Source: Neocallimastix lanati (nom. inval.)
Taxonomy: Eukaryota > Neocallimastigomycota > Neocallimastigomycetes > Neocallimastigales > Neocallimastigaceae
DNA length: 60,000 nucleotides
Direction of reading: 5' to 3'
Assembly (NCBI GenBank): GCA_016946835.1
Contig: JACVTC010000026.1
Span: forward strand, 515,001 to 575,000
Shown: in pieces, positions 1 to 60,000 of the stretch
Numbering within the stretch: position 1 is the first letter of the stretch
How the letters are laid out: every line of letters begins with the position of its first letter
Notes under the pieces: generated by a model
What the model was told of the DNA's origin: nothing
Database searches by the model: none
What the model saw: only the letters and a program-made list of their open reading frames with translations
Translations under genes and position numbers: made by a program

Positions 1-1680
1 TCGATTACGAAATCCATATTATTCAGGTTTTATAAATTCTTTATCAATTTCATATTTGGAGATTCTATTAGCGATGATTTTTGCTATAATTTTTAATATA
101 TTATTGATAAGAAAGATGCCACGATAGTTATTACAATCTGATGGATCGTCCTTTTTATGAATAGAAACTATCAATGCATTATTCCATGATTTTGGGAAAC
201 CTCCATTCCAAATATGATTGATTAAAGTTTTAAGACATTTAAAGCCAAATGAAATATTACTATTATTTTTACTTGATTCTTCTAAATCATCTCTACAAGG
301 AATCAAAACTTTGAAAAATTCCACTGGAATATCATCAGGACTACAAGCTATAAAGTTAGACGTAGTTGAGGTTGCTTCGCTAATTTCTTCATCGCTAATA
401 CCTTTTGGTTAATATCCTCTTCTTATTGTCATAGATTTCCCAAATTCCTTAGTGCATCATAATCTTTCCAGTAATCTTTAGAAAAAGACTATGACATGAA
501 GAACCCAACCCTAAGAATTTATAATGAGAGTGCCAAATTTTTAATTTTTCATCTGTAGAACAAACAAGTACATTATTATTGTTTTTAATAGGATGAGAGA
601 CCGTGAAAGATTGATTATTTATTTTAGCATTCTTTTTTACTCATTTCTATGCTTTCCTACTATCATTTTTAAGAGCTAACGAACGTCCAATTTTAATCCA
701 ATATAAATATTCTTATTTCCTATATTTTTTATGAATTGATTCACATAGCATAGTCTATTATAAGAGTCAATAATTTTAGTAAATTCATTGGAATCTCTCT
801 CAGATTTATAAACATTGATTTATTTATATTTTATATGTTTTACCTTTTGAAGACAATAAATTTTACGTGATATTCTAAACCTCGCTTTTCTGATTTCTGT
901 TGACGATATAATCCATAAATCCTTATCATTGGAATTAAATCGTATTGAAGTACTCAGTACTCTCTCTTTTCATAAAATTCCATCCATTAGTATTCCAACT
1001 AAGACAAAAAGAAAGCTTTCCTGTGTTAGAAAATGAAATTGAATTTTGAGAATTAAGATTAGGAATATTGGGAGCATTGAGCCCTTTATAACATTTACTA
1101 AATTAGCTGAACTGAGATTTACTGAGTTTGTGTTATTGGTTGTGTTATTTGATAATAGATTTTGTTTTAAATGCTAAAAAGAAACTTCATTATTCCATTT
1201 GGAGCATCTACGATATGAAATTTTAACACCTGATATTGCTTTTACAAATACTTACTTCAAATTTTTCGTGGTTGAAATTTGGAGTGTATACTTTTATCCT
1301 AAAGAAACTATCAATGAAATTAGTAATTCTTTTCACTGACAATATATTATTCTTGAATTTTTTTGAATCTAGAAGGAATAAACTCCTTCATTTTTGCATT
1401 GGTCCATGAGTGTATACCACGGATAAAAATCAACCTTGATTTGTCAATAGATATTTCATAACAGCGAGAACCCCGGTGAAATATCTTTCCTATTAAGAAC
1501 AAAAAATTGCAAATTGATAAAAAATGAAACAAATGAAAACTAAAATACTAAAAACGAGGATTATTACGGAAAACATTTTCCCAATAGTCTTAGTTTAAGC
1601 TATGACCAGTAGAATCAGACATTAAGTCCTTGTAATGTTCAGCCCAACGTTTAAGTTAATCATTAAAATCAAATATTTTT
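1..1680 (-). pseudogene. Degenerate LINE (non-LTR retrotransposon) ORF2 fragment with reverse transcriptase start
   Basis: The minus strand reads open from about 410 to 19 and gives the start of a LINE-type reverse transcriptase. It has the region before motif 1 (CSPDDIPVEFFK), then SWNNALIVSIHKKDD, then NNYRGIFLINNILKIIAKI, which are the classical motif 0-2 blocks of non-LTR RTs. The catalytic YADD motif would lie beyond the window start. Above position 410 the frame is broken many times. Short LINE-like stretches can still be read, such as SSTEIRKARFRISRK near 900 and RWAEHYKDLMSDSTGHS near 1580-1650, which resemble the linker between endonuclease and RT. The copy is dead. Whether all of 410-1680 is one insertion is uncertain, since the order of blocks suggests some rearrangement. 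Confidence 0.75.
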
Positions 1681-3155
1681 TTCTTTTTTTTTTTTTTTTT
1701 AGACTTAGAGAATAACTTTATTTAATTTATAATAATAATGAAATTACATGATTTAAATGAAAGAAATAAAATACAGGAAATGAAATATTATATATTATAA
1801 TAATTATAAAAGTGTGTTAGAAGCAATAGCCTCTAACTTTTCCCATTCCTCAATGATAACAGTCCATTATTCATTATTGTGAGTAATAATTTCAATATTA
1901 GTGTTATCAAACCGAATCTGTATCAGAATTTTCAACCTGAGGTGAAAATCCATACCTTATCATTTCGACATCGACGCTCTTACCAACGGATGATTCAATA
2001 GATTCAACGGAATACCATTTCATCATCAATCTAAAAGATCAATAAATTAATGGTATTACGTTTGTTAGAAACTCCTCAATCCCCACAAAATATGGAACAG
2101 TTGACGAAGTTGAACTTTGTTTAAAAATATTGTCAACTAATTATCTTTATTTCCCATCATTAAGTTTAATTTTTTCATATATTGAACGCCCGCCAAGACA
2201 CTCAATATAAAATAATAAATATTATTATCATAATCTTTTTCTAAATTTAAAGAAAAAACCCAAGGATTTTTGTTCAATTATCATTGCAAACTTCAAAAAG
2301 AGATCATCTAGAAAAGATAAAGATTTATTTCTATAATTTTTCCAATTCTTTACAGCCAAAGATCCAGTAAGAAAATCTAGGAACACTAACACTACAACAA
2401 TGGCAACATTTAGGGCAATCTTCTGAGACTATTTTTCTTTTAATGGAAATACTAATGTCAAATTAAAAACCACACCGAATTCGAGAAATTCAAAAGAACC
2501 CCAACTGATACTTAGGATATTGAAATGATAAGTCTTTGATTTCTGAAATAAATCCAAAATCATTCTCCTTGTAAATAATTGCTTTTTTTAGCTTTTGAGG
2601 GTTTGAAGACATCACTTTCCCAATAAAACTTTTTTATTTCACTTGTTTTTTTTACCATTTTAATTTCTTATCCAAAGTCCTTGATTCTTTAGTCCATGAC
2701 TAATGAGACAAAGTAGGAATATTATTAGTGAGATGATTAATAATACATAATGAGTTTTTCCATTTTCTAAAGCAGCACATTTATTTGAGATATAGCACAG
2801 ACAGCTGAAAGAAGAGGTATTCTCAATTCACGAGTAATATCATAGAGACTAACATAAGAATTGTGAGATTTAAATTCATAACTTCAATAAAGTCCTCTAT
2901 TAATAATTTTTTGAGCTTTAGAGCATCTGCTCTTATTTGAACCAAAGAAAGGAGCATAATATAAAACAAGATTTAGACTTAACAAGATGAAGAATGTAAG
3001 CTGAATATGCAGGTTTAGAGATCTTCTTGAGACCACGCCAATCATGACTATTGTCTTTGTTTATAAAATAGTTACTTTATAATTTGGGTATAATTGGTTC
3101 ATCTTTATATACAATTTTTTTAAAAATATTTATTACATAAACTCAATCTTTTAAA
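1681..3155 (-). mobile_element. 5'-truncated LINE copy B, 3' half of ORF2 plus tail
   Basis: On the minus strand this copy ends in ATAAAGTTATTCTCTAAGTCT followed by a poly(A) run, seen as poly(T) at about 1682-1701. It carries the end of ORF2, including a CPKCCHCCSVSVP-like cysteine cluster of the zf-RVT type, broken by frameshifts. It is close to identical over about 1.3 kb to the plus-strand copy at 42892-44214. Its 5' part (about 3000-3150, GLKKISKP and following) recurs at 5203-5345, so it belongs to the same family as copies C and D. Confidence 0.8.
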
Positions 3156-4431
3156 AAAAAAAATTTTTTTTTAGACAGGGAAGAGAATACACTTCTATAA
3201 TTTTATTAATTTTAATATAAAAAATACATGCAGGTAAAAAGTAAATTTGAAATTAAAAATAAAAAAAAAAATGTTAAAAAAATAAAAAATAAAAAAGCTC
3301 AAAAATACTATGTATTTCGGCAAGTTGTACTATTCGGGAATTTTCCCCTCCTAACAAATAAAAAAATAATAAAACCTAGAAGTAATATCTTTAAAATAGG
3401 TAGTGTTCTGTCTAATCTTCCAAGATTCATCATTTATTGAACTACTAAGGCGAGATTCACCCTTCATAGAAATAGATGATGATCCTGTATTTTCATTATG
3501 CAATCAGTACGACGTCGACGTTCTTGGTTAAGTTTGGTATTTTGAAATACCTATCAAATAATAACTCAAACGAACTATTTATGATATGTATTGCGCTAGT
3601 TAAGAATTACGCCAAGTCCACAATTTTTGGAACAGGTGACTCAAATGAACCTTTGAAAAGTAGTTCATTTAATTGTCTCTGTTCCCCTCTATCGAAATGT
3701 AGCTCATTTAAAGCTAAAGTTCCACCAAGAAGGAATAAGTATATATAATGGTTGGTACAATCTTCAAAATCAGAAATAAAGTCATAGGAAGAAAGAGGTT
3801 TAAACTCTCTAATCTTCCTAATGAATAAAACATAGAGATCATCGATGAAATTTAAATAATTCCATCTAAAAGATGCAAGAGCATCGCATTTAAAAATCCT
3901 ATACTCAAAAGATTGATTACCTTCGCCACAACAGGGGCAAGTCTTGAGACAATCTTCTGAAACTCTACCTATTTTAATAACAATAGTAGTATTGTATTTA
4001 TAACCACAGCGTAAACGCATAATCCACGAAAACCCTAAGTTGAATTGGGGATATTTTAAGCTAAGAATTATTATAACTTTATTATTTGAGAACTGGTTAC
4101 TATTGTAATTTTGACCTTTAATACCTTGAAATTTGGAAACTGATTTCCAGTAACGTTCTATGATATAGTCATATTTCACACATTTATATTTTTTGTTTTT
4201 TTTATACAGAGTTCTAGATTCTTTAGTCCAGGAATAATAATACATAATAGGAATAGATTTAATAAGATCCTTTATAATACAGTTTGATTTACTCCATTTT
4301 ACAAACGATTTAACTTGTAAGACTGCTCAGATACCAGCTTTAGGAGAGACGCCTAGACCTCGAGATAAAGCATAAGTATTGGGATCAAATAGATCTTGAC
4401 CAGATTTAGACCTAACATGATAAAGAGTGGA

Positions 4432-4440
4432 AGCTGAATA
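4432..4440. repeat. Target-site duplication of LINE copy D, left copy
   Basis: AGCTGAATA lies directly before the T run of copy D and recurs at 5194-5202 directly after its 5' end. In copy B, near 3000, the same site is uninterrupted (AGCTGAATATGCAGG), which gives the empty-site form inside the same repeat family. Confidence 0.85.
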
Positions 4441-5193
4441 TTTTTTTTTTTTTTTTTTTTTAGACTAGGAATAAACTTTATTTAATAATATTTTTTTTTT
4501 TTAAAAAAATACATGAAGTTTAAATACATGAAATTTTTTTTTTTTATATTAATATTAAAAAACTACGTTATGAGATTCGAGGACGAAAAGGCCTCTAACT
4601 CTTCCCATTCATCGAAGATAACTCCATGTGGATGAAAATTATCATTCGAATCTGTATCAGAATTTCTTCTTTGCCTTATCGTTACGACGTCGACGCTCTT
4701 GACAACGGTAGGTCTAACACTATACAAATCGATCATGGTGTAAAAATCACCAATCACAATAGGCATAACGTTAGTAAGGAATTCCGCAAGCCCCACAAAA
4801 TATGAAATCGGGAAAGAAGACTCGTTCGAAGGTGATTGAAAAATATTATTAATATATCGCCTTCTTTCCCCCGAGCCGATCTTTAAGATTTCAAATACTG
4901 CATTTCCGCCAAGAAGGAGACACAGCACGTAAAAATTGATATTATCATCAAAATCTTCCTCTTTATCATCAGGAATGTTCAATGATTTCTCATGAACAAT
5001 AAGAGAAAAATTAATAAAAATTTCATCAACAAAGGGAATGAAATGTTGCCTAAATTCTTAAAATTTAGGACATAAAAGTATCCAGTGTGTAAAACTAGGT
5101 ATGCTGTTACTCTCACCACAACAAGGGCAGTATGTTGGGCAATTTTCTGATACTAGATTACTTTTAACATACGTTTTTACATCAAATTTGAAT
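4441..5193 (-). mobile_element. LINE copy D, nested 5'-truncated insertion
   Basis: A 753-bp block in minus orientation. It starts at its 3' end with a 20-bp T run (the poly(A) tail) followed by AGACTAGGAATAAACTTTAT. It is bounded by the 9-bp direct repeat AGCTGAATA at 4432-4440 and 5194-5202. It encodes a zf-RVT cysteine cluster (YCPCCGESNSIPSFTHW, near 5075-5140) and a 139-aa ORF2 C-terminal frame at 4563-4982 ending in EELEAFSSSNLIT. Truncation falls just upstream of the cysteine cluster, which is typical of incomplete target-primed reverse transcription. Confidence 0.85.
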
Positions 5194-5202
5194 AGCTGAA
5201 TA
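5194..5202. repeat. Target-site duplication of LINE copy D, right copy
   Basis: Second copy of AGCTGAATA. Sequence after it (TATTGGTTTAGAGATC and on) resumes the interrupted copy C and matches copy B near 3010-3030. Confidence 0.85.
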
Positions 5203-5519
5203 TATTGGTTTAGAGATCTTCTTGAGACCACGCCGATCAAGATTATAATCTTTGTTTATAAAATCATTCAATTATAATTTGGGTATAATTGGTTCTATCA
5301 TAAATATCTTCTTTATATACAATTTTTTAAAAATATTTATTACATAAAAACAATCTTATAAAAACAAATACTTTTTTTGAGAAAAAAAAAAAAAAAAAAG
5401 ATAATAAATACTATAAATTATATTTATATATATTACACACACAAACACAAATAAACAAACTTTCATAATTTTCATGTAGATTATTTATTTTACCTTTATT
5501 TTACTTTAAATTATAATAT

Positions 5520-5640
5520 TTTTAAAATTACTATAATTTGGGTATAATTGTTTTTATCATAAATGTCTTCTTTTTATACAATTTTTTTAAAGATATCTAT
5601 TACATAAAAACAATCTTTTAAAAATAAATACTTCATTTTT
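5520..5640 (-). repeat. Short duplicate of a LINE internal segment
   Basis: The stretch from ATAATTTGGGTATAATTG to TCTTTTAAAAATAAATACTTCA repeats, with a few changes, the segment at about 5273-5370 and that at about 3080-3155. It is an isolated scrap of the same LINE family. Between 5370 and 5520 there is only A/T-rich sequence with a CACACACAAACACAAA stretch near 5436. Confidence 0.6.
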
Positions 5641-6151
5641 TTTTCTATATTTAAGAATAATATGAAAATCTTTAACTTATGATAAATACTATAAATATAT
5701 ATTCTACGTTCTTTTTTCTTATATAATAATTTCATTTTTCTTATAATAATTTAACTATAAACTATTATTATAATAATAAATAATAGTATAAATTTTTAAA
5801 TTATTATTTCAATATATATATATATAAATATATAAAACCATTTTAAATAATTTTTATAAAATAATATTAAATAAAAATAAATGCTTATATTAATGATTCT
5901 AACTGCTACATACATAATAATATATAATAACATAATATAATTTTATCCATTATGATTGTATAATAGCAATTATTTTAGGCATAAAATTTGTTTATCATAA
6001 CTTCAGTTTGGGTTATTTATGAATTCATTAAAATATAATGATTTTCAATTTCTATTTGTTTTTAATATTAATGTAAATATTTAAATAATTTCATATCCAT
6101 TTTTTATATTAAATAATAATATTAATATATTTATTTTAACAATTTCATGAA
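5641..6151. other. AT-rich intergenic stretch, 3' flank of the cyclin gene
   Basis: No open frame or repeat family recognised. It holds short TA runs such as 5812-5832 and many T runs. It separates the LINE cluster from the 3' end of the cyclin gene. Confidence 0.6.
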
Positions 6152-6864
6152 TTAACGAAACCAGCATAATTCTGAACGATGTTCTTCAACAAAGCACTTT
6201 ATAGTTTCTTCATCTACTATAAAATCAAAACCAATGGTAGAAGCCAAAGCTCTTTCCATCAATTCAATATCCTTAACACTCCATATACCATCTGTACAAT
6301 CAGCTAATTGATTATTATCAAAATAAACTGCATCATCTTGACCTTTTTTTGCTAATAATAAGGAAGCTAAGAATATTCTATGGCATGTTCCATACTCTCC
6401 TCTTGCACTACTTCCTTTACTTTCTAATGCTTCTCCAAAACGCTTTGCGTATATAACTGCAAAAAGCATTGTGCGTAAATTAACTCTACATTTCTTACAA
6501 ACTTTATTAATAAATGGTAAAAGTTCTGGAAGATAGCGAGTTTTTGGGTGTTTAGCATTATAGCTAGAACAAGGAATCACAGCTGCTACTAATTCAGCAG
6601 TAAATCCAATAATACCTGAACTTAAAGGTTTGTAACATTCTTTTTCATTTTTATAACTACATACAGAACTCATACTACTACGTTTACTTCGATAAGTGTT
6701 TTTTGGAGCTATTGTTAATAATTATTTATTATATTTACAATTAATAACTATACCATTTTCAAAATATTCATTAATAATTTAAGCTTTATAAAATACTTAC
6801 AAATACAATTAGTCTTTTGAATTTCATATAAATTATAATTGTTTGCTGCTGTTCTACTTGGCAT
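6152..6864 (-). CDS. Cyclin N-terminal domain protein (PCL/PHO80-like), 2 exons
   Basis: Join of exon 1 (6864-6801) and exon 2 (6708-6152); the 92-bp intron has donor GTAAGT and acceptor AACAATAG. The phase-1 join makes Ser22 and gives 206 aa ending in TAA. The start is MPSRTAANNYNLYEIQK. The cyclin box covers roughly residues 82-184. It has the helix pattern PELLPFINKVCKKCRVNLRT, then the diagnostic CHRIFLASLLLAKK (130-143), then WSVKDIELMERALASTIGFD. PCL/PHO80-type cyclins bind and activate a cyclin-dependent kinase of the Pho85/CDK5 group; that partner is family knowledge and is not seen here. The protein is short, with one cyclin fold and little C-terminal tail, as usual for PCLs. The intron was called from splice sites and frame only. 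Confidence 0.85.
6709..6800 (-). other. Intron of the cyclin gene
   Basis: 92 bp with GTAAGT donor and AATAG acceptor on the minus strand. Removing it restores a continuous frame from MPSRTAANN to MSSVCSYKN; without it the upstream ATG runs into stops. Confidence 0.8.
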
Positions 6865-8746
6865 ATTACTTTTTACTTACTCAAATTTTAAATTTAATTT
6901 AAAACTGATAAATATTGCTTTATTTAATTATTGAATTTTATTTTTTATATTACAATACTATATTTTAAATATTTTCCTTTTTATCTTTATATTCTTATAT
7001 ATTCATTTGCTCTTTTTTTAATTTCCTTATTTCTTTCCTCACTATTTATATGTATCTACCTCTAATACTTTTTTATTTCTCAAAAATTGTAAAAGTATTA
7101 AAATTAAAAAAACAAAAATACGATGAAAATTCAGTGTATTTATAATAAATTTCAAAATTATACTTTTTCTAAAATCCCTATTTTTTTTAAAATATAAATT
7201 ATATTATTATAATATATAATATAATAATATACTATGAATATATATAGTATATTTAAAATATATTTAATTAATATTATATAATAAGGTTTTATATTCTAGT
7301 TCAAAAATATTTTAATATACATGTTATATATACAATATATTAGTATATAATATATATTATATTATGAATATATTTCTATAATATATAAAATATATTATTA
7401 TTTTAAAGAAACTTTAAATAATATTAAAAGATTTTTAATAATATTTATATATTATATAATATATTGATAATTTAAAAAAAAATTAATCATAATATATTAT
7501 TTTTTATAGTTTATATTTTTATTTTTATTTTTATTGAGTTTTAATTTAATAATATATTTTATATATTATCAATATCAATGTAAATCTAATTTATAAATAA
7601 TTATACTTAATATATTATTACAATTAGGCTTTAAAATTTTTATTCAGATATATTTTATTTTATGAATATACTTAAGCAATATATTTTATTTATATAATTA
7701 TTTATATATATTATTTCCAAAATATATTTTATTTATATAATTATTTATATATATTATTTCCAAAATATATTTTATTTATATAATTATTTATATATATTAT
7801 TTCCAAATAATGTACAACATTATATTTTTTGAAAAATGTATTATGTAAAAATTATCATTTGCATAATACTTTTTTTTTTTATTCTATTATAAAGTTCAAT
7901 AAATTTCAGTAATATTTATATAATTATATATTATATGGAAATATATGCAAATTTAATATTTTAAATATTCATAATATCTTGTTATTGAATTTATCACTTT
8001 TTTTTTTTATTATTTATTAACGTCAGTTAAAAAAATATATTGAGACCCTGAATTATAGTACTTATTAATTTATAATATTTTATTAATTATTAAATACAAA
8101 ATATGAAAGATTAAACGACTTTATCATTTATTAGGTCATTCTAATTAATTAACCTTAAATGGAATCATATTATTTCACAAAATTTTTTAAAAAACTATTT
8201 TTTTTATCATTATGTTAAAGCGATTTATTAAATAGATATACTAATATAGATTTAATAATAAATAATAAAATAATTTTCTATTTTTTTTCAAGGTTAACAA
8301 AATTAAAAAATGTTATAAAATCAATAAAGTATCATTAATTATTATTAAATTTATGAATAAATATATTAATAAATATATTAAAATAATAATAAATGAGTAA
8401 ATCTAAATATTTGATTTATTTTTATCACCCATAGCTTCAAACAATATTGCATGGTATTTACAAATGATTTATCGCATTCTAAAAAAATAATAATAATAAT
8501 TAAATTAAAATTATAATAATAATGATTTTTTTTATTGTTATATGAAAAAAAAAAAAAAAATAAAAAATAAAATTATAGAATTACCAAAACATACATAAAT
8601 TCAAGAAAAAAAAAATTCAAGTCCCATGATTAATAATAAGAAATTCTATATATATATAATAATTACATTAATAAAAATGTATTATAAACTAGGAAATAAA
8701 AAAAAATGAAATAAAAAAAAATAATATATGACTTCTAATTTTATTT
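6865..8746. other. AT-rich intergenic DNA upstream of the cyclin gene
   Basis: No gene seen. The first few hundred bases after 6864 would hold the cyclin promoter, but in this base composition no element can be singled out. Apart from the 43-bp repeat at 7680-7807 it is unstructured TA-rich DNA with A and T runs. Confidence 0.6.
7680..7807. repeat. 43-bp tandem repeat, 3 copies
   Basis: Three nearly identical copies of a unit starting TATATTTTATTTATATAATT and ending TTATTTCCAAAA, beginning at 7680, 7723 and 7766. The end of the third copy decays to TTCCAAATAATG. Confidence 0.9.
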
Positions 8747-9050
8747 TTATATTAATTTTATTATTATTAGTATTAGTATTATTTCTATTATAATTATTAT
8801 TAGTACCATTATTATTATTTCTATATTATTATTATTATTCTCTCTATTATAATTATTATTTATCTTATTATTATTAGTACTATTATTATTTCTATTATTA
8901 TTATTACTACTTCTATTATAATTATTGTTATTGTTATTCATATTATAATTTTTATTATTTATATTATTGTTGTTATTATTTACATTATTATTATCGTTAT
9001 TATTTATATTATTATTTCTATTATTATTACTGTGATAATTATCTCCTATT
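8747..9050 (-). repeat. Imperfect AAT/ATT triplet tract (Asn-rich in one minus frame)
   Basis: Mostly ATT triplets on the plus strand, with interruptions. On the minus strand one frame reads Asn-rich from about 9040 to 8785, with scattered Arg, Ser, Tyr, Asp and Val, then shifts to Ile/Leu-rich. No domain, start context or splice structure goes with it. An interrupted microsatellite is the simplest reading; a relic of an Asn-rich exon is possible. Confidence 0.6.
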
Positions 9051-10007
9051 ATTTAACAATGATTATAATAAAAAAAAAAAAAAAAAAAGCGGAGTAATTA
9101 AATCTACATATATATGTATGTAGTATTAAATAGTCATATTTTTTAATGTATTTGTAAATAATATTAAATGTAATAATTGAAAATAATATTAAAAAATTTA
9201 AGAATCTTTGATATTTAAAAAATTTGTTTATTTAATTATAAGAAAAATTGTTTCAATCAACATTCATTACATATAAAAAACATTCGTTCAGATTAAATAT
9301 TTTTTTTTAAATATAAATGAAATCTATATTAATTAATAGAAAAATAGTTTTATCCCAAATAAAAAAAGTTAGTTTATTTAATTTTATAATTATATTTTTA
9401 AAAATATTTAATATATTATATAAATATTTATTAGTTTTAATATATTTTAATATATATTTGATTTTAAAAGCAATAAAATAAATTGAAAATAAGACTTTGG
9501 TAAAAAGAGTTAACTATAATATATTAATTCTAAACATATTAATGAATCCCACAAATTAGTATTATAATGATTATAAGGTATTTTAATTACTTTCTATCTG
9601 TTGATTTGTTAAAAATTAAATTTCTACATGCTCATTGGCTAAAATATATTAAAAAGTTGACTTTTCTATATATTTTAAAAACTATAAACATTTTTTTTGG
9701 AATTTTTGATGTGAAACATTTATAATTTAATATATTAATTTTTTATAATTAAAATACAATATAATATTATATTAATATATTATATTAGTTTAATTTATTA
9801 AAAAAATAAACTTTACAAAGTTTAAAATAAATATATAAAATTTTGGTAAATATTAAATTTAATAATTATGATATAAAGTAAAATAATAACAATATTATTT
9901 TTGTATGAAATATGTAAACAAAAACAATAAACAATTCTGAATGATTTGATAGTGAAGTAAATAAAAATAAAATGCTATAAAATAAATAGAAATAATATAT
10001 ACTTTTT

Positions 10008-10071
10008 ATGATACAATGGTTCGAACCCGCCCTTTGACCATTTCCGGTTTTTCCTGAATATAATGATACAA
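10008..10071. other. Box-B/T-arm-like sequence between 9-bp direct repeats
   Basis: A GC-richer 46-bp stretch containing GGTTCGAACCCGCCC sits between two copies of ATGATACAA (10008-10016 and 10063-10071), and an A run follows at 10076-10095. GGTTCGAACC is the T-loop (pol III box B) core of a tRNA. No acceptor stem or anticodon arm can be folded around it on either strand, so it is not a working tRNA. A tiny retroposed tRNA or SINE end is possible. Confidence 0.35.
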
Positions 10072-10500
10072 AATTAAAAAAAAAAAAAAAAAAAAGCTTC
10101 AAACATGTAATATATATTTTGATAAATTTTGATAAATATAATACTATTAATTTAAAATGAACTATTGAATAAACAAAATTGTAAATTAAATAAAAATTAC
10201 CTTAATCAACATGAAAATATATGTATTTAAACCAAAGATAAAATTATATTCCAAAATATCAGAGTTAATTTCCATTTAATATTTTAATGATATTTAGATT
10301 AAAAATTTACTATTTACAATTTTGTAACTATTTTCTATCTATAAATATAATAAATAATTTATTAATATATATAGTTTAACATATTTAATTCTAAAAAGAA
10401 TACTCAATTTTATTTATCCCTCCTAATTTATTAATATCAAAGATCATCATAGTATTTATTATAAATCATTATTAACAATGCCAGTATCTTCATTTGTTCA

Positions 10501-10602
10501 TATAAATAATCTTTAAAAAAAAATATTATACCTATAAATAATCTTTAAAAAAAAAATATTATACCTATAAATAATCTTTAAAAAAAAAATATTATACCTA
10601 AT
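10501..10602. repeat. 33-bp tandem repeat, 3 copies
   Basis: Three copies of a unit reading TATAAATAATCTTTAAAAAA followed by A run and TATTATACC. They differ only in the length of the A run. Confidence 0.85.
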
Positions 10603-12892
10603 ATTAATTTTTAAAATAAGATTATGTGAGAATAATTTTCTATTATTAAAAAAATATTAAATTTAAAAAAATTTAAAAAAAAAATGTTTTATTTTTAAAA
10701 ATCCATTAATAGATCATTTTATTATATTTTATACAATAAAAGTATAAACACACACTTTAATTGTGGTCGTCCTAAAGTAAAATGTTTGAAGTTTTGTAAA
10801 ATAATATATAAAATAATATATTTAATATTAAAATTAATTTTCATTACTTAAATTATTTAAATGTAAAATAATATTATATAAATTATATTATTAATTATAT
10901 TTATTATATTTATGACATTTATTATATTTACTACATTTAAATTTATTATATTTATTATAATGTATTATTTATATATACTTTTAAATATATAGAATTATTT
11001 ATAAAAAGTTCTTATTAACCAAATAAATTATTATTTATTCAAAATTATATAATTTTATATAATATATACATTTTATTATTTTAAATATGAATATGTTATT
11101 GATATTTATAATATTAATATGTAATAATCTTTTTTTTTAAATAAAAAAAGGATACAACATATAAAAATATATATATATAATATTAATAATAAATCAACTT
11201 TAATATATTTTATAAAAAAAAAAAAAATCAAATAAAAAGGAATTCATTCAATGCTTGAAGTCACAATTTTTTAAAGAATAATCTATTTCAATTATTTTTA
11301 AAAGTTTATAGAAAAATAAAATAAATGAATATTTCAATAAAAAAATGAAATTTTAATTAATCTGCCCAATATGTCAGACTATATTCTCCTTTACTTTTCT
11401 ACAAACTTGTTGAAATAATCAAAATATATAAAATATATATTAATATATATATTTTAAAATAATTAAATATTACTATAAATCAAATATAAAAAAAAAAAAA
11501 AAAAACTAAAAACAATGCTAATAAATAATACTTAAATAGGATAAAAAAATAATAATGGAATTATAATTATTATAAAATTAAAAAATAAAATAACCAATTA
11601 AAATTCAAAAGAATATAAAAATATTTGTTCTTAATGTTCATTAGTAATACATATTGTGATATTTTAATTTTATATATTATTACAAATTTGCATAATAATA
11701 AATTTCAATTATAAAATACAATTTGTAGTACAATATGATAATTTTAAATTATTTAATAATATTTAATCATATATTACATTATATTGTATTATGTTTGATG
11801 TATAATATATTGATAAAAAATAACTCAATATAGAAAAAATAATAATAAAATTTTTAAAAATTTTAAAAATTTTAAAGTTTTTTATTTAATTTATTTTAGT
11901 TTTTTATATTTAATAAATATATATACCTAAATTATAATTAATTTTAAACCTATACATTTAAATACTTTCAAACCTCCCAATAATAAAATTTCTATATATA
12001 TATATTTAATATAGAATAAGTTTAGTTATATTATTATTTTTTAAACAAAAAGTATAAAGCTTTATAATTTGGATCATTTTAATTGTATATTGAAGTTTTT
12101 AAAATATATAAATTCTTAAGTCGTTATTATACATTTTAATTAACACTTATATAAGATATATAAGACTTCTATATAAAATCATATAAAGAAAATTTAAAAA
12201 TAATTAAAAATAAAAATTTTTAATTTAAATATGAATTAATAGTTTTTAAATATTTAACTCCGATTTATTAAATTAAATAATAAATAATTATATTTATGTA
12301 ATAAAAAAAGAAATAAAAAAAAAAAAGATTAAGAATAAAAGTACTTAATTAAAAAAAAAATGATTTATTATTTAATTAGAAAGATTTATTAATTTTAAAA
12401 ACTTTTTAATTTTTAACTTTTAAAGATTAGTAATCATATAATATAAATACTTTAATTTCCTATATATTTATATAAATCTTATTTTTAAATTTTATTCAAT
12501 TATGTTAGAGTACTTTTTTAGAATATTTTTCAAGAATTAATAAATATATATATAAATAATATTAGGATTATAAACCATTTTTTGGCCATTTAATAATGAA
12601 CATTAATAACCGAACTCCTAATAATATATCATAACAATTTGAATAATTATAATTATTAATTTCTAAAAAGATCTAATATTCTAGTAATTATTATAAATCT
12701 CAGAATAAAATTTTCTTTTTTTTTTATTTATTTTTTTATTTCAAAATTATCCATTTAACACTAAATTCAATAATGATATAAAATTTAATTAGCATTTCTA
12801 AATAACTAATTAATTATGATAATATAAATTATAAATTTATATAATTAACATATTACGTAATACTTGTTTCTTTATTATACATTTATACATTA

Positions 12893-12995
12893 TTTGAATT
12901 TTTATATTAATATTTAAAATTTATATTTTTGAATTTTTATATTAATATTTAAAATTTATATTTTTGAATTTTTATATTAATATTTAAAATTTATA
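12893..12995. repeat. 35-bp tandem repeat, 3 copies
   Basis: The unit GAATTTTTATATTAATATTT plus AAAATTTATATTTTT begins at 12896, 12931 and 12966 with no visible changes until the third copy ends in TTATAGTTTC. Confidence 0.9.
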
Positions 12996-15555
12996 GTTTC
13001 ACAGTCAAAAAGAAAAAAAATTAAAAAAACCAATGAATGTTTTATATTAATTTAATAATACTAGATAAAGAAATATGTATATAAATTTAATTATTCTTTC
13101 ATATTTTAAAATTTTATTTTATTAAATTTTATTTAATTTACTTTACATTTATATTTATATTTATATTATTTATTTTATTTAATTTACTTTTCATTCATAT
13201 TTCTACAATTTTTTTTTTTTTTTTAATTTTCTACTGGATTGTGAATTTATATTAAAAAAAATTACAAATATGATCAACTTCAATTATGAAGATTTGATAA
13301 ATGAAATAAGTATAATAAAATTCCATTAAAATTCATATACGAATTAAAAAAAAAATTTTAGCATTAAGGTTCAAACGAATGAACATAATATATTTATTTC
13401 TATAAAATGAAAAGTATAATCATATTATTTAATATATACAACTTAACATATAATATATATAATTATATATAATTATAGTATTGAAAAATAAAGTTTAAAT
13501 ATAAATTCTATAAATAAAATAAGAAAATCTTTTTTAACCTTTGATTTTATCTTATACTAAATTTAATATAATCTGTGGAGATTTTTATTATATATAGAAA
13601 ATTTAATTTACTTTTAAAAAATAATATATTAAAAATATATTTAATATAATACTATTTTCTATTTAAAAAAAAATAATTTAAAATAAAACTGTCAATGTTC
13701 ATTATAATATTGCATTCAATGATAAAGTTATAATAAATTATATACATTCTTTTCGATTTTCTGATCATAACTTTTATTCTTTTATTTATTTAAATAGAGA
13801 TATCCAGAAATTTTATTATCATAACACTAATGTTTGATATTTATCTTTTATGATAATATATTAATATATTAATATTCTTTCTACATTAATATTTCTCTTC
13901 ATCACAAACTCCTTAATATTAAAAGAAGGTCATGTGCAAATCATATCCCTTTCCAAAAACAAAAAAAAAATAAATGCATATGAAAATAAATTCTTGAAAT
14001 AAATTATTCAATAGTTTATTATTAATATGTGTATATTTAATAATATTTTAATAATATTATCAACATCTAAAAAAAATAATCTAAATTAGTAGCAAAAAAA
14101 AAAAAATAAAAATAAAAAAAAATATGTATATTTTTATATATATAGTAAAAAAAAAAAATCAATATAAAAACAATATAAAATTAAGTTTAAATTTTCAAAA
14201 AAAAAAATTAAGATATATATAGTCATATATTATATTTACTATCAAATATATAATATTTTATAAAATTTCTATTTATTTTTATTACTAATTAAAGTTTAAT
14301 ATAAACATAACCTATAAAAATTATTTCTTTTTTTTTTTTGTTGTGTAAAGTATTAGTCATATTTTTTTCTCATGGTTATATACTACTTAATAATTAGGAA
14401 TATATAAAAATGTAAATATAAAATACAGATTTTTATTAAATAATTTTATTTTATAGTATTACTAAAAATTTAATATATTTATATGTATATATGAAATATA
14501 TAATGAATAATCTTAAATTTTATTAACTTTTAATTTTCCTTAGAAATATTCTATTTCATTAAAAGGATGAAATATTTTAAACTTTTAAAAAATTATTAAA
14601 ATATTATTGGTTGGATAATTAGTTTTACAAAGTTATATATTATTAAAATTATTATTTATTAAACTTTAGAATATGGATGCTTTAACTTTATATAGTAAAA
14701 AAAAAAACTCATTTTTTAATGAACCAATAGAATAGTTATGTATTTTTCAAAAATAATTAAAAAAATTTTTAAGCTTTTTATAATATTTAATAAAACAATT
14801 TAAAGTTTTTAAAGTTCTATTAGATAAATTTAGTAACTTTACAGAAAAAATTTTATGAGTCAAATAAATATTAAAATGACAAATAATATGAATAAAAAAA
14901 TGATGTGAATTAAAAAAATTAAAGCATTTATTTATAGTAATGATTTAAGATAACATGACCTTGGATATTGCTGTTACTATACTTCTTATAGCAAAAGATT
15001 AAAAATTTTAATTAACAATATAAGATTTGAAAATATATATGATTTTATATAAAAATTAATTTAATTAAGAAAGGATAAATGATTTAAAAGAAAAAAATAT
15101 TAATACCATAATTATGCCAATATTTATAAAATAGAAATAAAAATAATTAAAGATGTTAAATATTTTTGTTTGTTTGTTTGTTTCCTTTCTATAATTTAAA
15201 ATTTAAAAAAAATAATATTAAATAAATTAAAATTTTATTATTCAAAATGAAATAGAAAATGAGATAGTTTCAGTTGATTAAACTATAATATATGATAGAC
15301 ATTTATTTTATATTTATTATTATTAATTACATTATTAATCCTTTAATCAATTTTATTACTTTAACATTTCTAAAATAAATATTGTCTATTATTTTTATTT
15401 TTACTAAAATTACACAAGAAAAATTTTATATATAATTAATTATTAATAAATATATTATATATATATTAGAATTATATTATCAAATGTATTCCATCAAAAA
15501 AAATATATTATTTAAACAAATAGTCTTTAATAAATAAGATAAATAAGCCATATAT

Positions 15556-15632
15556 ATTTTTACTATAATATATTTTTTTAACTTTTATATATCTTTTTAC
15601 TATAATATATTTTTTTAACTTTTATATATCTT
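15556..15632. repeat. 37-bp tandem duplication
   Basis: TTTTTACTATAATATATTTT followed by TTTAACTTTTATATATC is present twice in direct succession. Confidence 0.85.
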
Positions 15633-15899
15633 TTAAGAAATTTTCTTTATAATACAATTATTAATGGATGCAAAACTTTAATTAATAATAAATTATGTAT
15701 AAATTTTCTTAAAATTTAAATTTTTTATTTTAAAGTTAGAATTAAAATGGCTAATTAATTTTATCTACTTAAAATACTATAATTTCTAATATTTCCTAAC
15801 GTAAATATATGTGTTGATATCATGTGAATGTAAAGATATGTTAATAAAACTTTAATATGAAATACACATAATGAATAAGCTTTTAATAATTAAATAATT

Positions 15900-17320
<1,421 letters not shown>

Positions 17321-18505
17321 TTATTTTTCATCAATATTATTATTATTTACTAGGCTCTCGATTTTTGTGACTTTTTGGTGTTAGTACATAATTGAAAATT
17401 TGCTCAAAATTATTTCTCTTTTAATTCAAAGAAGCACCACAAAATTTGATGTATTAAACATCCTTTATCAATTAGATATATTAAATGCCTTAATTAAGGA
17501 AATATATAACATGTTTAAATCCTATATTATTGTATGTTACATAAGTCAGTGTTTTATATATATATACATATATATAAGCATATTTTAAAAATGTTTTTAT
17601 GTTTTCCTTTTTTTTTTTTTTTTTTTTTTGAAATTTAAAACTCCTATTGAGGTATCACATCTAATTTTAGATTATATTAACTTTATACATTTGTTATTTT
17701 AAATTAAAATATATATAAAGCACCACATTTGTATTTTTAATTATTTAATAATTAAGTAATCCTTTAAATAATATAAGTAAGATTTAAATCAATCTCTAAA
17801 TATTTTCTTTAAAATTTAAATAATATATAGATAATATGTATTCAATTTTAAATTTTAAAAAATTCTTTATTAAAATTTCTTCTTTTTTTTCATTTCAAAT
17901 AATGATATCTTTAATAATAATACATTCTATTGTTATACATTATTGAAAAAATCAATATTCAGCTTCTTAGACAGAAACTAAATATCATATTAGAGTTTTC
18001 TAACCAACAATATCAATATCGAAATACTCATTAATAAAAAAAAAAAATTTTTTCTCCTAGTTGAATATTATCTTTTCCCAAAATAAAATAAAAAAGATAG
18101 ATTACGCCATTACAATATGTTTGTATGTTTTCATAAGTACCGTAAAAGTACAATTTTTGATTATAAATTTGGCTTCTTTATTATTGTCACTGGAGAAATC
18201 AAAGAGAGTAAATATCACTAAATTTAAAATAGATTAATGACTTTCGAAATAACTAAAGGCAAATTTATATAATCTTTTAAAAGATAAAAATTCAATTAGA
18301 AGAAGTCACCTTATTAATAATAATCCGAAGAGTTCTCTATTTCTAATATAAATAATTTAATATATGAAAAAAAAGGAAATAATTTTTATTTAAACTCGTT
18401 GAAAAGAAAAATTTTCAAAAATAAATTTTTCGAAATTTATTATATTAATAAATAATTGAAATTACATTAAATGAAAAATGCCACTAATCTTTAATAAAAT
18501 ACAAA
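17321..18505. other. Intergenic DNA with somewhat higher sequence complexity
   Basis: Stretches such as 17350-17560 and 17960-18340 are less A/T-pure than the surroundings. On the minus strand near 18110-18210 a short open run includes FIIKNCTFTVLMKTYKHI, but stops and shifts close it on both sides. I recognise no family with confidence. It could be a relic of a gene or of another transposon. Confidence 0.4.
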
Positions 18506-18507
18506 TT

Positions 18508-18542
<35 letters not shown>

Positions 18543-18625
18543 CAAAAAAAAAAAAAAAAATTCAAAAAAAAAAAAAAAAATTCAAAAAAAAAAAAAAAAA
18601 ATTCAAAAAAAAAAAAAAAAAAAAA
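18506..18625. repeat. TTCA(A)n minisatellite, 5 units
   Basis: Five TTCA motifs (18506, 18541, 18561, 18581, 18602), each followed by an A run of about 16-32 bases, with a regular 20-21-bp spacing for the later ones. The Lys-rich frame through it is an artefact of the A runs. Confidence 0.9.
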
Positions 18626-18809
18626 CATCGATTTATAAATTTTTTAAATATATTATGGTTTAAATATATCTTTTTTTATAGTACATTAATATCCATTTTA
18701 ATAATCTCTTTTTTTTCTTTCTTCTATGAGTATTTCATTATGCTGTTTATATGTTCTATTGAATATTTTATCGAGCTAGGTTTTATCCTGGTTGTTAGTA
18801 AGTATGTCC

Positions 18810-18966
18810 GGTTGTGCTAGTACTGTGTTTTTAAGAAAGAATTGCTAGCATTTGGGTACATGATTTCATATGTCCATGTAGATATATATTATATTTGTGA
18901 TGTAGATATATTTTACTAAATTGAAATCTTTCTGACATTTATGCATTTGCCTAGGGAGCTAGTACG
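18810..18966 (+). repeat. Left terminal inverted repeat of the MULE
   Basis: Inverted match to 21505-21663 with small indels and an AT-rich middle that has diverged. The best-kept parts are the outer GGTTGTGC block, CATTTGGGTACATGATTTCA, and the inner TTTCTGAC to GAGCTAGTACG. Confidence 0.8.
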
Positions 18967-19084
18967 GGAGTGGGGCATTTCGCCAAGATGCATTTTGCCA
19001 ATTGAAAATTATTAAATGAATAAATAATTTAATAAAATTAAAGATTATTAATATTGATGCATTTAATATTTTTAAAGTAAATAT

Positions 19085-19985
19085 TTAAATATTAAAAAAA
19101 AAAAAAAAAAAAAAAAAATATTTTCATATATAGATATCTTTACAGGTACCTGCTTAAATAAATAAATATTGACAAGTAATAAATAATAAAATAAATAATA
19201 ATATAAACAGTATAGTAATAATTATAAAAGGATTGTTATTAATAATGATGGTGATGATGATTTAAACTATAAATAATAATTAGAACTATATATAAATATA
19301 TATATATGAATTAATAAAATAATATTTAAATACTTTAGAAAAACACAAAAAAGTTTTTCTGATAGCATTTTATGCTATAAATTAATAATATATAATATAT
19401 AATAACTAATAAATAGATAATATAAACTGTAAGAATAATTACAGAAATACCAATAATAATATTTGTATAATAACGATGAAAATAATAATAATAGTTATTA
19501 AATATTAAAATAAATATAAATGAATTAAAATTATAATATAAAATTTTTATACTAATAAAATATATTAGCAAACAAAATAATCTCAAAAATACTTTATAAT
19601 TATCAGTTACACTAAACAACCAAAAAAAAAAAAAAAAAAAAAAATAAGGAATAATTTAAAATATAGAAAAATTAAAAAATACGATTTGGAATATTAATCT
19701 TCATTTAAAATATATATAAAATATATATTATAAAATTAATCATTAAAATATTTAATTAGAAATTTTTATTAAAATAAAATGGAGAAAAATCAAAAAATAG
19801 AAATAATCAAAACTAATAGAGGATAAGAAGAATAAATTATTTTAAATAGAAAATATAAATTTAATCTTTTATCCAAAAGAAAAGACAATTCAAAAAAAAA
19901 AAAAAAAAAAAAAAATAAATGTACAGATTATAAAACACTAAATAAATAACCATCTTTCATTATTTGAAATAATGAGAATCAAAAC
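19085..19985. other. Noncoding left interior of the MULE
   Basis: A run of A residues at 19093-19118, then AT-rich DNA with a GATGATGGTGATGATGA stretch near 19242. An apparent hydrophobic minus-strand frame at 19335-19619 has amino acids forced by the A/T composition and no recognisable motif. Confidence 0.5.
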
Positions 19986-19989
19986 TTAG

Positions 19990-20434
19990 AACTCACATAA
20001 TCATCTTGAAAATAAATTTGAAGCAGCTAAATCAGTTGTAAAAAATAAAATTAAAGATGAAATTTCAAATAATTCAATTCCTTTTAATGCAAATATAAAA
20101 TGTAAATATGATGAAATTTCTTTAAAGTATGGGTCTTATATGTCTTGGAGAAAGTTCAATTAAATCCCAAGTAACAAAAAAGTAGAAGAAAACAGCTATC
20201 TCATGATATAACAACATTTGATGAAATTCCCTATGAACCAAAATATTATAAAACAAAAAGGGATGAAAATTTTATGATATTCAAAAATCATGATTTAATA
20301 GTTTTTTAATCTCCATTCCAAGCAGAATTATTTTCTAAAAAAAATATATATATATATATGTTTGAGGATAGTATATTTTATATTTCACCTACATTTAATT
20401 ATCAAGTATTCATAACTAGAACCTATGTCACAGA

Positions 20435-20477
<43 letters not shown>

Positions 20478-21206
20478 TACTTCCTTTTCTATATTAAAAA
20501 ATAAAAAAGCAAACAACTTATGAAATATTATTTGAAGAAATAAAAAAATATAAATCTAGTAAATATAATAGTATTGAAATTACACCAATAATATTTCATT
20601 GATATTTTGGAAAAAAAAAAAAAAAAAAAAAAAAATATCTAATCCTGTAGAAAAAGTTTTTTCTTAATGTAAATATTAAATAGAGCATTATAAATTCAAA
20701 AAAAAAAAAATTGTGTGGTTATAAAGTTAAAAAAAAAAAAAAAAAATTATATATTTATTATCAAAATATTTCGAACTTTTCTTTTATTAACCTTGAATAT
20801 ATATATATGGCATTTATAGTAAAATAAAAAGTGAGTACAAAGAACATAATTATGTTCAATTTTTTGAATTTTTAGAATATTTTAAAAAAGCCTATTTAAT
20901 TAGCTATGAAACTGAAAGTTGGAATTATTATGATAATATTTGAGCATATTACAAATAATGTTTCAGAATCTTTTAATAAAACTTAAAAAAAAAAAAAAAA
21001 TACGAATGGAGAACTTCTGGAATTTTGAAAAAAAAAAAAAAAAAAGTCATTTTAATGAAGTTTTATCATTATCATTTTTCTTATTTATATTAGTTCCATG
21101 TTCAACGAAATGTTTTCCCGATGCTTCATCTTTATCACAACATACATTAAATATTATATATTTTATCATTTTTATTTTTCTTTATTTATATCTATACAAT
21201 GCTTAA
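19990..21206 (+). pseudogene. MULE transposase relic
   Basis: Broken plus-strand frames give, in order: IKCKYDEISLKYGSYMSWRK (N-terminal DNA-binding type region, about 20000-20160); FEDSIFYISPTFNYQVFITR (about 20361-20430); TTYEILFEEIKKYKSSKYNS followed by ITPIIFH (about 20515-20600), where the family normally has a catalytic Asp-Phe-Glu; FFEFLEYFKKAYLISYETES and WNYYDNI (to 20940); and, after a 1-base shift, EHITNNVSESFNK, the usual NNxxESxN motif. Stops, shifts and long A or T runs lie between the blocks. Recognition rests on remembered family patterns. Confidence 0.7.
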
Positions 21207-21504
21207 CTAAATATTTTTTTCATTTTATCATATTTGTATTTTTCTTATAACATCTATTACAGGTAATGTAAATAATAATAAAATTTCATTATTTTCTTGT
21301 CTAAATTCAATTAAAAAAAAATATATATATATATATATTTTACTACTGCTTTATTCATACTTCTACATACATTAAGTAATGATGTATAATCAGTTTTATC
21401 TTATTTATTGCTGATAATTTTCTAGTACGCTTTTTCTCGGAGTGTTTCCCCAGTTCTTAACTTCCCTTTGAAACAAGACTAATATAACCTAACCCATGGT
21501 GATA

Positions 21505-21663
21505 CGTACTAGCTCACTTGGTAATTGTATAAACGTCAGAAAGATTGAAATTTAGTAAAATATTTAAATCACCAAGTAGAACATTTCGATATGGACACAT
21601 GAAATCATGGACCCAAATGATAATTTCCTTATAAATATATTAAATGACTGTCCTTGCGCAACC
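21505..21663 (-). repeat. Right terminal inverted repeat of the MULE
   Basis: Reverse complement matches the left arm in the same order, with the outer end at the higher coordinate. This is the geometry of terminal inverted repeats and not of a random inverted duplication. Confidence 0.8.
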
Positions 21664-21781
21664 CTTTCAGGCCCACAGTTAGAACAGTATTTTATCAATA
21701 TTACTTATGATCTTTGAAAAATACTGTATATATAAGTGGAAATACATATCCGTATTCCAAACCACCATATTTCGTAAAAAT

Positions 21782-22810
21782 CATTAACTTCTGATGAGGA
21801 ATATTTTATTGTAAAAAAAAAAAAAAAAAAAAAAAAGATATTTACAAATGAATATCATAAATATATTTATTTATATAATTTTAAGTTATAATTATAAAGA
21901 TAATAATAGGTTAGGATATTATTCTTAACAAAAAGAATATTTATATCATTAAAGACAAAATTAGAAGTTTTTTTTTTTTTTATTTTTTTTTTTTTAATAT
22001 TAAAGTATTTAAATTATTTGAAAATTTTCTTTTAATTAAAGGCAATTATTTTTTATTTCATTGTCTTTAAAATAAAAAAAAAAAATTAATTTCAAATTAA
22101 TTTCATCAGAATTTTTATTAACTTCTGGTAAAGAATATTTTATTATAAAAAATTTTTTTTAAGGTATTCATAAATATCATAAATATATGTATTTATATAT
22201 AATATTTTATGTTTTAATCATAAAGATAATAGGTTAGGATATTATTTTTACAAATATCAATTAAAGACAAAATTAGAAGTTGTCTTTTTTAATTTTAAAG
22301 TAATTATTTTAGTTTTTATTTTTTAAAAAAATTATAAAAAAGAAAAAAATAAAAAATAAAATAAAATTAATTTCAAATTAATTTCAAATTAATTTCATCA
22401 GAATTATTATTAACTTCTGGTGAGGAATATTTTATTATAAAAAATTTTATTTAAAGTATTAATAAATATCATAAATATATGTATTTATATAATATATGTA
22501 TTTATATTTTAATCATAAAAAATTAGAATATTATTTTTACAAATATCAATTGAAGACAAAATTTGAAGTTACCTTTTATATTTTTAAAGTAATTATTTTA
22601 TTTTTTAAAAAAAAAATAAAAAAAAAAAATAAATAAAATAAAATTATTTTCAAAATTAATTTCAAATTAATTTCATCAGAATTATTATTAACTTCTGGTA
22701 AGGAATATTTAATTATATATTTAAGAAAAAATTGAAAATACACGTGAATATAATAAATATATGTGTTTGTTTAATTTTTCATGTTATAATTAGTTCATAT
22801 AGATTATAAT
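21782..22810. repeat. Four-copy tandem repeat of about 280-335 bp
   Basis: Units start with ATTAACTTCTGRTRARGAATATT at 21782, 22117, 22409 and 22687, giving periods of 335, 292 and 278 bp. Shared internal landmarks are ATAAATATCATAAATATATG, AGGTTAGGATATTATT (first two copies), ATCAATTRAAGACAAAATT and TTTCAAATTAATTTCATCAGAA. The last copy is incomplete. The array begins about 120 bp outside the right MULE arm. Confidence 0.85.
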
Positions 22811-23036
22811 TTAAAGTATTTTAATAGAATGAAACTTTCCTATTGATTAAGAACAATATTATTGCTTTTTTTTTTTTATAATACTAAATTACATAATGGG
22901 GTATATCATCCTTTATTATGACATATTTCTATATATATAATATATATATATATTCAATAGTATTTATTTATAAGTATTTTTCTGCTACCAAATTATTAAA
23001 AATTTCAAAAAAAAAATTTTTTTGCCGTTAAATTGT

Positions 23037-23068
<32 letters not shown>

Positions 23069-24815
23069 TTCATTAATTATTAAACCAATATTCAAAGGTA
23101 TCAGATTCTAATGGTGTATAATAATTACTATTAAAAAAAAAAAAAGATAAAAATTTAATATATTGTTAAAGTAAACTTAATAATACTATAAGGCTATATT
23201 ATTTCATTCATATTATTTTATGTTCTATTATTTTATTTAATTTTATTTTATTTTTTTTATTTTATTTTTTTTTTTTACAAAATATAACATATTTTGATAA
23301 AAATATAAAAATATAGAAACATAATAATAAAAATAAAAATAAATAAATAATATTTATAAAAATTTAATAATAATTTTAAAAAAAGAAAATATTTAAACTA
23401 ATAAATGATATTTAAAAAATAATAATGAAGAGAAGATTTGTAAAGATAAGGGTTATAAAATTTCATAATTAATTATATTTATAAGAAATAATAATATAAT
23501 ATAATTTAAAAAAAAAAAAAAAGGTTTACAATTAAAACTATAAAATTTAATTGAATTTTGATACTTTATATAAATTTTTATTTAATAAAATGAAACAAAA
23601 ACAATTGTAATCTGTTAAATTTTTTAATAAATTCTCAAACTATTTTTTATTAGTTGGAAATTTTTTTTTTTTATAAATAATATATATTAAAAAACAATAT
23701 TATAATTAATTTTAATTTTTTCTTTCTTTTATCCATTAAATCTATTTTTATATTATATTAAAAATTTCAATATCCACATAATTATTTCATTTTATTATTA
23801 TGAAATGTTTTGTAAATAAAATAATAAATATTTAAAATAAAAGAAAAAGAAATAAAGGAATAAATTAATAGAAAAATTATCAATTATTTTTTTTTATTTT
23901 TATATAATAAAAAAAATATTTTAAGGAGAATCGTGTTTTAATAATATTTGTATATTAATTATAAATGTAAAGTTAAAAATTTAATAAAAGTTTGAGTGGA
24001 GATTTAATAATGATAATAATAATAAAAATAATAGTAATAAAAAATATATATATTTATATATAACTAGAAAAATACTTATTATTAAAAAAAAATAATTGGG
24101 TTCAAGATTTTATTGATTTTATGAATTTGGTGATTAATATTTTTATTTAAATAACCTTTTTTTTTTTTTTTTTTTTTTTTTAATCATTAAAATATTAATA
24201 TCGAATAATCGAATATAAAATTTTTGTATTTTATAATATATATAAAAAAAAAATTATAATTCAAATTAATATATATTAATTTTAAAGAATTAAAATAAAT
24301 TATTAAAATATTAATAAATAAATTAGTTTGTAATAGAATTATTAATATATGGATTTAACCATATAGATCATTATTGATTATTATTATTATTTTTTGATAA
24401 TATATTTATATTGTTATTATTATTATATTATTATTTTTAATTTTATATTTATAAATATTTTTTATCATTTTTCACTTATTCTATTGATATAAAAAACTTC
24501 CTTTAACATATATATTTAACCTTCATTATATTCAAATTAATTAATTTTAAAATAAAATGAATTTTTTTTTTTTATTTTCTAAAAAAAAGACCTCCCATAT
24601 ATTTATTTATTATGATTCATTATTTATAGTATTAATTCTTCAAATAAACGTTAATTTTATTATTTAATCATATTTATGTATAAATTTATTAATAATTATT
24701 GATATATAAATAATAACAATAACAATAATAATATTAATAACAATAAAAAATTATAAATCTTAATTTATAATAAATAAAAAAAAAAAAAAAAGATCTATAA
24801 ATACAATAATCAATA

Positions 24816-24855
<40 letters not shown>

Positions 24856-26070
24856 TTTGTATTTATATATGATTAATTAATTTAGTACTTTAAAAACAAA
24901 AAAAAAAAAAAAAAAAAAAACATGAATTTATGATTTTACAAGTACTATAAATACTACTATTTATTATATATTATATTATTTTTATCTTTATTTTTATTAT
25001 CATTTTATATTTTTTACAATCCATAATTTATATAGTGCTATGTTTGATATTTTTTAAAAAAAATATTTTAAATTTCATTTATTATATTTTCAATTATTTT
25101 CATTTTAATTCCATAGTAATTTTTGAATAACTGTTACCATAATATTTAATATTTGTAGTTTTTATTATTATTACATATATATATTTTTTACAATAAAAAT
25201 AGAAAGATATATATATAATTGGTTTAATTAAAAAAAAAAATATAACAAATTTGGTTAAATTTAAATTTAATATTCTGTTCTATTATTGAAATAATATATA
25301 ATAATTGGAATAATAATATTTTATAATAATGATAATTGATAGAGTAATAAATATAAATAATAAAATTTGAATATAATATTCAAATTTTTATTATAATTAT
25401 GAACAAAACTTTGTACTTTTATTAATTCTTATGGAAATAAATGAAAATAATAAAAAATATAATTTTTATTCCATTATAATTATAAACAAAACTAAAATTT
25501 TTGACTATTTGTTAATTAAAAGTGATACTTTTTTTTAGGTTGTATTCTTTAAATAAAAGAATTATAATTATAAATAACAAATATTTATATATTTTGTTTA
25601 AAAATTATCATACAATATTTATTTATTAAAGAACTTTTTTTTTTTTTTTTTTTTTTTCATATTCAAAATGAATATAATTAAAATTAGCCATTTAATTAAA
25701 AAAGGATAAATTAAAAATTATTTCTACTTCATGCTATTTTCTATTAGTAATATTAATATTTCTTATACTTTTTTTTTATATTTTTCTATTATTAATATAA
25801 ATATATAATATATTTATATTTTTTTATTTTTTATATTTCCATGCCAAAATTGTATATAATGTTTATTCTATAATTAAGTTTATCATTTTACAAATATTAA
25901 AGTTTGAATGGAATTTTAAAAAAAGTTTAAAGAAAATTCTAATATTGAAGCATTTTCCTTAATAATATAAATTAAAAAAATTTTCTACTTCAACTAAAAT
26001 ATATATTACAATTTGTTCTTAATAATTGTAGCCTAATTTAAAAATATATTATATTTCTAAAAATATTATT
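22811..26070. other. AT desert
   Basis: No gene, RNA or repeat family recognised. Contains long T runs (for example 24160-24181 and 25639-25659), A runs (24901-24921) and a TA run at 24813-24838. Confidence 0.6.
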
Positions 26071-26405
26071 TTTTTTTGTTTAGATTGGGATTAATGAGAG
26101 GGGAGGACAACAGGACTTTCAATATCAGACATCAGACTCTCATTAGATTCTTTGGCATACCATTTCGGCATCGACGTGGACCTCTCTCTAAGCAAGGCTA
26201 AAATGAAAGACATTTCCTATACGTCACTTTTTAGTGATTTTTTTGAACCATCATCCGAGGAGGAACAATTATACTAATCCTTATATAGATCAAGTGCTCT
26301 TAGTACTAGCAATTATTGTCTAGCAACAGGAACACTTATCATAGCAATCAAACACCAACTTCATTTATAGGGAAAAGATCGTAGTTGCTAGGTCGATCCA
26401 GAATA
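26071..26405 (-). mobile_element. GC-richer retroelement 3'-end scrap
   Basis: An island of clearly higher GC in near-pure A/T DNA. On the minus strand it ends in CCCAATCTAAAC plus an A run, like the AGTCTAAA(A)n ends of the LINE copies here. It also carries GCATCGACG and AATGGTAT words that resemble the end of their ORF2 (copy B near 1960-2015). One minus frame reads SSSDDGSKKSLKSDV, a stop, then EMSFILALLRERSTSM to SPVVLPSH. It is most likely the end of a different LINE subfamily, cut at about 26405. Confidence 0.5.
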
Positions 26406-28328
26406 AAACAAAAAAAAAGATGAAAAAATAAAAAAAATCAAAATCAAAAATCAAAAATAAATAAAATGTGATAGTTATAAATAAATTATTAATGGAAAAA
26501 TCTTTTATTTCAATACCTTTAATTAAATAAATTATAATGTTTTATTTAATTGTTTATAAACACTAAAATTAACACCTTTTATAAGTTTAATATTGTAAAA
26601 ATTATTTATTAATAATAAATATAGTGTTTGTAAAAATATGTATATATCACGTGTAATATAAAATAATAATTTGTTTTATATAATAGATTAAATTATTGTT
26701 TATTCTTAAATACATTATGTATTAAATAATACTAATTTTTTTTTTTTATTTTTAGTATTATTGTATAAACTAGTAATACCATTTATGGTATAATTAAAGA
26801 AAAACTTCATAAAAAATTAATATATTAATAGTGTCAATCATTAGAGTTTATTTTTTTTTTTTAAAAAAAATAGTTAAAATATTTTAAAAATTAATAAATA
26901 TATAATATTTAATAATATATAACATATATATATTTTTATTAAATGTAATTGTATTTTATTAGATATAATATCAGCTGACTATTTAAAAAAATAGTATAAT
27001 ACATAATATTACATATAATATAAAATTTAAAGATAAAAAATAAGTACACCTTTTTTCTAATATATAAGATGTTTATACATGTATGCATGGATTATCACTT
27101 ATCTTTTTATATATATGTAACTTTTTTAATTACTATATAAAAAAAGTTTACAAAATATAATATTTATTCGGGTTTCTAATTATTATTATCATTAATATGA
27201 ATCATACAAATACTTTAAAATATTGATATGTAATAATTTATTTAACATAATAATTAAAGTTTAAAAACTATTGTTATTATTATTTATATAGTTTTTTTAT
27301 AATAATATTATTATATATAATACTAATAACAATAAATAAAATTCAATACTTTTTTCATTATTTGTTATATTAATAAAATTCATATATTTTGATTCATAAT
27401 ATATATATATATATTAAAATATATTAGAATTAAATAACAATAATATATAAAATTTATTTTTACCATTAGGAATGATATTAAATCTTGTTACATCTAAATC
27501 TGAAATGAGAAAAAAAAGAATAATTTTACCTTTTATAGTCATATTAATAATTGAAGAAACTTAATAATTAAATCAATATAAAATTATGTAATATATACTT
27601 ATTATAATATATTAATATATACAATAAATTAAGTATTATTAATGTATCATAGATAGAATATTAATTAAAAAAAAGATGAATAGGGAAAAAAAACATGCAT
27701 GAATTATAAAAAATGTGCGTTGTTATTGTTATTACTATTGTTTATTCTTATATTTTTTTTACTTTCTATTTTTTATTTTTTTTTTATTTTTTTATTTTTT
27801 TTTTACTTTGATTTATTAAAAAAAAAAAATATATGAGAAAAATAATAAAAATAATTTTTTTTTAAAGCAAATTAAATAAATTATATTTAATTATTATAAT
27901 TCATATTATTTAATAAATAAATAAAATTAATGAAAATAAAATGAATAATATTTAATACTTTAATTTTTATTTATTTTATATTTATTTATTTTTTATTATT
28001 ATTATTTTTTTTAAATATTATTTTATTATAATAAGAATATATATATATCATAATGTAATTTATGTATTAATTCATATTGTATTTAAATAGCAAAATGAAA
28101 TATTAAATATTATTTATTTCTACCATATATAATACTTTAAATAATTTTTATTTGAATTTAAATAAATTATAAATTCTTTAATTTTTATTTCTTTTTTCAG
28201 TAAAAAAAATATCAATTTAATCAAATTCATTTATTTGATTTATTTCAAAAGGTTGATAATACGGGTATAGTAAATAAATATTTAAAATTTTTTTCTTTTT
28301 TCTTTTTTCTCATTTCTTTTTCTTTCTT

Positions 28329-28330
<2 letters not shown>

Positions 28331-28368
<38 letters not shown>
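28331..28368. repeat. 38-base T run
   Basis: Uninterrupted T homopolymer preceded by CTTTCTTTC pyrimidine sequence. Confidence 0.9.
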
Positions 28369-28374
<6 letters not shown>

Positions 28375-30460
28375 CAACATACTTAATAATTTAATATTCA
28401 TATATTGTATATTCGTTGAAGCAAAAACTTATTTCATTAAGTATTATTAAATATTACTATTAATATAGTAAAAATAATTGTAATAAAGGTTCTGATAAAG
28501 TACACCTTGGTTCACTCTCTTACTGGGAGAAGTTACATAATTTATTTATGAAATTTATTAATATAATATAATTTTATTTACTTATTTATTAAATATTTAT
28601 TTATTTATTTTATAATTAAAATTTATTTAATTAACGAATAATTTTTATAACTTCATATTAAATATTACTAAATTAATTTTACTAATAAAATATATTTATT
28701 TTGGCAATTTGTTATTATATTTTTTTTACTGTTTGAATTGCATGAATGGCAATTTGCAAAACTGCAAAATTACAAAGAATAAATATAAAGAAAAAGTATT
28801 CTTTATATAATACTCTTTAATTATAAACTATTTTAAAATAATAAGAATTAAAAAGTATAATATAAATAATAAAATATTTATAATAATAATTTTAATTTAA
28901 TATTATATTTTATTTCTCCATTTTTTTTTTTTTTTTTAATACAAATCACCCAAAAAATAATAAATCAATTTATTTATTCTTTTCATATTATTTTATTTAG
29001 ATAGAATGATTAAATTTGAATTTATTATTACAACATAAATTTATATCAAGTTTTTCAAATAAATAAATAAATTTTTTTTTTAATTAAAAAAAATATAATT
29101 AATGAATAGAAAATTAAAAGCCATGTGAATTTTTTTATTTTTTGAAACGATTTATGTAATAAATAACATTATTTTATAAAAAAAATTATCCTTTTTATAA
29201 TATTTGATAATATTATGATAATTTGGTAAGTATTATTATAAATTAGGAAATATTTTGGCTTATGAATAGACAAAAAAAAAGTTTAAAATGAGGTATAATA
29301 ATAATTTATATTTTATTATTATTATTATTAGTATTATTTTTCCATAATTATATATTTTAATTATCATTTAAATTATAAATAAAGTTTTGAAACTCATTAT
29401 CAAAATTAAGATAAATATATTTTGTTTCTAATTTGAAAAATAAAAATATTTTATTATATATAATATTTTAATTATTATATTATATTTTATTTATTATAGT
29501 TTATATTTTATGAAAAGAAAGAGATATCTTCTGATTTCCTATCTAGGAGAAAAAAAGTTTTATATATTAATTTTACCTTTTTTTATATAAATAGTTGTAA
29601 TTGAAGGAAAGCCTTAATTTTATATTATTAATTTTAAACAATTTTTTTTTTTTAAAAAATAATTTAATAAAATTCTGTTAAATACAATAAAGTTAAATTG
29701 AATTTAATATATTAACAACATTTAATATTATAATTTAAAATTAAAGCAAATAAACAAACAAAAAGTAATAATAATAAATATAATTAACATAAAAAATAAT
29801 ATTAATAGTCATAAAAGAAATGATTAAATTATAAAGTAAAAGTACTAACAAATAATAATAATAATAATATTAAATGTATATAGGAAAGAATGAAAGCTTT
29901 TACTATTTTTTTTTTTTTTAATTATTATATGAAAATAAGTAAACAAATAGGAACAACAAAAATGTAAACAAATGAATAAATAAAAAAAAGAAACAAAAAA
30001 AAAAAAAAAGAAATATATTCAAAAAAATTAAAATTTCATAAATAAATTATAAATAATAAACAAAATAGAAGAAAACTTAGAGTAAACATTTTTAGATATA
30101 AATATTAATGATTTTTTAACTTTGTCAAATTTTCTAATATTCTAAAATTTATTATTATTTCTTCTTCTTTTAGATGATTTTTTTTATTGTTTATATAAAT
30201 ATATATATTTTAAAATGTATCACTAACAAATATTAATAGCACATTGTTAATAATTTGGGTAAACAATTAATTTATTCTAATATAAAAATATAATATACGT
30301 TTATTATTTAACTGATTCATTTTTCTTTTTTAATTCAATTATTATTAAATTAATATATTATATTTGTATTAATTATATATATTAAAAATTATACTATATA
30401 TTAATAACAAAAATAATTAATATAAAATATAATTAAATTTATTTATGTGGATTTAATATT

Positions 30461-30516
30461 TAATTTAAAATTGAATAAAAAATTTTTTTAAATTTTTTTT
30501 ATTCAATTTTAAATTA
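30461..30516. repeat. Perfect 22-bp inverted repeat with 12-bp loop
   Basis: TAATTTAAAATTGAATAAAA plus AA (30461-30482) is exactly reversed and complemented at 30495-30516. It lies far from any gene seen. Confidence 0.85.
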
Positions 30517-32343
30517 ATAGATTTGTTACAAAAAATATATATGTTATAAAAATTTATTTATTATTAGTTGGTTTATTGTTTATTATTCATTATTTGCAAC
30601 CCCTCTTTACAAATTCATGTTAAATTTAAAAATGATATCTTATTATAATAGTTATTGTTTAAATTATTAAAATTTATATCTGTTAAAATTTTATATAAAA
30701 TTAAAATTTACTTAAATTTATTATTAGTGAATGAATTATTCTTTTTTATCTTTCATGTATATTAAAATAATAATTTATTTATTATTATTTATAAAAATAT
30801 ATAAAAGAAAAAATGGGTATGTCCATTATTAGATATTTATATAATATTTATTAATATGTATAAATGTATATTAGTGAAAAATTACATGTTAACTATAAAT
30901 GTAATTAGATAATAAAATTTTAATATTAATATTTGCTAAGCATAGAATATTATATATTTTATAATTATAATTATTTATTTTACTATAATTTCTATTTTGA
31001 AAAAAAAATTTTTTTGTTAACAAGCTAAATATATATATAGTACTGTGTATTAATTCAAATTGATAATTAAAAATAATGATTATTTATGTAAAAAAATATA
31101 TAATGTGTTTATATAATTTCATTCTCAAATTTTCTCAATTTTTTTGATAAATTAGTTTTTTATAAAACAAATGATTAATTTTAAATAATTATATAAGGGT
31201 TCATAATCACACGTGATGGTAAATTAAAATATTAATCATCATGTTTGATATATTTCCTTTTTTTTTAGATTTTTTTTATATTATATTTTTAATTAATTTT
31301 TTTTATTACAATATGTGCAATATTTATTAACAGTTAAAATTTGGATAATAGTTTTTTATTAATTACATTGTATTAAATATATATATTTTTCTATTCTGTT
31401 ATATAGTTTAATTGTAATTATTACTCAATTTTTATATCATATTAAATGTAATAATTTATTATTTAAAATTTGAATAAATTTTAAAAATTTAATATACTAA
31501 TAACTATTAATTTTTTTTTTTTTAAAAAAAAAATGAAACGATAATAAATATAATAATATATAAACAATATATTATAAATATTAAAAAAAATCCAGATAAT
31601 TTTTGGTATTTATTAAAAATATAAATCATATTTATTTGTTTTAATAGTAATTTAAATTCATCGATTAACACATTTTTAGAATAAAAAAAAAACATTAAAA
31701 TGATAAAATATAAATTTAATTCATATAAAATTAATTATTAACCACATTGATAATTAATATTTGAAGTTACACAATGTATTTCTTTATTTTTATTGGTTCA
31801 GTTTTAATTATATCTATAAAGTTTTAATTATTTTACTACGTCGAAACAATTAGTGTACTACCTACTTTTCCATTTCAACCATGATTTTTTTTAAATAATT
31901 AAAAATTAGAAATAATGTTCCTATAATGTTAAATAAATTTATTGAAGTATATAGAAAAATAGTTCATTAAATTTAAGTTTATTTTTTCTTTATACATCTT
32001 TTTTATTTAATTATCAATATATATCAATATATTGTAATTATATATAAATATAAAAAAAACTATAAATATATTCTCATAAATAAAATATAATATCTCATTT
32101 TCTATTTAACTTTATTAATATATATTAAAATGGATAAAGTTATTTTTCTTAAAAATTAAGAAACTAAAATTATATTAAATTACATTATATAGGAAAATAT
32201 ATATTCACATATTTAAAATATATGTAAAATATAATTTAATTTTTAATTAAAAATTATATTATAGATTTATAGGTTAGATTTAATTTTTTTTTTATAAGGT
32301 TGTTTTATACAAACTAGTACTAAAACAATTTTTATTCTTTTTT

Positions 32344-32366
32344 ATAATAATAATAATAATAATAAT

Positions 32367-32427
<61 letters not shown>

Positions 32428-32441
32428 GTAATAATAATAAA
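32344..32441. repeat. ATA triplet microsatellite
   Basis: About 98 bp of AAT/ATA triplets with interruptions ATGATGGTA and ATGGTA. Confidence 0.9.
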
Positions 32442-32823
32442 TAGCTAGTTCTGCTTTATTATGAAATTTAAAAAAAAAATTATCATTCATTTTGGTAATA
32501 CTTAGATATTTTATTTAAGGTTGTCAAATAATAAAAAAAATATAGTATGAAAAAACTTAATAAACTATTGTTTATTTATTTTTCTTTTATATTTTATTTC
32601 TTTTTATTTTTTTTTTTTTCATTAAAAAATATATAATTGAAATTTGGTTAGTTAACCATAATATTATTTTTATAGATTTTCAAAATTGATTGTTCTATTT
32701 TTTATGATTTATTTATTTATTTTCATAGTTTATTGATTTTATTCACAATTATATATTATTTAGAAAAATATAATTATAATAATTTTAAATATATATTAAT
32801 ATTTATAATAATTTTAAAATTTC

Positions 32824-32824
<1 letters not shown>

Positions 32825-32864
<40 letters not shown>

Positions 32865-32866
32865 AA
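32825..32866. repeat. AAAT tetranucleotide microsatellite
   Basis: About 10 uninterrupted AAAT units. Confidence 0.9.
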
Positions 32867-34289
32867 TCATATATAGATAAAATCATAAAATCATAAATAA
32901 TAAATAGATAAATAAATATTAATAAAAGTAAATAAATAAAAATATTAGAAATAAGTATGTAAATATATTTTCTATTCTATTATTAAATTTTTAGTATTAA
33001 AAATAAATACTTAAATAATTTATATTTCTTAATATATATTTCAATGAGAAATATAATAAAAAATTTTTTTTTATATAGTATTGATTATAGTTAAATAAAT
33101 ATTATATTAAAATGTAGTATAATATATTATAATATAAATTTAATATCATAATATATTAAATTATAATTATATAATTGTGTAGTCTAAATTACATTTTTTA
33201 ATTAAATTCTTCAATAGAAATTAAAAGTCTTCAATAGATTAACATGGATTATTATGAGATTTAATGTTGTGTTCTATTATGAGACCAATGATTTCGATAT
33301 TTTAAAGAAAACAAAAAAAAAATTTTTTATTGATTTAAAAGTTTAATTTATTATATATAAAGTTAATTTGTAATTAAATCATGATTTCTTACCAAATAAG
33401 TATATATTTATTTTTTTAACTTAATAAATAGTTTAAAAATATTATTATTTAAAGTTGGAATTAAATTATAAATTTATTATACTCATTAGACAATGTATAA
33501 AACTTTTTTTTTTTAAAAAAAAAAAAAAATAAAAAAGAAATAAGAAGTATTACTAATTTTATTCCAAGGAACTTTTGATATAAGAATATTCAATAAAAAT
33601 AATCAGTTAAATTACAAATATAGTTAAATTAATCCATAATTATATCTTTGATAAATAAAATAACTAAAATGATATGTTCAAAAAAATTTTTTATATCAAA
33701 AGTAAATATAAAAATTCTATTTATTAGATAAATACATTTTAAATACATTTTTTTAAATATATTTATGACCATCTAATCATTAACATAACTAATACTAGTA
33801 ATAAAAATATTAATCTTAACAACAACTATAGCGATGTAATTTTTTTTTAATTAGAATTTAACAATGAGGTATTTTATGATTCTATTGGTAAATAAAGATA
33901 TAATTAATTTGTTCATTAGTTTGATCAATATATAATCACATTCTTATTTATATAAATATAAATAAAAACGTGATTATTTCATAATAAAATTTCAATCTAG
34001 AACTTTTTTTTTTTTTTTTTTTATTTTATATAAATATATTTTTATAAATTTATTAACATAATAATAATAATAATATTATTATTATTTTTATTCTTATTAA
34101 TAAATATAAATTACATAAAATAAAATTTATCAGAAAAAGTGGGTTTATAAATTAAACAAATCAAAAGTGTAAATATATTTATAAATAATCTAAATTCCAA
34201 ATATATATTAATATTTATATTATTTTTAATCCACTTTAAAAATAATTAAAAAATTATCATTTTTTTTAAACGTATGTATATAAGGAAAA

Positions 34290-34325
<36 letters not shown>

Positions 34326-35463
34326 GGGATTAAATAGGATAATGGAATATACTATATTGAAATTTAAAGTTTGTATAGAAAAATTCTAGTCTAATAATAA
34401 TTTTATAATTTTTTAAGTTTGTAACTCTCGTTCTTGTGAATTTGATGTAATTTTTTGAATTTTAATCTTAAGTGCTTATCGTTTGTGCATTTGCATTACT
34501 TTTTTTTTCTTAGTAAAATCATATATTATTTTATTAATCCAATGATATTATAGTGATGGTATAAATATTAAAATATATAATTAATCATAATAAATATTAA
34601 TAATATAGTTAATACATCTTATGAAAGTAATATAAATGATAATTATCATACAAAAAAAAAAAAAGAAGTTTATATGAATAGATAAATAAATAAGCAAATA
34701 TAAATGTGAAGAAAAAAAATAGTAAATTATAATGAACGAAGAATATTAATTCTAAAGAATATTAAATTTATTAAAAAGATTGAACTAAAAGTCTAATAAA
34801 TATAAGAATAATTTAATATAAAACAAAATTTTACATATATACTAATAGAAAATTTAATTTAAAATAAATTTTATTTTAGAGTACTAGAACAGAAAAAAAA
34901 AATAATAAAGATATTATTGTTTATAATTTCTTTTTAAATTATTTAAAAAATGTTCATATACAATTATATATATAGGAATAATATTTAAATATTTTTTTTA
35001 GTAAATTATATAAGAGATATTAAAGATTTATCATATTTTTTTTATAATTTATTTCTTAAAGAAATTCAATAATACTTTTTTTTTTTATGACTGTTAAATA
35101 TTTAAACAAATAAACATAGAATCTTTGATAAACAAAAAACAAAAAACAAAAGCTACTATAATTACTAATTATATAATTATATTTTTTTTAAATAATAAAT
35201 TTTATTTATTTTTTTTTAAAATCTGTATATTTGATAACCATAAAAATTTATTAATAAATTTAATAAAATTATAATATACTATATATTGTATATATAGTAT
35301 TTAATATATAAAATAAATAAAGAATACAATAAAATTTTATAATTTAGTATATTATAAAATAACATGCGAAATTATATTTTTTAATGTTTATTACATTTCA
35401 GTTTAATATATTATTATTAATTATATTATATATACAATTTATTAAAACGTGTTATTCCTTTTT

Positions 35464-35464
35464 A

Positions 35465-35499
<35 letters not shown>

Positions 35500-35502
35500 A
35501 TA
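35464..35502. repeat. AAAT tetranucleotide microsatellite followed by TA run
   Basis: About nine AAAT units, then TATATATATATATA. Confidence 0.9.
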
Positions 35503-38107
35503 TATATATATATATTTAATGTATATATAATAATTAGGATGAATATCAATATTTAAATTTTTATATATATATATATATTTTGTAAGTCATGAATAATAGT
35601 TCATTTTTTTTGTTAATCATAAATATCAGTAGTTAGAAAATAAGATTAAAAAATTATTTATAAAATATGATATATCATTTTTAGTGTTAATTTTCATTAT
35701 TCTAAATATAAATATTGTTTGCTTGTATAAATAATACAAAATAAAGTGGGTTTTTTTTATATGTGTAAATACATAAATTTAAAAATTAAAATAATTATTT
35801 ATATAATTTATTTCAATAGTTATGATTATATTCGATAAATTTATTTTATATATTATTTTATTAAATAACTTTTATTTTCCATAATTAATAATTAAAACAT
35901 TTTAATTTAGCAATAGTTCTATTAATTTAATTATAATTTAATTAATTACTTTTTTTAAATGGAATTATAGTTTATATAATATTTAAAGAATATTTGTTTT
36001 GATCTTTTTTAATTATTTTGAATAATAAATTTATTTGAAATAAAGTTTAAAATGTAAACATTAAATTATATATTAGAATATAATATATGTTATTTTTTTA
36101 TTTCCTTTTTTAATATGTGTAATTATATTTTTAATATATATATTTAAATATAGTATATTATTAATAAAGTGATACCTTTATAATAATTATTCCTAGCAAG
36201 AGTTGAAATAAAAAAAAATTTTTCTTTAAAATAAAATATATTTAAAAAATATATTATTTTATATTAATATATTAAAAATATATATTATATAATATAAATA
36301 CATATTAAACTTTATTTCATTGTTTATGTAATATATTGATTATTATTTTTTTTTTAAATGTAAAATGAAAGTTTAAATATTTAATCTATTTTTTTTTTTT
36401 GTGATTCAAATTGTGTAGTACTATTTTCTATAAGATTTATATATTAAATAAACATATACCAATAAATACTAATATATAAGTAAATGGAGAATTTTTAATC
36501 AATATATTTAAATATATATAACATATAATATTGTATATTGCTAAAAAAAGATTTTGCTAATTTATTTTTTTATATGATATTCATAGAGTATATTTTTTAT
36601 TTTTTTTGTTGTTATAACAAAAAATTAATATAAATTATTTTATTTATTTTATTGAAACAATATATATTACATATTATAATATAGTTAATATATGAATGGT
36701 CTTTTTTTTTTTATTTAATTTTATTATTTACTTATTTATTTATTTATTTTTTATTAAGGTTTTATATAAAGAAATAGTTTACGTTACCTGTTAATGTTGA
36801 TAAATTTTTTTATTAAATAATTGAAAAACATAAATAATTATATTTTAATATACTAGTATCAATATATTAATGTGTAATACAATTTTTTTAAAATATATTT
36901 AATATAATATTTAATATCTACTTCTCTTTATATTTTTTATATTTTTTTGTTATTATTATTAATGTTTTATTAATTAATTTATTAATTTATTAATAATTAA
37001 AGAATTAATTTATAATATTATTTAAATAAAAGTAAATATAAAAATAAAAAAAAAAAAAAAATAAAAAAAAAACATTATAAAAACAAGTTTTTTTCTGCTT
37101 TAAATTTTTTTGTTTCTTTTTATCTATTTTATATATATAAATATATATATTTTTTAAAGATATAAAAAATACTAACAATAATAATAAAATATGCAATATT
37201 AAAATAGAATTAATTCAATAAGTTATCAAAATAAAAGTATATTAATAAATGTATACATAAATTATTTATATAAATAAAATAAAGAAATATTCAATTTTAA
37301 ATATATAGTAAATAAAAAAAATAATATACAATAGTCAATAATAGTCAACATTGTTTGTAACAATTAACAAACAATTTATTAATAAAAAAAAAAAGATAAA
37401 ATAAAAAATTATTGATTACGTTTTATTTTATTGTTGTAAAATAATTTATTAATATATATTTGTATATATATATTATATAAAGTTTTAAATATTTAAAAAA
37501 AAAAGGTATAATTAAATTATTTATATAAATATTTAAAGTAAAATAATTAAAAAAAAATAAAATTTGAAAGTTATATAAATAAATGTAACAAGAATTTTCC
37601 AAAGTAATAGTAATAGTAATAATAAAGAAGCTGATATTAATGTTATGTTTTAATTAATAATCAGTAATAAAATCGAAATGGAATAATTAAACATATATTT
37701 AGTACTAGTTATAGTATAAATTATCAAAAATTATATATATGAATATTTTTTATTAGTTATTATAATTAATGAACTCATTTTTATGAGTAAAAAAAGAATA
37801 ATATAAGTTTACTTTATATAGTACTAATTTTTATTATAATTATTAAAATAAATATGAATTAATAGTTAAATAGCTTATGCTTATCTTGAAAGAAAGATAA
37901 TTTTATTTATTTATTTTTTTTTTTGTTTAGAAAATATTAAAAGGTAATACTTCTATTATTTTAAAATAAATTATATCAAATATTTAATATAATTTATTTT
38001 ATTATTATTTGTATAATATTTTGTGTATATTTAAATTTTTTCTTTCTAATAATAATAATTTATATATTATATATTGTATTTATTTTAGTGTCCTGTATAT
38101 TAAAAAA

Positions 38108-41869
<3,762 letters not shown>

Positions 41870-42212
41870 AATGATGTTTAAATGAATAATTCAATAAATA
41901 ATTGATGCGATGTTATGTCTACTTTTTCATAATATAATAATAGGCTTTAATTTGAATTAAAATATGATAAAATACATTTTTTGCTTCTCTAAATTAATTT
42001 TTCAATTTGTTTCCTGTTATCTATTACAGTAAAAGTATTTTTTTTTTTAAAAAAAAAAAAAAGAAAAAAAAGAAAAAAAAAATTAAATTAATATTTAAAA
42101 TATAATTTTTTTTTTTTTTTTTTTTAATTATTTATTGATTATTTTTATTAATATTATAATATTAATAATGTGTTAGTCAATAATATATATATATATTTTT
42201 TCTTTTTATTTT

Positions 42213-42256
<44 letters not shown>

Positions 42257-42597
42257 TATTATTTTATTACCTTAACAGATTTAGTTTTTTCTTTTTCTTT
42301 TTTTCTTTTTTTCCGTTTCATATAATAGAATTTTATTTTAAATATATTATTATAATTATTATTATATTATTATTTTTTTTTTAAAAAAAAATAACTATAA
42401 TAATTTATTTCTTTTATTATAAGAAATATAATAATAAAAGTTTGTTTTAATTTATATTTTCGTTTTTTTCATTTAATAAATAAGATATTTTTATGTTTTT
42501 ATAACATGTTTTTTTTTTTTTTTTGTAACATTTATATAAAATCAAAATGAAATAAAACTCTTTATTATTAGAATTATCAATAATAAAAAAATAATAT

Positions 42598-42641
<44 letters not shown>

Positions 42642-42880
42642 GAAAGAGTGTAATCCGTTTATAATAAAATATTTAAAAATATTAGAGTTTTCATTAAATA
42701 CATAAAAAATTTTTTATGTTTTATAAATATATATATATATATATAATATATAAATATATATAAATTGAACTATTTTTATTTGAATTTTCGAAAATTAAAA
42801 ATGGTATGTCTAAAAAAAAAAATTTATAAAGATGTTTAATCTATTTATAAAAATATTAATTAGGAATTAAAAGGTATTTA
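41870..42880. other. 3' flank of the bHLH gene
   Basis: No gene. Starts with a near-copy of the gene's last codons (ATGAATAATTCAATAAATAA). It holds several long T runs, the largest at 42599-42640. Cleavage and polyadenylation presumably occur early in this stretch, but no specific site can be chosen in such sequence. Confidence 0.6.
42599..42640. repeat. 42-base T run
   Basis: Uninterrupted T homopolymer ending at GGAAAGAGTG. Confidence 0.9.
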
Positions 42881-42891
42881 TTGAGATAATG
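42881..42891. repeat. Target-site duplication of LINE copy E, left
   Basis: TTGAGATAATG, repeated exactly at 44215-44225 after the poly(A) tail. Confidence 0.9.
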
Positions 42892-44214
42892 CCCATTGAA
42901 GAAATATGTTTTAATTTCTTTTATTCTAAGTCTTGTTTTATATTATGCTCCTCTATTTGGTTCAAATAAGAGCAGATGTTCTATTGCTCAAAAAATTATT
43001 AATAGAGGACTTTATTGGAGTTATGAATTTAAATCTCGTAATTTTTATAGTGGTTTCTATGATATTACTCGTGAATTGAGAATACCTCCTCTTTCAGCTG
43101 TCTGTGTTATATCTCAATTAAGTTGCTCTAGAAAATGGAGAAACTCATCATGTATTATTAATCATCTTATTAATAATATTCCTACTATATCACATTGCTC
43201 ATGGATTAAAGAATCAAGGACTTTGGATAAGAAATTAAATGGTAAAAAATCAAGTGAAAAAAAAAAAAAAAAAGTTTTATTGGGAAAGAGATGTCTTTAA
43301 ACCCTCAAAAGCTAAAAAAAGCAATTATTTACAAGGAGAATAATTTTGGATTTATTTCAGAAATCAAAGACTTAACATCTTAATATCCTAAGTATCAATT
43401 TTGATTCTTTTGGATTTCTTGAATTAGGTGTGGTTTTTAATTTGACATTAGTATTTCCATTAAAAGAAAAATAGTTTCAGAAGATTGCCCTAAATGTTGC
43501 CCTTGTTGTAGTGTTAGTGTACCTAGCTTTTCTCACTGAATCTTTGGCTGTAAAGAATTGGAAAAATTATAGAAATAAATCTTTATCTTTTCTAGATGAT
43601 CTCTTTTTGAAGTTTGCAATGATAATTGAACAAAAATCCTTGGGTTTTTTCTTTAAATTTAGAAAAGGATTATGATAATAATATTTATTATTTTATATTG
43701 AGTGTCTTGGCGGGCGTTCAATATATGAAAAAATTAAACTTAATGATGGGAAATAAAGATAATTAGTTGACAATATTTTTAAACAAAGTTCAACTTCGTC
43801 GACTGTTCCGTATTTTGTGGGGATTGCGGAGTTTCTAACAAACGTAATACCATTAATTTATTGATCTTTTAGATTGATGATGAAATGGTATTCCGTTGAA
43901 TCCATTGAATCATCCGTTGCTAAGAGCGTCGATATCGAAATGATAAGGTATGGATTTTCACCTCAGGTTGAAAATTCTGATACAGATTCGGTTTGATAAC
44001 ACTAATATTGAAATTATTACTCACAATAATGAATAATGGACTGTTATCATTGAGGAATGGGAAAAGTTAGAAACTATTGCTTCTAACACACTTTTATAAT
44101 TATTATAATATATAATATTTCATTTCATGTATTTTATTTCTTTCATTTAAATCATGTAATTTTATTATTATTATAAATTAAATAAAGTTAATCTCTAAGT
44201 CTAAAAAAAAAAAA
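42892..44214 (+). mobile_element. LINE copy E, 5'-truncated insertion with target-site duplication
   Basis: A 1323-bp plus-strand insertion. The 11-bp repeat TTGAGATAATG stands at 42881-42891 and again at 44215-44225 right after the A tail. Its 3' end reads ATAAAGTTAATCTCTAAGTC plus TAAAAAAAAAAA. It carries the last part of ORF2. The first 134 codons are open (42896-43300: SNKSRCSIAQKIINRGLYW, ITRELRIPPLSAVC, SWIKESRTLDKK) and end in an A run. Then follow the cysteine cluster (CPKCCPCC) and C-terminal sequence in shifting frames. It is very similar to copy B (1681-2990, opposite orientation) and shares its frameshifts. Confidence 0.9.
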
Positions 44215-44225
44215 TTGAGATAATG
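44215..44225. repeat. Target-site duplication of LINE copy E, right
   Basis: Exact repeat of 42881-42891. The following AATAATAAATGATGAATA repeats grow out of the same kind of sequence. Confidence 0.9.
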
Positions 44226-44302
44226 AATAATAAATGATGAATATAGGATAATAAATAATGAATAAAGGATAATAAATAATGAATAATGAATAATGAATTA
44301 TA

Positions 44303-44347
<45 letters not shown>
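44221..44347. repeat. GAATAAT-type variable repeat passing into AAT microsatellite
   Basis: TAATGAATAATAAATGATGAATA-like units with GGATAATAAATAATGAATA repeats are followed by about 15 pure AAT triplets from 44303. Confidence 0.85.
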
Positions 44348-44348
<1 letters not shown>

Positions 44349-44619
44349 TTTGAATTTTTAATAATAATTATTAAATAATTAAATATAACATTTAAAATCA
44401 GAAATGATATTTATATTATATTATGTGTTTATTTTATTGCTTTTACATTTAGAAAGACTTATTCATTTAAGAATAGGTCAATACATGCTGATTATAGTCA
44501 TCAATAACCTAATATTATTGGTAACATTTAACGTTACACAACATGATACTATATTATACTATATTAATGTACAATGTAATTAAACATATAATACATAACA
44601 ACAATATTTAACATCCATT

Positions 44620-44982
44620 AGCATTTTCTACATTTTCATGATGAAATTGGCGTATTATTTGAGCTTAGGTCCAGAAATACTTTTGTTTATGGTTCTCTCA
44701 ATATTGAGTTAGAACCAATGAGGATTAGTTCAATTTCATTTTTTTTATAATAATTCATTTTGAATATATTTGTATTTTATGTCTATAAATTTGCATTGTC
44801 CCTTTTTGTTTTCATCTTCAGCTATATATATCCTTATATAGTTTATTATCAATTCTTATATTAATTCTAAATAATCTTGTTGAACATTTCATTTATTAAT
44901 CTTTTTATCCATATAATATATAGCTTGTTTTGTACATTCTATTAAACTTGAGTATTCGGCTTTTGTGGTTGATAAGGCTTCA

Positions 44983-45015
<33 letters not shown>

Positions 45016-45062
45016 CATGATATTGGACTATTTCTTTTTACAAAGATATAACCTGAGGTGGA

Positions 45063-45095
<33 letters not shown>

Positions 45096-45560
45096 CATCA
45101 TCAGTGAAATCTGGATCTCAAAAAGCTCTTAAAGTTTTTATTCCATTATAATCTATTGAATAGTCCTTTTGTACTTTTAAGGTATTGTAATATTTGTATA
45201 TCTGTATTTAAATCAGCCTCAATTGGAAATTTTGCTTCTTGCTTTTGTTGTTGATATATATAATAGGGTTAATAATCATTCTTTTTTAATCAGTTTTATT
45301 AATTTTTTTCAGGGTTTTCCTTCTCTTTTAAATTTGCATTAATACATTGTTGTTTTTATTAATTTAGAATTGTATATATTATAGTTATTTAACTTTTTTT
45401 TTTTTTTTTTTTTTTTTTTCAATACAATCCTTTTGATTAACTTTGTAGTCTTTATTTGTATTAATTATATTAATTCAAATGTTTTTGTTTGCTCTTTTAT
45501 TTGTGGAAACTTTGTATTTATTGTTTATCTTTGTAACAACTTTGGTAATTTCTTTTATTC
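44620..45560 (-). pseudogene. Ty1/copia retrotransposon polyprotein relic (RNase H region)
   Basis: Minus-strand frames give the copia RNase H signature in order. DYSIDYNGIKTLRAF, a stop, then DPDFTDD lies near 45080-45170. TSGYIFVKRNSPISWKSFIY is at 45002-45060 (family pattern STSGY..F....PISW.S). EALSTTKAEYSSLIECTKQA is near 44930-44990 (family pattern ALSTTEAEY). Two long A runs, seen as T runs at 44983-45001 and 45065-45095, interrupt the protein exactly between conserved blocks. No LTRs, integrase or RT domain could be found. The upper limit, about 45560, is a guess from weakly coding-like sequence. Confidence 0.75.
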
Positions 45561-45890
45561 TCTTCTTCAATTAACATAAAATGTTAGTAGTAAACATAAT
45601 TTATTATTTTTATTTTACCAAATAAACAGATATTTTTTATTATATTGAATTAAGCTAATTTATAAAAATTAGAGTTATTGTGTTCTAAACCATTATCGGA
45701 TCAATATAGTATAATCTATATCTTATATTGAGCTTGTATTTAAGGTAAAATGATTTTTATCATTTGTATAGATGGTATACAAATGATAAAATGAACTTGT
45801 TTCATTAGTGGAAAAGCTTAAAATTATGTAAATATATAATTTAAATTAATTAATGAATAATATTATAATTAATAAATAGTTGATAAAAAT
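45561..45890. other. AT-rich DNA between the copia relic and the AAT tract
   Basis: Nothing recognised apart from a partial duplication: ATTTTTATCATTTGTATAGA near 45750 and CAAATGATAAAATGAAC near 45780 form a loose inverted repeat. Confidence 0.5.
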
Positions 45891-46662
<772 letters not shown>

Positions 46663-47140
46663 TTAGACTAAGAATAAACTTTATTTAACAATATAAAAAT
46701 AAAAAAAAAAAAAAAAAAAAAAAGTACATGAAAATAAAATACATGAAATTTTTTTTTACTTTAATGTTTAAAAATTAGTTTATGAGTTTCGATGACGAAA
46801 TGGTCTCTAACTCTTCTCCATTTATCAATGATAACTTCATATGGATTAAAATTATCATTCGAATCTATATATCAGAATTTTCTTTTTGCCATATCGTTTC
46901 GACAACGGTAGGTCTAATGGTATACAAATTGATCATAGTGAAAAAACCACTAATTTCATGAGGAATAGTATTTGTAAGGAGTTTCTTCCACAAATATGAA
47001 AATGGGAAAGAAGACTGTCTTGAAGTTGATTGAAAAATATTATTAATAAAAGGAATTTCTTTCCCCCGAAGAGATCTTTAAGATTTCATATACTGCATTT
47101 TCACCAAGAAAGAGACACAGTATGTAAAAAATTTATATAT
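46663..47140 (-). mobile_element. LINE copy F, 3'-end fragment
   Basis: Minus-strand match to copy D (4461-4935). It shares AGACTAAGAATAAACTTTAT, TACATGAAATTTTTTTT, GGTCTCTAACTCTTC, ATTATCATTCGAATCTATAT and GAGACACAGTATGTAAAAA. It is clearly more diverged than copies B and E are from each other. No poly(T) precedes the 3' end at 46663, so the tail has been lost. The copy stops where the AAAAT satellite begins. Confidence 0.75.
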
Positions 47141-47160
47141 TTTCATAATTAAATTAAATA

Positions 47161-48810
47161 AAATAAATAGTAGAATATTAAATAAGAAAAGTACAGATTG
47201 AATAAAATAAAATAAAATAAAATAAAATAAAATAAAATAAATAGTAGAAATATAAATATGAAGTACAGATTGAATAAAATAAAATAAAATAAAATAAAAT
47301 AAAATAAAATAAAATAAAATAAAATAAAATAAAATAAAATAAAATAAATAGTAGAAATATAGATATAAAAGTACAGATTGAATAAAATAAAATAAAATAA
47401 AATAAATAGTAGAAATATAGATATAAAAGTACAGATTGAATAAAATAAAATAAAATAAAATAAAATTAAATAAAATAAAATAAAATAAAATAAAATAAAA
47501 TAAAATAAAATAAAATAAAATAAAATAAAATAAAATAAAATAAAATAAAATAAAATAAAATAAAATAAAATAAAATAAAATAAAATAAAATAAAATAAAA
47601 TAAAATAAAATAAAATAAAATAAAATAAAATAAAATAAAATAAAATAAAATAAAATAAAATAAAATAAAATAAAATAAAATAAAATAAAATAAAATAAAA
47701 TAAAATAAAATAAAATAAAATAAAATAAAATAAAATAAAATAAAATAAAATAAAATAAAATAAAATAAAATAAAATAAAATAAAATAAAATAAAATAAAA
47801 TAAAATAAATAGTAGAAATATAGATATAAAAGTACAGATTGAATAAAATAAAATAAAATAAAATAAAATTAAATAAAATAAAATAAAATAAAATAAAATA
47901 AAATAAAATAAAATAAAATAAAATAAAATAAAATAAAATAAAATAAAATAAAATAAAATAAAATAAAATAAAATAAAATAAAATAAAATAAAATAAAATA
48001 AAATAAAATAAAATAAAATAAAATAAAATAAATAAATAAAATAAAATAAAATAAAATAAAATAAAATAAAATAAATAAAATAAAATAAAATAAAATAAAA
48101 TAAAATAAATAGTAGAAATATAAATATGAAGTACAGATTGAATAAAATAAAATAAAATAAATAGTAGAAATATAAATATGAAATACAGATTGAATAAAAT
48201 AAAATAAAATAAATAGTAGAAATATAATTATGAAGTACAGATTGAATAAAATAAAATAAAATAAAACAAAATAAAATAAATAGTAGAAATATAAATATGA
48301 AGTACAGATTGAATAAAATAAAATAAAATAAAATATATAGTAGAAATATAAATATGAAGTACAGATTGAATAAAATAAAATAAAATAAAATAAAATAAAA
48401 TAAATAGTAGAAATATAAATATGAAGTACAGATTGAATAAAATAAAATAAAATAAAATAAAATAAAATAAATAGTAGAAATATAAATATGAAGTACAGAT
48501 TGAATAAAATAAAATAAAATAAAATATATAGTAGAAATATAAATATGAAGTACAGATTGAATAAAATAAAATAAAATAAAATAAAATAAAATAAAATAAA
48601 ATAAAATAAAATAAAATAAAATAAAATAAAATAAAATAAAATAAAATAAAATAAAATAAAATAAAATAAAATAAAATAAAATAAAATAAAATAAAATAAA
48701 ATAAAATAAAATAAAATAAAATAAAATAAAATAAAATAAAATAAAATAAAATAAATAATAGAAATATAAATATGAAGTACAGATTGAATAAAATAAAATA
48801 AAATAAATAT
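47161..48810. repeat. Composite satellite: AAAAT arrays with 14 interspersed copies of a ~35-bp unit
   Basis: Pentanucleotide AAAAT (TAAAA) arrays of about 3 to more than 70 units are separated by 14 copies of a unit running TAGTAGAAATATAAATATGA plus AGTACAGATTGAAT. Copies begin near 47169, 47242, 47349, 47407, 47811, 48111, 48162, 48215, 48280, 48338, 48405, 48471, 48529 and 48758. Two variants exist: ATAGATATAAAAGTACAG (three early copies) and ATAAATATGAAGTACAG (most others). The largest arrays are about 47454-47810, 47840-48110 and 48556-48755. Confidence 0.95.
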
Positions 48811-48971
48811 ATAAAAATAATTAATATAATTAATTTTTTAAAAGTTTTTTTCTAATAAAACTTTATTAAATAAAATTTATATAATTAAATAATATTATTT
48901 GCTTTAGATGTAATATAATAAATAAAAAAAAATTATTTATAGTATTTCTTATATTCCTTTCTCTTAACTCT

Positions 48972-49003
<32 letters not shown>

Positions 49004-49089
49004 TTTGTTTTAAATAATTTTTCTATATTCATTTATATGAATATAAATGAATACTTTTTAAAACTATATAAAAAATTTTTTTTCTAAAT
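48811..49089. other. 3' flank of eIF5B
   Basis: AT-rich, with a 28-base T run at 48971-48998. Nothing else is seen. Confidence 0.5.
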
Positions 49090-52000
49090 TTAGTCAATAC
49101 TTAAAATCTTCTTTAATTGAATAATAAGAGCCCATTCTTCTTTAGTTACATCATTACGGAAGGTTGATTTTAAAATATCAATAGAAGCTCTAGTAATACG
49201 ACTGTAAAGTAGATCCTTTTCGAAGAAGTGTCTACCAACCATCTTTGGTGTTTCGTAAACTGGACTTTCAATCTTAATAGCAACAGCTGGATCACCCTTA
49301 CGAACAACTTCTTTAGCTTTGTGATTTAATTCAATACCAATAACTTTACCTATTGATACAATTTGATTTTCAGCATTAACAACACATAATGGTGTACCAA
49401 TTCTTAATTGACCTTCAAGGACATCGACACCAATTACAATTGGATTACGTTTATTAAAGACACAACCTGGAACAATCTTTAATTTACATGGGAATACAGC
49501 ACTTGGAGCTTGATCACGACGACGAGTTTCAGTAACTTCTTCCATGTATTTTGTAAATTGATCAAATAAGTGATAAATAATATCAGCCTTAAAGATTTTA
49601 ACACCCATTTCATCTGCAAGGTCTTGAGCTTCTTTATCAACTTTAACATCAAATGCTAAAATTTGTGCATATTCTGGTTGAGATTCAAGCATAATACTAG
49701 CTCTAATAATATCTTTCTTGTGAACTGGTCCAATATTAATACCAGAAACTGGAATTTTACTTTCACGTAAGAACTCCAATAAGGCTTCAAGGGAACCTAA
49801 TGTTGATGCTTGAACACATACACCTTTACCACTCTTATCTATTGCTGATTGAAGATTCTGAAGATCAGACATAACTTCATCTAATAAATCTTCTTCATCG
49901 TCACCTGGTTGAACAACCAAAAGTCTTGAACCTGCAATAGCCTTTTCAAGATCTGGAGCACAAATCTTAACACCAAGAGCAGCCTTGACTTCTTTGTGAT
50001 GAATATAAGCAGATTTTACACGTAATTCTCTCATTGGTTGAGGTGTCAATAATGCACGAATATTTGTGGCGATTGGTCCATTCAAACCACATAGTACAAT
50101 TCTATCACCTTCGTGTAATTTACCATTTGATAAAATAACATCAATTGTAGTACCAAGACCTTCAATAACCTTAACTTCAAGAACAGTACATTCTAATTCA
50201 GAAAGGTACATTAAATCATTGGTCATTCTTTCTTGTGTTAACTTAACTAACAAACGTAAAAGATCAGGAATACCTTCACCAGTATGAGCAGATGTTGGAC
50301 AAAGAGAAACATATTTGGAGAAATTCTTATTTTCATATGAGAGAGTAGCGTTCAAACCTTGTTCATTAAAAGCAACAATTGTTTGTTGAACACGTTCTTC
50401 AAATTCTTGAATAACATGTTTTGGTTGTTGAGCAAGTGTTTCTTGAATTGGAGCATCTGGGATTGCTTTCCAACCATAAATACGATCAATTTTATTTAAT
50501 GCGACTACAAATGGTGTTTTTCTTTGACGTAATAATCCAATAGATTCAAGAGTTTGTGGTTCTAATCCATGCATAATATCAACAACTAATACCGCAATAT
50601 TACATAATGAAGAACCACGAGAACGTAAGTTTGTGAAAGATTCGTGACCTGGTGTATCGATGACCAATAAACCTGGAACTTTGTATTCAAAACCATCATT
50701 ATTTAATTTTGCTGTTTTTATCTTGATAGATTCCATTGGGAAGTAAGTAGCACCAATTTGCTGGGTAATACCTCCAGCTTCTCCATCTTGAACGTTAGTT
50801 TGACGAATTTTATCTAATAATTTAGTTTTACCTGTATCAACATGTCCAAGAACGACACAAATTGGAGAACGTAAATCATTTTCGTTTCTAGCTTGTAAAG
50901 CATCTTCCATACGTTTCTTTAATAGCAAAAACAACAACAATTATTATTATTATAATAATATTATTAATGAATTATCGCTTTATTATTTTCAATTTATATA
51001 TAAGATAATAGTTTAATGATAACTGAAATAAATTTAATTTATTTTCATCAATCATACCTTTCTACGTTGAGCAGACTCTTCTTTTCTTTTTTTCCTTTCT
51101 TCTTCATCTTCTTCATCTTCTTCATCATCTTCTTCTTCATCATTTTGTTCTTGTTTTTTAGAAGTTTTTGGCTTTGTTTCTTTTGATTTTTTCTCTTCTT
51201 TAATTTCTATTTAATTAAAATTAAAAATTTATTTTTAATTAATTACGCAATATACTATCTCTAAAATATAATTGTTATTTTTATGTAACATTAAAATCTC
51301 AATTAAATTTTAATATGTACCTTTTTCTTCTTCTTCATCTTCCCAGCTATCCTTAATATCTTCATTTTCCTTTTCTTTCTTTTCATCTTTTTCTTCCTTT
51401 TCTTCATCTTCTTCTTCCTCATCTTCATCTTCCCAACTGTCTTTAACTTCCTTCTTTGGAGCTGGAGCTGGAATTACTTCGGCATCATCATCTAAAAAGT
51501 CTTCCCAACTATCTTTAACATCTTCCTTTGTTTCTTCAACTTCTTTTACAGATTCTTCTTTTGAAGATACTTCTGTAGATTCAGCTTGTGAATTAGTTTG
51601 ACTTTTCTTATTATTCTTCTTTCTTTTACCATAAACAACCTTTTTCTTCTTTTCACCATCTTTCTTTTCAAAAGCAGCTATAGTTACACCTTGTTCTAAC
51701 ATTTGTTGCAATTTTAATTTGTTTCTTTGTTGGGCTTCTTTTTGTGATTTAGTTAAATATTTACCTTCCTTCTTTAATCTTTCTTTCTTTAACTATTATT
51801 TTTTTTGAAATAAGTTAGAAATAACAATTAAGAAATAATTAATAATATATTTATAAAATTTTAATAAAACTAAATTATTTAATTATTTATCATTAAAAAC
51901 TATATAGTTAGTTATATATACTCTTTCTTTTTCTTTCTTTTGTTGTCTTGCTTCTTCTTTTTTTCTTTCTTCTTCTGCAATTAAACGTTCTTCTTCTTCA

Positions 52001-53070
52001 ATTCTCTTTCTTTCTTCTTCTTCTAATCTTTTTCTTTCTTCTTCCATAGCTTTTTGCTTTTCAATCATTGCTTTTAATGCAGCAACTGGAGGACCCTTTC
52101 TTTTACCTTTAGCTGGAGTTGCTGGAGTAGTTGGAGTAGAAGGTTCTGGAGTTGAAGCTCCTGAGTTATTTTGAGAAGCTGCCTTTTCTTTTTTAGCTTT
52201 TTCCTTTTTAGCTTGTTTTTGACGTTCTTTACGTTCTCTTTCTTTTTCTTTTTTAGATTTGAGTTTAGTTGGTTTTGGTGGTTCATCTTCCATAACACCT
52301 TTAAGATTTTCAATACCTGGGATAACGAATTCATCTTCTTCAGCATCAAGTTTAGCTAAAATTTCTGCGGCATCTTCAACATCATCATTATTTCTATTCT
52401 TCTTCTTCTTTTTATTTTTGTTTGCTCTAGCAACCATTGACATTAAACCACCTAAATCATTTCCATCTTCATCTTGATTAAATTTAACTTCGTTTTGTGG
52501 TTTACTTTCTTCAATAGAAAGTCCTTCAATATTAATTTCTTCTTGTTCTTCGACTTCCCTTTAAATATTTATTTAAATATTTATTGATTTCAATTAATAT
52601 TATATATAATATATTCATTTTAATTAAAAAATCATTCTACGAATTATAAATTATATTATTTACATTTATTATTTTAAATGATTTATGATTATATATTGAT
52701 TATATAATCATAATTTAAATACAAATCATATATTTTACTTTTTACTTTTAAAAATATTATTTTATATTTCATTTCTTTGTAATTATTTATTTTATTAATT
52801 CAATTATTTTATACTTTTTTTTTATATTATTTTCAATTAATTAAAATTTTTATATTTATATATTTATCACTTCTTTTAATCTATTCAAGTTTTTTTTTTC
52901 ACGATTTCATTTTTTTATTATAAATAAATAAAATAAAAAAAAATAAAAAAATAAAATAATAAAAAATAAAAATAAAAAAAAAGGAAAAAAATTAAATAAT
53001 ACTTTTTTTGAGCTTGTAATTTAGCTTTAATTTGATTTTGAGTCTTCTTATTTCCCTTCTTCTTAGCCAT
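49090..53070 (-). CDS. FUN12: Translation initiation factor eIF5B (IF2 family GTPase), 5 exons
   Basis: Exons: 53070-53003, 52558-51922, 51792-51321, 51206-51058, 50916-49090; all introns GT-AG and all phases agree, giving 1050 aa. eIF5B is the cytosolic GTPase that joins the 60S subunit to the initiation complex and is released on GTP hydrolysis. The N-terminus is [15 protein letters not shown]. Residues about 25-440 are charged Lys/Glu-rich with three DSWED motifs and [12 protein letters not shown], a family landmark. The G domain has G1 GHVDTGKT (466-473), G2 TQQIGA (493-498), G3 DTPGH (529-533), G4 NKID (583-586) and a G5-like SAHTGEG. Domains II-IV follow, ending [17 protein letters not shown], typical of the eIF1A-binding C-terminus. 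Asp at position 4 of G1 (HVDTGK) is normal for this family. Human eIF5B is longer and yeast Fun12 is about 1000 aa. Confidence 0.95.
52559..53002 (-). other. First intron of eIF5B (444 bp)
   Basis: Donor AAAAAA/GTATTA and acceptor TTTAAAG. A phase-2 join makes QAQKK-EVEEQEE. It is the longest intron seen in the window and carries long A/T runs. The other eIF5B introns are 51793-51921, 51207-51320 and 50917-51057 (129, 114 and 141 bp). Confidence 0.8.
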
Positions 53071-53617
53071 CTGTAAGTATTAATTTTTTATAAGCAATAA
53101 TCAAGTGTATAAATAATGGTATTTTATTGTAACAACTATTATTTATTTTTTCTTATATAAACATAATAATTTTATAAATGTTTATTTTAGACAATTAATA
53201 TTAAATCATTAATATCAGTATATCTATTAATGATTGTCTAGAAATAAAATAATAAATTATATTTTTTCTAATAAAATTTATTACTTTTATTATAATAATT
53301 TTTTCTAATTATTTAAAGTGCAACCTAGAAATATTTTTTCTTTTTTCTTTTTTTACATAATTCTTTCTTCCAATCAAACTAATTTAATCAACATTACATA
53401 ATACATCATATATATTTCAATATAATACAATATATTTATTCATTTAATAAATAAGAAAAGTAATATAAGATTGAAAATTATTAATTTATTATCCTTTTTT
53501 TTAAATACTAATAAAAAAATTTTTTTAAAATATTGAAATTGAAATTTAAGTGAAATATTAAGTATTTAAAAATATTTAAATAAATATTTATATAATATTA
53601 TTGAATTATTAAATTGT

Positions 53618-53649
<32 letters not shown>

Positions 53650-54729
53650 CATATAAAACTTAAGTATAATTTGATTTTTAATTTTTAAATAATTTAATGG
53701 AGATATAAAAATACCTCTATCTGTAAATCATGTTTTAAAGTGTTATTAATTATTTTATATTATATTTTTATTATTTTTAAATTTTATTGATATGAATAAT
53801 AATGTTATTCTTACTAATTTTATTATTAATTTTTTTTTAAATTTTTTGTTTATTGTATGAGATGTAGATTTAAAATAATAACGAAATATTTGTTTATTAT
53901 ATAAGATGTAGATTTAAAATGTTCTATAAAATTTCATAATTATATGAAGTTTTATAGAAAAAAGGTTTTATAAAAAAGGTTTTATAAAACATTTTTTATA
54001 AAATTTTTTTTCTTCATCAGTTAGTTTTAATTAAATGTCTAAAATATAATTTCTTGTATTAAATTTCATTTCAAAACATATTTATTATAATATTTATATT
54101 TAAAAAACTAATGATAATAATAGTTTTATTATCATTAGTTTTTTAAATATTTTTTTTTTAGTATTTTCAATGTAGATGTAATTTTAATTATGATAATAAT
54201 TATCATTATTACCATTCTCTTTTTCTTTTTAAAAGATTCAATTCTGTATAATACTATATATTTGGAGTTTAATAAATAAATAAATAAATAATATTTAAAT
54301 TGTAAATTTTATTAGATTGTAATTCACTAACATCTATCAATATCAACTTTCATAAAAATAAAAATATTTTGTGTAAATTATTAAAAATTATTTTTTTAAT
54401 ATATAAAATGTTTTTATTATTTTTATTTTAATTATTATAATAGTTATTCTTTATGTAATACATATATTTAATAAGATTTTTTTAAATAAAATTTATAATT
54501 TAATATATATTCTATCATATAGTTAATATGTATATATAAATAAAGTATTAAAAATATATTTTTTGAATTAATTTATATATATAATATTATGTAAATTGTA
54601 AAAATTAAAATTAAATTGAAAACAGTTAATCAAAATTTATCTTATAATTCTATATTATTTTTGACATTACTTCTTTTTGTGTATATAATTTCTTTATATT
54701 AATTAAAAAAATATTTATTAATATTCTAT
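53071..54729. promoter_or_regulatory. Intergenic region between RRB1 3' end and eIF5B start
   Basis: Contains the eIF5B promoter by position, but no defined element can be named. Visible structure: a 44-bp-spaced direct repeat (TTTGTTTATTRTATRAGATG at about 53846 and 53890), an imperfect 17-bp hairpin (53922-53938 with 53942-53958), a perfect 24-bp hairpin (54096-54150), and a run of A at 53625-53649. Confidence 0.45.
54096..54150. repeat. Perfect 24-bp inverted repeat with 7-bp loop
   Basis: ATATTTAAAAAACTAATGAT plus AATA (54096-54119) is exactly reversed and complemented at 54127-54150. It lies about 580 bp beyond the RRB1 stop codon and about 1.0 kb upstream of eIF5B. It could be a small MITE remnant or a hairpin in RNA; neither can be decided from sequence alone. 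Confidence 0.85.
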
Positions 54730-56924
54730 TTATTGTGAGTTAATTGTCTTGAAAATATTGAATCCGTCACTTGCTGTACTTCCTATTACACCAGTTAATT
54801 GCTTATGCCAATGAATTTCTTTAATATCTTCTTGACCCTTTATTGAATAAATAAATATAATTTAAAATTTGAAATTATTATTTAATTTTAAATATAATTA
54901 GATTTATAGATAATTACTAAATATATATATATATACAAATATATACTTGATGAATAAACATTAATTGTGGAGGAATATCTTGAACATCAGAATTAATATT
55001 CTTTTCTTCTTCAACATCACGTTCCACAGACAAATCCCATAAAGTTAATTGATTATCTGCACCGCTAACGGCTAACATAGAACTATCTTGTGGATGGAAT
55101 TCAATACTTGTAATTGGAGCTGTATGCCATTTAAAACTAGCAACTGGTGCAGTATTATTACTACCAAAGTTTTGACGTAAATCCCAAATCTTAAATATAC
55201 CGTCATCAGCACCAGAAGCCATTAAAAATTCAGTAGTTTGGTTCCAATGAATAACATTTACGTCAGTATCATGAGCTTTAACATTAAGTTGGTTACGCTT
55301 TCCAGCACGAGCATCCCAGATCTTAATAGTTTGATCAGCTGAACAAGAAGCAAATACATTCTTTTCCTTTGGAGCCCATTGAATATCTTCAACGGAAGAC
55401 TGATGTCCAGTAAATGGTTGAATATCTGTTTTAAATGAACTATCTGTTGGATTAGTTAAGTAAATATGCTTATTAATATCACCAGAAAGTAATCTACCAG
55501 TTTCGGCTTTACTCCAATCTAAAGCAAAACCTTCAGCACGACCGTGTGCATTAACAGTATACATTGGTTTAATGTTCTTTGGATTAACCATGACACCTGG
55601 TACATCAAAACTCTTAACAGCTGAAGTAATATCGAAAATATTAACTTTACCAGTTTCTGACCATGTAGCAACAATATGTGATTCTGGATGTGGCATAACT
55701 CTAACTCTATTAATACCACCTTGATGTGGAATTGCTTTATATTCTAAAATTGGATCATCATCTAAACCATCATCGGAATTATCATCCTCGAAATCATCTA
55801 GTGTAGACATATATATATAATTAATTAATTATATTAATTAATAATTATTATAATAAGTATCAATTATTAATAAAACAATGCTTATATAAATAAATGTTAA
55901 TATAATAATATTATAATAAAATATTGTATTAATAATAATTTATTTACCATCGTATTTAGTTTTATTCATTTGTGACATCTTCAAAATATATAATTGATTA
56001 TTTTTTTGTTCTTCAGCTTGAGAACCAGCAACAAGATAAGCTGTCATAGGAAACTTTTATTAATAAAATTAAATAATAAAAATCAAATTATATAATTATT
56101 AAATTATTATAAATTATTTTTAATTATTATTATTATTATTATTATTAATTTTATAATTCTTATTTATAATTATTTAAATATTTACGGTAGTACGATTAAC
56201 ACCTAAATTATCACCTAAGAAATCGAAACTTAAACAAGGCCATTCAACATTCATTGTATGTAACATTTCATATGCAGTATTATCAACAACAAGAACCTCG
56301 TTTTCACCCATTTCTTTTCCTGGCATATAAGTCTTTTTATTTTTTTATTCATTATTTATTATGATACCATTATTTTAATAATTAGAATTTAATTTTTTTA
56401 AATTTTAAATATTAATTATATATAAATTCATTATATCAAAATCACTATTATTATACTTTAATATATATATATATATTATATTTACTTCATGTTTTGTTTC
56501 TTCTTCATCCTCATCAATTTCCATTCCTAAATGATTTAAATAAAATTATAATTTTTATAAATAATACATTTTAGATAAATACAATTATCTCGAAAATTTT
56601 TTTGTCCATACTTATTAATAACTTTTTTTTTTTTTTTTTATTCATTTCATTTTTTATCTTATTTGATTTTTGTTTATTTTTTTTTATTATTTTATTTTTT
56701 TTTCTATTTGCATTTTTATATCTAATTATTTTATTTTATTATTCAATGTTTGATTGTTATATACCTTCATCATCATTAGTTTCAACAATTTCTTCATCAC
56801 TTTCATTATCATCACCATATGGATCTTCAAATTCACCCATTTCATTTATATCCATGACATCATTTTTTCTTTGATTATCCTTCTTTTTGGAACTAGAAGT
56901 ACTGAAATCTGCTGAACGTTTCAT
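54730..56924 (-). CDS. RRB1: Rrb1/GRWD1 WD40 ribosome-assembly protein, 6 exons
   Basis: Exons: 56924-56765, 56526-56486, 56332-56186, 56053-55948, 55797-54947, 54837-54730; all GT-AG with agreeing phases, 470 aa. The family (yeast Rrb1, human GRWD1) is a nucleolar chaperone of 60S protein uL3 (Rpl3). The start is MKRSADFSTSSSKKKDN, basic, followed by an acidic stretch EMGEFEDPYGDDNESDEE. Family landmarks: EWPCLSFDFLGDNLG, FPMTAYLVAGSQAE, an acidic DDDFEDDNSDDGLDDDP loop, HQGGINRVRVMPH. WD repeats follow with clear endings IKIWDAR, FKIWDLR and LTLWDLS. The last exon gives GQEDIKEIHWHKQLTG and STASDGFNIFKTINSQ, the conserved end. In-frame ATGs upstream of 56924 lie in AT-forced sequence and were rejected. 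It sits upstream of eIF5B in the same orientation. Confidence 0.95.
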
Positions 56925-57262
56925 TTTTATATATATATTTTTTAATATTAATGGATTAAACAAATAATTTTTGAATTTAATTATAAAACGACTATATGAA
57001 AAATAAATAAAAAATGATTTTTTTAAATGATAGTGTTTCTGTATTATATTTATATATAATATTTTATTAAACAATTTATATAATAAATATAAACGAAGTA
57101 TTTTATATATATAAATATAATAATAATAATAATATAAAATTAAAAAATAAAATAATAAAAAATAATAAAAATATATATAATATTTCTCAAAAACTTTTCT
57201 ATTTGTGTAATGTTTAATAGTTATTTTAATTAATATTTTTATTATTAATAATATTTCAATAT

Positions 57263-57293
<31 letters not shown>

Positions 57294-57714
57294 GTAAAAT
57301 CAACCAATCAAAATTACATGAAATATATTAATCAAAACTTTTTTTTATGATATTAAAATTCAAAACTTTAAATTATAATTAATATTTAATATTAAAATCT
57401 TTATATTTTTTATAAAAAAAAAAAAAAAAACAGTTATTGAAAGATATATACATATTGATTGTAAATGTATAGTTAATTAAAGAAGAATAAATTTATTTTA
57501 TAATAATAATGATAATATATTATTTATTTTATTCTATTTTTTAATATTTTAAAAAATAAAAGCATTTTAATTTTCTTTTATGTAATATTTATAAAATTAA
57601 TTTCATATAATGTATTTAGTTAATAATTAAAAGTTTATTGTTTTTATTTATTTGTTAATTTGGTCTTTAATTATTATTATTGTTATTTTTCAACTTTATT
57701 TTTCTAAATAAGAA
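56925..57714. promoter_or_regulatory. Intergenic region with the RRB1 promoter and RhoGEF 3' flank
   Basis: 790 bp of AT-rich DNA with a 22-base T run followed by an A run (57261-57293) and an A run at 57414-57430. No specific element recognised. Confidence 0.4.
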
Positions 57715-59818
57715 TTAATAATAATCATTCTCATCGTATTCATTTTCATCATCATCATTTTCGTCAAAAGAAATATCTGCTATTGACTTATCTAATACAG
57801 AAGACCTATAAACTGATCGGGATGGTTTCATTGTATTGGAAGGACCTATTGATCTTGTTTTCGGTCCATCAAGAGATCGTCTTATATAAATACTTTTACT
57901 GAGAATAGAACTCATATCATATAAGCTAGTATTATCTAATGACGATTCATTAAATAAAGAACTTGATTCATTATAGTAATCATTAGAGCCATTAGAACTT
58001 GAATTTTTATTATTATTTTCAGTAATATTTTTATTTTTTGCTGTCAATTCATTAATAAGATTTAATAATTCCTCGGCTTGTTTACCATCAGGCAATTTTA
58101 ATATGCATACTAATGACTCTTCCTTTGATTCTTTTTTTATATAAAGGATAGAAATACGTTGACTAGTTTTTGCAATTAAATTTCCTGGTTTTGCTACTAC
58201 ATTATTAGGATTATTTTTGTTTATAAGAATTGCTAAATTTTTATCAGATTTATTACCTAAAAAAAAAAAAAAAATAAAAAAAATAAACATAATAAAATAA
58301 GTATTCATATATTTAATAAGAATATTAATGATAATAAAACTTAAAAAATAATTATTATAAATATTTAAAAATCAATCGTTAATAGTCATATATATATATA
58401 TATATATATAAAGTATAAGAAAAAAAATTACATATATATTTTTATATATTTAATAATAAATAAATAAATTAATAATAAATTTTAATTCCTATTATTATCT
58501 TACTCTTTTTAACTATCAATGAAGAATATTCAATATAAAACTGAAATTTATATTTATATTTGACATTTGCTTTTCTATTTTTAGTAATTAATATTGAATC
58601 ATTCATAACATGAACACTAGCAGAAGTACGTTTAAATATTATACCATGATAAGTTTTAATTAAACGTTTTGGCATTACTTCAGAATTCTTTATAAGAATT
58701 CTTGGGCAATACAATGTCTCATTAAATATTGTATATACACCATTAATTTCTTCTTCTTGACGTTTTACTTGATCAAGAGTTTTCGCCATTTCTTTCATAA
58801 AATTCATAGCAGCTTCAAGACCTTCATTTTCCGGATTCTTTTTATTTAATTCAGATAGTAACAATGAATAACGCATAGGACGTTGAATTGGCATAATAAA
58901 GAAACTATTAATATCTTGTCTTTTACATTCTTCCATCTTTGGAATTGAGTTAAGGAATTCAGCAAATACAGTTGATGATTTTTCATACGATTTTACTGTA
59001 ATGCAAGCTTTAGAATAATTAGAAACAAAGTTTACGTAGCAGTTGAAATCACCTACATGCTTTAAAAATACTTCGCTTATAGAATAGATTTTATTATCTG
59101 AAGAAGCAGTTGCTTCTGAAATACTATCTCTTAATTTGATACTAAAATCTCTAATTTCGGCTAAACCAAAGAATATAACCTCTACAGCCTTTTCTGGTAT
59201 AATGTCCTTTTCTAATAGACGAGATTTAATTGTATCAACCATAACACTTAAATTATTGATGTAACTACATTCTGTTTCATATAATTCAAGAATTAAATTA
59301 TCAATGAATATTGATTTACGATCATCTTTTTTAATTGATTGCTTTTTTGTAATTGGAGATGAAGAAACTTTATTATCTAATTTCTCTTCTAAAATTTCAT
59401 CATCAGCATCAGAAAGAGTACAAAGATTTTCACCTGCATTTGAAGAATCGCTTATTTTATCTTCAGAAAATTTAGTGCTAAACATTTGATTTGCTAATTC
59501 TTCTTCAATTTGACTTTCTCTTCTTTGATTTAATATTTTTTCAGTAATAGTTGATGAATTTTGACGGGCAATGGTTAAATTTTCAGTCATTAATCTAAGC
59601 AAAGATAAAGTAAGAGCAGATGATACTGGAATACCATTATTTTGAATTTGTTGATAATTTTGCCATATCTGATAATTTCTTTGTTGAGCTTGAATAATCA
59701 ATGGAGATGAGGTGTATGATGGAACATGAACTTCATTTACATTAATAACTGGTAAAGGCATTGGTATTTTAATACCATTACTTGGTCCTTCAGGATTAAT
59801 ATCAAATCGACTCTGCAT
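57715..59818 (-). CDS. Rho guanine-nucleotide exchange factor (DH-PH), 2 exons
   Basis: Exon 1 is 59818-58504 and exon 2 is 58256-57715. The 247-bp intron has donor GTAAGA and a T-run acceptor TTTTTTAG; a phase-1 join makes Ser439. Total 618 aa ending ENDYY. Such proteins load GTP on Rho/Rac/Cdc42 GTPases at membranes. The N-terminal 165 residues have no recognised domain. The DH domain is about 171-352: helix 1 LILELYETECSYINNLSVMV and the most conserved helix INSFFIMPIQRPMRYSLLLS (303-322), matching the family P.QR..RY.LLL. A PH-like domain follows at about 372-510, with the intron inside it (HGIIFKRTSASVHVMNDSIL). The C-tail is Ser/Asn-rich, has RRSLDGPKTRSIGPS, and is acidic at the end. 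The exact Rho partner cannot be told. It is the first of three minus-strand genes. Confidence 0.9.
58257..58503 (-). other. Intron of the RhoGEF gene
   Basis: 247 bp. It includes a TA run at 58389-58411 and a T-rich acceptor on the minus strand (A run at 58259-58274 on the plus strand). Removing it joins SSLIVKKS to NKSDKNLAIL in frame. Confidence 0.8.
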
Positions 59819-60000
59819 TGTTTATTAAAAGAAAAATAAAAATAAAAAAATAAAATAAATATAAATATAATTAAAAAATACATGTAATATGTTGTTAGTA
59901 CTTATTGTTATATTATATTATTATTAATTATAACCATTAATTCTAATAATTAAGTTCAAATATATATTTAAATTATTACAAGTTATTATTAACCTTTTCA
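59819..60000. promoter_or_regulatory. Upstream flank of the RhoGEF gene
   Basis: AT-rich, with no coding frame or defined element. It is the promoter region by position only, cut by the window end. Confidence 0.35.

Follow-up and report, generated by a model that had tools for sequence, protein, structure and literature searches.

The window analyzed here, i.e., the whole stretch of 60,000 nucleotides from Neocallimastix lanati, contains a block in which short units alternate with AAAAT tracts, and the question raised by this locus is whether such a block is a product of its own surroundings or one local array of a repeat that is spread through the genome, and how it reached its present size. 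For N. lanati, published figures give 200.97 Mbp and 970 contigs, and the genomes of gut fungi are described as extremely AT- and repeat-rich (PMC8561657). The GC content of our window is 16.9%, and our genome searches covered 199,045,447 bases in 762 contigs. The block and its two neighbors are made up as follows.

46720 to 47138, minus strand (strand inferred): tested end of a dispersed repeat, outside the satellite, ending 26 bp before the block
47165 to 48804, plus strand: composite satellite block of 14 units and their AAAAT tracts (unit parsing and shuffle test)
47165 to 47203, plus strand: first unit, divergent, 39 bp, ATTAAATA form (unit parsing)
47239 to 47275, plus strand: unit identical to the commonest exact 37-mer, with 320 genome copies; also at 48107, 48278, 48402 and 48469
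47404 to 47441, plus strand: ATAGATATAAAAG-form unit; together with the tract start that follows it (AAAATTAAAT variant), matched again at 47807 in 80 of 80 bases
47442 to 47806, plus strand: long tract 1, (AAAAT)5 TAAAT (AAAAT)67 (unit parsing)
47807 to 47844, plus strand: ATAGATATAAAAG-form unit, second copy of the unit-plus-tract duplication (unit parsing)
47845 to 48106, plus strand: long tract 2, (AAAAT)5 TAAAT (AAAAT)31, then more runs with AAAT slips (unit parsing)
48193 to 48383, plus strand: three-unit tandem duplication of 191 bp, copy 1, 189 of 191 bases identical to copy 2
48384 to 48574, plus strand: three-unit tandem duplication, copy 2, 189 of 191 bases identical to copy 1
48563 to 48752, plus strand: long tract 3, pure (AAAAT)38 (unit parsing)
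48753 to 48789, plus strand: last unit, AAATAATAG start (unit parsing)
49090 to 50940, minus strand: eIF5B open frame, outside the satellite; about 285 bp separate its stop codon from the block

Our analysis confirms that the 14-copy block described in the first-pass annotation is real, and that its units are kept beyond chance. Each unit is closed by AGTACAGATTGAAT, which occurs 14 times at 47190-48789 (13 exact matches and one with a single mismatch), and shuffled versions of the window searched at up to two mismatches gave a mean of 0.94 matches, with 14 reached in none of 100 shuffles. The unit length of 35 bp given earlier is slightly short, in that 10 of the 14 units measure 37 bp, three measure 38 bp (the ATAGATATAAAAG form, at 47346, 47404 and 47807) and one, the divergent first unit, measures 39 bp. 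The 13 tracts between units span 15-365 bp, and 10 of them are pure AAAAT. It had also been proposed that unit variants cluster by position, and this holds overall, but copy 2 (47239) already bears the form assigned to the later copies.

The block had been placed between a LINE copy, termed F, and the 3′ end of eIF5B. For the open frame at 49090-50940, the match is to PRK04004 (translation initiation factor IF-2, eIF5B/aIF-2 type; 3.7e-187, above the cut-off), and the end of a dispersed repeat does lie to the left; the identity of the dispersed repeat as a LINE is a reading and not a tool result. This dispersed repeat ends early in the window: 27 of the 29 other copies fetched run beyond its stop and two stop nearby, and therefore the block is not the tail of that element. 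A second eIF5B-like copy, 83-90% identical, is present at C61:60547-62375 (L052, L053); the stretches of it that were examined contain neither the unit core nor a run of four AAAAT, and so it offers no empty site. This copy has apparent frame breaks by eye and is perhaps a decaying paralogue.

Local growth of such arrays is well supported, and the evidence begins within the window itself. A 191-bp segment of three units stands twice in direct succession, the two copies agreeing at 189 of 191 bases. The unit at 47404, together with a tract start that includes the AAAATTAAAT variant, is repeated at 47807 without a difference in 80 bases. In addition, on contig C41, eleven exact units repeat 2,101 bp further on, with ten spacings matching, of which two are longer by exactly 5 bp, a run of spacings that was reached in none of 2,000 shuffles; a shorter spacing repeat on C22 fell within the range of shuffles (302 of 2,000). 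These duplications, with their parallels on C41 and at paralogous places, bear out the earlier proposal against many separate insertions, in that the block grew by duplication of unit plus tract and by slippage of the pentanucleotide. For example, three paralogous places on contig C1, 88-94% identical, contain 7, 11 and 3 units, and two others 10.6 kb apart and 84% identical (C1:907k and C1:918k; L032, L033) differ in that a pure (AAAAT)164 follows the unit in one, with at most three perfect consecutive repeats in the other. Unit spacings of up to 95 bp equal 2 modulo 5 in 65 of 65 cases in the C1, C22, C24 and C41 arrays, and in 8 of 9 cases in the window, demonstrating that the length of the unit stays fixed and the tract changes in whole AAAAT steps.

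Arrays are also homogenized locally. Across 162 units from 22 loci, the mean unit distance was 0.059 within a locus vs 0.126 between loci, with none of 2,000 label shuffles as low. Neighboring units in the window were more alike than in permutations (p 0.0074, with 12 of the 14 units caught by this comparison), and the same likeness of neighbors gave an uncorrected p below 0.05 in 7 of 19 groups, several of the others being too uniform or too small to test. Neighbor likeness was absent at two larger arrays, C1:64k and C1:2436k (p 0.90 each), the units at C1:3112k were not closer to each other than to those of other loci (0.138 vs 0.132), and C1:1723k, with two units and doubtful parsing, also runs against within-locus likeness. 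At two loci, C1:64k (L001-L010) and C1:929k (L019-L028), unit types ending in GATTGAAT, AAGTATTAATA or ACAAGTATAT are present in one array with AAAAT between them, as if the AAAAT tracts let different units be shuffled together. At L076 (C743; reverse complement, 900-3000), a LINE-like repeat copy sits within a unit array, and the parts of the array on either side of it have a common unit order and a common AAATT tract variant.

The unit is dispersed throughout the genome. The 14-base unit core has 12,373 exact copies (6,315 + 6,058), with none for the reversed control, and AAAATAAAAT directly follows the core in 11,090 of these (5,663 + 5,427; 90%). The commonest exact 37-mer of the window, found in 5 of its 14 units, has 320 genome copies (156 + 164), and the first 100 places listed for it already cover at least 11 contigs. 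These unlinked copies do not sustain a reading of the block as a private satellite. A degenerate 33-mer searched against bacterial and archaeal contigs, and a 24-mer searched against viral contigs, gave no matches, and the titles and abstract openings covered by our literature search, a coverage outside which subscription papers and preprints lie, hold no description of this repeat. The tract is also widespread, with 111,026 (AAAAT)6 words in the genome, close to the number obtained by multiplying the sample ratio (973 per 114 cores) by the number of cores. We dropped the idea that long AAAAT tracts are exclusive to units, given that the sample was picked by cores and that 4 of 6 listed plus-strand sites on C1 have no exact core nearby; runs of four or more AAAAT without a core are likewise present in fetched loci L055, L056 and L059.

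Examination of the regions around unit arrays identified a carrier transposon. At C1:3113k (L047), an open frame of 483 aa contains a MULE domain (PF10551, 3.6e-12, 47 bits vs a cut-off of 27.6) at residues 198-297, preceded by a FLYWCH domain (PF04500, 3.7e-8) at residues 20-81, and a 304-codon open frame at C1:2309k contains both the MULE and FLYWCH domains as well. The order of these domains, FLYWCH ahead of MULE, suggests that the carrier is Tm1-like, or Phantom-type, a name taken from PMC3169594 and based on domain order and not on a tree. The copy at about C1:3113917-3117562 has near-identical terminal inverted repeats in opposite orientation (by eye), and the carrier is thus a MULE both by its transposase domain and by its terminal inverted repeats. 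Target-site duplications of MULEs are about 8-11 bp; the flanks of the C1:3113k copy, the sole element read at both ends, differ by eye. In this copy an array is present in the left arm only, and the right arm is array-free.

The arms of this transposon have a regular order, as seen at C1 150k, 929k and 1008k, where the inverted-repeat end is followed by about 200 bp, an inward-pointing unit array, a center (about 230 bp), units facing the other way, and then the transposase region. Unit arrays were read between end and center at C1 150k, 929k, 1008k, 2309k and 3114k, and at 929k and 1008k oppositely oriented arrays flank the center, both within one arm. A core lies 201-284 bp inside six of the seven inverted-repeat ends listed on C1, in each case in the inward orientation; the one end that lacks it is the right end of the C1:3113k copy, where there is no array. 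The carrier is foldback-like in having variable-length arms of tandem repeats. Genome-wide, at up to two mismatches, there are at least 274 ends and 205 centers, with the number of ends being an undercount, since the search pattern has a rarer first base and the common form therefore already spends one mismatch; a DNA search with the inverted-repeat-end region gave 1,245 first-look candidates, 40 of which were scored. For 44 of the 72 centers examined, an end on the same strand lies 309-2730 bp further out, and the other 28 have no listed end in either orientation within 4 kb. At 18 of the 48 places compared, a sister unit with 238 exact genome copies lies less than 500 bp inside the center and is oppositely oriented. 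Unit-like sequence adjoins the inverted repeat in the transposon arm (by eye), suggesting an origin of the unit family at that position.

In order to place these arrays relative to the transposon, the first 100 cores on C1, which extend up to 3.11 Mb, were grouped into 24 clusters lying more than 2 kb apart. Most of the sampled cores (77 of 100) are in or beside the transposon, in nine MULE-linked clusters. At seven of these (148k, 150k, 929k, 1008k, 2309k, 2437k and 3114k) the link is a terminal inverted repeat, and at two (64k and 1434k) it is adjoining transposase homology alone. The flanks read at the other 15 clusters, mostly about 1.5 kb, showed no clear MULE sequence; 12 of these 15 have a single exact core, some of them within arrays of variant units. 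Scaling from the C1 clusters gives roughly 1,500 to 3,000 loci genome-wide, and C1 may not be typical, since its core density is 32 per Mb vs 62 per Mb for the whole genome. When 11 of the 15 transposon-free clusters and the window were compared with the end and center, 3 of 96 comparisons reached 2 or fewer of 100 shuffles, about the number expected by chance, and none of these three falls at the window. Matches to the inner, AT-rich portion of the inverted repeat were obtained at C1:685k (102 bp, 76%) and at window positions 27853-27947 (72%); neither was counted as a transposon link because similar matches occur in the unit-free repeat loci L059, L070 and L084, and a weak match at C1:2888k (71 bp, 77%) was not taken as a link either.

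The tie of the window block to the transposon is indirect. The commonest exact unit of the window is also the unit of a 14-copy array at C1:1434k, and this array adjoins transposase homology in two pieces (68% and 54% amino-acid identity). The flanks of the window block, compared with the end and center, gave nothing better than 10 of 100 shuffles, with two positive controls exceeding their shuffles, and on C179 about 273 kb separate the block from the closest end matched with no more than one mismatch. A transposase relic does lie in the window, about 26 kb from the block, as a degenerate MULE transposase at 19755-20974 (36-59% identity in pieces), bracketed by inverted ends at 18908-18966 and 21505-21563 (59 bp, 86% complementary); this degenerate MULE, at 18908-21563, contains no copy of the core. 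The first-pass annotation had set its reading against a unit found at unlinked transposon ends, and here the outcome is divided, as the unit does occur at many loci with 9 of 24 sampled clusters MULE-linked, but no transposon end is present beside the window block.

On these grounds, we consider it probable that the window block represents a local, transposon-free array of a dispersed 37-bp unit plus (AAAAT)n, the main home of which is the arms of a foldback-like MULE. The unit would have arisen as an inner-arm repeat of this transposon, and transposition together with segmental duplication would have spread the unit arrays; some loci would have lost the transposon, or have received their units from arrays in some other way. 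Within a locus, AAAAT tracts would lengthen and shorten by slippage, and misaligned AAAAT tracts would permit unequal exchange or long slippage, copying one to several units together. The window block itself contains at least two unit subfamilies, and would have grown by slippage together with unequal exchange or long slippage. For the transposon-free copies, we take transposon loss or passive segmental duplication as the default, with tract-primed copying also possible.

Tract-primed copying leads to the alternative that survives best, i.e., that the 37-bp unit with its AAAAT is a minimal self-spreading repeat, with units copied into broken or stalled tracts. We regard this as possible though unlikely where the MULE is the best-stocked reservoir of units, and as unlikely where the MULE is merely one place that was entered, with a broken or stalled AAAAT tract copying unit plus tract from elsewhere through ectopic gene conversion, template switching or filler DNA. 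If true, a self-spreading unit and tract would explain transposon-free single copies with AAAAT on both sides, and the 15 C1 clusters without clear MULE sequence in the flanks read, 12 of them single-core, are in keeping with it. Where copies stand apart from the transposon, they are usually bordered on each side by AAAAT-like sequence, and short AAAAT tracts without a nearby exact core exist as possible landing sites (the 4 of 6 plus-strand C1 sites noted above). A comparison of 13 loci, in itself a weak test in which the boundary was placed at a distant match, or a tract was omitted, in at least four loci (C1 423k, 906k, 1197k and 3015k), gave no overall signal of target-site duplication, the mean longest match being 4.0 for true pairs vs 4.5 for mismatched pairs. 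Against self-spreading stand the MULE linkage of 77 of the 100 sampled cores, the unit-like sequence seen by eye in the transposon arm itself, and the scarcity of AAAAT tracts of at least four repeats in unit-free sequence, where a census found four in 154,482 bases, each of exactly four repeats; this census comprises the window minus the block plus 28 flanked copies of one repeat family, copies that are not independent of one another.

Repeated independent insertion of a very small retroposed element that carries an AAAAT tail and nests within this tail is very unlikely. Such an element would fit the AAAATAAAAT found directly after 90% of cores, the arrays at C1:1434k and C1:687k that start inside a unit, and the AAACTAA present on both sides of C1:424k (by eye), which could be a short target duplication. 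However, most copies begin at one common base of the unit and have AAAAT 5′ as well, the 13 loci of the weak test above gave no overall duplication signal, the neighboring LINE-like family is unrelated and continues beyond the junction, and spacings are duplicated as blocks.

It is harder still to maintain that the block is a purely local satellite, grown from one chance sequence beside eIF5B. The duplications in the block and the clustering of its variants by position are what such an origin would leave, and the window contains an array that behaves in this way: at 15908-17184 (15.9-17.3 kb), TTA repeats are split by a AATATACAATCTTTTTATAAT-like unit with 17 matches at up to three mismatches, and an exact 22-mer of this array has three genome copies, all within it. 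We therefore rejected this TTA-based array as a second dispersed family, and it looks to be a truly local composite satellite. For the AAAAT block, the 12,373 cores and 320 exact 37-mers found genome-wide refute a purely local origin as a full account. An assembly artefact of simple repeats is the least credible explanation, for although long AAAAT tracts are hard to assemble and their exact lengths may be wrong, 24 separate clusters of one contig have a like architecture with differing lengths and subfamilies.

Taking the window block as a transposon-free local array of the unit carried in MULE arms, one measurable family unites transposon arms, a dispersed satellite and a pentanucleotide microsatellite, which are usually treated apart. 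The fixed 37-bp marker between AAAAT tracts separates slippage, in 5-bp steps, from block duplication, which pure microsatellites cannot do, and the source of transposon-free satellite copies becomes testable through strain comparison. Some of the high repeat content described for such AT-rich genomes (PMC8561657) may also be accounted for by the unit/AAAAT family.

The closest likeness among known systems is to Tm1, a Mutator/Foldback element of root-knot nematodes, with a transposase of 496 aa containing FLYWCH at residues 5-66 and MULE at 197-294, compared with 20-81 and 198-297 in the 483-aa frame identified here (PMC3169594). As in our carrier, the length of the Tm1 inverted-repeat arms varies with the number of tandem motifs, and a single element can differ in this respect from one end to the other; Tm1 arms contain 1-9 motif copies, mostly of 14 bp, whereas those described here have a 37-bp unit, an AAAAT hinge and kilobase arrays, and Tm1 is commonly found with 9-bp target duplications, whereas the one copy read at both ends here shows none by eye (PMC3169594). 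In Drosophila virilis, tandem repeats in the arms of the Tetris foldback transposon build the TIR-220 satellite arrays, as here, and changes in their copy number were ascribed to unequal crossing over, a likeness to our unit arrays; the TIR-220 units are about 220 bp, the passages on them describe no microsatellite hinge, and Tetris is apparently non-autonomous, all unlike the present system (PMC4079207). The Cg_HINE Helentrons of the Pacific oyster similarly disperse short satellite-like arrays as inner repeats of a DNA transposon, but as central repeats of Helentrons and not in MULE arms (PMC7492417). The Mutator-type MuTAnT of Medicago is tied to a microsatellite (TA), as our family is to AAAAT, but there the microsatellite is a target outside the element, whereas here AAAAT tracts alternate with units inside it (PMC4486113). 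Set against these systems as described in their cited sources, the variant feature of the N. lanati family is its two-level build, i.e., a fixed 37-bp unit with a microsatellite hinge, together with its scale.
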